Assembly: GCA_015655585.1 (NCBI GenBank)
Contig: JAATEV010000024.1
Location: 1 to 64,000, forward strand
Reading direction: 5' to 3'
Length of the DNA stretch: 64,000 nucleotides
Source of the DNA: Terriglobales bacterium
GTDB taxonomy: Bacteria > Acidobacteriota > Terriglobia > Terriglobales > Acidobacteriaceae
The notes under the pieces are model-generated. The model did not search any database and was not told where the DNA came from. It saw nothing but the letters and a program-made list of their open reading frames with translations. The position numbers and the translations under genes were made by a program. Shown here piece by piece: positions 1 through 64,000 of this stretch (position 1 is its first letter; each line of letters opens with the position of its first letter).

Positions 1-278
1 CCGGTGGTGAGGTTGTTGTCGCGGGTGAGGTGGGCGTGGGTGAAACGCTCGTAGTGGCCGAGGTCGAGGTCGGTTTCCGCGCCGTCGTCGGTGACGAAGA
101 CCTCGCCGTGCTGGAAGGGAGACATCGTGCCGGGATCGACGTTCAAATAGGGGTCAAACTTCATGAGATTGACCTTGATTCCTCGTGCCTCAAGCAGACA
201 GCCAATGGAGGCTGCGGCGAGACCCTTGCCGAGTGAAGACACAACTCCGCCCGTTACGAAGATGTACTTTGCAGACAT
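1..278 (-). CDS. pyrG: CTP synthase, N-terminal part (gene continues beyond window start)
   Basis: Reverse-strand translation from ATG at 278 reads [79 protein letters not shown], the canonical PyrG N-terminus; absent from the ORF track because it runs off the edge. Confidence 0.97.
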
Positions 279-410
279 TTCCGCGACCTCTTTTTATTTT
301 GATTAATTTTGTGCAGGATGGGCACGGTTAAGTATCGCAGGGTCTGGCCCCGGAGGCAATGGGGGAGGATTTTCGGTTATCTGTGTGGATAAGTGGGTCG
401 GATTACGAGG

Positions 411-1808
411 CTAACTTTTGTCGGGCGGAGCGTCCAGAGGCTTCAGGGATTCGAAGACGGTGGGAATTAGCTCGGAGACGGTGGGGTGGATGTGTACCGC
501 GTGGGTGATGGTGGTGTAGGGGGCTCCGGCGTACATGGTGTCGAGGATGCAGTGGATGGCCTCGTCGCCGCCTACGCCGAGGATGGATGCGCCGAGGATT
601 TTCTTGGTTTCGGCGTCGACTAAGACTTTCATGAAGCCCTGGGTCTCGCCTTTTTCTACGGCACGGCCTACGCGGGTCATGGGGCGGGTGCCGATGAGGG
701 CGGGGCGTCCGGTTTTGCGGACCTCGGCTTCGGTCATGCCGATCTGACCCAGGGGCGGGTCGATGTAGAGGTTGTGGGCGGTGATGCGGTCGGTGACGCG
801 GCGGGGCTCGTTGTCGAGGAGGTTGGCAGCTACGATCTCGAAGTCGTTGTAGGAGGTGTGGGTGAAGGCTCCGCGGCCGTTGCAGTCGCCCATGGCCCAG
901 ATGTTGGGGACGGAGGTGCGGAGCTGATCGTCTACGAGGACGTAGCCGTGCTTGTCGAGCTGGACCCCGGCGGCTTCGAGGCCGAGGTCGTCGGTGTTGG
1001 GGCGGCGGCCCATGGCGAGGAGGACGTGGGAGCCGACGATCTGGGGCTCGCCTTCGTTGCAGTTGATGCCTACGGTGGGGCGGCCGTCGGGATGCTGGTC
1101 GAAGTGGATGCACTCGGCGTTGAGGCGGAGGCGGATGCCTTCGGCCTGGAGGATATCGGCGATGGCTTGGGAGACGTCTTCGTCCTCGTGCATGACGAGG
1201 CGCGGGGATTTTTCGACGAGGGTGACTTCGCTGCCGAAGCGGCGGTACATCTGGGCGAATTCGAGACCGATGTAGCCGCCGCCTACGACGACTAGATGCT
1301 GGGGGAGGGTGTCGAGATTGAGAATGGTGGTGTTGGTGAGCGGAGTGATTTTTTCTATGCCGGGGAGGTTGGGGACGATGGCTCGTCCGCCTGTGTTGAG
1401 GAAGATGTTTTTGGCGGTTAGGAGCTGGTTGCCTACGCGGACCTGGGTGGGGGATTCGAGGCGGGCGTGGTCGTGGTAGATGGTGCAGTTGGGCAGGCTG
1501 CGTAGGCCAGATTCGACGCCGGTGCGGGACTGGCCGGAGACCTCGTCCTTGCGGGCTTTGACGGCCTTCATGTCTACGGTGATAGTGCCAGGTACGGTGA
1601 CTCCGTAGAATGCGGCTCGGCGAGCCATGTGTGCGGCGTAGGCGCTGGCGATGAGGGTCTTGGTGGGGATGCAGCCGGTGTTGACGCAGGTTCCGCCGAA
1701 GAGCTTGCGCTCGATGACGGCGATGCGCTGTCCGGCGGCGGAGAGCCGTGCGGCCAGAGGCGGACCGGCCTGGCCTGCGCCGATGATGATCGCGTCGAAG
1801 GTGTTCAT
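411..1808 (-). CDS. FAD-dependent pyridine nucleotide-disulfide oxidoreductase (mercuric reductase / dihydrolipoamide dehydrogenase-like)
   Basis: N-terminal AIIIGAGQAGPPLAARL FAD-binding motif; redox-active GGTCVNTGCIPTKT; VVVGGGYIGLEFAQ NAD-binding motif; C-terminal dimerisation domain with HIHPTVSEL. Confidence 0.92.
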   Translation of the reverse strand: MNTFDAIIIGAGQAGPPLAARLSAAGQRIAVIERKLFGGTCVNTGCIPTKTLIASAYAAHMARRAAFYGVTVPGTITVDMKAVKARKDEVSGQSRTGVESGLRSLPNCTIYHDHARLESPTQVRVGNQLLTAKNIFLNTGGRAIVPNLPGIEKITPLTNTTILNLDTLPQHLVVVGGGYIGLEFAQMYRRFGSEVTLVEKSPRLVMHEDEDVSQAIADILQAEGIRLRLNAECIHFDQHPDGRPTVGINCNEGEPQIVGSHVLLAMGRRPNTDDLGLEAAGVQLDKHGYVLVDDQLRTSVPNIWAMGDCNGRGAFTHTSYNDFEIVAANLLDNEPRRVTDRITAHNLYIDPPLGQIGMTEAEVRKTGRPALIGTRPMTRVGRAVEKGETQGFMKVLVDAETKKILGASILGVGGDEAIHCILDTMYAGAPYTTITHAVHIHPTVSELIPTVFESLKPLDAPPDKS

Positions 1809-1810
1809 AT

Positions 1811-2269
1811 CTATCGTGAGACGGTGAAGACGGCTAAACCGATGGCTACGGCGTCTTCTAAAAATGCCGCGGGTGAGTCTTTGTGGAAGGCCGTGGCTAG
1901 CGCGGCGCGGATTCTGGCTCCGCCGAGGGTTCCGACCATGGCTCCGAGGATGCCGGTGATGAGGCCGGGGATGAGCAGGTTGCTGGCGGCTCCGATGGCC
2001 GCTCCGCTGAATGCGCCGGTGACGATGCGCGCGCCGAACTGCTGGGGAACGGTGCGGCTGGGCGTTTTGGGGAGCTGGTCGGTGACGAGTTCGCCGAGGG
2101 CGAGGAGGGTGATGATCCAGGGAGTGGCGGTGTAGCCGAGGAAGGAGAGCGGGGTGCCTTCAAGATGTAGCAGATGCAGGTGGGCGGCCCAGCTTACGGC
2201 GGCTAGTCCGGTGAAGGCGCGGAGGCCGGAGATGATTCCGATGAGAAGTGCGAGGGGGTAGATGGACAT
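1811..2269 (-). CDS. DUF4126-like membrane protein
   Basis: 152 aa, hydrophobic, MSIYPLALLIGIISGLRAFTGLAAVSWA resembles DUF4126 proteins; stop is 3 bp from the upstream reductase start. Confidence 0.75.
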   Translation of the reverse strand: MSIYPLALLIGIISGLRAFTGLAAVSWAAHLHLLHLEGTPLSFLGYTATPWIITLLALGELVTDQLPKTPSRTVPQQFGARIVTGAFSGAAIGAASNLLIPGLITGILGAMVGTLGGARIRAALATAFHKDSPAAFLEDAVAIGLAVFTVSR

Positions 2270-2666
2270 TCGAGTTCTCCTTGGATGGTGACGTTGCCGG
2301 GATGCAGGGCCTTGGTCGAATCGTAGGAAGAGCGGAGTTTCTGAATGCTATGGGGGTGGTGTCTGTGGCCGGGGAGATGGTTGTCCATCCTACATGGGCG
2401 TTGGTGCGAGAGAGGCATGGGAGGAAAATCCGACAGTGGGGTAATTTGAATCTACTGTCTTGGGTTGGTCAATAGAAATTAGGGTGGGTAGCGGGAAGGG
2501 TGTTTTACGGTACCTATCCAAATTCGTGGTGCAGACCAGTCTCAATGAGTGGATTGGACTGATGTTATTAACTGAGAACTATAGTGTCGCTGAAAAGGCG
2601 ACTTCGAGGGAATCGCTCACGGTTCAGCAGGACTTGTTCAGCAACACTCTTGAACAATAAGTTCGG

Positions 2667-3164
2667 CTAATCACACCCACTCGCGCGATATTCCTTCCAA
2701 ACAGCAGGATCATCCGATATATAAAACACAGGCTCCATCTTTCGATGTTCGATCAACTCAGTCGTACCCTTAACTGTGATCACGGCATAGGCTGGATACC
2801 CAGGAGGGAATCCTTGTGGAGGATTTTTCAATTGAAAATCTGAACATTTCTCCTTACCGTATACCTTTTCCAGTATTTTCCCTTTCGCGTCTTGCAATAC
2901 AAATCCCGCACCGGGCCACGTGTAGTAGCTCATTGTGATCGAAACATCGGCGAGTGCAAGGCCCGGTGGAAGCGTGATCCATTTAGGCAGCCTCGACTCA
3001 CTCGCCAATTGGAATGTTGACTCTGGGAAATATTCGCATCCTTTGATAATCGTAGAAGCCAGGATAGCGACCGCTACACCAAGAAGTAGATACCTGCCTA
3101 AGCGCGGGATGTTTTTGACCAATCGTGACGGCCAAGGATCAACGATCGTGAGATCTGCGTTCAT
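2667..3164 (-). CDS. hypothetical protein with one N-terminal TM segment
   Basis: 165 aa ORF, YLLLGVAVAILASTIIKGC TM segment; no family recognised. Confidence 0.6.
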   Translation of the reverse strand: MNADLTIVDPWPSRLVKNIPRLGRYLLLGVAVAILASTIIKGCEYFPESTFQLASESRLPKWITLPPGLALADVSITMSYYTWPGAGFVLQDAKGKILEKVYGKEKCSDFQLKNPPQGFPPGYPAYAVITVKGTTELIEHRKMEPVFYISDDPAVWKEYRASGCD

Positions 3165-3452
3165 CGATTGAGGGTAGCTTAGGCCGACTTCCTGCGAAAT
3201 GGAGTTTTCGGCAACTACGAATAGTTGTGCCCTCTTTGCTCACATTTCAATTGGTGATAAATCGCCTATGTACTTATTGGGATCAGATTGATAACCATAA
3301 GTCATCTTGTGGGAAGTTATAGCAACTTACGAAAGATGGTTATTCATCACTGCGTATTCATCTTGTCCGACTATGGAAAATATTTGCTTCGGCGAAGGGA
3401 TGTGGCTTTCGGATATGATTGCTGCCGATTCTAAATAATTGATTTTGCGAGG

Positions 3453-6293
3453 TTGGTTTTGAAAAAGGGAATATCGCGTCGTGAGTTGCTTAGAGATGCC
3501 GGAGTGGTTGGGGCGGCGGCGTTGCTTTATCCGCAGGCGGGTGCGGCGCAGGTGCAGAGCAGCGTGAGCCAGAGTCCGGAGATGCAGTATGTGAACCGGC
3601 CGTCGAAGGAGTTGCTGGCGGAGCATGAGCAGAACCAGGTGCAGGTGGTTGCGGGGGAGATGGTGGTGACCTTCGACCAGCGGTTCGGCACGATCTCCGC
3701 GATTCGACGGAAGGGCGATGCGATGGAGACGAACTTTCTGGGCAATGAACAGAACACGCCGAACGTGGATGTTTCGGACTCGCGGTTTACGGGCGATCTG
3801 GTGTCGACGGTGTGGGAGTTGCAGCATGACTATACGAAGGCCGGGCTGGGGCAGAATGAGGTGTTTCAGACTTCGGGGCGGTGGCGGAGGGAGATTACTT
3901 CGCAGTCGGGAGATGTTCGCAGGATCAGCTATAAGGACAATACGTTTGGCGTGCGGTATGCCGGCGGGGCTAGCAGTGAAAAGGGGATTCGCAGCTACAA
4001 CCTGACGATGAACTACAGGGCCGATGGCGAGGCGTTGCTGTGGGACATTGAGATTGAGAATGTGACGGGGAAGGTGCTGGAGATTGGCGAGCTGGGGCTG
4101 CCACTGATGGTGAACGACGACTATGCGGAGTTGTATGTGCAGCCGGGCACGGAGACGAAGATCAGCGGCGGAGGCAATGTCGATTTTGCGAAGTCGTCGC
4201 TGCGGCAGAAGCTGATTCATGAGCAGAAGGTGCTGGTGCATCACTTTATTGCGGGGCACAGCTCGTATGCGCTGGTGCAGAGGCCGTTGGGGGATGGGCC
4301 TTATCTGCTGGTGCATCCGACGATGGATACTTCGTTCGAGTGCATCTACAAGGAAAATGGGGAGGAGTCGCAGTTTACGCGGCATGTACGGAGCTGGGCG
4401 GGGCCGGATGTGATGGCGATCCATTCGTGGGCTACGAAGAATCGGAGAGGGTGGAGGAAGAATCCGTGGATCAATGGGCATACTTCGCTGATCCTGCAGC
4501 CGGGCGAGAAGAAGCGGTATCAGATGCGATTTGTATTTGTGCCTAATTATGAAGCAATTCGAGAAGAGCTGTATAAGGCCGGGAACCTGGGGGTGAGGAT
4601 TCTGCCGTCGATGGTGGTGCAGGAGGAGACGGACGTTCATGTGGAGTTGCAGACGAAGAGCGATGTGGGGAAGATGCAGTATCTCTCGGACAACATCACG
4701 CTGAAGTCGAAGAAGCGTGAGGGAGAGAAGACGCTGCTGACGTTCTCGTTCAAAGGCCGCGGCCAGAAGAGCGTGAAGCTGAACTATGGTGAGGGGCGAT
4801 GGACGAATTTGCACTTCTATTGCATTGAAGATATGGAGGGATTGCTGAAGGGGCGCGGGCGGTTCATTGTGGAGCGGGAGTTCTATGAGAACCCGGAGGA
4901 TCCGTATCATCGCAACCACATGTTTTTGCCGTTTGATCATCGTATCGGCAGCACGTTTCTGGATTCGGACGAGGTTTGGGAGGTTGGCGGGAGCGATGAG
5001 TCGGGCTTCTCGGAGGCTTTATTTCTGGCGGAGAAGAATGTCTACTATCCGACTAGGAAAGAGGTCGAGACGCTGGAGACGTATGTTGAGGATTGTTTGT
5101 TCAAGTACATCCAGAATCCGGAAACGTACTTGGTGCGAGCTTCGCTTTATTACAAGGACCGGTATCCCTCGAACGCGTGGGGCGCGTGGACGAAGGAGAG
5201 ATCGGAAGAGACCTTTCGTAGTTACAATTATGTCCACCCCGCGAATATCTACCATGCACTTTACCGGATCGGGAAGACATATGGGTTGATTCAGAAGAAG
5301 ACGGCGGAGCAGTATCTGCGGATGTCGTATGAGACTTGCCTGCGATGGTTTACGACGGGGCCGTGGCATCACATTGGCTTGATGGAGGGATCGAACGCGA
5401 TCTATATTCTTGCGGACATCAAGCGTGAGGGCTGGAATGCGGAGTACGAGAAGCTGCTGGGGGAGATGAAGGCCTGCAATCAGCAGTTTGTGGATGATCC
5501 TTATCCGTATGGGTCGGAGTTATTGATCGACCAGACGGCGCATGAGCAGGTGTTCTTCTTTACGCGGTTCTTTGAGAGCGCGGAGAAGAACAGGAAGACG
5601 ATGCAGGTGTTGAAGGCGCTGAGGGGCGGGAACCAGCCGGTGTGGTTCCGGTATGGGCACGATAAGCGGTCGGATGTGTGCTGCTGGTATAACGAGTCTC
5701 TGAATGGGCTGGCGTTGTTGCAGGCCTTTGAGGATACGGGCGACAGGGACATGCTGCTGAAGGGGTATGCGGGCGCGATGAGTGTGATGGCGAACGTGTT
5801 GCCGGATGGCATGGGCTATAACCAGTTCCAATGCACGGCGGGCGTTTATGGATGGGAGTTTCCGCGGACGTTCGAGAGCGGGTCTGGGCTTTGGGGATTT
5901 CTGCGGGCTTCGAAGTCTTATGTGATTCAGGACCCTAGCTTCGGGGTGGTTGGATATGGCTGCCGGGTGGAGACGAATGGGAGCGCGGTGACGGCGTTCC
6001 CGAAGGACGGCGTGCGGAAGCGCGTGCTGTTTGTTGAGGCGAAGGTTGGACTGGAGACTACGGCGGGCGAGATCGAGAAGGTTGCTCTGCATGGGGATGG
6101 CGAGATGCTGGAGCTTGCTTTGAAGGACTCGTCCGGATTGGCGAAGGTGGCGGCTGTGACGGTGAAGGGATTGAAGCCGGGACAGTACAGCATTTCGCAT
6201 GGGCATACTTCGCGCCGTGAGAATGTAACTGAATCGATTACGATTCATGTTCCAATTACTGAATCGGGGAATGTTGTTTTGAAGCGCGGATAG
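3453..6293 (+). CDS. large secreted protein with Tat-like signal (possibly DUF5695 family), putative polysaccharide-active
   Basis: 946 aa; SRRELLRDAGVVGAAALLYPQAGAAQ Tat-type signal; long beta-rich N-half and helical C-half; sits in a pectinase cluster; non-ATG start (TTG). Confidence 0.7.
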   Translation: MVLKKGISRRELLRDAGVVGAAALLYPQAGAAQVQSSVSQSPEMQYVNRPSKELLAEHEQNQVQVVAGEMVVTFDQRFGTISAIRRKGDAMETNFLGNEQNTPNVDVSDSRFTGDLVSTVWELQHDYTKAGLGQNEVFQTSGRWRREITSQSGDVRRISYKDNTFGVRYAGGASSEKGIRSYNLTMNYRADGEALLWDIEIENVTGKVLEIGELGLPLMVNDDYAELYVQPGTETKISGGGNVDFAKSSLRQKLIHEQKVLVHHFIAGHSSYALVQRPLGDGPYLLVHPTMDTSFECIYKENGEESQFTRHVRSWAGPDVMAIHSWATKNRRGWRKNPWINGHTSLILQPGEKKRYQMRFVFVPNYEAIREELYKAGNLGVRILPSMVVQEETDVHVELQTKSDVGKMQYLSDNITLKSKKREGEKTLLTFSFKGRGQKSVKLNYGEGRWTNLHFYCIEDMEGLLKGRGRFIVEREFYENPEDPYHRNHMFLPFDHRIGSTFLDSDEVWEVGGSDESGFSEALFLAEKNVYYPTRKEVETLETYVEDCLFKYIQNPETYLVRASLYYKDRYPSNAWGAWTKERSEETFRSYNYVHPANIYHALYRIGKTYGLIQKKTAEQYLRMSYETCLRWFTTGPWHHIGLMEGSNAIYILADIKREGWNAEYEKLLGEMKACNQQFVDDPYPYGSELLIDQTAHEQVFFFTRFFESAEKNRKTMQVLKALRGGNQPVWFRYGHDKRSDVCCWYNESLNGLALLQAFEDTGDRDMLLKGYAGAMSVMANVLPDGMGYNQFQCTAGVYGWEFPRTFESGSGLWGFLRASKSYVIQDPSFGVVGYGCRVETNGSAVTAFPKDGVRKRVLFVEAKVGLETTAGEIEKVALHGDGEMLELALKDSSGLAKVAAVTVKGLKPGQYSISHGHTSRRENVTESITIHVPITESGNVVLKRG

Positions 6294-6299
6294 GATGGG

Positions 6300-6333
6300 G
6301 CTCTGCCTCGGTTCGTGAGGATCGGGGCAGAGC
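6300..6333. terminator. inverted repeat between convergent genes (candidate bidirectional terminator)
   Basis: GCTCTGCC (6300-6307) pairs with GGCAGAGC (6326-6333) between the convergent stops at 6293 and 6333; no strong T-run. Confidence 0.4.
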
Positions 6334-9323
6334 TACTGTGGCTGTAGCAGGAGCAGCCATGGGGTCGCGTCGGGCTTGGTGTAGACGGTGTTTGAGGCTT
6401 GTTCTGCTGGTTGGGACGAGCCGGTGATTGGGTTGAACCATGTTGCTTTGTAGTATTGCGCGGGCAGGTTGTGGGTTAGGGTGATGCTTTTGCCTGAGAG
6501 TGAGTAGAGAAGGACGGGGGTGGTTGCGTCTCCGGCTAGTACCCATGTTTTTTCTGGGGTGGAGGTCCAGTTGTCCTGTGGGGACATCTTCATGAGGTCT
6601 TGGGCTAGATAGGTTTGGACGAAGTGGTCGATTACTTCGTCGGGGGAGATGTGTGAGGTGGGTCTCTGTGTAGTTGTGTTGCGTGTATTGGGCGGTGGTG
6701 CGGGGGGGCGGCTGACGAGCGCGGATTGCGAGGCAGCTCCGGCCATGAGGAGAGGGATGGGGCCTGCTCCGTTCTCCATGGGCATGAGGGCTATGTTGGG
6801 GAATTTGTCGTGATATTCGCGGGTTTGGCGATACATCTGTTCTGGTGTGGTGATGGGCGGTGTATCGCTGTAGCCGGGGAACTGGTTGGCGATGAGCTCG
6901 CGGAAGGCGTGGTTCTCACCGGCTTTGGGGGCGAAGAGCGTGGCGTCGGGGCGGTACTCCCAGTAGCGCATGTCTATTACGGCAACCTGCTTTGAGCGAA
7001 TGGGATCGGCGAGGATGGCGTCGGTGGTTTGCTTGCTGGTGGTGAGGACGATGCGGATGGGTTTGCCGTGTTTGGCCTCCCACTCGCGGGCTACGTCCAT
7101 GAAGAACTGCTGGAATTCGAGTGGGCCTGCGTACTGGTAGGCGAGTCCGAAGACAACGTTGGGTTGGTCGGCTAGCTCGTCGAAGGTGTGGAGGATGTAG
7201 GCTCGGTGCAAGGCGCGCAGCGGTGCGTAGGTGGTGGAGAAGAATTCGTTACCAATATCGTTACGATTGTGGGGCTTGAAGGGCGGAGGCTCGGGCAGGC
7301 CGGTGTCGTTGATGTTGTTGGCGGGACGCCATGCGTAGTCGATCCAGTGGGGGCCGATCTCGAGGACGTTGTGGGTGTTGTATAGATCGTAGAAGACGAG
7401 GAGGCCTTGCGTGGCGGCTTGCTGGGCGAACTCGCGCTGGCGCTGGAAGTACCAGGGGTTGTAGCGAGAGAGATCGAAGCGGCTTAGGCCGTCCCATGCG
7501 GTGCCCTGGCCGCTGCGTGCCCAGGGCATCTCGTCGAAGGGAGCCCATGCGTCGGCGTCGTTGCGTCGTTCTATGGTGTGGGAGTCGCGGCGGTGCTCGT
7601 ACCAGAGGCCGGGCATGACGGTCATGGAGACGATGTTGAGGGATTTGAGACGCGCGGCGAATGCGGCGAGATCTTCTGTCTCGCCGGGGGTGGTGACGCC
7701 GGGCATGAAGCGCGTGACGCTGGAGCCTGTGGACTGCTCGGCGGTGTAGGGTGAGGTGTCGCCGCGCCACCAGGACTCGCTTTGCGAGGGGCCCCAGAGG
7801 GTGCGGTTTTCCTGGACGAATCGGCCGTTGATGAGTTCGACGGGACGGATGGTTTGGGTGGTGGAGGGTTGGGACTTGATGTCGGAGGCGCGGAACTGGG
7901 GAAGTTTTTCTGGTATTTCTGTGGTTGTGGTGCGGGTGGTTGGTGGATATTGGTGGGTGCGTGCGTGGAGTTGGGTTTCGTAGAGGGACTGTGGGGAGTG
8001 GATGACGAAGTTGGGTGCGTCGGGAGGGCCGAGTGCGTCGGTGGTTTGCGCGGTGGAGTTCCAGAGGATGGAGTTGGCTGCGGTCCAACCTGCGCCTTGT
8101 GCGCGAGAGAAGTCGAGCGTCATCTGGAGGCGTGAGCCGGGGACGTGGACGCGCTCGTAGAGGATTCCGGAGGCCCAGCCTTCGAATGCGCCGCTGGCTC
8201 CGAGGGAATTGGTTGCGGTGCAGTCGAGGAAGACGTTGGGACCTGCGGCGAGGAGGCCGCTGGCGAAGTCGTTCATGCCGGATTCGCTGGTGCAGCGGTG
8301 GACCAGGACCTGCTGGCCGTCGATGAGGAAGGACTGGCGACGGTATCCGGCGGTCTCGGAGATGGGGGCTTCGCTGTGGCAGTCTTCGAGGGTGATGCGG
8401 CGGCCTCGCCAGTTGACGCGAACCGCGGAGCTGACGAAGTGGCGGGCGGTGATGCGGCGCACCCATGCATCTTCGACGTGATCGAGCTGGATGGCGATCC
8501 AGGAGTGGTCTTCGTCTTTGGGGAGGGTGTGGTTGTAGGCGCTTTCCAGGGTGATGTCTTCGATGCCTATGTTGATGGGAGATGGATTGTTGGAGATGCG
8601 CGTTAGTGTGCCTCCGCCGTATTGCTTTTCGAGTGCAGTGGTGATGGGGGCGTCTAGTTGGACGCGGTGGGTGGCGGCGTCGATGGAGGTGATGGTGCGA
8701 TCCCATACAAGGTCGTGCGAGCCGGGCTTCCAGTCGAGCCTCTGGTTGGCGTAGGTGCCGGGCAGGTTGGTCATGCCGATGGCGGAGATCCATTCGGGCG
8801 TGCTGGGGCGGCGGATGACTACGTGGTCGCCGGGGGAGAGATTGTCTATGGAGTTGAGGGTGAGGGACTGGCTGCCTGCGGGGGCGTCGTCCTGAACGGA
8901 GTGGGGTGGATCGAGGGGTGGGTTGGCTGTGGCTCCGATTTCGATGAGTGGGCGGCGGTCGATGCCTTCGGCTATGAGGATGGTGTTTTGTGGGCTGGAG
9001 CCGCGCAGGATTACGCCGCTTGCTCGGAGGGTGAGCTGGCCCTTGATGTGATAACGGCCGGGGGCCAACAGCAGGGCTCCGTGGAAGCCGTTCTGGAGGG
9101 GGAGTGTGGCGATGCGGTCGAGTGCGGATTGGAGGAGGGCGGTGTCGTCGTTGCCGGTGGGATGTACGGCGAGCACGGCGGGGATATGAGGGATGGGGGA
9201 GCCTGCGCCGTAACCGGCGTAGGAGAAGTTGATGTTGGTGGGGTTGTGTGGGAGTTGCTGTGCGTGCAGGGTGGGGAAGGTGCCTAGGCAGAGGATTGCG
9301 ATGGAGATGGGGCGATTCTTCAT
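6333..9323 (-). CDS. secreted right-handed beta-helix (pectate lyase-like) protein with C-terminal glycosidase-like domain (DUF6298/apiosidase-like)
   Basis: 996 aa; signal peptide ISIAILCLGTFPTLHAQ; N-half HPTGNDDTALLQSALDRIA...GRYHIKGQLTLRASGVILRG beta-helix start; C-half WYFQRQREFAQQAATQGLLVFYDLYNTHNVLE TIM-barrel-like. Confidence 0.75.
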   Translation of the reverse strand: MKNRPISIAILCLGTFPTLHAQQLPHNPTNINFSYAGYGAGSPIPHIPAVLAVHPTGNDDTALLQSALDRIATLPLQNGFHGALLLAPGRYHIKGQLTLRASGVILRGSSPQNTILIAEGIDRRPLIEIGATANPPLDPPHSVQDDAPAGSQSLTLNSIDNLSPGDHVVIRRPSTPEWISAIGMTNLPGTYANQRLDWKPGSHDLVWDRTITSIDAATHRVQLDAPITTALEKQYGGGTLTRISNNPSPINIGIEDITLESAYNHTLPKDEDHSWIAIQLDHVEDAWVRRITARHFVSSAVRVNWRGRRITLEDCHSEAPISETAGYRRQSFLIDGQQVLVHRCTSESGMNDFASGLLAAGPNVFLDCTATNSLGASGAFEGWASGILYERVHVPGSRLQMTLDFSRAQGAGWTAANSILWNSTAQTTDALGPPDAPNFVIHSPQSLYETQLHARTHQYPPTTRTTTTEIPEKLPQFRASDIKSQPSTTQTIRPVELINGRFVQENRTLWGPSQSESWWRGDTSPYTAEQSTGSSVTRFMPGVTTPGETEDLAAFAARLKSLNIVSMTVMPGLWYEHRRDSHTIERRNDADAWAPFDEMPWARSGQGTAWDGLSRFDLSRYNPWYFQRQREFAQQAATQGLLVFYDLYNTHNVLEIGPHWIDYAWRPANNINDTGLPEPPPFKPHNRNDIGNEFFSTTYAPLRALHRAYILHTFDELADQPNVVFGLAYQYAGPLEFQQFFMDVAREWEAKHGKPIRIVLTTSKQTTDAILADPIRSKQVAVIDMRYWEYRPDATLFAPKAGENHAFRELIANQFPGYSDTPPITTPEQMYRQTREYHDKFPNIALMPMENGAGPIPLLMAGAASQSALVSRPPAPPPNTRNTTTQRPTSHISPDEVIDHFVQTYLAQDLMKMSPQDNWTSTPEKTWVLAGDATTPVLLYSLSGKSITLTHNLPAQYYKATWFNPITGSSQPAEQASNTVYTKPDATPWLLLLQPQ

Positions 9324-9378
9324 GGGTCTTATGGACGTGGCGGGAGAAGAAGGAAGGATTCTTCTCCCGCGATTCGGG

Positions 9379-10788
9379 TTAGCGCAGCACGTAGGGGGTT
9401 GCCGGTGGCGGGAGCTCGTCGGGGATCTTGGTCGGTTCGAGAGGCACGGCTCCGGTGAGGCCGGTTCCGGTTACGTTGTAGGTGCTGAGGAGTGGGCCAG
9501 TGTAGCCGGTGACCTTGATGTTGCGGAGCACGGCGTTCTTGATGTTGCCGAGCGAGATGCCTTTGCCGCAGGTTCCGGTTACGTCGGTGAGGGAGAAGCC
9601 TTCGAGCGGCTTCTTCGGGTGGATGTCTTTGCCGTCGACGAGGACGGGCACATCGTGGACGCGGATGTTGCTGAAGTGGAAGTTGCGGATGGTGGGGATG
9701 CCTGCGTCGCCGAGGACCATGTACTCGTCGGCGCGGCCACTGTTGAGGATGTTGAAGCGAAGGAAGCCCTGCTGCGCGTTGGAGACTTCGAGGTCGTTCA
9801 TGTAGATGTCCTCGATGAAGGCACCACGGCCGGGGCGGCTCTTGATGTAGATGGCGAAGGTCTTTGCGCCAAGGCATTTGCAGTGCTCGACGTGGACGTT
9901 GCGGATGCCGCCGGAGGTCTCGCTGCCGATGCCGATGCAGGCCCAGACGGCGTCCTTGAAGGAGCAGTTGGAGATGTGGACGTCTTCGGTGGGGCGGGCG
10001 ATGGTGTTGCCTTCGGCTCCGCGGCCAGACTTCAGCGAGATGCAGTCATCGGTGGTGTCGAAGTCGCAGCCGTCGATGGTGACGTGTTTGCAGGAGTCTA
10101 CGTCGATGCCGTCGGCTCCGCTGCGGACGGTGACGTTCTTGAAGGAGATGTTCTCGCAGTAGACGGGATGGATGGACCACATACCGTAGTTTCTGGTGAA
10201 GCAGTTCTCGATGCGGATATTTTTGCAGTTGACCAGCTCGATGAGGGCGGGGAGGCGGTACTGCGTTTTGCGGTCTACGCGTCCGACGACGGCTTCGCTG
10301 CCGATGATTTTGCCGGGGCCGGTGATGCCGATGTTCTCGGCGTCCATGGCGTTGATGAAGCCGAGGTAGCCCTTGATCCAGTGGCCCTCCCAACGAACCA
10401 TCGTGAGGGGGTAGTCGGCCATGTCGGGCGAGCCGAGGAGGGTTGCGCCTTCTTCGATGCGGAGGATGGTGTTGGAGCGGATGGACAATGCGCCGGTCAG
10501 GTATTCCCCGGCGGGGACGATGACTTCGCCGCCGCCGAGTACGCTGCAACGGTCGAGGACCTGCTGGATGGCGGCGGTGTCCTTGGTCTTGCCGTCGCCT
10601 GTGGCGCCGAAGTCGCGGATGTTCAGGCTAACGGTGGGATGAGTCGGGGTCGCGGGAGTCGGCTTCGCGCTGTGCGCCGAGGTTTGGGCTTCGAGGCTCG
10701 CGGGAAGGGAGGTCATCAGAGGCAGAGTGAGCAGTCCCTGACCGGCTTTGGCCAGAAAGGTGCGGCGCGCAAAGTTTGTGTGGTTCAT
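9379..10788 (-). CDS. glycoside hydrolase family 28 (polygalacturonase-like)
   Basis: Tat-like leader RRTFLAKAGQGLLTLPL; NIRDFGATGDGKTKDTAAIQQVLDRC; catalytic-region GADGIDVDSCKHVTIDGCDFDTTDDCISLKSG. Confidence 0.92.
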   Translation of the reverse strand: MNHTNFARRTFLAKAGQGLLTLPLMTSLPASLEAQTSAHSAKPTPATPTHPTVSLNIRDFGATGDGKTKDTAAIQQVLDRCSVLGGGEVIVPAGEYLTGALSIRSNTILRIEEGATLLGSPDMADYPLTMVRWEGHWIKGYLGFINAMDAENIGITGPGKIIGSEAVVGRVDRKTQYRLPALIELVNCKNIRIENCFTRNYGMWSIHPVYCENISFKNVTVRSGADGIDVDSCKHVTIDGCDFDTTDDCISLKSGRGAEGNTIARPTEDVHISNCSFKDAVWACIGIGSETSGGIRNVHVEHCKCLGAKTFAIYIKSRPGRGAFIEDIYMNDLEVSNAQQGFLRFNILNSGRADEYMVLGDAGIPTIRNFHFSNIRVHDVPVLVDGKDIHPKKPLEGFSLTDVTGTCGKGISLGNIKNAVLRNIKVTGYTGPLLSTYNVTGTGLTGAVPLEPTKIPDELPPPATPYVLR

Positions 10789-10836
10789 TTTGTTCCTTTC
10801 GTTGTGTGATCCGTTTGCGGCGTGTTTTGACGATAC

Positions 10837-11994
10837 CTAAAAGAGCAGTGGGGCGAAGTCGCGAAGATAGCGGCGCCACACGATCCAGGTGTGGGCCCCC
10901 TCGCTGGTTTGATAGCTGTGCTTGATTTTTGCGGCGGTGAGGAACTTCGATAGAGCTTCGTCGGCGGTCAGGAAGCCGTCGTCGCGGCCTACGGCGAGCC
11001 AGAGCAGATGCAGCTTCTGATTGACCTGCTGAGGATTGGCCGCGAGTGCGCCGAAGTCCCTGGTGAAGTCGGCGGGACGCACGGCGGCGCTGAAGCCGCC
11101 GACGTAGCTGAAGAGGTCGAGATGGTTGAGACCGATGGTGAGGGACTCGACACCGCCCATGGAGAGACCGGCGAGTGCGCGGTGGTCGCGATCCTTGTAG
11201 ACGGGGAAGCGGGCTTCGACGTAGGGGATGACGTCGCCGAGGAGGTCTTTGCCGAAGGCGGCGGCGATGCTGTCGAAGCTGCCGTCGAAGAGCTCGGTGC
11301 CGGGAGGCGCGCCGTAGCCGAAGGGCATGACGACGATGAAGGGCTTGATTTTCTTTTCGGCGAGGAGATTGTCGAGGATGTGGTTGACGTGCCCGAGTTT
11401 GGTCCAGGCGGATTCGTCAGCGTTTGCGCCGTGCAGGAGATAGAGCGTGGGATATTTTGTGCGGCCGCTGGCGTCGTAGCCGGGAGGCGTGTAGATCGTC
11501 ATGCGGCGAATCTCGTTGAGCGACTTCGATTCGTACCAGATGGTGTGGATCTGGCCGTGCGGCACACGGCGGGCATCGTAGAAGGCTGGCGTGTCGCCGT
11601 GAACTTCGAGCAGGCTCTGGATGGTTGCGGAGGTGGAGCCGGTCTTGAGGGCAGGGTTGCCGGGGTCGATGGTCTTTACGCCGTCGATGGTGAGGTTGTA
11701 GTTGTAGATCTCGGGCGGCAGGGGATCGGTGGTGACGCTCCAGACTCCGGCGGCGTCTCTGGTGAGTGGTTTGCTGCCTTGCATGAACTCGCCGGTGAGC
11801 GTGACCTCAGTTGCTTTCGGAGCGCGAAGGCGGAAGGTGACTCGCCGGTCGGGGCCGACCTCGGGAGATTTCAGGGGCCGTTCGGCAGGCGCTCTGAGCG
11901 CGGACGGAGCCGCAGGTTGCGAGACCTGGGCTCCGCCGCGTGAAGAGAGAGCTGCACAGAAGAGCAGCAGTGTTGTTTGCTTCGTCAATTGCAT
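10837..11994 (-). CDS. secreted esterase (alpha/beta hydrolase, Fes/CE1-like) with N-terminal E-set/CBM48-like domain
   Basis: GLSMGG nucleophile elbow (HRALAGLSMGGVESL), YLLHGANADESAWTKLG, RVTFRLRAPKATEVTLTGEF N-terminal E-set domain. Confidence 0.9.
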   Translation of the reverse strand: MQLTKQTTLLLFCAALSSRGGAQVSQPAAPSALRAPAERPLKSPEVGPDRRVTFRLRAPKATEVTLTGEFMQGSKPLTRDAAGVWSVTTDPLPPEIYNYNLTIDGVKTIDPGNPALKTGSTSATIQSLLEVHGDTPAFYDARRVPHGQIHTIWYESKSLNEIRRMTIYTPPGYDASGRTKYPTLYLLHGANADESAWTKLGHVNHILDNLLAEKKIKPFIVVMPFGYGAPPGTELFDGSFDSIAAAFGKDLLGDVIPYVEARFPVYKDRDHRALAGLSMGGVESLTIGLNHLDLFSYVGGFSAAVRPADFTRDFGALAANPQQVNQKLHLLWLAVGRDDGFLTADEALSKFLTAAKIKHSYQTSEGAHTWIVWRRYLRDFAPLLF

Positions 11995-11997
11995 CCC

Positions 11998-14900
11998 CTA
12001 GAACGTGAACTTGACTGCGCCCTGGAAGATTCGTGGATTGCTGCCGGAAGCAATCGCGGTGATCTTGCCGAAGGTGGAGGAGTTCAGCGCGAGGCTGCTG
12101 GGATTGGCGAAGTTGGGATGGTTGGGGACGTTGAATGCCTCAAGCCGTAGAACCATCGCAAACCGATCACGGAGCGGGAAGGTGCGGCTGAGGGACGCGT
12201 CGAGCTGGAAGTACTTGGGGCCCATGAAGGCATTGCGCCCAAGGTTTCCGTATGTGCCAATCGCATTCGTGGTGAAGGCGGAGGCGTTGATGTAGACGGA
12301 GCTGTTGTTGGCGTTCGCCTGGGTTGGCCGGGTGTAGGTATAGACCTTTGCACCACCGGCTATGTTGGGACGATCGTTGTTCACATCGGTGAGGGAGTTA
12401 TCCAGACCCGAGGTGACGTTGAACGGAGCGCCGCTGGTGATGCGAAGCAGAGGAGCGATCTGCCAGTGATTGATCACGTAGCCCTTCCAGCCGGTGAGGC
12501 CGAACTTGCTCTCGGCCACCAGCGAGCTGTTGACCATGTGACGGCGATCGAATCCGCAGTTCGCCATATCGGCGCGGATGTTATTGGGATTCTCGACGGC
12601 GGTGCTGTTGAAGGCACCGGGGTTGTCCTGGATGTCGAGGCAGTGCGACCAGGTGTAGTTGGCGAGGAAGACGAAGCTGGAGGTCATGCGGTGCTGGATG
12701 GTTGCCACCAGCGCGTTGTAGTGAGCAGTTGCGCCCGGAACCATGGTGACCGTACCGGCTCCGCCACCCAGATACTTGACGCCCTGAGTTGGATTCAGAG
12801 TGGACAGCAGGAAGCGGTTGGCCTGGTTGCCGGTGCTGGAGCAGGGGCTTCCGGCGGCTGGTGCGGTCACGATCGAGCCGCAGGAGCCGGGGCCGGAGGA
12901 GATGCCAGGGATGTAGACGGCCGGGTTCAGAGGGTATCCATAGGCCGAGTGGGTCGTCTTGTTGCCGATATAGTCGATCTGGAACTGCCATCCGCGGGGC
13001 AGCTCATGCTGCACGCTGGCGGTCCACTGCAGGACATAGGGAGAGAGGAACTTCTTGGGATAGACGATGTACTGGCTCTGGTTGCTGAAGGTGGTGGTGG
13101 AGGGCGGCGTGAACGGCTGCGGGAACGGATTGCCCGGTGTGGTGCCGCCGGCCCATGGGCTTGCGAAGCTCAACGGGCCACTGGAGGTTGCGCTGTTGGT
13201 GACCTGGGTGGAGAACGGTGGGTTCTGGCCGGTCTCCGAGGCGGCGAAGAAGTTGGTCTCGTCGTAGACCAGCGAGGTGCCGACGCGGAATACGGTCTTG
13301 CCGTCGCCGACGGGATCGTAGGTCATGCCGAAGCGAGGAGAGAACTGCGCGATGGAGTTCTCGGTGAAGTTCTTCCGCACGCCGGGGTCGCCGTAGAAGA
13401 AGGCTCCGGCAGGAGCATTCGGGAAGACGGTGCTGTGCTGGTTTCCGAGGAATGCAGCCATGTCGAAGGTCGAGCCGCGGCCGAAGTAGTCGGTCGGCGT
13501 GTACTCGGGCCCCCAGCGCAGACCGCCGGAGATCACGAACCTCGTGTTCACATGATAGGTGTCCTGTATGTAGAGGCTGGGGACAGGAGCGCGGAGAGCG
13601 TTCTGCTGGGCCTTGCTCTGGGCAAAGCTGGGCATTGCGCCGATGAGGAAGTCGAGGTTGGCATCGGCGCCGGTGCCGCCGGGGCTGGTGCCGCCGGGGC
13701 CCTTCTGGCTATAGATACCGGTGAAGTTGAAGGTTCCGTTGGAGGTGAAGGCGTTGTTGACGTTGAGCTGGGCACGGACAAACTCGCCGCCGAAGACGAG
13801 CTGATGCTTGCCGAAGACCACGTTGACGTCGTCGGCTACAGCGAAGGCGTTCACGTTGAACTCTCCGGCTGCGCAGGTGCTGCAATAGGTGGTGAACTTG
13901 CCGCCCTGCACACGCAGGCCGACCGGAACAGGCTGGTAGACGTTGACGCCGAGCGTGGTGGCATTGATGCCGTCCGCTGCCGCGCCGCGCGTATTGGTTC
14001 TGCGAGTCGCCGTCAGGTGTAGCGAGTTGACGATGCGCGAGCTGATTGTCCAGGTCTCGCCGATGGTGAGGGTCTGGGCACGCTCCGTGTTGCCGGGGTT
14101 CTGCGTGAGCAGAATATTGGTGGGCGAGAAGTACGCCGGGGTCTGGTAGCCGTCGATGAAGTAACGGCCATAGATGCTGTGCTTCGGCGTGAGCGTCGCG
14201 TCGATGCGGGTGATGAACTGATTCTCGGTCTGCTGGACCGGGATCGAGTAGAAGACGATGCCGCAGGGGTCGGCGGTGGCAGGAAGATACTTCTGCAGCG
14301 CGAGCGAGGGAGCGGAATAGGGGTAGAGGTTGGTATCGATTTTGTTGCCCGGCAGGATCGCGCCCGTCAGCGGATTCAGGAGCTGGATGTTCTGCTTGTT
14401 CGAGGTGCAGGTGGGGCCGTCAGTCACGGAGAAGTCGCCGAGCATGTTGGCCGCTGTGGGAACCTGCGCCTGGCTGGATGCGGAGCTGGCAGAAGAGTTC
14501 AGGCGCTGATATCCGGCGAAGAAGAACAGGCGATCACGAATGACTCTGCCGCCGAAGGTGCCGCCGAACTGGTTCTGGTGCAGTGTGTCCTTGGTCTGCG
14601 AAAAGAAGCTGGACGCGTTGATGAAGTTGTTGCGGATGAACTCGAAGGCGGTTCCATGCCACTCGTTCGAACCGGAGCGCGTTACGACGTTTACGAGACC
14701 GGCCGGGTGAAGACCGCTCTGCGCGCCGAGCGCCGTGGTCTCGACGCTGAACTGCGCTACGGCATCGGGGAAGGGGAAGGCAAAGCTGGTGTTGGACTCA
14801 TAGTCATTGTTGTCGCCGCCGTCGAGACGGTAGTCGGTCTGGTTGCCCTGGCCACCGGCGATCTGCGGAGAGACGGAGCTCCAGAAGCCCTTGTTTCCCT

Positions 14901-15504
14901 GCGTCAGCGCGTTGCCGGGAACGGATGCGCCGGAGAGGCCGATCAGCGAGGTGACCTGCCGACCGTTGAGCGGAAGCTCGGTCACGGTCTTCTGGTCGAT
15001 GGTCTGCTTGAAGGAGCTGTCCTCGGTCTGCAGGGCGATGCCGTTTGCCTGAACCTCGATCTGCTGGCTCTCTTCGCCGATGGTCAGCGATACGTTGATG
15101 CCGACGCTGCTTCCGACCTCCAGCACGATGCCCTGCTGGTTGTATCCCTGAAAGCCTGTAGCCTTCACGTTCAGGGTGTAGGTACCGATGTCGATATTGG
15201 GAAAGCTATAGAGTCCGCCGGGACCGCTGACGGCGGTGTGCTTCACCTGGGTCGCGTTCTGCGTGATCGTCACGGTGGCGTTTGGAACCACCGCACCGGT
15301 CTGGTCGGCGACCGAACCCTGAATGCTGCCGGTTCCGGCGATCTGGGCGTTGCCCGCCGGTACGAATAAAACGAGCGCCGCTAAGAAGAGCGCGGCAAAA
15401 CTCCCAAGCCGGGAACCCCAAAACCCGGAGAGCCCCCGTTTGCTCCCGATCCTGTTCCGGCTTTGATTATGCGTGAATGTTTCGTGCCTCTGGCTCAAAT
15501 CCAT
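11998..15504 (-). CDS. TonB-dependent receptor, Oar-like, with N-terminal carboxypeptidase-regulatory-like domain
   Basis: TGSIQGSVADQTGAVVPNATVTITQNATQVKHTAVSGPGGLYSFPNIDIGTYTLNVKATGF; plug and barrel sequence; C-terminal F. ORF track starts at 15588, but the ATG at 15504 (MDLSQRHE) precedes the signal peptide more plausibly. Confidence 0.92.
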   Translation of the reverse strand: MDLSQRHETFTHNQSRNRIGSKRGLSGFWGSRLGSFAALFLAALVLFVPAGNAQIAGTGSIQGSVADQTGAVVPNATVTITQNATQVKHTAVSGPGGLYSFPNIDIGTYTLNVKATGFQGYNQQGIVLEVGSSVGINVSLTIGEESQQIEVQANGIALQTEDSSFKQTIDQKTVTELPLNGRQVTSLIGLSGASVPGNALTQGNKGFWSSVSPQIAGGQGNQTDYRLDGGDNNDYESNTSFAFPFPDAVAQFSVETTALGAQSGLHPAGLVNVVTRSGSNEWHGTAFEFIRNNFINASSFFSQTKDTLHQNQFGGTFGGRVIRDRLFFFAGYQRLNSSASSASSQAQVPTAANMLGDFSVTDGPTCTSNKQNIQLLNPLTGAILPGNKIDTNLYPYSAPSLALQKYLPATADPCGIVFYSIPVQQTENQFITRIDATLTPKHSIYGRYFIDGYQTPAYFSPTNILLTQNPGNTERAQTLTIGETWTISSRIVNSLHLTATRRTNTRGAAADGINATTLGVNVYQPVPVGLRVQGGKFTTYCSTCAAGEFNVNAFAVADDVNVVFGKHQLVFGGEFVRAQLNVNNAFTSNGTFNFTGIYSQKGPGGTSPGGTGADANLDFLIGAMPSFAQSKAQQNALRAPVPSLYIQDTYHVNTRFVISGGLRWGPEYTPTDYFGRGSTFDMAAFLGNQHSTVFPNAPAGAFFYGDPGVRKNFTENSIAQFSPRFGMTYDPVGDGKTVFRVGTSLVYDETNFFAASETGQNPPFSTQVTNSATSSGPLSFASPWAGGTTPGNPFPQPFTPPSTTTFSNQSQYIVYPKKFLSPYVLQWTASVQHELPRGWQFQIDYIGNKTTHSAYGYPLNPAVYIPGISSGPGSCGSIVTAPAAGSPCSSTGNQANRFLLSTLNPTQGVKYLGGGAGTVTMVPGATAHYNALVATIQHRMTSSFVFLANYTWSHCLDIQDNPGAFNSTAVENPNNIRADMANCGFDRRHMVNSSLVAESKFGLTGWKGYVINHWQIAPLLRITSGAPFNVTSGLDNSLTDVNNDRPNIAGGAKVYTYTRPTQANANNSSVYINASAFTTNAIGTYGNLGRNAFMGPKYFQLDASLSRTFPLRDRFAMVLRLEAFNVPNHPNFANPSSLALNSSTFGKITAIASGSNPRIFQGAVKFTF

Positions 15505-15887
15505 GTTTCTTACCTTCAATGCGTCCTCCTGCAAAACCCCTGCTTGACGAATTTGAGAGGACAGACCACTCGATAGGTCCTCTTCCAATTGCCGAGGCAG
15601 GCATAATATGACTTACCAGCGGCAAATGCTATGGTTCTGGTACAACCACTGTCAAGCTAATTTCTGGGCATTTGGGTCGCAAGCGATGCATCGGAGGGGA
15701 GATTGACATATTTGGACAGACCAATTTATCGTGGTCATTCCAAAGAAATCTGTCCTGGCGCGGATTCATACTTGGCCTTCTTGTCAGACCAAATGCGATT
15801 ATCTTCTGGGAGAAGGGCTTTCCCGATCGAATGAACGGGGAGCAGGATTGCGTTCACGCCCTACCTATGGATGCATTTACGGTCTAT

Positions 15888-18122
15888 CTATATAAGAGAT
15901 GCTGATGTTCCGGTACGCCGCATCCGGAAGGGGATTGGCAGCGTCGGCCAATTATGGAACTTCATCATCAGCTCGTTCAGGCTGACCGGCCGGCTGTAGA
16001 GATATCCCTGGGCGATGTTGCAGCCGAGGTCGATCAGGGCTGCTGCCTGCTCGGGCTCCTCCACGCCTTCGGCGGAGACCTTCATGCCGATGGTATGGGA
16101 CATGGAGATGACGAGTTGGACGATATCGGAGTTCACGGACCCCTTTTGCATGTTCTGAACAAATGATTGATCGATTTTGAGCGTGTCGATCGGATATTTG
16201 GCCAGATAGCTCAACGAAGAGTAGCCCGTTCCGAAGTCGTCGAAGGCGATCCGCACGCCCAGATCCCTGATCTTCTGAAAGAGCGTGCCGATCCGATCGG
16301 CATCCTTAATGAAGATGCTCTCCGTGATCTCCACCTGGAGAGTTCGGGGATCGATGCCGGTCTCATTGATGATGCTGGAGAGATCGGAGAAGAAGGAGGG
16401 TTCCTCCAACTGGCGGCTGGAGGCGTTGACGCTGAGAAGCAGGTGCTCGCCGAAGGCCTTCTGAATCTGCTGCATATCGATGCAGGCCTGCCGCGTCGCC
16501 CATGAGCCGATGGCGACGATGTGCCCGGTCTCTTCCGCCAGCGGAATAAATTTGGCTGGGCTGACGAGCCCCTGCCCCGGATGGTTCCACCGGAGCAAGG
16601 CCTCCACCCCGGTGATCGAGCGGTCGCGCATATCCACGAGCGGCTGGTAGTAGACCTCGAACTCTCGTTTTTCGAGCGCGGACCTGAACTCCAGCTTCAT
16701 CTGAAGAGCTGCCATGGAGTCCTCGTGCATCGAGGGATCGTAGACAAGGCAGCACGATCCTCCATTCCGCTTGGCGCAATACATCGCGGTGTCTGCGTTG
16801 CGAAGGATCTCTTCTGCCTCGCCGTACTCGGCGTTGATCCTGCAGATTCCGATGCTGGCCGAGACCGGCAGAAGCGTTTCGGCCAGGAGGACAGGCTCTT
16901 CGATGATGTCGAGGATGCGCCGCGCGATGCGAACCGCGTGCTCCATATCCTGCAGGTCCGACAGCAGGAAGGTAAATACGTCGCCTCCTATGCGGGCTGG
17001 CGTGTCATGCTTTCGCTTGTATCTCTCCAGACGCTGCGCCATCTCGACGAGCAGCAGGTCGCCCTGCCGGTGGCCGAGCATATCGTTGACCACCTTAAAG
17101 TTGTCGAGGTCAATGTAAAGAACGGCGGCGCAGGAGACCTTGCGATTCCGTACCTGGGTGAGCGCGTCCGATACGACATCCAGAAAATAGGGCCGATTCC
17201 GTAGTCCGGTGAGGCTGTCATGGAAGGCCATCTGATGCAGCTTGGCTTCTACCTTCTTGCGTTCGAGAATCTCCTCGACGAGCGCCTGGTTCTGCATCCG
17301 CATCGCTCTCTGTTCGCCGAGAGCTTCCAGCGCACGCCGCCGCTCATCGTTCAGTTGGGAGTCCTGCGCATGGGAGGAGATGTGCCGGTCCAGAACCGCG
17401 GCGGCGACCAGAAAGACGAAGACCGCGATGGAGAGAAGAAGAAAGCTGCCTGTATCGAAGGCGGAGGCAGAGACGGTGTAGCGTGAGACGGCGCGTGGCA
17501 CGGTGAGGATTTCGACAGGTGTGGAGGCGAGTCCCAGGCATTGGGCCGATACCAGTGCGATGCCTAAGAGGAAGGCTTCTCCCGGAACCTGCCATCTCTT
17601 GCCGGGCGTAGGGGAAGAGGGAGCGAGCGTGTTATAGAGCGACCAGAAGGCGATGGCGATAACTGGAAGTGCCAGCAGGACTGTCTGTGGGCTGGAGTAA
17701 GTCAACGCTGCGCCAGGCGAGAGCGCTTCTAAATTAAAGTAGAGTCCCAGAAGAAACGAGCTTCCGAAAAAGATACTTCCGGCTAGAGATGTTATTGTCC
17801 TGTGCAGCTTTCTGGACGTGAGCAATGCGATGAAGGAGGAGGCCGTTATGGATACAAGAAGCGACAAGGCCAGGTTGGGCCAATAAATTCTGAAAGTAAC
17901 ATCGTTCGGCAGGAAAGCTCTTATGCCTGTGACTTGTGTGACCCATGATCCTGTTCCGGTCGCAATGACGGCGAGACCGAACCAGGCCAGATTGCGGGCA
18001 GAGCCGATCCGCCGCACCATGTCGAGAAGCAGATACCAGGAGAGACTGGCCAGCAGTAGAGAAAGAGCGAGCAGGCAAAGGCTGTCGGTATTGTGCAGGG
18101 CCATCGCGACTCTCTCTGTCAT
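15888..18122 (-). CDS. membrane-anchored GGDEF/EAL bifunctional diguanylate cyclase/phosphodiesterase
   Basis: 744 aa; hydrophobic N-terminus; DSLTGLRNRPYF and RIGGDVFTFLLS (degenerate GGDEF); EVYYQPLVDMRDRSITGVEALLRWNHP (EAL), DDFGTGYSSLSYL. Confidence 0.93.
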   Translation of the reverse strand: MTERVAMALHNTDSLCLLALSLLLASLSWYLLLDMVRRIGSARNLAWFGLAVIATGTGSWVTQVTGIRAFLPNDVTFRIYWPNLALSLLVSITASSFIALLTSRKLHRTITSLAGSIFFGSSFLLGLYFNLEALSPGAALTYSSPQTVLLALPVIAIAFWSLYNTLAPSSPTPGKRWQVPGEAFLLGIALVSAQCLGLASTPVEILTVPRAVSRYTVSASAFDTGSFLLLSIAVFVFLVAAAVLDRHISSHAQDSQLNDERRRALEALGEQRAMRMQNQALVEEILERKKVEAKLHQMAFHDSLTGLRNRPYFLDVVSDALTQVRNRKVSCAAVLYIDLDNFKVVNDMLGHRQGDLLLVEMAQRLERYKRKHDTPARIGGDVFTFLLSDLQDMEHAVRIARRILDIIEEPVLLAETLLPVSASIGICRINAEYGEAEEILRNADTAMYCAKRNGGSCCLVYDPSMHEDSMAALQMKLEFRSALEKREFEVYYQPLVDMRDRSITGVEALLRWNHPGQGLVSPAKFIPLAEETGHIVAIGSWATRQACIDMQQIQKAFGEHLLLSVNASSRQLEEPSFFSDLSSIINETGIDPRTLQVEITESIFIKDADRIGTLFQKIRDLGVRIAFDDFGTGYSSLSYLAKYPIDTLKIDQSFVQNMQKGSVNSDIVQLVISMSHTIGMKVSAEGVEEPEQAAALIDLGCNIAQGYLYSRPVSLNELMMKFHNWPTLPIPFRMRRTGTSASLI

Positions 18123-18649
18123 GATGAATCTCTTTCGTCTGATTTCTCTTCTGGTTTGAAAGAATGTGCATCCGATCCATTGCTCAATAGCTGCCCGGTA
18201 AGTCAGTCCATATCTTTCGGGAGGATATCTATGTGATGCAGATTAGGATGGGGCGATTGTTTTCTCTATTTTGCTCTGCGGTTCAGAGTGAATCAATCCC
18301 ATGAAGTTATTAGGTTTTGCCTATCCTCGCAACCTGTAAGACTACAAAAATAGTCTCCAAGTACAGAGTGATATCACCTTAGATGTCATATTGCACATTT
18401 ATGTCGTCGTGCGTCGATTTGAGCCACGGTTCCGATGCTAGGCTTGCTTCACAAACAGGGAGTGAGATGTTCGAAGTTAGCGCGAAGGTCGGGGCTGGAA
18501 GTCTTTTACGCTAACAAGCTATCCATCGAACATCGGAGCAACAGGATGGATCTCTCGGGCTTCGACATGGATTTATGCCGAGGTAGTTTCTGCCGATGAG
18601 GTCTTAAGACAAGAGAGCTGTATAAAACTGCTATTCGAGGAACCATAAA

Positions 18650-18847
18650 ATGTCGAAACTACATCTGTTATTGGACACTCTGATTGCTGATGACTCAGGT
18701 CAAGATCTTATCGAATACGCTCTGGTAGCAGGACTGGTAGGTCTTGTTGCTACCGCAGGTATTCCTGCCGTTACGACCGCCATCTCGGCTGTTTTTAGCG
18801 CCATTACCACCAAGCTGAACACCGCCGCCGGAGTTACTCCTGGCTAA
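18650..18847 (+). CDS. Flp-type IVb prepilin
   Basis: 65 aa; SGQDLIEYALVAGLVGLVATAGIP with the Flp cleavage/EY motif. Confidence 0.93.
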   Translation: MSKLHLLLDTLIADDSGQDLIEYALVAGLVGLVATAGIPAVTTAISAVFSAITTKLNTAAGVTPG

Positions 18848-18856
18848 TGGAACGAG

Positions 18857-18884
18857 GAGGGGGCCCGGCGCTGGAGGCCCCCTC
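18857..18884 (+). terminator. GC-rich hairpin after flp pilin gene
   Basis: GAGGGGGCC (18857-18865) / GGCCCCCTC (18876-18884), 10 bp after the pilin stop, followed by GTTGTGT. Confidence 0.6.
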
Positions 18885-19024
18885 GTTGTGTCGGTTGAAT
18901 CGGGAACAAACTTGATTGTTATCGCGTAACGGAAACGTCTGTTACGCGTGTCTGGTTTTTTGCGAGCTCTGGAGCAATGCGTTCAGAGCGAAGCTTGTAC
19001 TTTTTATCTCCCTGGGGTTCTCAG

Positions 19025-19570
19025 ATGCAAACGGATATAGGAACGCTTTATTGCGCGATAGCTTCCTTTATTGCAATTCTCGCGGCTGGCTGCGATATAA
19101 GAAGCCGCAGGATACCGAACGCACTGGTTGGTCCCGCGCTTGCGCTTGGGCTATCGCTTCATCTTGCGATGGATGGATGGCGCGGACTGCTGTCGTCGTT
19201 TGCTGCCGTATGCATTGCGGGCGGAATCTTCCTGATATTTTTTATCGCCGGTGGCATGGGTGGGGGCGATGTAAAGCTGATCGCCGCGCTGGCGTCGATC
19301 GTTGGCTTGGGCTATACGGGCTATCTTCTGGTATTCACGGCGCTGGCTGGCGGAGTGATGGGAGTAGGACTCGCGCTTCTGCATGGGCAACTGCGGCAGA
19401 CCTTCTTCAATATGTCCGCTCTCGCGAGTCATCATCGCCATCAGGGTTTGTCTCCACACCCCGACCTGAACATTAAGAATATCCATACCTTGCGTCTTCC
19501 CTATGGCGTTGCGATTGCTATTGGCAGTCTGCTGACGCTTTATCTGCATACAACCCAGGGAGGACTGTAA
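19025..19570 (+). CDS. A24 family prepilin peptidase (TadV/CpaA)
   Basis: GCDIRSRRIPNALVGPALALGLSLHLAMDGW and GGMGGGDVKLIAALASIVG (GxGDxK-type motif); ORF track extends to 18977. Confidence 0.9.
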   Translation: MQTDIGTLYCAIASFIAILAAGCDIRSRRIPNALVGPALALGLSLHLAMDGWRGLLSSFAAVCIAGGIFLIFFIAGGMGGGDVKLIAALASIVGLGYTGYLLVFTALAGGVMGVGLALLHGQLRQTFFNMSALASHHRHQGLSPHPDLNIKNIHTLRLPYGVAIAIGSLLTLYLHTTQGGL

Positions 19571-20469
19571 TGGTTCGCCGTCTTATCATTGCGCTGATCG
19601 TCGCGATCAGCATCTCGGGATTGATTACGTTCGGGATGAGCCGCAGGTTCGGCAGGCCGCATCTGCCTGCGCCGTCGAAGCTTCAGTACGTGGCTACGTC
19701 GAAGAAGATGGAAGCGGGAGAGGTGCTGAGGCTGGAGGATCTGAAGAAGATCGGCTGGCCGAGCTCGGTGCCGCTCGAAGGATCGTTCACGCGGCCGGAG
19801 GATCTGGTCGGTCGCACGCTGCTCTATCCGCTGGCGGGAAATGAGCCAATTCTGAATCAGCAGCTATCTGCTCCGGGGCTTGGTCCGGGGCTTTCGCCGA
19901 AGATTCCCGATGGGATGAGAGCGCTCTCCTTGAAGTCGGACCAGGTTGTGGGGGTCGCGGGATTTCTGCTCCCCGGCACGCATGTCGATGTTCTGGTTAC
20001 ATACCGCGCGCCGTCTTCGTCGGACCCGGTGACTGCGATTGTCTTGCAGGATGCACAGATCCTGACCGCCGGGCAGAAGATGCAGCCTGATCCTGATGGC
20101 AAGGCGACGACGGTGGATGTGGTAACAATTCTGGTCGCTCCGCAGGACGCGGAGAAGGTTGTTCTGGCCAGCGCGCAGGGAACGGTCCACTTTGTGCTGA
20201 GAAATGGATCGGACCATGCGCATCTTGATGACAAGCCGGTGCAGCTCTCCTCGCTCAATGTGTTTGCGGAGACTCGCGGCCTTCGATGCGGCGCTTCCCG
20301 ACTGTATCGAACTGTGCGCCCGCGCTCTTCGCGCCGGGCATTCGATTGTCGCGGCAATCGATATGGTGGCGGTTCAGGCTCTGGAGCCGGCGAAGACGGA
20401 GTTTACGGAGGTCTTCAAGAAGCAGAACTACGGCCTTCCCCTGCGCGATGCTCTGCTGCAGATGCTTGA
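19570..20469 (+). CDS. Flp pilus assembly protein CpaB/RcpC, C-terminus replaced by out-of-frame tadB sequence
   Basis: SAF-type region KMEAGEVLRLEDLKKIGWP...GRTLLYPLAGNEPIL; RcpC-type VVGVAGFLLPGTHVDVLV; CpaB-like only to about 20265, then a frame-shifted reading of tadB sequence (RCGASRLYRTVRPRSSRRAF...). Confidence 0.8.
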   Translation: MVRRLIIALIVAISISGLITFGMSRRFGRPHLPAPSKLQYVATSKKMEAGEVLRLEDLKKIGWPSSVPLEGSFTRPEDLVGRTLLYPLAGNEPILNQQLSAPGLGPGLSPKIPDGMRALSLKSDQVVGVAGFLLPGTHVDVLVTYRAPSSSDPVTAIVLQDAQILTAGQKMQPDPDGKATTVDVVTILVAPQDAEKVVLASAQGTVHFVLRNGSDHAHLDDKPVQLSSLNVFAETRGLRCGASRLYRTVRPRSSRRAFDCRGNRYGGGSGSGAGEDGVYGGLQEAELRPSPARCSAADA

Positions 20470-20815
20470 GCGCGTTCCGTCGATGGATTTGCAGGTGATG
20501 GTGACGGGAATTCTGGTGCAGAAGGACACGGGCGGAAACCTGGCGGAGATCTTCGACCGCATTGTTACGCTGACACGTGAGAGGCTGCGTATTCAAAGGG
20601 AGATTCGCGTCCATACTGCACAGGGAAGACTTACCGGCTGGATACTTTGCCTGTTGCCAATCGCTCTTCTTCTGCTGATGAACCTTGTCAATCCCGGCTA
20701 CTCCGGCGTCTTCTTCCACGACCCGCGAGGGAAAAAGATGGTGTATGCAGGACTAGTCCTTCTGCTGATTGGAATCTTCTCGATCCGGCAGATCGTCAAC
20801 GGGGTGGAGGTCTAG
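20204..20815 (+). CDS. TadB (T2SS F-like inner membrane protein), N-terminally truncated remnant
   Basis: From about 20270: RRLAAFDAALPDCIELCARALRAGHSIVAAIDMVA...GILVQKDTGGNLAEIFDRI...AQGRLTGWILCLLPIALLLLMNLVNPGY, the TadB C-terminal half; upstream residues are an out-of-frame reading of cpaB. Confidence 0.8.
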   Translation: MDRTMRILMTSRCSSPRSMCLRRLAAFDAALPDCIELCARALRAGHSIVAAIDMVAVQALEPAKTEFTEVFKKQNYGLPLRDALLQMLERVPSMDLQVMVTGILVQKDTGGNLAEIFDRIVTLTRERLRIQREIRVHTAQGRLTGWILCLLPIALLLLMNLVNPGYSGVFFHDPRGKKMVYAGLVLLLIGIFSIRQIVNGVEV

Positions 20816-20818
20816 AGG

Positions 20819-21721
20819 ATGCAGATACTCTTCTACACCGCGCTTGCTGTGACTGTCTTCTGTGCACTTGCGCTTCTCCTCGTCCCTATCCTCATGCGGC
20901 CTACGCGGGAGGCGCAGCGTCTTCTCGGAGTGGTTCGGAATACACGTCCGGATCAAAGAAAGATAAGTCGGCGTGAACGTGTTGAAGAGGGATTGCTTAC
21001 CGTGGCCCGCGATTTTCGCGCATGGCTGGGGATAACGGAGAGTACCAAGGTATCGGAGCTTATGGTCTCCGCGGGTATTCGCCGTGCGGAGTCTTCGGAC
21101 CTGTTTTTTGCGGCGCAGTGCCTTTTGCCGTTGCTCGGAGTCGTAGCGGGCAGCTTTGCCAGAAGCAATACTTTTTTCTGGATTACGCTCTTTGCCGCCG
21201 TTGGATATCTTCTGCCGAATACCTGGCTGAATTATAAGATCAGCCGGAGAAGAAAGAGGATATCGCGCGGTCTTCCGGATGCAATCGATCTTCTGGTGAT
21301 CTGCGTCGACGCAGGGCTGGGGCTCGATCAGGCTCTGCTGCGGGTAAGCGCGGAGATTGCGCTGAACCATCCCGATATTCAGGAAGAGTTCAACCGCGTG
21401 AACCTAGAGCAGCGCGCTGGAGTGTCGCGTCTGGAGGCCTTCCAGAATCTGGCGAACCGGACGAAGATTCCCGAGTTTGCAACCTTCGTCAGTATGTTGA
21501 CGCAGACTGACCGCTTTGGAACCCCGATCGTAAAGGCGCTAGGCCGCTACTCGGATGATCTTCGGCTGAAACGCAGGCAGAGCGCGGAGGAGGCAGCCGC
21601 AAAGACAAAGATAAAGATCGTATTCCCGCTCGTGTTCTGTATCTTCCCCTGTCTGTTTATTGTGTTGCTTGGCCCCGCCATTCTTAGCATTATCAGCACG
21701 CTTGGAGGACTTGGAAAGTAA
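20819..21721 (+). CDS. TadC (T2SS F family protein)
   Basis: 300 aa; LPDAIDLLVICVDAGLGLDQALLRVSAEI...FATFVSMLTQTDRFGTPIVKAL; C-terminal TM. Confidence 0.9.
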   Translation: MQILFYTALAVTVFCALALLLVPILMRPTREAQRLLGVVRNTRPDQRKISRRERVEEGLLTVARDFRAWLGITESTKVSELMVSAGIRRAESSDLFFAAQCLLPLLGVVAGSFARSNTFFWITLFAAVGYLLPNTWLNYKISRRRKRISRGLPDAIDLLVICVDAGLGLDQALLRVSAEIALNHPDIQEEFNRVNLEQRAGVSRLEAFQNLANRTKIPEFATFVSMLTQTDRFGTPIVKALGRYSDDLRLKRRQSAEEAAAKTKIKIVFPLVFCIFPCLFIVLLGPAILSIISTLGGLGK

Positions 21722-21800
21722 CCCGGACTATCGATCCTGACTAACTCGATAGATAAATAAAATGCTGTAATTAACCTGATGGAAAGAAGGAGATAGCGTC

Positions 21801-21896
21801 ATGGAAACCACAACTCTTGTTCGTATCGTCGCAGGTGTACTGGCAGTCGCTGTACTTGCTCTGATCGTTTACCGCAGAAAGAACCATTCGGTTTAA
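21801..21896 (+). CDS. 31-aa small membrane protein in tad locus
   Basis: METTTLVRIVAGVLAVAVLALIVYRRKNHSV*, ATG with upstream purine-rich SD (GAAAGAAGGAG); single TM plus basic tail; not in ORF track (too short). Confidence 0.55.
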   Translation: METTTLVRIVAGVLAVAVLALIVYRRKNHSV

Positions 21897-21922
21897 CCGC
21901 CGTTCGAGAGTACGAGAAGACG

Positions 21923-22291
21923 ATGCGCACGATAAGGATCATGGACGAGACTCGCGCCAGCGTGATCGGCGACCACGTCGAGGTGGCCGAGACATCGTTG
22001 CGGCGGCTCGTCGGTCTTCTTGGTCGGCGCGGCATCGAGCCGGGAGGGGGGCTGTGGATCAGGCCCTCCTCCGGTATTCATACTTTCGGTATGTCGTTTC
22101 CGATCGATGTAATCGGACTGGATAAGGAGCTGAACGTAGTCCGGCTCTGGAACCGCATCGTGCCGTATCGCATCACCGCGCTCAGTTGGAGAATGTGCAG
22201 TGCGCTGGAACTTCCCGCCGGACGCATCGCTGAAGCAGGCGTGCAGCTTGGGGATCGACTTCGCGTGGTTCCGGGAGCAAGCCATGAGTAG
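21923..22291 (+). CDS. DUF192 family protein
   Basis: 122 aa; GLLGRRGIEPGGGLWIRPSSGIHTFGMSFPIDVIGLDKELNVVRLWNRIVPYRI. Confidence 0.88.
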   Translation: MRTIRIMDETRASVIGDHVEVAETSLRRLVGLLGRRGIEPGGGLWIRPSSGIHTFGMSFPIDVIGLDKELNVVRLWNRIVPYRITALSWRMCSALELPAGRIAEAGVQLGDRLRVVPGASHE

Positions 22292-23690
22292 GCTGCGGAT
22301 ACTTAGGGATGAAAGCGGCCAGGCCGTCATCGTCGTTGCGCTCTGCATGGTCGCACTGATGGGTTTCTTAGGGCTCGCCATCGATGTTGGCGTGCTGCGC
22401 TATGCGAAGCAGAATCTCCAGACCGCGGCCGATGCGGCGGCCCTTGCCGCGGGTATGGAGATACGTGTGTGCGGCTCACAGCCGAACTGTCCTGCGATGC
22501 AGGCGGCAGCACAGAAGGCGCTGGATGAAAATGGGCTGACGGGAAGCACGTTGATGACCGGCTGCGGCTCTTCCCCCGGAAGCGGTCTCACCTTGCAGAT
22601 CAACGATCCTCCCTGCGAGCTTGGAGCCGCAGATCCAAATACCGGACGAACAAATTTTGTCGAGGCGGTTGTGTCCCGCCGCGAACAGACTTACTTTGCG
22701 CGTTTTCTGGGTATCAATAACGTGATGCTCTCTGCGCGCGCCGAAGCGTCCAGAAATCCGAATGCACCCTGTATCTATGCTCTCGATCCCACCGGAGCAG
22801 GAGCTATCTCGGTCCTTGCGGCGGTCGGTCTGCAATCGAAGTGCGGCATCGTCGACGAATCGAACTCATCGGCGGCGCTCACATGCCTCGTCGGTCTGCT
22901 TGTCTCCGCACCCAAAATCGATGTTACCGGCGGCACCGCCGGGCTTTTGTGCGGCTCGACTCCTCCGCCCAGAACTCATGTCCCTGTGCCTGTCCCCGCA
23001 GACCCGCTTGCCTATCTTCCGCCGCCTCCCCATGCGAGCGATCCCTGCCCATCGAGTCCCGCTTCCGGTAATTCATATTCTGGCTCATCGCAGCAAGTGA
23101 ATGTTGGTCTCCTGGGCAACTATGTATTCAATCAGGGGATTTATTGCGGAGGGATCAGTATCACTGCGGCAGTCTTGATGAATGTAACGTTCAACCCTGG
23201 CATCTATATTCTGCGACAGGGACCAGGAGGGTTCCTGAATCTGAGTACGACCGGCGGCTTCAGTATTACGATCAGCGCTCTCTCCTCGATTACTGGTAAT
23301 GGGGTCCTCTTCTACAACCAGGGGTCAGCAGGAAACATCCCGGGGCAAGCAGGAGGTTTTTCGATCACGGCTCCGCTGTTGAGCAACATAAGCTTGTCGG
23401 CGGCGACAAGTGGAGAGTATGGAGGCGTCCTATTTATGCAGGCTCCGCAGAATACCTCGCCCGGGAGCTTTAATGCGAACCTCCCGCTAGGCAGCAAGCT
23501 GGAAGGAGCGATCTATCTTCCCAATGCGTCGGTTAGCTATGGAATCTCCGCCATATCATCCGCCTACAACATACTTGTCGCAAAGGACATTAACTTCGAT
23601 GTCCCGGTTCTCAGCAGGTTTGGCAATAACTACGCCACGCTGGAGAATGGTTCTCCTCTGAACGGAGACGATGCGGTGCTTGTGCAGTAA
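22284..23690 (+). CDS. TadG/TadE-like pilus assembly protein (putative Flp pilus-assembly TadG N-terminal domain)
   Basis: DESGQAVIVVALCMVALMGFLGLAIDVGVLRYAKQNLQTAADAAALAAG; ATG at 22284 overlaps the DUF192 stop; ORF track starts earlier at 22200. Confidence 0.85.
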   Translation: MSRLRILRDESGQAVIVVALCMVALMGFLGLAIDVGVLRYAKQNLQTAADAAALAAGMEIRVCGSQPNCPAMQAAAQKALDENGLTGSTLMTGCGSSPGSGLTLQINDPPCELGAADPNTGRTNFVEAVVSRREQTYFARFLGINNVMLSARAEASRNPNAPCIYALDPTGAGAISVLAAVGLQSKCGIVDESNSSAALTCLVGLLVSAPKIDVTGGTAGLLCGSTPPPRTHVPVPVPADPLAYLPPPPHASDPCPSSPASGNSYSGSSQQVNVGLLGNYVFNQGIYCGGISITAAVLMNVTFNPGIYILRQGPGGFLNLSTTGGFSITISALSSITGNGVLFYNQGSAGNIPGQAGGFSITAPLLSNISLSAATSGEYGGVLFMQAPQNTSPGSFNANLPLGSKLEGAIYLPNASVSYGISAISSAYNILVAKDINFDVPVLSRFGNNYATLENGSPLNGDDAVLVQ

Positions 23691-23718
23691 GCCGTTCGAA
23701 GAAAGGAGATCGACATCA

Positions 23719-24168
23719 ATGCTATCGAGAGGAATACGCCGCAGGAGGGAAGAGGATGGCACCAGCATTCTTGAGACGGCGCTCGTGCTGCCTGTCCTGC
23801 TGCTGATGCTGGTAGGCGCAGTCGATCTAGGGCGAGCCTATTACACGGCGATCGAGGTAAACTCGGCGGCACACGCGGGCGCTATGTACGGCTCGCAAAA
23901 CGCCTCGGATGTGGCAGGGATGATTACTGCCGCGAATGCCGAGGCTCCCGATGTAGCTGGTCTGACTCCGACAGCAATGTATGGATGCGAATGTTCGGAC
24001 GGTTCAGGGATTTCGCCATCCTGCAGCTCGACACCCTCGTGTCCGTATAACACGGTGTACTACGTCGAGGTGGATACGACCGCCACCTATACGCCTCTCC
24101 TGTCGCTCTCCGGTGTCTTTGGCCCATTGAACCTTAAGTCCTCGGCGCGCATGAGGGCTACTTATTAG
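23719..24168 (+). CDS. TadE-like pseudopilin/pilus assembly protein
   Basis: EEDGTSILETALVLPVLLLMLVGAVDLGRAYYTAIEVNSAAHAGAMYG; SD AAAGGAG before ATG 23719. Confidence 0.85.
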   Translation: MLSRGIRRRREEDGTSILETALVLPVLLLMLVGAVDLGRAYYTAIEVNSAAHAGAMYGSQNASDVAGMITAANAEAPDVAGLTPTAMYGCECSDGSGISPSCSSTPSCPYNTVYYVEVDTTATYTPLLSLSGVFGPLNLKSSARMRATY

Positions 24169-24188
24169 ATCCAGGTCAGGAGGCTCGT

Positions 24189-24677
24189 ATGAGATTGAGA
24201 GATAGGCAACTCCTGTCGGCCGAAGGCGGAAGCACGATCATCGAGTTCGCCATGAGCCTTGTGGTGTTGCTCACCTTCATGTTTGGGATCTTCGACTGCT
24301 CGCTGCTGCTCTATGCCAACCACTACGTTACCAATGCCGCCCGGGACGCGGCCCGATACGCCATGGTGCGAGGCTCAACCTGGGGCGTCGCCTGTGCTAC
24401 TCCTGCCAGTTTTTCATGTACTGCGACAGGCCCCAATGTGACGAGCTATGTACAGAGCTCCATTTCTCCGATGATCGATGCCAGCCAGCTTACAGTAACT
24501 ACAGACTGGCTCCCTACGACCCCGGCAGGTGGCGCCTGCAATAACGTTTCGGGGAACAACAGTCCGACGTGCACGGTTCGTGTGAAGGTCAACTACACGT
24601 TCCACTTTCTTCTTCCATTTTTACCTGCGGACGCTCTTACCCTGAGCAGCACTTCAGTCACTGCCATTTTGCAATAA
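24189..24677 (+). CDS. TadE/TadF-like protein
   Basis: EGGSTIIEFAMSLVVLLTFMFGIFDCSLLLYANHYVTNAARDAARYAMVRG. Confidence 0.87.
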   Translation: MRLRDRQLLSAEGGSTIIEFAMSLVVLLTFMFGIFDCSLLLYANHYVTNAARDAARYAMVRGSTWGVACATPASFSCTATGPNVTSYVQSSISPMIDASQLTVTTDWLPTTPAGGACNNVSGNNSPTCTVRVKVNYTFHFLLPFLPADALTLSSTSVTAILQ

Positions 24678-24702
24678 AGGTTCGAGCGTCCGAGGAGTCG
24701 GA

Positions 24703-24936
24703 TCAGGCAAGCTTTCCGAACTGGAAACTCGGGCGCAGGATGCGCGCATTCTTCAACCGCATCTGTTCCGACGCCAGGGACGTTTGCTCCATCCTGGTTA
24801 TCTTTTCAGAGACCGCAAGGCTGATGAAGTGATTGAGCGAGATCCCTTCTACATGCGCCAGATCATTTGCCTGCTGGCGGATCGAAGGGCATAGGCGAAG
24901 GGGAAAGCTCTGTTGCCGCTTGTACTCTTGGCTCAC
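24703..24936 (-). CDS. HicB/CopG-like ribbon-helix-helix protein (orphan)
   Basis: 77 aa; QQSFPLRLCPSIRQQANDLAHVEGISLNHFISLAVSEKITRME fits the RHH signature of HicB-type antitoxins; no toxin gene adjacent. Confidence 0.75.
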   Translation of the reverse strand: MSQEYKRQQSFPLRLCPSIRQQANDLAHVEGISLNHFISLAVSEKITRMEQTSLASEQMRLKNARILRPSFQFGKLA

Positions 24937-25526
24937 TTAAAACTCCTCTATTTGGTTGGCCAACTTTTGCAAAGTTTGAATTACCAAAAAACAATTAGCA
25001 ACATAAAAAGTTACTTTTTTCGAATCTCCCCATCCTGTTTCCCGGAATGGAATTTGTGTAATTGCATTTAGTGATTACCTATGGGGCATAAGGAACTTAC
25101 ATCCATGATCCGGTCGAAGTATCGATCTATACCAAGAGGTAAGTGACGCTCTTACGGGCATTTCGTCGTGATATCAGAAGTGATGTCAATCGGCGGGTTT
25201 ATTTCTCCCCACTCAACTCAGACCTGTTTTTCGACGATATAAAAGGAAAACCGTAAGAGCGGATTTCTTCGGTTACTTTTGTAATTTTTATCTGTTTTCC
25301 GCAGGGTCTGGGGGAGTTATGCCGAAAGGTCGCAACGTTTTCGCAAAGTGAAGATACGCACAGCCTGCTTCCGAATCTTCTTGTGGCTATGCCTGCTCCC
25401 TCCCGCGACTCCATCAAGCTCTATCCTGTGCCGGCATTGCTCCGGCGATTCGTTCCACATCACATCCTTCCTTCGTACCGATTCCAAACTGCTGTCATTC
25501 GCAACATGAACTCCCAGGAGCTTTCT

Positions 25527-28500
25527 ATGTCAACGCCACTGATCGACTCTCTTCATTCGCAAAATCGCAGCCATATGACTGTGGATCATGACAGCCTGCC
25601 TGTGGTTTCGAAGCACCCTGCTCATGCAGGCAAAGTGATCTTTCTCATGTTTCTCGCGGCCTGGACCATGCTGATCGCGGGATGCGGCACCGGAGGATAC
25701 GCAGGCGGCGGCATCAACGGGCTGTCGAGCTCGGCGGTGATCCTCGACGCCGGCCAGTCGTTCATCGAGACGTCTAAGCTCTCGGGTTCGCCGACTGTTA
25801 CCTGGTCGCTCACCGGTGGCTCCTGCAGCGGCAATAGTTGCGGAACGCTTTCAAGCACCACTGGCGCCTCGGTGACGTACACCGCGCCTGCAAACATCAC
25901 TGGGCAGATGTCGGTCACGCTCACCGGAGCGGTCTCCGGCACGGGTAGCTCCAGCGCAGTCAGCATTACGGTCAATCCCGATCCGGCGATCACCGGCACG
26001 GCGGCCTCTGGAACTGTTGGAGTTACATATTCCTACAAGTTCACTTCCTCTGGTGGCACAGCTCCTCTCAAGTGGAGCATCGCCAGCGGCACGCTTCCTG
26101 ACGGTCTCAGCTTCGATGCCTCCACCGGCATCGTATCCGGCACGCCGACCACGATCGGCACGTCGAAGTTCACCTTGCAGCTCACGGATGCGAGCAATGT
26201 TCCGTATACCGTGACCTCGTCTCAATCCATCACGATCGCTGCGGTTGGAGCGAGCCTTTCTGTTGCCCCGGGGAATCCTCCTGCGGGAACGGTCGGCTCC
26301 GCTTATACGACTACACTCCAGGCTGCCGGAGGTGCGTCGCCCTACACGTGGAGCATCATTTCGGGAGCGCTTCCGGCAGGACTCTCCCTCGATCCCGCCA
26401 CGGGCGTCATCTCTGGAATACCAACTACACAGGGGAGCTTCCCCTTTACGGCGCAGGTGCAGGATTCCACCGGCGCGACGACGAGCGCGAGCTTGAGTAT
26501 CGCGGTCAATGCGGCTTCCAGCGCGCTTACAGTTACGCAGACGAATCTTCCCGGCGCGACCGTGGGCACACCGTATAACACGACCATTGGAGCTACGGGT
26601 GGCACCGCACCCTACAACTGCTCGGTCACGGATGGAACGCTCCCCGCAGGTATTACCCTTACGGGCTGCACTCTCTCCGGCACGCCGACGACGGCAGGGA
26701 CATCGACGTTCACGGTGACTGTCACCGACTCCGGCAATCCTCCGGGAACCGCCAGTTCTCCCGAAACCATTACCGTCGCTCCAGCCTCTTCGACGCCGAT
26801 TGTTCTGTCGCTCGGTCTCATTCCACCTGGAACCGTGGGCGTACCGTATAGCGCGCCGATAGGAGTCACAGGCGGTACCGCGCCCTACTCCTGCTCGGTA
26901 ACGGGCACGCTCCCCGCTGGCATTACCCTCACGGGCTGCACTCTCTCCGGTACGCCGACGACGGCAGGATCATCGACGTTCACGGTTTCAGTCACCGACT
27001 CCAGTAATCCTCCTGGAACCTCCAGCTCTCCTGTCACCCTCGCCATCAATCCGGCGCAGCTCTCGCTGACGTCCCCCACTCTCCCGGCAGGAACTGTGGG
27101 TTCGCCGTATAGCGCGCCGATTGGAGCTACGGGCGGCACCTCGCCTTACTCCTGCGCGATTACAAGCGGCACGTTCCCCGCTGGGCTTACGCTTACGGGT
27201 TGCACGGTCAGCGGTACGCCAACCACTGCCGGCACCTCGAACGTAACGGTTCAGGTGACGGACAGCGGGAATCCCGCCCAGTCCGCTACCGGACCTGTCA
27301 GCCTCACTATCGCTCCTGCGCCGCTTACGCTCGCGGTTAGCTCTCTTCCAAACGGAACTCAGGGCTCGCCGTACAGTGCGTCAATCGGAGCTACGGGCGG
27401 CACCTCGCCTTACTCCTGCGCGATTACAAGCGGCACGCTCCCTGCTGGGCTTACGCTTACGGGCTGCACGGTCAGCGGCACGCCGACCAGCGCCGGTACT
27501 TCAAACCTGACGGTCAGGGTGACGGACAGCAGCAATCCTGCCGCGTCGACCTCCGGGCCTGTCAGCCTCACCATCACTCCGCCGCCGCTTACGCTCGCGG
27601 TTAGCTCTCTTCCGAACGGAACTCAGGGCTCGCCGTACAGCGCGTCGATTGGAGCTACCGGCGGTACTTCTCCTTACTCTTGCTCCATCGCAAGCGGCGC
27701 ACTACCGGCGGGGCTTACTCTTACGGGTTGCACGGTCAGCGGCACGCCAACCGTTGCCGGAACGTCGAACCTGACAGTCAAGGTGATAGACAGCAGCAAT
27801 CCTGCCGCGTCGACCACCGGGCCTATCAGTCTCGTCATCGCCCCGGCTACTGGGACGCTCACGCTGACTTCGCCGCCGGCTGCAACCGTGAACGTCTCCT
27901 ACTCCGGCCCGATTGGAGTCAGCGGCGGTACCTCACCCTATAGCTGCTCGCTGGTCTCCGGCACGCTCCCCGCTGGGCTTTCGCTCACGGGCTGCACGGT
28001 CACGGGGACGCCGACCACTGCGGGTTCCACCAGCATCATGGTCAAGGCTACAGACTCCAGTCTGCCGACGGCCGTCACCACTACGGCCCCGGTTACGGTT
28101 ACAGTTTCACCCGCTGGAACTCTGACGTTGGCCCCGCTGCCAAATGCAACCGTCTCGACTCCATATTCTGAAGTTATTGGAGTCTCTGGCGGCACCGGAC
28201 CCTATAACTGCACGGTTACGGGAACTCTGCCCGCCGGTCTGCACGCCACGGGCTGCACGATCTCCGGTACGCCGACCACCGCAGGAACCAGCAGCTTCAG
28301 CGTGACGGCGACCGATTCCAGCTCTCCGACGGCTATAACCACAACCGGGCCGGTTAGTCTCACGGTCTCGCCTGTATCAACTCTCACTCTCGACGGATCG
28401 CTTCCGAACGCGATCCTCGGTCAACCCTACACGCAGACCCTGAACGCCACGGGAGGCGTAACACCCTACGTCTACAGCGTCACGGCTGGCACTCTGCCCG

Positions 28501-30251
28501 CCGGGCTTACCCTCGATCCTGCTACCGGAACCATCAGCGGAACGCCCACGGCTCCGGGAGCCAGCAGCTTTACCGTCACGGTGACGGATGCGGAGACGAC
28601 GCAGCAGACGGCAAGCCTGCCTCTCGTTCTTCTCGTTGCCTATCCCACAACGCCGAACGATGCGGAACTGACCGGCCCCTACGCCTTCCTCTTCCAGGGG
28701 TATGACGATGTGGCCCTCGGTGTCTTCGCTTACCAGACAGCAAGCGTAGGAAGCTTCACGGCCGACGGTACCGGAGGCGTAATCTCCGGAGAGATAGACT
28801 CCAACCACGCGACGCCCGCTCCCACCGGAGCAATCGTCAGCACTAACGAGTTCATTGGCACCTACACCATCGATGCCAATCACCAGGGATCGTTGACGAT
28901 CACCATCCTCAACCCCGACGGTACCACCGGAAGCGCAACCTACGCGATCTCGGTCAAGGCGCCCATTGCTCCGGCAACGGTCTCCACCGAGGCAAGCTTC
29001 GTCGAGTACGACAACGCCAACCTCGTCGGAACGAAAGGCTCCGGAACGCTGCTTCTTCAGCAGCCGACGGCCTTCTCTACTGGCCTGAGCGGCAGCTACG
29101 TCTTCGGCATGTCGGGCGACGCGCCTTGCCTGCCGACCTGCACCCTAGGCGTCATCGCTGGCCCAGCGGCAGCCGTCGGCCAGTTCACGGCCAGCGGCTC
29201 CACTATCACGGGAACCGGCGACTCGAACATCGCGACTACCAACTACCCAACCGAGGTGCTCACCGGCAACTACGGCACGCCCGATGGCAACGGCCGCATC
29301 TCCCTCACCCTGGACACGGCCAATACTCCGGCAGGCGTCTACCCGACTGACTTCGCGGTTTACGCCGTCAGCTCGACCCAGGCGTTCCTACTCTCTCTCG
29401 ACAATCACTCTGCCTACGTTCTGCTCGCCGGTTCCGCCCAGCAGCAGCAGACGCCGGGCAGCTATAGCAACGCTTCGATGACCGGGCCGTTCATCGGGTA
29501 TGAGAACGCCGCGACCAATCCCAACCTGGTCACGGGCCTCGCTCTGGAGAACGTGCTCAACTTCTCCACCGCAACCATCTTCCGGGGAACTGCTACTGCG
29601 GATGGAAACTGCAATATCACCAACTACGACGAAGGAGGGTTGACCGGGTTGGTCAACGGTGTCACCGGTCTCGTCTCCAGTCTGCTCCAGGGGCTGCTCC
29701 AAGGCCTGCTTGGGCCTTCGGCGACGACAGGAGCCATTACCTGCGACGTATCGTCCTACGGGCGCGGAACGCTTCAATATCCTAAGCCAAACCTGCTCAC
29801 CGCTGCTCCTGCGCCGCGTGTCTTCTACCTCAGCTCGCCGAATACCGGCTACTTCCTCGAATCGGGCTACGCCGGGCTCGGTAACCTCGAGCCTCAGACA
29901 GGCGCTCCCTTTACCGAGGGAACCTTCAGCGGAACCTTCGTCTACGGAAGCACGACAGCCGCCTCGCTGGCCAGCATCAACAGCGCGGGCTACATCGTCG
30001 CAAACGGAAGTGCAGGAACTGCTACCTCCGTACTGAGCCAGAACATAGGTGTCGGCAACATCAATCTGTTGCAGCTCACCACAACCCCGGCAATGCCCTT
30101 CACCCTGTTGGATCCAACTACCGGCGATCCTGCCACGACGGGACGTTATACCTTCGGCACCGATGTCATCTACGCGATCAACCCCAACAGGTTCGTCCTG
30201 GTGGATATTGGCCCGCTGACGACCTCGCCTACCGTGAACCTGCTGTACTAG
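25527..30251 (+). CDS. lipoprotein-like large protein with about 10 tandem Ig-like (He_PIG-type) repeats
   Basis: FLMFLAAWTMLIAGCGTGG lipobox-like segment; repeats of TVGSPYSAPIGATGGTSPYSCAITSGTLPAGLTLTGCTVSGTPTTAGTS with 88-aa spacing; ATG 25527 preceded by CAGGAG; ORF track start 25383 less likely. Confidence 0.9.
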   Translation: MSTPLIDSLHSQNRSHMTVDHDSLPVVSKHPAHAGKVIFLMFLAAWTMLIAGCGTGGYAGGGINGLSSSAVILDAGQSFIETSKLSGSPTVTWSLTGGSCSGNSCGTLSSTTGASVTYTAPANITGQMSVTLTGAVSGTGSSSAVSITVNPDPAITGTAASGTVGVTYSYKFTSSGGTAPLKWSIASGTLPDGLSFDASTGIVSGTPTTIGTSKFTLQLTDASNVPYTVTSSQSITIAAVGASLSVAPGNPPAGTVGSAYTTTLQAAGGASPYTWSIISGALPAGLSLDPATGVISGIPTTQGSFPFTAQVQDSTGATTSASLSIAVNAASSALTVTQTNLPGATVGTPYNTTIGATGGTAPYNCSVTDGTLPAGITLTGCTLSGTPTTAGTSTFTVTVTDSGNPPGTASSPETITVAPASSTPIVLSLGLIPPGTVGVPYSAPIGVTGGTAPYSCSVTGTLPAGITLTGCTLSGTPTTAGSSTFTVSVTDSSNPPGTSSSPVTLAINPAQLSLTSPTLPAGTVGSPYSAPIGATGGTSPYSCAITSGTFPAGLTLTGCTVSGTPTTAGTSNVTVQVTDSGNPAQSATGPVSLTIAPAPLTLAVSSLPNGTQGSPYSASIGATGGTSPYSCAITSGTLPAGLTLTGCTVSGTPTSAGTSNLTVRVTDSSNPAASTSGPVSLTITPPPLTLAVSSLPNGTQGSPYSASIGATGGTSPYSCSIASGALPAGLTLTGCTVSGTPTVAGTSNLTVKVIDSSNPAASTTGPISLVIAPATGTLTLTSPPAATVNVSYSGPIGVSGGTSPYSCSLVSGTLPAGLSLTGCTVTGTPTTAGSTSIMVKATDSSLPTAVTTTAPVTVTVSPAGTLTLAPLPNATVSTPYSEVIGVSGGTGPYNCTVTGTLPAGLHATGCTISGTPTTAGTSSFSVTATDSSSPTAITTTGPVSLTVSPVSTLTLDGSLPNAILGQPYTQTLNATGGVTPYVYSVTAGTLPAGLTLDPATGTISGTPTAPGASSFTVTVTDAETTQQTASLPLVLLVAYPTTPNDAELTGPYAFLFQGYDDVALGVFAYQTASVGSFTADGTGGVISGEIDSNHATPAPTGAIVSTNEFIGTYTIDANHQGSLTITILNPDGTTGSATYAISVKAPIAPATVSTEASFVEYDNANLVGTKGSGTLLLQQPTAFSTGLSGSYVFGMSGDAPCLPTCTLGVIAGPAAAVGQFTASGSTITGTGDSNIATTNYPTEVLTGNYGTPDGNGRISLTLDTANTPAGVYPTDFAVYAVSSTQAFLLSLDNHSAYVLLAGSAQQQQTPGSYSNASMTGPFIGYENAATNPNLVTGLALENVLNFSTATIFRGTATADGNCNITNYDEGGLTGLVNGVTGLVSSLLQGLLQGLLGPSATTGAITCDVSSYGRGTLQYPKPNLLTAAPAPRVFYLSSPNTGYFLESGYAGLGNLEPQTGAPFTEGTFSGTFVYGSTTAASLASINSAGYIVANGSAGTATSVLSQNIGVGNINLLQLTTTPAMPFTLLDPTTGDPATTGRYTFGTDVIYAINPNRFVLVDIGPLTTSPTVNLLY
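27321..27848 (+). repeat. near-identical tandem 264-bp coding repeats within Ig-repeat gene
   Basis: CCGCTTACGCTCGCGGTTAGCTCTCTTCC(A/G)AACGGAACTCAGGGCTCGCCGTACAG at 27321 and again at 27585 (264 bp = 88 codons). Confidence 0.85.
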
Positions 30252-30302
30252 GCACCCTGAGCCAACCCCGGGCCTGCAAAGGCCCGGAAGGAGATAAGAA
30301 GA

Positions 30303-31601
30303 ATGCGTCGTATCTATCTAGCCCTGGTCTTTGTTACAGCCGGAGTTCCTGCTGCCTTGGCGCAGCAGGACCCCTCCGAGGCGGCACTCGTTCCCCGTCT
30401 CGATCTCTCCGTTGGCTATAGTCACGTCAACGCCAACGCGCCTCCCGGCATCTCCAGCTACTTTGGCCCCAACGGGGGATATCTCTCCGCGGGCTATCGC
30501 CTGAACGGTTGGTTGGGCGTCGCTGGAGAGTTCACTGGCGGCCACGCCGGCAACATCAGCCAACTCGGCCAGAACCTCACCCTGCTCACCTACATGGCCG
30601 GACCTCGCGTCACCTACAGCGGATACCGGTTCGTCCCCTACGGACAGGTACTCTTTGGCGGAGCTCACGGCAGCGATTCCTACTTTCCCTCGGGAACGTC
30701 GTACAGCACCAGCGCCTCCAGTTGGGCGCTGTCCGCAGGCGGAGGCCTCGACATCGGTCTCACGCGCCGCCTCGCCGTTCGGGCCGTCGAGGCTCAGTAC
30801 CTGCGCACCGTCTTTCCCAACGGAAGCACCAACGTGCAGAGCCACCTGATGCTCGGAGCCGGTCTCGTCTTCCGGTTCGGTCATGTGCGCCACTGGGTAG
30901 CGGCTTCGACCCCGGTGATGGACCGGAAGTCGGAGGAGATATCCTTCAACTGCAACAGCAACGCGGCTCGCATCGATCAGGGAGACACCCTCCAGATCGT
31001 AGGCCACACCATGACGGAGCCCGACAAGCTCGATATCCGCTATTCATGGACCTCCTCCGGCGGCAACATAGAAGGAGGAGGACGTCTCGTTACCATCAAC
31101 ACAACAGGCATGGCCCTCGGGACCTACCACGTCACCGGACACGCTGTTCTGGTGTCCGCTCCCACGGTTACGGCGGATTGCGATGTGGACTTCCAGGTTG
31201 GCAAGCATGAAGTAGCGGCCGCCAGCTCTGGCGACGCCAATCGCGTCCAGCAGGAGCAGCTCTTCCACCAGAACGTTCCCGACGCGCTCTTCGACTACGA
31301 CAGCTACCAGATCCGGCCCGATGCCCACACCTCCATCGAGCACGCCGCCTCATACCTCAACGATCATCCTGCAATCGGCGTCCTCGTCGAGGGGTACGCC
31401 GACGACCGCGGCTCGGCGGAGTACAACCTTGCCCTGGGAGAGAAGCGGGCCAACGCCGCCCGCGACGCTCTCATCTCGGCTGGAGTTCCGCCCGGGCGTG
31501 TCGAGATCATCAGCTACGGCAAAGAAGCCCAGGTCTGCACTGCCCAGGACGAAAACTGCTGGCAGCGCAACCGCCGTGCCGCCTTCTCCATGCACCCCTG
31601 A
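30303..31601 (+). CDS. OmpA family outer-membrane protein (beta-barrel + OmpA peptidoglycan-binding domain)
   Basis: Signal ALVFVTAGVPAALAQQ; barrel LDLSVGYSHVNANAPPG...; C-term LFDYDSYQIRPDAHTSIEHAASYLNDHPAIGVLVEGYADDRGSAEYNLALGEKRANAARDAL. Confidence 0.93.
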   Translation: MRRIYLALVFVTAGVPAALAQQDPSEAALVPRLDLSVGYSHVNANAPPGISSYFGPNGGYLSAGYRLNGWLGVAGEFTGGHAGNISQLGQNLTLLTYMAGPRVTYSGYRFVPYGQVLFGGAHGSDSYFPSGTSYSTSASSWALSAGGGLDIGLTRRLAVRAVEAQYLRTVFPNGSTNVQSHLMLGAGLVFRFGHVRHWVAASTPVMDRKSEEISFNCNSNAARIDQGDTLQIVGHTMTEPDKLDIRYSWTSSGGNIEGGGRLVTINTTGMALGTYHVTGHAVLVSAPTVTADCDVDFQVGKHEVAAASSGDANRVQQEQLFHQNVPDALFDYDSYQIRPDAHTSIEHAASYLNDHPAIGVLVEGYADDRGSAEYNLALGEKRANAARDALISAGVPPGRVEIISYGKEAQVCTAQDENCWQRNRRAAFSMHP

Positions 31602-31628
31602 GTAAGTATTGGAGAACTCCCCACGGAG

Positions 31629-31655
31629 GATGCCGCGCTACCCCTGCGCGGCATC
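31629..31655 (+). terminator. hairpin downstream of ompA-like gene
   Basis: GATGCCGCGC (31629-31638) / GCGCGGCATC (31646-31655), 28 bp after the stop; no T-tract immediately after. Confidence 0.5.
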
Positions 31656-32060
31656 ACCGATCCCAGATTCCCCCCCCCAAAAAAAATCCCCAGATCAGCG
31701 CTTTTAGCCCCGCGATTTTAGAGCTGTTTCGCTCCAGGTATCAAGGCGCAATGGCCTCTTTTTATTTTGTCATTCCGCAGCACAGCGGAAGAATCTGCTT
31801 CCAGACTGCCTCGACATCTTCAGGAAATACACTCTAGTTTTGTGACTAGACTAGGCAAAAAAATAAAAAATGGACTTTTCTCTCTCATCCGCCTTCTCTA
31901 CCCGCCAGCACATTTGGTTCTGCGCCCGCAACGCCATACAATACCAAAAGGCTCGGGAGATTCGGGCATCGCATACTCGTCGAGGAAAAGATTGTAAAGA
32001 TCAACTCCTGATGCCCGCGTACAGCGATCCACCGGCTCTGAAACAGCCAAACAACAGGCA

Positions 32061-32136
<76 letters not shown>

Positions 32137-32254
32137 GCTCAAAACATGCGTAAACACTGTGGATGACTCAATCATAGAGGTGTCCACAGGTGTCCATTGT
32201 TTTGTAAGGGAAATCTGTATTTTGCAGACTGGCCGCCTCAGCAAAGATCAAGCA

Positions 32255-32431
32255 TTAATGCTTGATAAGCCACATCAGCCAGCTACCCACAATCGTGCCG
32301 CCTACAAACAGCGCAAAGCAGAACGCGCCGAACCGGATCATCGTCTTCGGCTCCGAGCGTTGCGTAATGCCAAAGACAACCGAGGCAAACAGAGAGAACA
32401 GAAGCACTGCGCCAAAATGCGAGATCGTCAC
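32255..32431 (-). CDS. 58-aa two-TM membrane protein (GTG start)
   Basis: VTISHFGAVLLFSLFASVVFGITQRSEPKTMIRFGAFCFALFVGGTIVGSWLMWLIKH*; GTG at 32431 overlaps the upstream gene's stop by 4 bp (translational coupling arrangement). Confidence 0.7.
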   Translation of the reverse strand: MTISHFGAVLLFSLFASVVFGITQRSEPKTMIRFGAFCFALFVGGTIVGSWLMWLIKH

Positions 32432-32841
32432 GAGAGCTTCCTCCCCGTCGCCAGCGAGTGAGCATCCACCGCCGAGATGATATTCAGCAGTCCGGCCACC
32501 ACCATGAACTTCGTGCCGTAGTCCGCCGTCGCCGTCACAACTGCTACCTGCCCCAGGTCGAAGACCCGAGCTACAACGTACAGTGCGCCAGAGCCGAGAT
32601 CGCCCGCGAAGTTCAGGATATCCAGCAGGTCTCCCGTGTTCGGCGTATAGATCTTCCCCTTCAGAGCCAGCCCGATCGCGAACATCGCCACAATCGAAAC
32701 CATCAGCAGCAGACCGCGAACCCACTTACCCAGCATCAGGTGGCCTGCACCGGGGATCAGCCATCCGGCGATCAGTACCAGCGCCGGCATCGAGGAGGAC
32801 TTCCCAGCGGCCTGCGCTGGCACATGTACGTTGGTCGTCAT
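32428..32841 (-). CDS. DUF6677-like membrane protein
   Basis: 137 aa; ALVLIAGWLIPGAGHLMLGKWVRGLLLMVSIVAMFAIGLALKGKIY. Confidence 0.75.
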   Translation of the reverse strand: MTTNVHVPAQAAGKSSSMPALVLIAGWLIPGAGHLMLGKWVRGLLLMVSIVAMFAIGLALKGKIYTPNTGDLLDILNFAGDLGSGALYVVARVFDLGQVAVVTATADYGTKFMVVAGLLNIISAVDAHSLATGRKLS

Positions 32842-32868
32842 CTGTAACTGATGATATCAGTTGGCCCG

Positions 32869-34065
32869 TTAGATACGGACCAACTCGCTCTGGATGCGTC
32901 CCGTTACCTCGGCCTTGCCCGGTCGAGCCATCATATCGACCTCGCTGCGCACGCCGAACTCGCCCGGAAAATAAAGTCCCGGCTCGACCGAAAAGCACGT
33001 ATTCGGCAGAATCAGCCGCTCGTCGTGCGTCTCCAGATTATCCAGGTGCGCTCCATTGCCGTGGATAATCGTGCCGATGTTATGCCCCGTGCGATGCGTA
33101 AAGTAGTCGCCATACCCAGCCGCGCGCGTCACATTCCGGGCCGCGTCATCCGCCTGCCATCCGGCAATCGGCGTACCCGAGGCAAATGCATCCGCCACCA
33201 CCTTGATCGCCGCATCCCGCGCCTCGCGGACGATTTCGAAGATGCTCTGCTCCCGCTCCGTCGGCTCGCGGTCCACCACGCCCGTCCACGTAATGTCGTA
33301 GAAGCACGAACCCGGCTTCTCCAGCTTGCCCCAGATGTCGATCAGCACAAAGTCGCCCTTGCGAATAGGCTTCGAGTTCGCCGGTCCAGGCTCATAGTGC
33401 GAGTCCGCACTGTTCGCGCCTACGCTGACGTTCGGGCCATGCTCCCACACTAGCCCTTCGCGCTTCAGACCCTCGGAGAGGAACTGCACAATGGCAAATT
33501 CGTCCGTGCCGCCCTGCAAGCGCACCCGGCTGCCGATCTCCTTGAACCCGGCCTCCAGAATGTGGTCGATCTTGTCCTTCGCGATGTAGTGGCTCGCAAT
33601 CTGCTCCTCGTTCAGCACCGCCTCGAACTCGCTCACGAGGTTCGCCGACGTCACAATCTCCTTGCCGAACGACCGCACCAGCTCCGCTGTCCCCGCGTCC
33701 ACCATCGACACGTACATGATCGCGTTGCGCGGCGAGTACTGCATCGCAATTCGCGTCGCGCCCGTCAGCATCTGCTCCAGCTTGGCCTCAAGCTCCTGCC
33801 ACGACGCATACGAGTCCTTCGTTCCCGGCAGCGGGTCCAGCCGTCCAGCCTCAATGCGATGCACCAGCTTCTTCGGCTCGCCATGCGCGGGGATAAAGTA
33901 AAACCACCGCCGCGTCACATGCAGGTTATCGCCCAGCCCAAGGATGCGGTATCCCAACGGATCGCGGTAGTGATGGTCGAAGAAGAGCCAGCCGTCGAGC
34001 TTCTGGTCACGCAGTGCAGTCTGTATCGCATCAAGGTTCATGATCAAAATCTTATCTGTTCTCAA
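32869..34065 (-). CDS. M24 family metallopeptidase (Xaa-Pro peptidase-like)
   Basis: FVLIDIWGKLEKPGSCFYDITWTGVVDREPT; HRTGHNIGTIIHGNGAHLDN; VEPGLYFPGEFGVRSEVDM; likely start at 34041 (MNLDAIQ). Confidence 0.88.
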   Translation of the reverse strand: MRTDKILIMNLDAIQTALRDQKLDGWLFFDHHYRDPLGYRILGLGDNLHVTRRWFYFIPAHGEPKKLVHRIEAGRLDPLPGTKDSYASWQELEAKLEQMLTGATRIAMQYSPRNAIMYVSMVDAGTAELVRSFGKEIVTSANLVSEFEAVLNEEQIASHYIAKDKIDHILEAGFKEIGSRVRLQGGTDEFAIVQFLSEGLKREGLVWEHGPNVSVGANSADSHYEPGPANSKPIRKGDFVLIDIWGKLEKPGSCFYDITWTGVVDREPTEREQSIFEIVREARDAAIKVVADAFASGTPIAGWQADDAARNVTRAAGYGDYFTHRTGHNIGTIIHGNGAHLDNLETHDERLILPNTCFSVEPGLYFPGEFGVRSEVDMMARPGKAEVTGRIQSELVRI

Positions 34066-34091
34066 GCCAAAGATGTAAGCGCGTACAGATG

Positions 34092-34119
34092 AAAAAAGGC
34101 CGGGATCGCTCCCGGCCTT
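34092..34119 (-). terminator. Rho-independent terminator after infB
   Basis: Minus strand AAGGCCGGG-AGCGAT-CCCGGCCTT followed by TTTTTTC, just downstream of the infB stop. Confidence 0.93.
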
Positions 34120-34140
34120 CGGTTGGACTTCGATTCAGGC

Positions 34141-37100
34141 TTATGCGTTGACCGAAGCCTCGGCTTCCTTCTCCGCTTTTTTGGCCTCGGCTCTCGCTTC
34201 GGCAGTGGTCTGACCCAGCTCCGCGGCGACCTTCTCCGTCGTGAACGACTCGATCATATCGCCCGCCTGGATGTCCTTGAAGCCCGCCAGATCGATACCG
34301 CACTCCATGCCCATGCGGACTTCGCTGACATCGTCCTTGAAGCGCTTGAGCGAAGCGATCTTGCCCTTCCAGACCTCTGTCTCGCCCCGCAGCACGCGGA
34401 CCTGCGCATCGCGGCGGATAAGCCCGTCGCGCACGCTGCATCCGGCGATCTGCCCGACCTTCGAGATCCTGAAGACGTTGAGAACCTCCGCCTTGCCCTG
34501 GTAGTGCTCCTTGTACACCGGCTCCAGCAGTCCAAGCATTGCCTTCCGAATCTCGTCACGCAGCTCGTAGATGATCGAGTGCAGGCGAATCTCCACCTTG
34601 TCCTGATCGGCCAGCTCCTGAGCTTTGCGCTCCGGACGCACATTGAACCCGATGATGACCGCGTTCGAAGCCGAAGCCAGCAGCACGTCCGATTCCGTAA
34701 TCGCGCCCACGCCCGAGTGCAGCACCCGCACGCGGACCTTCTCGGTCGACATGTGTTGCAGGTCTTCGGCGATAACCTCCACCGAGCCCTGCACGTCGCC
34801 CTTGATGATCAGGTTCAGGTCCTTCATGCCCGCCTGCTTGATCTGCTCCGCCAGTCCTTCCAGCGACACGCGCGAGCTCTTCGCAAGCTGTGCCTCGCGC
34901 TCCTTCATCTTGCGGTACTGCGCAATGCCCTTGGCCTTGTCGCGGTCCGCCATCACGAGGAACGTATCGCCCGCATCCGGAATCCCTTCGAGACCCAGAA
35001 TCTCGACCGGGGTCGAAGGGCCTGCCTCGGTGATCGGTCGTCCACGGTCGTCGAACATGGCGCGGATCTTGCCGAACGTGTTGCCGACGATGTAGCTGTC
35101 GCCCGTTCGCAGTGTTCCGTTCTGCACCAGCACCGATGCCACCGCACCGCGTCCGCGATCCAGCTTGGCCTCGATGACCGTACCCACCGCCGGACGGTCC
35201 GGCGTGGCCTTGGGAGCCGCAATATCGGCCACCAGGCAGATCATCTCTTCCAGAAGATCGAGGTTGATGCGCTTCTTCGCCGAGACATCCACGAAGACCG
35301 TATCGCCGCCCCATGCCTCCGGCTGCAATCCGCGATCCGCAAGCTGCTGCTTCACGCGGTCCGGCTGCGCCTCGGGCTTGTCGATCTTGTTTACCGCCAC
35401 GATGATCGGTACATTCGCTGCCTTCGCATGGTCAATGGCTTCCAGCGTCTGTGGCATCACGCCATCGTCCGCCGCAACCACAATCACAACGATGTCCGTG
35501 ATCTTCGCGCCGCGAGCACGCATCCGGGTAAACGCCTCGTGACCCGGCGTATCCAAGAAGACGATTTCGCGTCCGAACGCAGGCGAATCCGGCTTGGTCA
35601 CATGCACCTTGTACGCGCCGATGTGCTGTGTAATGCCTCCAGCCTCACCCGCCGCAACGTCGGTCATGCGAATCGCGTCCAGCAGTGAGGTTTTACCGTG
35701 GTCGACGTGGCCCATTACGGTCACCACCGGCGAGCGGATGATCTCCACCATACCGGTCGTATCTTCCAGGAAGCCTTCAATCGCCTCGTTCTCAAGCTGC
35801 TCTTCGACCGAGATGATGGTCGCATCCGCGCCAAACTGACGTGCTACGTCCTTCACCAACTCGCCTTCGAGCGACTGATTCACCGTCACGAACACGCCCT
35901 TCATCAGCAGCGTCGCAATCAGGTCTTTGCCGCGAATATCCAGCTTCTCCGCCAGGTCCTTGACGCTGATCCCTTCCGTCACCGTGATCGACTTGGTGAT
36001 CGGTAGCGGCTCACGCGAGAACTGCTGACCGCCATAACGCGGTGGCGGATTGAAGCCCTTCATCGGGCCTTCTTTGGTCTTCTCGTAGCGTTGGTTTCCG
36101 CGGCGCTGGCCTGGTCTTGCGCTCGGACGCGCTCCCGTCGGAATCTCGCCTGGTCCCGGCAATAGTCCACCGGCGCCAGGAGCGCCGCCCGGCCTCGGAC
36201 CAAAGCCCGGCCGTGCGCCAAACGGAGGACGCGGTCCCCCCGGAGTAAATCCAGGACGTCCCGGAGCACCGCCCGGTCCGCCGCCGGGGCCACCCGGGAA
36301 GCTCCGTGTCGGATGCATCGGACGCCGTGCGCCCGGAGGCATGGAAGGACGTCCGCCCGGTCCTCCCGGAGTCTGCGGACGAGGCCGCTCGAAGATAGGG
36401 CGTCCGCGCTGCGGCGTTCCCGGCGTAACTGCCGGAGCCGTATAGATGGGACGAGGTCCGGTCTGCGGCATAATCACACGCCGCGCCGGAACGGCAGGAG
36501 TTGCCGGAGCCGCAGACACCGGAGTAACCGGGGCTGTTGCTGCTGGAGTTGTCGCTGGAGCCGTCACAATGGCGGCCGGAGCCGCAGTCTCTGCAGGAGC
36601 CGCAACCGATGCCGCGGGAGCGCCAGGCGCTGCGGCAGCAGGAGCCGGAGTTACAGCCGCTGGAGTCGCAACTACAGGAGCCGCCGTCGGAGCCGCAGCT
36701 ACAGCCGGGGCAGCCGCAGGAGATGCGGCAACTACCGGCTTCGCAGCTACCGGAGCGGTCTGGGGTGCAGGGGGAGCCGGAGCCGCAACAACAGCGGCCG
36801 GCCGCTCTGCTGGAGCTTGAGGCGCTGCGGCAGCAGCAGGAGGCCGTGCGATCACCGGGCCAACCGGGGGCCTGCTCGCAATCGCCGGAGCTGGATGAAC
36901 AATGTTCGCCTGCTGGCGGGGCTGCGGTACGATGCGGCGCGGAGCGGGAGGAGTCGTCGGAGCCCCAGCCGAAGCATGGACCGGAGCAGAGGAGGAGGCC
37001 GGAGCAGCCGCAACCACTGCAGGCTTAGGCGCTGCGGCTACCGGCACCGAGCCGGCGGGAGGCGCAGCCACGACGACTGCGGGGCGCACAGGAGGGGCGG

Positions 37101-37401
37101 CTTTGATCGCGGCCTCGGCCTGCTTGCGTTCCAGAATCGCCTTCAGCGCATCGCCCGGCTTTGAGACCTTGGAGAGGTCGAACTTCGGTTTATTGTCCAC
37201 GGCGGCCCGGCTCGAACCAGAATTGCCGCGGCCTCCATTCCGGAAGTAGTCGCGCACCTTCTCCGCTTCATCGGCTTCGATGGAGCTGGAGTGGGTCAAG
37301 GGCTTATCCTTGGACACGCCCAGTGCGTTCAGCGCGTCCAGAATCGGCTTCGCTTTCATCTCCAGTTCTCGTGCCAGATCGTTGATTCGAACTTTGATCA
37401 T
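34141..37401 (-). CDS. infB: translation initiation factor IF-2
   Basis: [20 protein letters not shown]1; [36 protein letters not shown]2_N domain at N-terminus [24 protein letters not shown]; long Ala/Pro/Gly-rich linker. Confidence 0.98.
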
Positions 37402-37538
37402 CCGTCCCTTTTCGCTTCCTTGCGCCTTAGCTGTTCATATCAGCCTCATCGGAGTAGGAATCTGTGTTGTAAGTATTATTATCCCTGAAACTGCTGCTTT
37501 CGCGTCCCAGGAGGTCCTTGGTTACGTGGCTCCAACCG

Positions 37539-39182
<1,644 letters not shown>

Positions 39183-39207
39183 ACCCCTGCAACCAAAGCC
39201 CTGCGGC

Positions 39208-39855
39208 CTAAATCTCCGTCACCAGATTCGCCTTCTCTACATTCCCCAGGGCGATCTCCACGTTCTGGCTGGTTGCAGCCTTCTTCGCCTTGCCCTTCTG
39301 CTTCACCGCAGTCAGGTCCAGCGTCAAAACCCCGTCCGCAAACTGCGTCAGACGGCCCTGCCAATGCCTGTTGTCGTTCACCGGAGAGAAGGTCTGCACC
39401 TTCACCAGGCTTCCGGCAAAGCGGCTGTAGTCCTCCGCCTTGGTCAGCTTGCGTTCCAGCCCCGGCGACGAAACTTCCAACGTATACTCCGCGCCCGGAA
39501 TCAGGTCTTCCACGTCCAGCACCGTGCCAAAATCCTGCGCAAACACCGCACAATCTTCATGGGTTACGCCGGAAAGCCTCTCCACCGGCACGCCCTTCGG
39601 AAGTTCCTCCAGCAGTGGATCGACCGAATCTATAGAACCAGCCTCAGCAGAACCAGCCTCGGCTTCTTCGCTCGTCCCTCCCGCCGCCAGAATCTTCTCG
39701 GCCAGCTTCGCCCGCTCTTCGGCATTCTTCTCGATAAACACCCGCAGCGTCCGAAACTTAGCCCCGCCCTGAAACTCCAGGTCGACCACCTCCAGGTGGT
39801 GTGACGCGGCAACCCGCTCCGCCGTGGCTCGAATTTCGTCCAGATGCACTGCCAT
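39208..39855 (-). CDS. rimP: ribosome maturation factor RimP
   Basis: LEVVDLEFQGGAKFRTLRVFIEK; GAEYTLEVSSPGLERKLTKAEDYSRFAGSLVKVQT; ATG 39855 (MAVHLDEIRATAERV) preferred over ORF-track start 39930, which lies inside a terminator hairpin. Confidence 0.95.
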   Translation of the reverse strand: MAVHLDEIRATAERVAASHHLEVVDLEFQGGAKFRTLRVFIEKNAEERAKLAEKILAAGGTSEEAEAGSAEAGSIDSVDPLLEELPKGVPVERLSGVTHEDCAVFAQDFGTVLDVEDLIPGAEYTLEVSSPGLERKLTKAEDYSRFAGSLVKVQTFSPVNDNRHWQGRLTQFADGVLTLDLTAVKQKGKAKKAATSQNVEIALGNVEKANLVTEI

Positions 39856-39907
39856 AAACCTTCTTCCGACTCTCTTCTTCCACTTCCCGGGATGCTTTTT
39901 GGAGCAA

Positions 39908-39932
39908 ATAAAAAGTGGGCATCGGCCCACTT
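39908..39932 (-). terminator. intrinsic terminator/attenuator in rimP-nusA-infB leader
   Basis: Minus strand AAGTGGGC-CGAT-GCCCACTT followed by TTTATTTG; located 58 nt upstream of the rimP ATG. Confidence 0.8.
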
Positions 39933-40242
39933 ATCTCCTTCGCCATTTGCCGGTGCGTACACGGCCTCTTCTGCGACGGAACAAAGTCGTTGCAAACTTG
40001 ATAATACACTCGGTTTTTGGGGAATTCAATAGGGCATCCCCGCCACTTGTGCCTCGTCGGCCATATCCTTCAGGAGCCTCGCAGGCAAATCCAGCCTCAC
40101 ACGCGAATCCCCTGAACCGATTGCAGCCCCTCCGGCATCAAAAGTTGATCTTGATGGTAGGCAACTCTACAATCGAAGAAATCCAGCGAAACGAGGCTCC
40201 GTGCGGACCCGGCGCATCGCCCGGCCATCAAAAAACAAAAAT

Positions 40243-41766
40243 ATGATCATCACTCCCGTTCCTGAAGCCCTGACCTTCGACGATGTCCTTCTCGTCCCTG
40301 CCTATAGCGATGTGGTTCCCACCCAGGTAAGCACCCAGACCCAGCTCACCCGCAACATCACCCTCAACACCCCGCTGGTCTCCGCTGCCATGGATACCGT
40401 CACCGAATCCCGCCTCGCCATCGCCATGGCCCAGCAGGGAGGTCTCGGCGTCATCCACCGCAATCTCACCATCGAGCAGCAGGCCGGCGAGATCGACAAG
40501 GTCAAGCGCTCCGAGTCCGGCATGATCGTCGACCCCGTCACTATCGGCCCCGACCGCCCTATCGCCGACGCCCTTGAAGTCATGCGCCGCTACAAGATCT
40601 CTGGCGTCCCCGTCACCAAGAACAAGAAGCTCGTCGGCATCCTCACCAATCGCGACCTCCGCTTCGTCTCCCGCACCGACCTCCTCATCGATGAGGTCAT
40701 GACCAAGAACAACCTCATCACCGTGCCCGTCGGCACTACCCTTGAACAGGCCGAAGAGATCCTCCATCACCATCGTGTCGAAAAGCTCCTCGTCGTCAAC
40801 GACGACTACGAACTCAAGGGCCTCATCACCGTCAAGGACATCCAGAAAAAACTCAAGTACCCCAACGCCAGCAAGGACTCGCAGGGCCGCCTCCGCGTAG
40901 CCGGAGCCATTGGGGCCACCGGCGACTTCCTGGAGCGCGCCGCCGCCCTCATCGAGGCTCGCGTCGACGCCTTAGCCATCGACTCCGCCCACGGCCATTC
41001 CTCCCGCGTTCTGGAGGCTGTCAGTGAGGTCAAGAAGCGCTTCCCCAACGTCGATCTCCTCGCTGGAAACATCGCTACCTACGACGGAGCCCAGGCCCTC
41101 ATGGATGCTGGAGCCGACGCCATCAAGGTCGGCATCGGTCCCGGCTCCATCTGCACTACCCGCATGGTCACTGGCGCGGGTATGCCGCAGATCACCGCTA
41201 TCTCCGAGGCCTTCCGCGCCACTGAGCCCCGCGGCATCCCCCTCATCGCCGACGGCGGCATCAAGTACTCCGGCGACATCACCAAGGCCATCGCCGCCGG
41301 AGCCGGAGTCATCATGATCGGCTCCCTCTTCGCCGGTGTAGACGAGTCGCCCGGCGAGACCATCCTCTACCAGGGCCGCTCCTTCAAGGCCTACCGCGGC
41401 ATGGGCTCACTCTCGGCCATGGCCCAGGGTTCTGGCGAGCGTTACTTCCAGAGCAAGGACGACATCGACTCCGCCTCCACCGAGCGCCCGTCCCTCACCG
41501 CCCGCGAGACCAGCACGAACAACCGCCTCGCCAAGTTCGTTCCCGAGGGCATCGAAGGTCGCGTGCCTCACCGTGGACCACTCGAAGGCATGGTCTACCA
41601 GCTCGTAGGCGGCCTCCGCGCAGGCATGGGCTACCTCGGCTGCGGCACCATCCCCGAGTTGCAGAAGAACGGTCGCTTCATTCGCATCTCCAACGCCGGT
41701 CTCCGCGAGAGCCACGTCCACGATGTCATCATCACCCGCGAAGCCCCCAACTACCACGTAGAGTAG
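40243..41766 (+). CDS. guaB: inosine-5'-monophosphate dehydrogenase
   Basis: [22 protein letters not shown] domains; [52 protein letters not shown] 40243. Confidence 0.98.
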
Positions 41767-41793
41767 CAACATACACGCGCATAAATCGGGTGC

Positions 41794-41851
41794 CCCATCT
41801 TCGCGACGGTAGTATCGTCGCGAAGATGGGCATTCGCGCTTAAAGCGCGAA
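41794..41851. repeat. twin-hairpin intergenic palindromic element
   Basis: CCCATCTTCGCGACG (41794-41808)/CGTCGCGAAGATGGG (41816-41830), then TTCGCGCTT-A-AAGCGCGAA (41833-41851). Confidence 0.85.
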
Positions 41852-41921
41852 CCGTCTTCCTGTTGATACATCCAAAGCCATTTCTGCGATTTTGCATCGC
41901 AAAGGCCTATCGTAGTGAGGA

Positions 41922-42857
41922 TCAATTCTCAGTAGGTTTACTTGCGCTATCGATCACCACAGTCTCCACTGGACCTTTCCCAGACTTGAGGTTGAGTCCC
42001 AGTCTCTTCATCACATCCAGAATCCCTGCGGTATAGTCCGTGTTCGTCGGATCATCCGGTTCTAGATGAAAATCGTACTTCCCTGTCAGTCCGGTCTGAT
42101 CCAGAACAGGCCGCCGCAACATATCGCTCAATTTCTTCGCCATAAAAGGCATCGAGACATTGATGCCCGTCGCTTCACCGTCGGCGATGTTGCCCGGTTT
42201 CATCATGGAACTCATCCTCGTGTCCGCATCTTCGTGCTCCGGCTTATGAAGATGAAGCTCGCCCTTCCCGCGCGACAGGATATACACCTGACCTTCTTTC
42301 GTCTCCCGATGAATCTTCAGGGCGAACCGCTGTGCCAGTAGCGTTCGCAGCATCTCACGTTGTTCCTGGCTAGGGGTAGCCTGTATCGGAGGTCCCTGGG
42401 CTGTCCTCGACGGAGACCCCTCGGGCGGCACTGCCTCTATGTTGTATCTCTCTTTCTCCATCCACGGCTCGCCTCCCAGAATCTGGCTCCGCGGTATCTC
42501 GTAGGCGTAGTAAATGAGCATCTTCAGGTCCGCGAATCCTACCAGGACTCGTCCTCCGGGTCTCCCGTAAAAGCCAATCGCCCCTCCGGTGGTCGGGTCC
42601 ACGGGTTTAATCGTAGCCACCTCAAACGAAGGCGCTCCGGCGTTATCGATCCTGGCTGATCCAGTCTCCGCAGATACCTGCCCCCACAGTGCAGGAGCAA
42701 AACACCACATCCCCATAACCAATGCCCATTCTGCTCGTCTCGACATGCTCTTCCACCGCCTTGGTTTCAATCGATCTCTCTGATCTAAATACGAACAGTC
42801 ATCGAATAAGACTCTATCTTGTGCTTTTCGTTGGATGGAACTCATCTCCGGCAGCAC
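41922..42857 (-). CDS. TIGR03435-type secreted protein
   Basis: FEVATIKPVDPTTGGAIGFYGRPGGRVLVGFADLKMLIYYAYEIPRSQILGGEPWMEKERYNIEAVPPEG; C-term ETVVIDSASKPTEN. Confidence 0.88.
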   Translation of the reverse strand: MLPEMSSIQRKAQDRVLFDDCSYLDQRDRLKPRRWKSMSRRAEWALVMGMWCFAPALWGQVSAETGSARIDNAGAPSFEVATIKPVDPTTGGAIGFYGRPGGRVLVGFADLKMLIYYAYEIPRSQILGGEPWMEKERYNIEAVPPEGSPSRTAQGPPIQATPSQEQREMLRTLLAQRFALKIHRETKEGQVYILSRGKGELHLHKPEHEDADTRMSSMMKPGNIADGEATGINVSMPFMAKKLSDMLRRPVLDQTGLTGKYDFHLEPDDPTNTDYTAGILDVMKRLGLNLKSGKGPVETVVIDSASKPTEN

Positions 42858-42886
42858 ACAAAAAAGGATAATCTTTTCTGAATCTA

Positions 42887-42902
42887 TAGACCGACTGGTC
42901 TA
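42887..42902. promoter_or_regulatory. TetR-type operator candidate
   Basis: TAGACC-GACT-GGTCTA, 6-bp inverted repeat with 4-nt spacer, 49 bp upstream of the SDR ATG. Confidence 0.55.
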
Positions 42903-42950
42903 CTCTTATGGATGTGCCGCCAATCAGGCGCACCCGAAAAGGAGACCATC

Positions 42951-43760
42951 ATGTCCAGCCAGACCAGCAAAGGCGCCGCTCTCATCACCGGCGCTTCCAC
43001 AGGAATCGGCGCTGTCTACGCCGACCGCCTCGCCAAGCGCGGTTACGACCTCATCCTCGTCGCCCGCAGTCAGGACAAGCTCAACGAAGTCGCCAGCCAG
43101 ATTCAGTCCTCCACCGGACGCCAGGTCGAGACCCTCCAGGCCGACCTCACCGCTCCCGCCGACGTCAAGCGCGTCGTCGATCGCCTCGCCTCCGACGCCT
43201 CCATCACCGCGCTCGTGAACAACGCCGGTATTGCCGCGACAGGCAAGCTCCTCGACTCCGACCCCGACTACCTCGACCAGATGATTCAGCTCAATGTCGT
43301 AACCCTGACGCGGCTCGCCCTCGCCGCCGCTCCGGCATTCGTCGCTCGCGGCAACGGCCTCATCATCAACATCGGCTCCATCGTCGCGCTCGCGCCCGAG
43401 CTTCTGAACGGAACCTACAGCGGTACCAAGGCCTACGTCCAGAACTTCAGCACCTCGCTCAAGAACGAGCTGGCGGACAAGGGAGTCACCGTGCAGGTGG
43501 TCCTTCCCGGAGCAACCGCGACCCCGCTCTGGGGCAAGGCCGGACTCCCCGTTCATCATCTCCCTGCCGAGATCGTCATGACCACCGAAAACATGGTCGA
43601 TGCTTCCCTCGCCGGTCTCGATCAGGGTGAGTTCGTCACCATCCCCTCGCTGCCCAATGCCGCCGACTTCGAGGCCTACGAGAAGGCACGCCTGGCTCTT
43701 GCCCCGAACCTCTCGCGCAAGGCTCCGGCTTCGCGCTACGGCGTCGCAGCGGAGAACTAA
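42951..43760 (+). CDS. SDR family NAD(P)-dependent oxidoreductase
   Basis: ALITGASTGIGAVYADRLAKRGYDLILVAR; NNAG; YSGTKAYVQNFS. Confidence 0.94.
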   Translation: MSSQTSKGAALITGASTGIGAVYADRLAKRGYDLILVARSQDKLNEVASQIQSSTGRQVETLQADLTAPADVKRVVDRLASDASITALVNNAGIAATGKLLDSDPDYLDQMIQLNVVTLTRLALAAAPAFVARGNGLIINIGSIVALAPELLNGTYSGTKAYVQNFSTSLKNELADKGVTVQVVLPGATATPLWGKAGLPVHHLPAEIVMTTENMVDASLAGLDQGEFVTIPSLPNAADFEAYEKARLALAPNLSRKAPASRYGVAAEN

Positions 43761-43857
43761 GCGGCAGCGCAACATCAGCCGGTACCATAAGAACGTGAAG
43801 CCTCCGCGTACCCTGCGCGGAGGCCGCATGTTCTTCCACCAGAAAGCGAGCAGCACC

Positions 43858-44466
43858 ATGCTATCCAAAGCGGAGGTTGCACCGAAGGTCCCATCCACAC
43901 GCGAGCGGCTCATCGACGCCGGACTAGAGCTGATGCGCAAACATGGCTATGCCGCCACTGGCCTGCAGGAGATTCTGGAGGCGGCCAGCGTACCCAAGGG
44001 TTCCTTCTATCACCACTTCGGCAGCAAGGAGGAGTTCACCGCCGCGCTCGTCGAACGCTATGCTGCGCTCGAAGGAACTCACTGCGCCGAAGTCCTCGGA
44101 AACACTCGGCAGGCCCCGCTCAAGCGGCTGCGGCGATACTTCGAAGACCTCATTCGTGTCGCCGGACAGAGCGCGCCCATCCACGGCTGTCTTCTCGGGG
44201 GCCTCAGTGTGGAGATCGCTGGCGAAAGCTCGTTGTTGCAGGGGCGCCTCAGCGCCAGCTTTGCTACCTGGCAGACTGGCATAGCTGCCGTGCTGCGCGA
44301 GGCGATTGAAGCAGGAGATCTGCCGAACTCGACCAGACCGGAACCGCTGGCGGGGTTCATACTCAATAGCTGGGAGGGGGCCTTGCTCCGCTCGCAGGCC
44401 GACAAAAGCGACGCCCCGCTGAAGAACTTCCTTTATTATGTCTTCGAGGGTCTGCTGACGAAGTAA
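43858..44466 (+). CDS. TetR/AcrR family transcriptional regulator
   Basis: TRERLIDAGLELMRKHGYAATGLQEILEAASVPKGSFYHHFGSKEEF HTH; ORF track start 43600 overlaps SDR and is unlikely. Confidence 0.93.
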   Translation: MLSKAEVAPKVPSTRERLIDAGLELMRKHGYAATGLQEILEAASVPKGSFYHHFGSKEEFTAALVERYAALEGTHCAEVLGNTRQAPLKRLRRYFEDLIRVAGQSAPIHGCLLGGLSVEIAGESSLLQGRLSASFATWQTGIAAVLREAIEAGDLPNSTRPEPLAGFILNSWEGALLRSQADKSDAPLKNFLYYVFEGLLTK

Positions 44467-44512
44467 GGGTATATAAAATCAATACTTTGCATAAAACGTA
44501 CAGGGGGAGGGG

Positions 44513-44809
44513 ATGCCGATAGCCAAACTCATCATCGAGCTCGATATTCCCCATGCCCAGTCCCTCAAAGACCGCCGTCAGGTTGTCCGTTCGCTCAAGG
44601 ACAAGCTTCGCCACAGCTTCAACCTCTCCGTGGCCGAACTGGACGAAGTCGGCGCATGGAACCGCGCCACCCTCGGAATCGTGACCATATCCTCTTCCAC
44701 CAGCTACCTGACCAGCCAGATCCAGCAGATTGATCATGCCATCCACCGCATTTCCGCCACCCTAAGCGCCGAGGTCATTGACTCCTATGCAGAAATCCTG
44801 CCCGAGTAG
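44513..44809 (+). CDS. DUF503 family protein
   Basis: IIELDIPHAQSLKDRRQVVRSLKDKLRHSFNLSVAELDEVGAWNRATLGIVTISS. Confidence 0.9.
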   Translation: MPIAKLIIELDIPHAQSLKDRRQVVRSLKDKLRHSFNLSVAELDEVGAWNRATLGIVTISSSTSYLTSQIQQIDHAIHRISATLSAEVIDSYAEILPE

Positions 44810-44915
44810 CTCCGGACATCACACACAAAGTAAAAGGCTTATCCGATAGATCGCCTCAGGGGCTAGGTGGAAAGAAACATTTTTGATATCCTCAACCGTT
44901 CGACCTACTAAATTT

Positions 44916-45326
44916 ATGCCCGAACCGCGCGCCAGAACACATCACAAGAATAGAGTCGCCAATACCTTCTCTGAAGAGATAGGCTCTATGCTCGAAGGGG
45001 AGCTTTCCGACCCCCGTATCGCTCCCAGCTACGTTACTGACGTGGTTCTGGCTCCCGGCGGCAAATCCGCCCGTGTCTTCGTCTCTGTTCATGGCACCGA
45101 GGCGGAGGAAGCCTCCACGCTGGAGGGCCTCACTACCGCTCGCGCCTACATCCGTTCTCAGCTCCGCGACCGCATGGGTGTTCGCCACGTCCCCGAGCTG
45201 ACCTTTGCCATCGACCGCTCCCAGAAAGTGACCGGCCGCATGGAAGAGCTCCTCGCCCGCACCCGCAAACGCGAGTCGAAACGTACCGATGCCACCCCCG
45301 GTCAGAAGGCTCCAGTCAAACCATGA
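44916..45326 (+). CDS. rbfA: ribosome-binding factor A
   Basis: HHKNRVANTFSEEIGSMLEGELSDPRIAPSYVTDVVLAPGGKSARVFVSV...LRDRMGVRHVPELTFAIDRS. Confidence 0.93.
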   Translation: MPEPRARTHHKNRVANTFSEEIGSMLEGELSDPRIAPSYVTDVVLAPGGKSARVFVSVHGTEAEEASTLEGLTTARAYIRSQLRDRMGVRHVPELTFAIDRSQKVTGRMEELLARTRKRESKRTDATPGQKAPVKP

Positions 45327-46414
45327 CGTGTATTCCCAGGCGTCACGAACCCCTCTCTCAGGAGATGGCTTTGACCATTGCCTGCGAAAGGCCCCAGGAG
45401 ATCGATTCTACGGTGACTCCAACCGCGATTGAAACCCACGAAGAGACCAGCGAGGCATCCAGGATCGACAGCCTGCTCACTGTTTTTCGTTCGCATCCCC
45501 GCTTTCTTCTCACCTCTCACGCGCGGCCCGACGGTGACGCTATCGGTTCTGTCCTCGCCCTGGCCGAGATCTTGGACCAGCTCGGCTGCGAGACCGAGGT
45601 CGTCTTTGCCGACCCGATTCCCTTCATCTACCGTACCCTTCCCGGCCTTGACCGCGTCCGCCACACTCCCTCGGCCAATGACGTCGACCCCAGCGCGGAC
45701 ACCCCCGCCATCCTGCTCGAATGCGACGGCATCGCCCGCACCGGCCTGCTCGGCCTGGAAGGCCGTATGCTGATCAACATCGACCACCACGCCAGCGGCC
45801 GCGCCTTCGCCGCCGTCAACTGGATCGATGAGCACGCCTGTGCCGTAGCTGCCATGGTCTATCGCATTGCCATCGCGGCCGGGGTGGAGATTACCCCCTC
45901 CATCGCTACCTGTCTCTACACCGCCATCCTCTCCGATACCGGCTCTTTCACCTACTCCAGCACCACAGCCGACACTTTCGCCATCGTCCACGACCTGTCT
46001 AGCAAGGGAGCCAACCCCAGCCAGATTGCCCGTGATCTCTACTTCTCCAACCCTGTCAGCAAGGTCCGCCTCCTGGGCACCGCCCTTTCCAACCTCAAAT
46101 ATGAAGGCCCTCTCGCATGGACGTGGGTGACGAGCAAGGACATGGATCAGGCGGGGGCCGACGCCGAGGACTGCGAGGGCGTCGTCAACTACCTGATCGG
46201 TATCACCGGCATCGAATCCGCTGTCTTCCTCCGCGAAGTCCCCGACACCAGCCAGTTCCGTCTCAGTATCCGAAGCGCGGGCAAGCTCGACGTCTCCAAG
46301 ATCGCCGAGCACTTCGGAGGGGGAGGGCATCGCAATGCCAGTGGATGCACCCTTGACGGCCCCCTGAACACGGCCATCGATCGCATCCTCACGGAAATTC
46401 GTGCGGGACTTTGA
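45323..46414 (+). CDS. nrnA: DHH/DHHA1 family phosphoesterase (NrnA-like)
   Basis: FLLTSHARPDGDAIGSVLALAEIL; LINIDHHASGRAFAAVNW; C-term GGGGHRNASGCTLDGPL; ATGA-type overlap with rbfA. Confidence 0.92.
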   Translation: MTCIPRRHEPLSQEMALTIACERPQEIDSTVTPTAIETHEETSEASRIDSLLTVFRSHPRFLLTSHARPDGDAIGSVLALAEILDQLGCETEVVFADPIPFIYRTLPGLDRVRHTPSANDVDPSADTPAILLECDGIARTGLLGLEGRMLINIDHHASGRAFAAVNWIDEHACAVAAMVYRIAIAAGVEITPSIATCLYTAILSDTGSFTYSSTTADTFAIVHDLSSKGANPSQIARDLYFSNPVSKVRLLGTALSNLKYEGPLAWTWVTSKDMDQAGADAEDCEGVVNYLIGITGIESAVFLREVPDTSQFRLSIRSAGKLDVSKIAEHFGGGGHRNASGCTLDGPLNTAIDRILTEIRAGL

Positions 46415-46440
46415 TAGGCTTGTCTCGTTCCATCAATCGA

Positions 46441-48255
46441 ATGAATGATTTCCAACAATCCACCGGCACAGGCCCCGTGCCGGAGCGCGCACCGATCGCC
46501 TGGCTTCGCAGCCACCTCAAACTGCCAGCTCCGGTAGCGATCCGCGAGTTCATCGTTTTGCTGCTGGTGACAGGGTTCCTGCTTCTGTATGGACTCATTC
46601 CCATCTTTGGCGGAGACCAGCTCGGCCTGGTAGGAGCCGATGAGCCAAGATACGCCCAGATCGCCCGCGAGATGCTCGCCGCTCACTCCGAAGGCTGTCA
46701 CCAGGTCGAGGCCAAGATGGTCCCCAAGGGACTCACGCGGACGGACTTCAGCAACTCCTTCCGCTGCCTCTCCTCCGGAACCGTCACCCCGATCCTGTAC
46801 GGCAAGCCCTGGCTCGAAAAGCCCGCCCTCTACTACTGGCGAGCCATGAGCTTCTTCAAAGAGTTCGGCGTTTCCGACTGGAGCGCTCGCCTACCGTCGT
46901 CTTCTGCCACGCTCGCCCTCGTTGTCCTGGTCTTCCTGCACATGCGGCGTTTCCGCCCCGGAGGGCACCTGGATGCCGCCCTTATCACTGCATCCTGCCT
47001 GGGCATCGTCAGCTTTGCGCGGGGGGCTTCCACCGACATGCAGCTCGCCGCGCCGTTCTGCATCGGGATGCTGGGCTGGTATGCGTGGTATGAGACCGGC
47101 AGGAAGTTCTGGCTCTTCGACCTCTACTTCTTCGGCGCAGCCGCGACGCTGGCCAAGGGGCCGGTGGCTCCCTTCCTGGCGTTGGTCATCATTCTGCTCT
47201 TTGCCGGTCTGCGGAGGGAGTGGTCGATTCTCCGCCGCACCATCTGGCTGCCGGGTGTCCTGCTGTACCTGGTCATGGTGCTTCCCTGGTACATTGCGGT
47301 TCAGAAGCGGAATCCGACCTTCTATCGACTCTTCTTTCTCGAACATAATCTGGAGCGGTTCGCCACCAACCGCTACCAGCATCATCAGCCGATCTGGTAC
47401 TATCTTGCCGTTCTTCTGATCGCGCTGATGCCGTGGACGGTGATCGCGCTGCGGGCGCTGATCGACTCGATCGAGGTCTCGATCGCGGAGTGGAAGGTTC
47501 GGCACAACCCGCAGCGTTATCTTGGCCATACTCGCTCCGGCGATGCCTTTCCTGAGTTTCTGGTGCTGTGGGCGCTGTTCCCGATCCTGTTCTTTACCTT
47601 CTCGGTCTCCAAGCTGCCGGGCTATATTCTTCCTTCCATTCCTCCGCTCACCATCCTTACAGCCGACTACCTCAATCGCATTCGCCGCCAGGGGCTTCCG
47701 AACTGGCTCCTCTGGGCCCATGTCGGCCTCTGCGCGCTGCTTGTCTTCGTTCTTGCGCTGGCCCCTCAGCACATGAAGTACGAGACGCTTGTCCCCTCCG
47801 CTCCATGGCTGGCCGCAGCCGGAGTTGCCGCTCTCCTCTTCGGGGCTATCGTCTTTCTGATCGTGCGGCGGTGGGGCATCTCGCAGGTGTGCAATGCGAC
47901 TCTGATTCCGATTCTGGCGATTCTGATCTTCCTGCTGGGATTCAATGGGCGAGAGCTCGACCTGAACTATTCGGCGCGCCCACTGGCCCGCGAGATCGCG
48001 AAGCAGGCTCCTGGAGTGCGTCTGGTTGCGATGCAGTCGGTGAAGCGGGACATGGATTATGGACTGGCTTTCTACCGGAACCAGCCGATCCTGCACTACA
48101 GTTCCGATGGAGTGCCGCCGGAGGAGCATATTCTGGTGATTCCGTCCGGAGATACGGCGGAGCTGAGCCGCTGGCTGGCAGGCCGTGTCTATGAACCGCT
48201 TTTTCTTTATGAATCACAGGGGCTTGCGGTCTATCGTGTGTATGCCCAGCCTTAG
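46441..48255 (+). CDS. ArnT-like / GT39 family glycosyltransferase (multi-TM)
   Basis: LGLVGADEPRYAQIAREML motif; many TM segments; ATG 46441 (ORF track uses TTG 46411). Confidence 0.88.
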   Translation: MNDFQQSTGTGPVPERAPIAWLRSHLKLPAPVAIREFIVLLLVTGFLLLYGLIPIFGGDQLGLVGADEPRYAQIAREMLAAHSEGCHQVEAKMVPKGLTRTDFSNSFRCLSSGTVTPILYGKPWLEKPALYYWRAMSFFKEFGVSDWSARLPSSSATLALVVLVFLHMRRFRPGGHLDAALITASCLGIVSFARGASTDMQLAAPFCIGMLGWYAWYETGRKFWLFDLYFFGAAATLAKGPVAPFLALVIILLFAGLRREWSILRRTIWLPGVLLYLVMVLPWYIAVQKRNPTFYRLFFLEHNLERFATNRYQHHQPIWYYLAVLLIALMPWTVIALRALIDSIEVSIAEWKVRHNPQRYLGHTRSGDAFPEFLVLWALFPILFFTFSVSKLPGYILPSIPPLTILTADYLNRIRRQGLPNWLLWAHVGLCALLVFVLALAPQHMKYETLVPSAPWLAAAGVAALLFGAIVFLIVRRWGISQVCNATLIPILAILIFLLGFNGRELDLNYSARPLAREIAKQAPGVRLVAMQSVKRDMDYGLAFYRNQPILHYSSDGVPPEEHILVIPSGDTAELSRWLAGRVYEPLFLYESQGLAVYRVYAQP

Positions 48256-48339
48256 TTGAAGCTGGCTTCGCCGGTACCTTTCCTTACATATCGGCGGTGT
48301 GGAGAATCCTATAAGCTCAACGAAGGTTTTGACGAGGAT

Positions 48340-49311
48340 ATGACGGTCGCCACACAACTCGAGATCCTCGATCTACGGCATTTTTCTGCGCGGCAGCTTC
48401 GCCCGCTGCTGGAGGCGGAGGCCCGGGTGTGGCAGCAACGCCTGCGGTGGGACTATCAGAACTCGACGGAGCTACTGTTGCAGTATTTGGACTCCCATAT
48501 TCTGCCGGGATTTGTTGCTCTGGATCGTGGGCGTGTCTGCGGCTTTACGTTCTGCGTTTATGAGGGGCATAAGGCGGTGGTGGGGGACGCGTTTGCCGTT
48601 GCGAATGAGCCGCGGCAGGCACTGGAGATTACGCGGGCTCTGCTGCGGCATCTGCTGGCGCTGCTGCAACATTCGCCGGGGATTGAGCGGGTGGAGTCGC
48701 AGCTTTTGCTCTATGATGCGGGGTCGCTGGAGGATGTCTTTGCCGATGCGGGTTTTTCGCTGCATCCGCGTTTGTTTATGGAGTGCGATCTGCCTCAGAA
48801 TGCTTCTGCGGGCGGTGGATTTACGCTTGATCCCTCGGTGGAGCTGATGCCGTGGAATGCCGGATTTTATCAGGCGGCGGCGGAGCTGATCCATGCGTCG
48901 TATGCGGGGCATATCGATTCGCGGATCAACGATCAATACTGTTCGCTGCATGGTTCTTTGCGGTTTCTCCATAATATTGTGCGGTTTCCGGGCTGCGGCG
49001 TCTTCGATGGAAACGAGTCGTGGGTGGTGGTGGACAGGAGCAGTGGGACGCTGATGGGGATGGCGCTCTGCTCGCGGGTGGCCGAGGATGTGGCGCATGT
49101 GACACAGCTCTGCGTGGCCCCTGCGCGGCGAGGGCTGGGGCTGGGGAAGGCGCTGCTGCGGCAGTGTATCGGGCACCTGTCGGGGGCGGGCTACCGGGCG
49201 ATTACGCTGACGGTGACGGAGGAGAACCGGCAGGCGGTGAGGCTCTACCAGGAGGCGGGGTTTTTCCCCTTGCATCGGTTCGATGCGATGGTCCTGGAGA
49301 GGCCGGAGTAG
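48340..49311 (+). CDS. GNAT family N-acetyltransferase
   Basis: C-term VTQLCVAPARRGLGLGKALLRQCIGHLSGAGYRAITLTVTEENRQAVRLYQEAGFFPL. Confidence 0.9.
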   Translation: MTVATQLEILDLRHFSARQLRPLLEAEARVWQQRLRWDYQNSTELLLQYLDSHILPGFVALDRGRVCGFTFCVYEGHKAVVGDAFAVANEPRQALEITRALLRHLLALLQHSPGIERVESQLLLYDAGSLEDVFADAGFSLHPRLFMECDLPQNASAGGGFTLDPSVELMPWNAGFYQAAAELIHASYAGHIDSRINDQYCSLHGSLRFLHNIVRFPGCGVFDGNESWVVVDRSSGTLMGMALCSRVAEDVAHVTQLCVAPARRGLGLGKALLRQCIGHLSGAGYRAITLTVTEENRQAVRLYQEAGFFPLHRFDAMVLERPE

Positions 49312-49386
49312 CTCCGGAAAACGAAAAAGTTCCTTTGCGGTGAAAGCACGTTTTTGCTGGGGGTTTTGCAAAAAAACGGTGTTCTG

Positions 49387-49445
49387 GGATGTGGTTTTTT
49401 GCTGGTGGGAACGTGGTTTGTGATGGTTCGGATGTGGTTTTTTGC
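49387..49445 (+). repeat. direct repeat GGATGTGGTTTTTTGC x2 in G/T-rich intergenic region
   Basis: Identical 16-mers at 49387-49402 and 49430-49445 (43-bp period). Confidence 0.9.
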
Positions 49446-49495
49446 AGACCATGATTCGGTTGCTGGAAATTACGCCACTGATTTGAACTTTATTT

Positions 49496-49894
49496 TCAGG
49501 CGGGAGTGCTTTCGAGGCGGCGGGAGGCCAGGAGCACGAAGAGGCGGTTGAAGAGGATGGCTCCGGCGGTGTCGAGCAGGACGTCGTAGATGCTGCCTTT
49601 GCGTCCGGAGAGGAAGCGCTGGTGCATCTCGTCGGCGGAGGCCACGGCGAAGGTGCAGATCACGGAGAGGGCGGCGGCGGAGAAGGGAAGACGGCTCGGA
49701 GAGCCCTGCCAGGAGCGGCTGAGGGTGATGAACCAGGCGCGGCGGAAGAGCAGCGCAATGGAGCCGTAGCCGCAGAAGTGGCCAAGCTTGCGCAGGAGAA
49801 GATTGACGAGCTGGATGGATGCCATCCCGGACTGACCGCCTGAGAGCCAGCGGCAGATGTCGTAGAGCCAGTGGGCGGTGTTGGCTCCGCTCAT
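49496..49894 (-). CDS. VanZ family protein (real N-terminus probably extends upstream)
   Basis: LLLRKLGHFCGYGSIALLFRRAW; frame remains open upstream giving TTLTSAWLPVAIALFIVFLESTETMSGANTAHWL. Confidence 0.82.
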   Translation of the reverse strand: MSGANTAHWLYDICRWLSGGQSGMASIQLVNLLLRKLGHFCGYGSIALLFRRAWFITLSRSWQGSPSRLPFSAAALSVICTFAVASADEMHQRFLSGRKGSIYDVLLDTAGAILFNRLFVLLASRRLESTPA

Positions 49895-50112
49895 GGTCTC
49901 GGTGGATTCGAGGAAGACGATGAAGAGGGCGATGGCTACGGGAAGCCATGCGCTGGTGAGGGTGGTCTCTGGCCGGTTGGGGGAGGAGTAGGTCAGGTGT
50001 TGGCTCCGTGGATGGGTTGATTGTTGGACGTTTTGGGGTGGCTTTCGAATCGCTTTTGCGATCCGGGGGACTTTTCTTATTTTACTTCCTTCTGCGAATA
50101 ATCCTCTTTACA

Positions 50113-50134
50113 TAGAGTTCTCTATTTTGTAGAG
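50113..50134. promoter_or_regulatory. triple half-site operator candidate
   Basis: TAGAG-TT-CTCTA-TTTTG-TAGAG, just before SD CAGGAGG and ATG 50157. Confidence 0.5.
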
Positions 50135-50156
50135 TTTGCTTTCAGGAGGGTTGACC

Positions 50157-50783
50157 ATGACTTTGAAGAATGAGGCAGGTGAAGACCATAACCATAACGA
50201 GCTACTCCAGCGTATTGAACTGATGGAGACGATGATCGCGGAAGGGCGGCGATCCACGGCGCGATATGGCTGGGTTTTTGTGATGTGGGGCCTGGTGTAT
50301 TTCGCGGCGACGGGATGGGCTTTTTTTCTGCCGTTCGCCAATTTTGCGTGGCCGGTGTGCATTGTGACGGCCATCGTTATCCTGAATGTGGTCAAGGTGC
50401 GACAGAGGCGCAGAGGCACCAGCGAAAACCCGAGATCAAGCAACATCGAGGCGGTGTGGAAGGGGATGGGCATAGCGATTACGCTCTTTATCTATGCGGC
50501 GATAGCGAGCCGTCACATGAATGGACCTGCTTTCTGGGCGGCGATATCGTTTTTCATCGGCCTGGCGCATAGCATCAGCGCGATGATTCTGCGTTGGTGG
50601 ATGCAAGGGGGCGTGGCGGCTATATGGTTAGCGGGCGGGATTGCCACCTTCTTTTTCACTCGGCCTTCGGAGGGCATTGGCATCTTTCTGGCGGCTACGT
50701 TTTTCGGGCAGATTCTCTTTGGGTTGTATGTGATGGCACTGGAGCGGCGACGGATTGCAAACTCGGTACAACGACATGCCTGA
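50157..50783 (+). CDS. multi-TM membrane protein
   Basis: 208 aa; RYGWVFVMWGLVYFAATGWAFFLPF...; several TM helices; SD CAGGAGG 7 nt upstream of ATG 50157. Confidence 0.75.
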   Translation: MTLKNEAGEDHNHNELLQRIELMETMIAEGRRSTARYGWVFVMWGLVYFAATGWAFFLPFANFAWPVCIVTAIVILNVVKVRQRRRGTSENPRSSNIEAVWKGMGIAITLFIYAAIASRHMNGPAFWAAISFFIGLAHSISAMILRWWMQGGVAAIWLAGGIATFFFTRPSEGIGIFLAATFFGQILFGLYVMALERRRIANSVQRHA

Positions 50784-51072
50784 GCTTCCGGAGCTTGATC
50801 CAGTGATTCATGGGAAGCTGCGGCTGGCGGTGCTGTCGCTGCTGACCAGCATCGAGGCGGCGGACTTCACCTGGCTACGGGAGAAGACCGGCTCTACCGA
50901 TGGCAACCTGGGGGCGCAGATGCTGAAGCTGGAAGAGGCGGGCTACGTGGCGATGGAGAAGCGATTTGCGGGGCGGAAGCCTCAGACGCTCTATCGGATG
51001 ACGCCGAAGGGCCGCGAGGCGCTTGCCGGGTATGTTGCGGCGTTGAAGAAGTTGCTGGGAGGGGTGTTGTAG
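50776..51072 (+). CDS. winged-helix transcriptional regulator (MarR/HTH_34-like)
   Basis: DPVIHGKLRLAVLSLLTSIEAADFTWLREKTGSTDGNLGAQMLKLEEAGYVAMEKRFAGRKPQTLYRMTPKGREAL; overlaps preceding gene by 8 bp. Confidence 0.9.
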   Translation: MPELPELDPVIHGKLRLAVLSLLTSIEAADFTWLREKTGSTDGNLGAQMLKLEEAGYVAMEKRFAGRKPQTLYRMTPKGREALAGYVAALKKLLGGVL

Positions 51073-51181
51073 GGTTTTTCCCGAAATCTCAAAAACAAAA
51101 GCAAGAACAACTGCAAAAGCAACGGCAATAGAGCAGTCGCTTCGTCCTTCGGACTTTGCTCCCGCCTTCGGCAGAGCGGTG

Positions 51182-51202
51182 GTCGCTTCGCGACGTTTTT
51201 TT
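51182..51202 (+). terminator. hairpin + T-run downstream of winged-helix regulator
   Basis: GTCGC-TTC-GCGAC followed by GTTTTTTT. Confidence 0.6.
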
Positions 51203-51232
51203 GACGCCGGACTAAAGCCCGGCTCTAATCCC

Positions 51233-51286
51233 AAGAGCAAGAGCAAGAGCAAGAGCAAGAGCAAGAGCAAGAGCAAGAGCAAGAGC
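51233..51286. repeat. perfect hexanucleotide microsatellite (AAGAGC)9
   Basis: 54 bp of uninterrupted AAGAGC units, counted directly. Confidence 0.97.
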
Positions 51287-51714
51287 TTATGGGCTGGGGA
51301 GCGGTATGGGTAGAGAAGCGGGTTTCTCCGCTTCGCAGCGCGATGAGGCTGCGCTGCTTCGGTCGAAATGACAATATCGGGGCGGGGTGGAGGAAAGGCA
51401 AAAGCAAGAATAACGACAACAGCAAACGCAAATTCCCTTCGGGAATGACAAACAAAAAAACAGGCCATCGTTGGGATCGGATGCAGGGGTGTCAAAAGGA
51501 ACAACAGCAAGAGCAACCGCAGGTCCTTCTACTCAGCCTCTCGCGATGATGCCGCGAGGGCTTCGCTCAGGATGACAGAGTTTGGCTCGTTTGAAGAGGA
51601 AGAGAAAGAGTTGAAGAGGAAGACAAAGACAGGAGTAGCGGCAAGGGTGGCGGCGGTGATAATGGCTATGGTTGGGAGTGCGGCTACAATTTAGGTTTTG
51701 GAGGAGAGAGAACG

Positions 51715-53889
51715 GTGAGAGACGGGATGGTTCGGCTTGTGGTGCGTGGTTTTGGGTTGCGGGCTTCCCGGTGGCTTGCCTTGGGTTTGATTATGACTAG
51801 TTCCAGCTTTGCAGTTGCCCAGAGTGCGGAGGCGGGTTTTGGCCCCGCGAATCCTTTCTATGCGCCCAGCGCGTTGCCGTTTCAGGCTCCGCCGTTCGAC
51901 AGGATCAAGGACAGCGACTTTCAGCCGGCGATGGAGGCCGGGATGGCGGCGCAGTTGAAGGAGGTTCGGGCGATTGCGGACGATCCGGCTGCGCCTACGT
52001 TTGAGAACACGATTGTGGCGATGGAGAAGACGGGGCGGCTGCTGGATCGGGCGATGGCGGCGTTCAGCGCGGTGACGGGTGCGAATACGAATCCTGCTCT
52101 GGAGAAGTTGCAGGCTTTGGAGGCTCCTAAGATGGCGGCGCATGGGGATGCGATTTATCTGGATGCGAAGCTGTTTCAGCGGGTGGCGGCGGTGTACAAG
52201 CAGCGGGCTTCTCTGAAGCTGACGCCGGAGGGGCTGCGGCTGGTGGAGTTTTATTACGACAAGTTCGTGCGGGCGGGGGCGAACCTTTCGGAGGCGGACA
52301 AGACGAAGCTGAAGCAGTTGAACGAGGAGGAGTCTACTCTCTCGAACAGCTTCAAGACGAAGCTGCTGGCGGGGACTAAGGCGGCTGGGTTTGCTACTAC
52401 GGACAAGGCTGCGCTGGCTGGGTTGAGCGAGGCGGAGCTGGGTCGGGCGGCGGCTTTGGCGAAGGCTCGCGGGCAGGAGGGCTGGGTGCTGGCGATGCAG
52501 AATACGACGCAGCAGCCTTGGCTGGTGGAGTTGCAGAATCGGGCTACTCGGAAGGCTGTGTTCGAGAGTTCTTGGACGCGGACGGAGCGCGGGGATGCGA
52601 ACGATACGCGGGCGGCGATTGTGCGGCTGGCGGAGATTCGCGCGGAGAAGGGAAAGCTGCTGGGATTTGAGAGTTATGCGGCGTGGAAGTTGCAGGACCA
52701 GATGGCGAAGACTCCCGAGGGCGCGATGAAGTTTATGGACGCGCTGGTTCCGGCTACGGTGGCTAAGGCCGGGCGGGAGGCTAAGGAGATTCAGGACGTG
52801 ATTGACGCGGAGAAGGGGGGATTCTCGGTCGAGCCTTGGGACTGGAACTTCTATGCGGAGAAGGTGCGGAAGGCGAAGTATGACCTGGATGAGGCGCAGG
52901 TGCGTCCTTATTTCGAGATCAACAATGTTCTGGAGAACGGAGTTTTTTATGCCGCGAACCAGTTGTATGGGCTGAGGTTCAAGGAGCGGAAGGACATTCC
53001 GGTGTGGCATCCGGATGTGCGGGTGTTCGAGGTCTTTGATGCGGACGGGAAGCCGCTGGCGCTGTTCTATTGCGACTACTTCAAGCGCGACAACAAGAAC
53101 GGCGGCGCTTGGATGAGCAGCTTTGTGAAGCAGTCGGGGCTGACGGGGAATCTGCCGGTGATCTATAACGTGGCGAATTTGCCTAAGCCCGCAGAGGGGC
53201 AGCCTGCGCTGATCAGCTTTGGCGATGTGACGACGATGTTCCATGAGTTCGGCCATGCGCTGCATGGGATGTTCTCGCAGTGCGAGTATCCGAGCTTGTC
53301 GGGGACGTCGGTGGCGCGGGACTTTGTGGAGTTTCCGTCGCAGTTCAATGAGCATTGGGCGGTGTATCCGACGGTGTTCAGCCACTATGCGAAGGACTAC
53401 AGAACTGGCGCGCCGATACCGGCGGAGCTGGCGGCGAAGATCAAGAAGGCCGCGGACTTCAACCAGGGGTATGGGCTGGCGGAGCTGCTGGAGGCGGCGC
53501 AGTTGGACATGCAGTGGCATACGCTGGCGGCGGGGGCGAAGATCGGGGACGCGGACGCGTTTGAGAAGGCCGCGCTGGAGCGGAAGAAGCTGGCGGTGAG
53601 GTATGTTCCGCCGCGGTACCGGTCGACGTATTTCTCGCATATATGGGGCGGCGGGTATGCGGCGGGGTACTATGCGTATCTTTGGAGCGAGATGCTGGAT
53701 GATGACGCTTATGCGTGGTTCGAGCAGAACGGCGGGCTGACGCGGGCGAATGGGGACCGGCTGCGGAAGATGGTGCTTTCGCGGGGGAATACGGAGGACC
53801 TGGCGAAGATGTATGAGAAATGGTCGGGTAAGGCTCCGAATGTGGAGGCCATGGTGAAGGACCGTGGGCTGGAGGGGGCTACGAAGTAG
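51715..53889 (+). CDS. M3 family metallopeptidase (peptidyl-dipeptidase Dcp/oligopeptidase-like), secreted
   Basis: Signal LGLIMTSSSFAVAQSAEA; zinc motif TMFHEFGHALHGMFS; SGTSVARDFVEFPSQFNEHW; GTG start. Confidence 0.95.
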   Translation: MRDGMVRLVVRGFGLRASRWLALGLIMTSSSFAVAQSAEAGFGPANPFYAPSALPFQAPPFDRIKDSDFQPAMEAGMAAQLKEVRAIADDPAAPTFENTIVAMEKTGRLLDRAMAAFSAVTGANTNPALEKLQALEAPKMAAHGDAIYLDAKLFQRVAAVYKQRASLKLTPEGLRLVEFYYDKFVRAGANLSEADKTKLKQLNEEESTLSNSFKTKLLAGTKAAGFATTDKAALAGLSEAELGRAAALAKARGQEGWVLAMQNTTQQPWLVELQNRATRKAVFESSWTRTERGDANDTRAAIVRLAEIRAEKGKLLGFESYAAWKLQDQMAKTPEGAMKFMDALVPATVAKAGREAKEIQDVIDAEKGGFSVEPWDWNFYAEKVRKAKYDLDEAQVRPYFEINNVLENGVFYAANQLYGLRFKERKDIPVWHPDVRVFEVFDADGKPLALFYCDYFKRDNKNGGAWMSSFVKQSGLTGNLPVIYNVANLPKPAEGQPALISFGDVTTMFHEFGHALHGMFSQCEYPSLSGTSVARDFVEFPSQFNEHWAVYPTVFSHYAKDYRTGAPIPAELAAKIKKAADFNQGYGLAELLEAAQLDMQWHTLAAGAKIGDADAFEKAALERKKLAVRYVPPRYRSTYFSHIWGGGYAAGYYAYLWSEMLDDDAYAWFEQNGGLTRANGDRLRKMVLSRGNTEDLAKMYEKWSGKAPNVEAMVKDRGLEGATK

Positions 53890-53959
53890 GTCTCGCCCGA
53901 CGGCGGGATTTTTGAGAGCCGTGCCGGATTTTTTCTGGTACGGCCCTTATTTTTTTGCT

Positions 53960-53975
53960 AACTAATCGATTAGTT
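53960..53975. promoter_or_regulatory. BlaI-type operator candidate
   Basis: AACTAATCGATTAGTT, perfect 16-bp palindrome 26 bp upstream of the blaI-like ATG. Confidence 0.75.
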
Positions 53976-54001
53976 GGTCCGTCTGATGGGCAGAGAGGTT
54001 T

Positions 54002-54418
54002 ATGCCGCCCAGGAAGTCCATTACGTTGACGGAGGCCGAGCTTAGGCTGATGAAGCTGCTTTGGGCTCGGGGTGAGTCGTCGGTGAGCGACCTGGTGGCG
54101 GCTATGCCGGAGGAGAATACGCTGGCGTATACGTCGGTGTTGACGACGGTAAGGGTGCTGGAACAAAAGGGTTATGTGCGGCATCGGCAGGTGGGGCGGG
54201 CGTTTTTGTACTGCGCCTGCGTAGCGGAGCAGGAGGCGAGCCGGTCGGAGGTTCGCCATATGATGCAGCGGTTCTTCGGGAACTCGCGGGAGAGGCTACT
54301 GCTGGCGTTGCTGGGAGATGAGGAGATTACTCCGGCGGAGTTGCAGAGGCTGAAGGATGCCATTGCCGGGGCGGCGGAGGATTCTGTCCGGAACGAGGAT
54401 GGTGGAGAGACGCTATGA
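54002..54418 (+). CDS. BlaI/MecI/CopY family transcriptional repressor
   Basis: LTEAELRLMKLLWARGESSVSDLVAAMPEENTLAYTSVLTTVRVLEQKGYVRHRQVGRAFLYCA. Confidence 0.95.
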   Translation: MPPRKSITLTEAELRLMKLLWARGESSVSDLVAAMPEENTLAYTSVLTTVRVLEQKGYVRHRQVGRAFLYCACVAEQEASRSEVRHMMQRFFGNSRERLLLALLGDEEITPAELQRLKDAIAGAAEDSVRNEDGGETL

Positions 54419-55746
54419 CACCGGTTCTTCTGCATTGGGCTGAGAGTGGGGCGCGTGTGGCGGCGGCTATGGCTGTCTCCGGCGTTTGGCAGGGGATTGT
54501 GCTGGCGGTGGGGGTGGCGCTGGGGCTGCGGGTGTTTCCGCGGATGACGGCGGCGGTGCGGTTTGGGGTTTGGGGCACGGTGTTTGCGTTGGTGGCGGTG
54601 TTGCCGATGGTGCATCGGTCTGTGGCGGCGGGGACGGCGGCCCATGCGGTGCATGTGGATGCCCGGTGGAGCTTTGCTGTGGCGGCGGTTTGGGTGGGGC
54701 TGTCGGCGGTGCGGGCGGTGGAGCTGGTGATGGGGGCATTGCGGCTGCGCGGGGTTTGGCGCCGGGCGGTTCCGGTGGAGGGTGGGCTGACGGAGGAGAT
54801 TCTGCGGGTTGGGCGACGGGTGGCGGTGGTTTGCGTGTCGGCGGATGTGGAGACGCCCAGCGTGATTGGGTTTTTTGCGCCCCGGGTACTGATTCCGGCT
54901 TCTTTGTATGGGCGGCTGGGGGCGGCGGAGCTGGAGCAGATTGTGCTGCATGAGATGGGGCATCTGCGGCGGGGCGACGACTGGATGAACCTTTTGCAGA
55001 AGATCGGGTTGGTGGTGTTTCCGCTGAACCCGGCGCTGGCTTGGGTTGAGAAGAGACTTTGCCTGGAGCGGGAGCTGGCTTGCGATGACAGCGTGCTGCG
55101 GAGGACGAAGGCCCCGAAGGCTTATGCTACCTGCCTGACTACGCTGGCGGAGCATCGGCTTACTCGGCGGGGACTGGCTTTGACGCTGGGGGCGTGGGCT
55201 CGGGAGCCGGAGCTTTCGCAGCGGGTTTACAGCATTCTGGGCTGGAGAGATAGGGTTCGGACTCGGCAGAGCCAGGTGGTGGCTGGGGGGATGCTTTTGG
55301 TTTTGGCGGGCGGTGCCGTGGGGTTGTCGCGGTGCCCGCAGTTGGTTTCGTTTTCGCGGGATTTGCCGGGGGTTGCGGCGGCGCAGGGGGCGGATGGGGC
55401 TGGGTATCAGCCGGTGGTTTATCGGGATGGAAGTGAGGCGGGAGGCCGCGTTACTTTGCTGAAGGCTACTTTGCCGGTGGCGGCTCCTGTGGCTTTGAAG
55501 GCTGAGGCTCCGAAGGTGGCGCGGCCTCGCTTGCGGAAGGTGGTTCGGGCGGTTGCTCCTGAGAGGAAGAGGGTTCGTGGGGAGGAGTCGCGGCGATGGG
55601 TTGTGATGACTTCGTTTGAGGAGAGCCGGGATGTTCGGGCGGTGATGACGGTTTCGCGGGAGGAGATTGTGGCTCCTGCTCGGGTTGTGTTTGCGTCGTA
55701 TGCGGCTGTGCCTACAGAGGGCGGCTGGCTGATCTTTCAACTTTAA
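54415..55746 (+). CDS. M56 family (BlaR1-like) membrane metallopeptidase
   Basis: ELEQIVLHEMGHLRRGDDWMNLLQKIGLVVFPLNPALAWVEKRLCLERELACDDSVL; ATGA overlap with blaI. Confidence 0.92.
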   Translation: MTPVLLHWAESGARVAAAMAVSGVWQGIVLAVGVALGLRVFPRMTAAVRFGVWGTVFALVAVLPMVHRSVAAGTAAHAVHVDARWSFAVAAVWVGLSAVRAVELVMGALRLRGVWRRAVPVEGGLTEEILRVGRRVAVVCVSADVETPSVIGFFAPRVLIPASLYGRLGAAELEQIVLHEMGHLRRGDDWMNLLQKIGLVVFPLNPALAWVEKRLCLERELACDDSVLRRTKAPKAYATCLTTLAEHRLTRRGLALTLGAWAREPELSQRVYSILGWRDRVRTRQSQVVAGGMLLVLAGGAVGLSRCPQLVSFSRDLPGVAAAQGADGAGYQPVVYRDGSEAGGRVTLLKATLPVAAPVALKAEAPKVARPRLRKVVRAVAPERKRVRGEESRRWVVMTSFEESRDVRAVMTVSREEIVAPARVVFASYAAVPTEGGWLIFQL

Positions 55747-55783
55747 TTTTTTCCTTACTCCAACTGTTATTTGAGGTGTAACT

Positions 55784-57361
55784 ATGCGCGTGTCAACTAA
55801 TAATCTAGTAGCTAAGGCGGGACGGATTGCTGCTCCCGCAGGGACTGCGGCGGCGCTGGTGCTGGCTGGGTCGGTGTTCCTTCACTACAATGGGGTCCAT
55901 GCGGCGGCGATCTCTTCGCCTTCGCCTCTGGATGACAACAGCATCTCGTCGCTGGTGGCACTGGATAACGCGGTGGAGGCGGTCGCTTCGCGGGTATCTC
56001 CGGCGGTGGTGAATATTCAGGTTACGTCGCGTGGCTCGGCGGAGCATGATGTTGATGGAGAGCAGGATGAGAGCCAGCAGGGAGAGTTGCAGGGGCTGCC
56101 TCCGGGGTTTGCTCAGTTCTTTGGGCAGGGTGGTCAGGGCCGAGGGATGCGTGTGCAGCCTCAGCAGCCGCAGATTGAGCATGGGGTGGGCAGCGGCGTG
56201 ATTATCTCGCCGGATGGCTATATCGTGACCAACAACCACGTGGTGGATGGCGCGTTGCAGATGCGGGTGATGCTGAACGACCGGCGCGTGATGACGGCGA
56301 AGCTGGTGGGTGTGGACAAGCTGACGGACCTGGCGGTCATCAAGGTGGATGCGCATGATCTGCCTAGCGTGGCGTGGGGCGACTCGGCGAAGCTGAAGCC
56401 GGGGCAGACGGTGCTGGCGTTCGGGAGCCCGTTCGGGTACTTCCGCAACTCGGTGACGCGCGGAATTGTGAGCGCGGTGAACCGGGAGAATCCTTACAAG
56501 GACGATGCGCGGAAGCCGGGTGGGTATATCCAGACGGACGCGGCGATCAATCCGGGCAACTCGGGCGGCGCGCTGGTGAATGCGCATGGCGAGCTGGTGG
56601 GGATTAATACGTTCATCATCTCGAACAGCGGATCGTTTGCGGGTGCGGGGTTTGCGATTCCTTCGCAGCTTGTGAGGGCTACGGCGGAGCAGTTGATTAA
56701 AAACGGCGTGGTGCATCATGGGTATCTTGGGGTTACGCTGAACGACGTTACGCCAGCTAACGCCAGCTTCTTCAACCTGAAGGTGGCTACGGGGGCGATT
56801 GCGGCGCAGGTTACGCCGGGTTCTCCTGCGAGCGAGGGCGGGCTGAAGAACGGCGACGTGATCGACACGCTGAACGGCAAGAAGATGGAGAACGGCAGCG
56901 AGTTGCAGGTGGCGGTGAGCGAGATGCAGCCGGGTACGGCGATTGAGCTGGGTGTGTTGCGGAATGGGAGTTCGGAGACCTTGCACTTGAAGGTTGGGGA
57001 GTTCCATAAGGACGCGGAGATTGCTGGCGATGATCGTTCTGCCGGGCCGCAGAAGGGCAGGCTGGGGCTGGCGGTGGCGGAGCTTACGCCGGATGTTCGG
57101 CAGCAGTTACATATTCCTTCTCAGGTGAACGGCGTGGCGGTGGAGAGTGTTCGCCCGGCCAGCCCGGCGGAGGACGCGGGGCTGGCTTCGGGGGACGTGA
57201 TCCTGGAGGTAAACCGGAAGCCGGTGGGCTCGGCGCAGCAGTTTGTGGATGAGGCTCATGCGCTGCCTGCGGGGAAGGACTTGCTGTTGCTGGTTTGGTC
57301 GCAGGGAGGAGCCAGCTATCGTGTGGTGCATCCGGATTCTTCTGATAAAAGCGGGATGTAG
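55784..57361 (+). CDS. HtrA/DegP-family serine protease with two PDZ domains
   Basis: GSGVIISPDGYIVTNNHVVDGA; catalytic TDAAINPGNSGGALVNAHGELVGINTFI; PDZ repeats GYLGVTLNDVTP, GRLGLAVAELTPDV. Confidence 0.95.
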   Translation: MRVSTNNLVAKAGRIAAPAGTAAALVLAGSVFLHYNGVHAAAISSPSPLDDNSISSLVALDNAVEAVASRVSPAVVNIQVTSRGSAEHDVDGEQDESQQGELQGLPPGFAQFFGQGGQGRGMRVQPQQPQIEHGVGSGVIISPDGYIVTNNHVVDGALQMRVMLNDRRVMTAKLVGVDKLTDLAVIKVDAHDLPSVAWGDSAKLKPGQTVLAFGSPFGYFRNSVTRGIVSAVNRENPYKDDARKPGGYIQTDAAINPGNSGGALVNAHGELVGINTFIISNSGSFAGAGFAIPSQLVRATAEQLIKNGVVHHGYLGVTLNDVTPANASFFNLKVATGAIAAQVTPGSPASEGGLKNGDVIDTLNGKKMENGSELQVAVSEMQPGTAIELGVLRNGSSETLHLKVGEFHKDAEIAGDDRSAGPQKGRLGLAVAELTPDVRQQLHIPSQVNGVAVESVRPASPAEDAGLASGDVILEVNRKPVGSAQQFVDEAHALPAGKDLLLLVWSQGGASYRVVHPDSSDKSGM

Positions 57362-57380
57362 GGTTGATGGTTGAAAGATG

Positions 57381-57407
57381 GGCCGCCTTTGGGCGGCCTG
57401 TTTTTTT
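57381..57407 (+). terminator. Rho-independent terminator of htrA-like gene
   Basis: GGCCGCC-TTTG-GGCGGCC then TGTTTTTTT. Confidence 0.93.
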
Positions 57408-57450
57408 GTGGGTAAAGAATTTGTCCTGCCGGACGGGCCCACTGCGCGTG

Positions 57451-57595
57451 GGGCGGGCGTTTGCACGCCTTTTTATCGCTTCGCGTGGGCCTCCCGTTGG
57501 TCGGTTGGTAAATTTTTCTGCCGACCAACGGGAGGACTGCGCGAAGCTCAACACAGCACGAAGTGCCGCCCGCCCGGCGTTAGGGCGTTTTTATT
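57451..57595 (+). promoter_or_regulatory. nested long hairpin with overlapping alternative terminator in leader of YjhG/YagF-like gene
   Basis: GGGCGGGCG/CGCCCGCCC, GCTTCGCG/CGCGAAGC and CCTCCCGTTGGTCGG/CCGACCAACGGGAGG nested; CGCCC-GGCGTTA-GGGCG-TTTTTATT overlaps the outer arm. Confidence 0.6.
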
Positions 57596-57630
57596 GGGTG
57601 GAATAAGATGGCCTTCTATGTGAGGTGAGG

Positions 57631-59586
57631 ATGGTTTCGTTGGCGCAGGTTCTGGAGAGCGATGCTGGGGTGTTTCTAGAGGCTAAGACTCATGCTCGGG
57701 GGCCGGAGGGGGCTTTGCCGATTACGCCGGAGATGCTGGTGGCGGAGCCCTCGGGGAATTTGTTTGGGTGGACGCAGGACGCGGGGATGGGGTGGGAGCC
57801 TGCTCGTTTGCTGGACCCGGAGTTTCTGATCCTGAGTACGCATGGCGGGCTGCGGGCAGCGGATGGGACACCGATTGCCCTGGGGTTTCATTCGGGTCAC
57901 TGGGAGGTGGGGCTGCTGGTGGCGGAGGCGGCGCGGGAGTTTCGGCGGCTACGGGCTATGCCGTTTGCGGGGGCTTGTACTGATCCTTGTGACGGGAGGA
58001 CGCAGGGGACGGAGGGGATGATGGATTCGCTGCCGTATCGGAATGATGCGGCGATGGTGTTGCGGAGGCTGATGCGGTCGTTGCCGATGCGGCGGGGTGT
58101 GATGGGGGTGGCTACGTGTGACAAGGGACTTCCGGCGATGATGATGGCGCTGGCGTCTTCGGGGGAGTTGCCTAGTGTGTTGGTACCGGGCGGGGTGACT
58201 TTGCTGCCGGAGGCGGGCGAGGACGCGGGGAAGGTGCAGACGATTGGGGCTCGGTTTGCGCAGGGGCAGATCTCGCTGGAGTATGCGGCGGAGATGGGTT
58301 GCAGGGCTTGTGCGTCGCCGGGGGGAGGGTGCCAGTTTCTGGGGACGGCGGCTACGTCGCAGGTGGTGGGCGAGGCGCTGGGGTTGAGTTTGCCTCATGC
58401 GGCGCTGGCTCCTTCGGGGCAGGGGATGTGGCTGGATGCGGCGGTGAGGTCGGCGCGGGCGTTGCTGCGGATGGCGGGGATGGGGTTGGGGACGCGGGAG
58501 GTGTTGACGGACGCGGCGGTGAGGAACGCGATGGTGGTCCATGCGGCGTTTGGCGGATCGACGAATTTGTTGCTGCATGTTCCGGCGATTGCTCATGCGG
58601 CGGGGCTGCGGAGGCCGGCGGTGGAGGATTGGGTGGCGGTGAATCGGGCGGTGCCGCGGCTGGTGGATGCGTTGCCGAATGGGCCGCGGGGGTTTGCTAC
58701 GGTGCAGGTGTTTCTGGCGGGTGGGGTGCCGGAGGTGATGCTGCATTTGCGGAGGATGGGTTTGCTGGATGTGTCGGTGAAGACGGTGACGGGGGAGACG
58801 CTGGGGGCGAATCTGGATTGGTGGGAGCAGAGCGAGAGGCGGCGGGTGTTGCGGGAGAGGCTGCGGGAGCTGGATGGGGTGGAGGCGCAGGAGGTGATTC
58901 TGGGGCCAGAGAGGGCGAAGGCTCGGGGGCTGACGGCTACGGTATGTTTTCCGGTGGGGAATCTGGCCCCGGAGGGGAGCGTGATTAAGAGCACGGCGAT
59001 TGATCCTTCGCTGATGGTGGAGGGGGTGTATCGGCATGTGGGGCGGGCGCGGGTGTTTGTGACGGAGGCGGCGGCTATGGAGGCGATCAAGCGGGGTGAG
59101 GTGGGGCATGGGGACGTGATGGTGCTGATCTGCGGCGGGCCGCTGGGGGCGGGGATGCAGGAGACGTACCAGGTGACTTCGGCGTTGAAGAATCTGCCGT
59201 TTTGCAAGCATGTGGCGGTGTTGACGGATGCGAGGTTCAGCGGGGTTTCGACGGGAGCTTGCGTGGGGCATGTGTCGCCGGAGGCGTTGGCGGGCGGGCC
59301 GATTGGGAAGGTGATGGAGGGGGACTGGATTGAGATTGTGGTGGATGGTGGGGCTTTGCATGGGACGGTGAACCTGGTGGGCGAGGGGGAGGAGCGGTTC
59401 GATGCGGAGGAGGGTGCGCGGAGGCTGGCGAAGAGGGCGTTGCGGGGGGATTTGGCTCCTCATCCGGAGATGCCAGCAGATACGCGGCTTTGGGCGGCTC
59501 TGGTGCAGGCGAGCGGCGGGGTTTGGGGTGGGTGTGTGTATGACGCGGAGGCGATTGTTTGGCGACTGGCTGGAGGGAATGGATGA
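57631..59586 (+). CDS. IlvD/Edd family dehydratase, YjhG/YagF-type (D-xylonate dehydratase-like)
   Basis: [75 protein letters not shown]-type cysteine motif; [21 protein letters not shown]-type C-term. Confidence 0.92.
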
Positions 59587-59692
59587 AAAATTATTTTGGA
59601 TGGAAGATTGGTATTTGCTTTTGAGGCTTCGTTAGCGAGAATGTAACAACGTTGGTGATGGTCTGCCCCGGAAACTTCAAAAAAAATAAACG

Positions 59693-61399
59693 ATGAGGAA
59701 GCTGCGGATGATGGCTGGTGGCGTTGGTGCTAAGTGGCGGGTTGTGCTGGTGGGAGCGGCGATGGTGATGGGGATGACGGGCGGTGCATTCGCGCAATCG
59801 GTTCCGGCGGGGTACGACGGACTGGTGAAGCTGTTTGGGCAGTGGCGGGAGTTCGAACGGCCGGGGATGAAGAACGGCGTTCCGGACTATGGCGCGGAGG
59901 CGATGAAGAAGAAGGCCGCGGACCTGCCGGGATGGAAGAAGCGGCTGGAGGCGATTGATACGAAGGGCTGGCCGGTGGCTCAGCAGAACGACTACAGGCT
60001 GGTGAAGGCGGAGATGAATGGGCTGGATTTCGATCTTCGCGTGCTGCGGCCCTGGGCGCGAGACCCGGCGTTCTATGTGAGCATCTGGCCGACGCGGACG
60101 GACGTGCCTTCGCGGGAGGCTCCGGTGGCTTACCCGGAGATTCAGCTTTATAAGTATCACTTTCCTCTGTCGGCGGAGGCGCAGAAGGAGCTGGTGGGGA
60201 CGATTGGGTTGATTCCGGGATTTTTGAACGAGGCCCGGGTGAACCTGAAGGACAGCAATGCTCGTGACCTGTGGGTGTATGGGGTGCAGGAGTTGCAGAA
60301 GCAGTCTGTGGCGCTGGCTGGGCTGGAGGCGGGGACGCTGCGGGTGAGTACGCTGGAGGGGAGTCAGAAGGCTAGCCTGGAGGGGGCTTCGCCGGAGCTG
60401 AAGACGGCGGTGGCGAATGCTCGGAAGGCCACGGACGAGATGATTGCGTGGGTGCAGAAGCTGGCTCCTACGAAGACGGGGCCTTCGGGGGTGGGCAAGG
60501 AGAATTACACGTGGTATCAGCAGAATGTTCACTTCCTGCCTTGGACGTGGGACGAGGAGGTGGCCCTGCTGCATCGGGAGCTGGAGCGGGCGCAGGCCTC
60601 GCTGCGGCTGGAGGAGCATAACAATCGCAACCTGCCGCAGCTTGAACCGGCGGCGGATGCGGCGACGTTCGACAAGATGGCCCATGCGCGGCTGGACAAG
60701 TTTGTGGACTTTCTGGTGAAGCAGGAGATTATTCCTGATAAGCCTTATCTGAAGGAGGCGCTGACACCGCAGATTGGACGGTTTGTGCCGGAGGAGCGGC
60801 GGGTATTCTTTACGCGGGTGACGCATCGGGAGCCGATGCTGCTGTACTCGCATGACTATCACTGGATCGACCTGGCGCGGATGCGGGATGAGCCGAATCC
60901 AAGCCCGATTCGGCGGGAAGCATCGCTCTCGAACATCTGGGACAACCGGGCGGAGGGATTTGCTACGGCGTTTGAAGAGGTGATGATGCACGCGGGGCTT
61001 TATGATGACAATCCGCGGGCGAAGGAGCTGTTGTGGATCATGCTGGCGAACCGCGCGGCGCGTGGGCTGGCTTCGCTGTACGTGCAGGCGAATGTGTTTA
61101 CGCTAGAGCAGGCGGGGCACTTTCAGGGCGAGTGGACTCCGCGGGGCTGGGCAAATGCGAAGGACTCGCTGACGGCGTTTGAGCAGTTGCTGTATCTGCG
61201 GCAGCCGGGATATGGGACCAGCTACATTACGGGCAAGCTGATGCTGGATAAGTTGATGACGGAGTATGGGCACGCGCAGGACCTGGAGGGCAAGCCGTTT
61301 GTGCTGCGGGATTTTCTGGACCGGTTCAATAACGAGGGGATGATTCCGGTGGCGTTGATGGAGACGGAGATGGTGCCGGAGAAGGCTCGGGAACCGTAG
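59693..61399 (+). CDS. DUF885 family secreted protein
   Basis: Signal GMTGGAFAQS; FEEVMMHAGLYDDNPRAKELLWIMLANRAARGLASLYVQANVFTLEQA; FLDRFNNEGMIPVALMETEM terminus. Confidence 0.85.
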   Translation: MRKLRMMAGGVGAKWRVVLVGAAMVMGMTGGAFAQSVPAGYDGLVKLFGQWREFERPGMKNGVPDYGAEAMKKKAADLPGWKKRLEAIDTKGWPVAQQNDYRLVKAEMNGLDFDLRVLRPWARDPAFYVSIWPTRTDVPSREAPVAYPEIQLYKYHFPLSAEAQKELVGTIGLIPGFLNEARVNLKDSNARDLWVYGVQELQKQSVALAGLEAGTLRVSTLEGSQKASLEGASPELKTAVANARKATDEMIAWVQKLAPTKTGPSGVGKENYTWYQQNVHFLPWTWDEEVALLHRELERAQASLRLEEHNNRNLPQLEPAADAATFDKMAHARLDKFVDFLVKQEIIPDKPYLKEALTPQIGRFVPEERRVFFTRVTHREPMLLYSHDYHWIDLARMRDEPNPSPIRREASLSNIWDNRAEGFATAFEEVMMHAGLYDDNPRAKELLWIMLANRAARGLASLYVQANVFTLEQAGHFQGEWTPRGWANAKDSLTAFEQLLYLRQPGYGTSYITGKLMLDKLMTEYGHAQDLEGKPFVLRDFLDRFNNEGMIPVALMETEMVPEKAREP

Positions 61400-61458
61400 G
61401 GCTCGGCTGGGGATGCAGTGATTTCGGGATACGTTCATTCGCTGTCAGGAGGAATTGT

Positions 61459-62913
61459 TTGACGCCGATAAGCCGGAAGCTTCCGCAGCCAAAGCGCCAT
61501 TGCTCGATCTTGCGTGCCATCGAGGCCACGAGGCGCTTCCGAGGGGTGACTCTGCAAGTGCTTTTGCTTGGCGCAGTTGCTGCGGGCGCGCAGATGAAGC
61601 TGGAGTTGGCTCCGGGGGCGCGTGTCATGACGATTTCGCCGCCGGGCCAAAGCGGCGCCGAGGAGGTCATTGCCGTCAATCGCTATAACCCGAATCAGGC
61701 TGTGATGGCTTATGGCGGGACTGATGGCGGCAAGGCGGCGTATTCGACGGACTCGGGAATTTCATGGACTTTAGTAAATCCGGCCGGTAAGGGGAAGATG
61801 GGCGGGAACAAAAGCATTACCTTCGATGATCGTGGGAATGTTTTTCTCGCGTACCAACTGATCGAGAAATTGGGGAGCCCGGGCTACTGGGGGCACAACG
61901 CCCACGGCAACGGAATCTGGGTTCGACACTCTACCGATGGCGGCAAGACGTGGGACGCCGATGCTACCCCGGTGCTGGTGTGGCCGAACGGCCAGCCTGC
62001 TCCACAACAAGAGGACATGGCTCGGATATGGGCGGATAACGAGCCAGGGAGTCCTTATCGCGGGAATCTCTACCTGGCTTGGATTGACTGGCAGATTGAT
62101 AAATCGATCGTATTATTTACGCGATCGACGGACCACGGTAAGACCTGGGCCAAACCGTGGCGCATCAGTACCCATGCGGGATTTCCGCGCGACGATACGG
62201 GAGCGATCCTGGGGATTCTGGGATCAGTGGGGCCGGATGGGACGCAGTACGTGGTGTGGAACGATATGCTCGACACGGTGCTGGCGATCTCGCGGGACGG
62301 TGGGAAGACATTTGAGCCATCGCGACCGATCTTTCAGGTTGGGCCGCCTTACTTTAGTGGAGCGGCGTCCTCGTTTCAGGGGATTCAGCGGGTGATGGGT
62401 CTGCCGGAGATTGCGATGGATGAGCGATCGAGCACGCTGTATGTGACGTGGAGCGACTTTCGTAACGGCGATGTGGATGTGTTTCTTTCGCGCTCGGTGG
62501 ATAAGGGACAGACGTGGTCTCCGCCGCTACGGGTGAATAACGATCCGATCCATAACGGGGCCGATCAGTTCTATCAATGGCCTGCTGTAGATCCGACTAA
62601 CGGGGACGTGTATGTAGAGTTTTACGATCGGCGGGCTGATCCGGAGAATCGTAAGATCTGGATGACTTTGGCACGGTCTACCGACAGAGGAAAGACGTTC
62701 GTTAACTATGCCTGGACGACGAAGCCGTTTGTTGGACACAATACTTTTCTTGGGGACTATCCCTGGCTCACGGCATACGGAGGGCGGGTCTACGGGGCCT
62801 GGGCCGAAGCAGTATCCGATACGAAGGCAACGGTTCCGTGCCACGGATGCGGGACGGTGGGTACGCCCGCCATCATTCGGATTGGTATCGCCGACTTCAA
62901 CAAAATCCACTGA
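61459..62913 (+). CDS. sialidase-like beta-propeller protein (Asp-box/BNR repeats)
   Basis: Asp-box repeats STDGGKTWDAD, STDHGKTWAKP, SRDGGKTFEPS, SVDKGQTWSPP, STDRGKTFVNY. Confidence 0.9.
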   Translation: MTPISRKLPQPKRHCSILRAIEATRRFRGVTLQVLLLGAVAAGAQMKLELAPGARVMTISPPGQSGAEEVIAVNRYNPNQAVMAYGGTDGGKAAYSTDSGISWTLVNPAGKGKMGGNKSITFDDRGNVFLAYQLIEKLGSPGYWGHNAHGNGIWVRHSTDGGKTWDADATPVLVWPNGQPAPQQEDMARIWADNEPGSPYRGNLYLAWIDWQIDKSIVLFTRSTDHGKTWAKPWRISTHAGFPRDDTGAILGILGSVGPDGTQYVVWNDMLDTVLAISRDGGKTFEPSRPIFQVGPPYFSGAASSFQGIQRVMGLPEIAMDERSSTLYVTWSDFRNGDVDVFLSRSVDKGQTWSPPLRVNNDPIHNGADQFYQWPAVDPTNGDVYVEFYDRRADPENRKIWMTLARSTDRGKTFVNYAWTTKPFVGHNTFLGDYPWLTAYGGRVYGAWAEAVSDTKATVPCHGCGTVGTPAIIRIGIADFNKIH

Positions 62914-63065
62914 TGGCAGAGAGAGGCACTTCGATCCTCTTGTCCCATTCCCCATCAGAGGTTCCTGACTGATTCTGGTGTGGTCAGGTAAAATCGCTCG
63001 TTAATGATGCGGCGGCGGGTTTTGCTGGCGTCTACGATTTTTTAGAATCTCAGCGAGGTTTCCAG

Positions 63066-64000
63066 ATGAAGCAACAGGCGGCGGGTGACTCGATTCACTT
63101 GGGGAAGAAGAACTTCTGGCATCCGTTCTCGGACATGAGAACGGTTTCGCAGGAACGGGTGGTAATCGAGCGGGGCGATGGAGTCTGGATATGGGACAGC
63201 GAGGGGAAGCGCTATCTGGATGGGACGGCGGGGCTTTGGTACTGCTTTGTGGGGTATGGGCGCGAGGAGCTGATTGACGCGGCTACTCGGCAGATGAGGA
63301 TGATTCCTTCTTATTCGAGCTTTGGCGATTTGACTACGCGATCGACGCTGGAGCTGGCGGAGAAGATTGCTTCGATCAGCCCGTTGGAGGACACGGCGGT
63401 GTTCTTTACGAGCGGCGGGTCGGAGAGCGTGGAGACCGGGGCGAAGCTGGCGAAACGATATTGGAACGCGATTGGCAGGCCGGAGAAGCGGATTCTTGTG
63501 ACGCGTGGGCAGGCTTACCACGGTGTAGGCGGGTTCGGGACGAGCATGGCAGGGATTGCGCCGAATGCGGCCGGGTATGGGCCGTTGCTGCCGGATGTGT
63601 TGGTGACGGCCCCGGACGATGTGGACGCGCTGGCTCGGCTGTTTGAGGAGAAGGGCGATCAGATTGCGGCGTTCTTTGGCGAGCCGGTGCGTGGGGCGGG
63701 CGGGCTTTATCCGCCGATGAAGGGATATTGGAAGGAAGTGGAGAGGCTTTGCCGGAAGCACGATATTTTGCTGGTGTGCGATGAGGTGATTACGGGATTT
63801 GGGCGGCTGGGCGAGTGGTTCGCCAGCACGGCTTATGATTTGCAGCCGGATATTATTCTGGGGGCGAAGGGTGTGACCTCGGGGTATCTGCCGCTGGGTG
63901 TGGTGTTGTGTGGGCCGAGGGTGCAGGAGCCGTTCTGGAAGGGCTCGGCGGGGATGTTCCGGCATGGGTATACGTACTCGGGCCATGCTACGGCTTGCGC
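63066..64000 (+). CDS. class-III (aspartate family) aminotransferase, N-terminal part, truncated by window end
   Basis: Translation from ATG 63066: MKQQAAGDSIHLGKKNFWHPFSDMRTVSQERVVIERGDGVWIWDSEGKRYLDGTAGLWYCFVGYG...LLVCDEVITGFGRLGEWFAS...ILGAKGVTSGYLPLG; absent from ORF track because it runs off the edge. Confidence 0.96.
   Translation, partial: MKQQAAGDSIHLGKKNFWHPFSDMRTVSQERVVIERGDGVWIWDSEGKRYLDGTAGLWYCFVGYGREELIDAATRQMRMIPSYSSFGDLTTRSTLELAEKIASISPLEDTAVFFTSGGSESVETGAKLAKRYWNAIGRPEKRILVTRGQAYHGVGGFGTSMAGIAPNAAGYGPLLPDVLVTAPDDVDALARLFEEKGDQIAAFFGEPVRGAGGLYPPMKGYWKEVERLCRKHDILLVCDEVITGFGRLGEWFASTAYDLQPDIILGAKGVTSGYLPLGVVLCGPRVQEPFWKGSAGMFRHGYTYSGHATAC

Follow-up and report, generated by a model that had tools for sequence, protein, structure and literature searches.

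A tad pilus locus with a probable internal deletion from cpaB into tadB in a Terriglobales bacterium

Loss of TadA and of the secretin abolishes pili in the Tad system. A natural loss of 10 genes, from flp-1 to tadC, has been described in Aggregatibacter actinomycetemcomitans 31S, a smooth derivative strain that keeps tadDEFG and has no fimbriae detectable by TEM (PMC9239275). In the tad locus of Bdellovibrio bacteriovorus HD100, only tadV has been reported missing, the locus is expressed, and the flp genes are needed for predation (PMC5430801). The tad locus analysed here lies in a stretch of 64,000 nucleotides (hereafter the window), and it resembles that of strain 31S in its apparent multi-gene deletion within the locus, with flanking tad genes left in place. 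However, it keeps flp, tadV and tadC, which fall within the flp-1 to tadC segment lost by 31S, and the latter belongs to another phylum. Like HD100, the window carries a tad operon short of canonical parts, but HD100 lacks one of them whereas the window lacks the motor and the secretin. Unless an assembly fault is involved, the locus most likely represents a broken pilus locus of a type that has been documented before.

The tad (Flp pilus, type IVc) cluster occupies positions 18650-24677 of the window on the plus strand, and its genes were identified by Pfam (Table 1). The preliminary description of this DNA had regarded flp, tadV, tadC, tadG and the tadE-like genes as intact, and their domains were indeed matched by Pfam; a DUF192 gene can be added to this list, located between tadC and the tadG-like gene and found downstream of tadC in most relatives too. 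By tblastn, flp shares 33-67% identity with the flp of relatives, and tadV has a near full-length match in them. The true start of the tadG-like gene is probably downstream of the annotated one, close to where the DUF192 gene ends. Apart from cpaB and tadB, none of the tad reading frames in the window is broken.

Table 1. Features of the tad cluster and of the cpaB/tadB junction, in window coordinates.
Feature	Position	Strand	Evidence or remark
flp prepilin gene, intact	18650..18847	+	65 aa; Flp_Fap E 5.7e-5, under Pfam cut-off
tadV prepilin peptidase gene, intact	18977..19570	+	PF01478 Peptidase_A24 E 2.4e-15
cpaB/rcpC 5' part, residues 1-230	19570..20259	+	PF16976 RcpC, PF08666 SAF
Deletion junction (putative), ~8 nt uncertainty	20260..20267	.	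left/right homology limits and intervening lengths, nine relatives
cpaB-frame nonsense tail through tadB sequence	20260..20469	+	open frame 19570-20469
tadB 3' part (T2SSF domain and C-terminal part)	20267..20815	+	PF00482 E 2.1e-18
tadC, intact	20819..21721	+	PF00482 E 7.5e-19; full-length match in relatives, 44-60% identity
DUF192 gene	21923..22291	+	PF02643 E 2.1e-15; tblastn matches
tadG-like gene	22200..23690	+	PF13400 Tad E 1.4e-11; PF09977 Tad_C E 7e-5
tadE-like gene 1	23671..24168	+	PF07811 TadE E 7e-13
tadE-like gene 2	24189..24677	+	PF07811 TadE E 6.2e-15

The cpaB and tadB sequences lie in different frames across the junction. In an alignment to nine genus relatives, CpaB homology ends for most of them at residue ~229-230 (nt 20256-20259), and TadB homology begins at nt 20267, which corresponds to residue 22 of the frame 20204-20815. 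The frame switch that had been placed near 20265 is thereby borne out, and the positioning of the breakpoints by alignment to relatives, as had been advised, narrows the junction to 20260-20267. CpaB had been said to run to about 20265, which is close to the point where its homology stops (~20259) but does not hold for the frame itself, which continues for ~70 nonsense residues past the junction before stopping at 20469. Most relatives match the cpaB frame only up to residue 229-236, and ~50 C-terminal residues of CpaB are missing when the tad locus L034 of one relative is taken as reference. On the other side of the junction, ~141-150 N-terminal residues of TadB are gone, in agreement with the earlier remark that its N-terminal region is absent, and the T2SSF domain is whole; the remnant is 58-66% identical to the TadB of relatives over ~182 residues. 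No strong ribosome-binding site was evident by eye at the possible restarts of the tadB remnant (ATG 20204, ATG 20216 and TTG 20264), and none of the 14-mers of positions 20210-20330 recurs elsewhere in the window.

The distance between the two homology limits is 4,621 to 5,344 bp in all nine relatives compared. The content of this stretch was identified gene by gene, with Pfam, in one relative (L034, G006 C150), where it consists of the last 50 CpaB residues, a secretin (CpaC/RcpA; PF00263, E 4.5e-42), a P-loop protein resembling TadZ, an ATPase matching T2SSE (TadA/CpaF; E 2.8e-61) and the N-terminal ~140 residues of TadB. The tad loci L034 and L035 (G019 C139) share with the window the order flp-tadV-cpaB ... 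tadB-tadC-DUF192, and the parts of cpaB, tadB, tadC and tadV that the window has kept show 44-66% protein identity to those of relatives; in contrast, the 4.6-5.3 kb with cpaC, tadZ, tadA and the start of tadB are present in the relatives and absent from the window. The remnants on either side of the lost block are thus collinear with relatives in which the block is intact, and this collinearity, found in each of the nine, lends good support to the single deletion of several kb proposed in the preliminary description.

Across 63 genomes of the genus, a search returned 43 strong TadB matches, window included. All 42 matches other than the window have an open frame of at least 321 aa, against 204 aa for the TadB-bearing open frame of the window, indicating that the fusion does not arise by chance and that the junction is a derived state and not the architecture of the family. 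Moreover, in all 12 tad-bearing genomes tested, tadB is preceded, a few hundred bp upstream, by TadA at ≥75% identity. Relatives sharing the same compact arrangement had been named as the observation that would speak against a deletion; none of the 63 genomes displays it, and a family-specific compact architecture was rejected. The search revealed no relative closer than ~66% amino-acid identity in TadB, so that the exact breakpoints, and any microhomology between them, are placed only approximately.

We then consider the rest of the host assembly, a genome bin of a soil bacterium (122 contigs totalling 3.12 Mb, with 74.7% completeness and 3.2% contamination). A TadA/CpaF ATPase is absent from both the window and this 74.7%-complete assembly, where a T2SSE search retrieved only PilB-type fragments and one weak match, and the same assembly has no PF00263 match for a CpaC/RcpA secretin and no counterpart of TadZ/CpaE, for which contig C8 gave only a weak match (28%, residues 152-316). 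A search of the assembly for T2SSF domains, aimed at a second tad platform, retrieved only a PilC-like gene on contig C67 besides the tadB and tadC of the window, and the window copy of CpaB is the only one in the assembly. The missing block used as a DNA query against the assembly gave no match, a result that is weak alone as the search had no positive control. The absence of secretin, TadZ and TadA noted earlier for the window therefore stands and extends to the assembly, where the recommended search for tadA, cpaC, cpaE and a second tad cluster gave nothing beyond the weak T2SSE and TadZ matches and the PilB- and PilC-type sequences. A second tad locus was likewise not found in this 74.7%-complete assembly, and nothing in the 75% of the genome present backs the suggestion that the motor and the secretin might come from another locus. 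Compared with a complete Tad system, the host has Flp and TadV (Flp_Fap being below its curated cut-off), a platform pair in which tadB, a 3' remnant, no longer forms a full partner of the contiguous tadC, and, in the 74.7%-complete assembly, no TadA, secretin or TadZ.

The ancestral locus would have had the order flp-tadV-cpaB-cpaC-tadZ-tadA-tadB-tadC-DUF192, with the tadG/tadE-like genes behind it as in the window, and one continuous loss of ~4.7 kb would have begun at the end of cpaB and reached the middle of tadB. Such an event would have truncated TadB and eliminated the secretin, the localiser TadZ and the sole motor for extension and retraction; the remaining genes could at most make and process prepilins (flp, tadV) and provide half of an inner-membrane platform (tadC). 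Because only prepilin genes and half a platform are left, the locus should be pilus-null, as is also expected given what TadA and the secretin do, and we infer a loss of pilus function. The deletion would also be recent on an evolutionary scale, given that the orphaned parts are undecayed: the TadB remnant keeps 22 of the 22 near-invariant residues defined against 28 full-length relatives. This lack of decay fits a recent deletion and an artefact equally well. With regard to relaxed selection on the remnants, the branch of the window is long (0.43, root-to-tip 0.66) but not outside the values of the other branches (0.32-0.68), and the distance to the relatives is too great for a dN/dS test, so that the branch length says nothing on age.

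A recent, real deletion in an ordinary acidobacterial tad locus, giving a pilus-null locus, is in our view the best reading and probably the right one, and the junction would accordingly be present in living cells. The serious rival, which we hold to be unlikely, is that the locus is intact in the organism and that the junction stems from a chimeric library molecule, from two contigs merged by overlap during scaffolding, or from fragments of two co-occurring populations that were put together, the missing 4.7 kb having ended up in an unbinned contig. The evidence comes from a single assembly, which is incomplete and fragmented into 122 contigs, and the bin has a composite look. Five genus relatives have one copy of pilB, but in the bin the gene occurs as two partial copies, one at the end of contig C67 (39613-40402) and one at the start of contig C62 (1-1108; loci L044 and L043). 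The two share 90% identity across 266 bp, of which the final 58 bases match exactly, suggesting that two or more populations are combined in the bin. Remnants showing no decay would also be expected if the deletion existed in the assembly only. Against an artefact, the break zones in relatives are linked by neither a repeat nor a common k-mer, the longest word common to the 150-nt break zones being 6-9 nt in the nine of them. The junction also lies deep inside a 100-kb contig, and the other scanned genes of the window carry largely complete domains. Since the window contains no N run and the break zones no shared word >9 nt, there is no obvious repeat to collapse, and a repeat-mediated collapse, with ~8 ambiguous bases at the junction, is disfavoured. 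From the way k-mer assemblers work, such a program should have written the junction only from reads crossing it. The statement in the preliminary description that an assembly collapse would look identical was consequently too strong, as the break zones offer neither repeat nor shared word. Pending read evidence, we would class the locus as a degenerate tad locus carrying one internal deletion.

It could also be imagined that the compact locus has been retained for a function, its flp, tadV, tadC, DUF192 and tadE/G genes being served by the type IVa PilB/PilC of the cell or by a second tad locus in the quarter of the genome that is missing from the assembly. The open frames and the invariant TadB residues are intact, a type IVa PilB/PilC set exists in the bin, and several relatives have two or three tad loci. 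Nevertheless, we consider this very improbable: the 75% of the genome present has no second TadB/TadC, TadA or secretin, the tadB remnant would have to restart where no strong ribosome-binding site is evident and with its N-terminal part gone, and the arrangement occurs in no relative among the 63 genomes. More improbable still is a selected remnant in which Flp and TadE/G pseudopilins would be processed and put to use with no motor or secretin of their own, for instance driven by type IVa PilB/PilC.

The distribution of tadB in the genus is patchy, with a match in 30 of 63 genomes, several of which harbour two or three tad loci, and none in the other 33, 28 of them high quality. The tad pilus is thus dispensable in the genus, and its loss unremarkable. 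If real, the deletion described here would represent one more loss of the tad pilus, in a genus with patchy occurrence of the locus, possibly caught early, ahead of the decay of the orphaned genes. It opens no new mechanism, and its explanation is ordinary. A literature search aimed at incomplete tad loci as such found none. In practice, calling a "tad pilus" present from flp, tadV, tadC and tadE/G would mislead for the host genome.

Some features of the surroundings may be added. Third-position GC is 0.45-0.71 in the tad genes of the window and about 0.7-0.83 in many of its other genes, and the tad genes of L034 have 0.75-0.85, matching their flanks; from this lower third-position GC, the tad locus of the window may have been laterally acquired. 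Divergent from the tad locus and beside it, a gene at 15888-18122 (minus strand) encodes a GGDEF-EAL protein whose N-terminal region is hydrophobic; this protein may be linked to the control of pili or adhesion. Just downstream of the tad locus, a 1622-aa open frame (25383-30251, plus strand) is built from repeats such as TVGSPYSAPIGATGGTSPYSC, Ig-like in appearance, and is followed by an OmpA/beta-barrel protein (30303-31601). Further away, a RimP-like frame (39208-39930, minus strand) matches just the latter half of the RimP N-terminal profile, from residue 116, possibly reflecting a wrong start or a divergent N-terminus.
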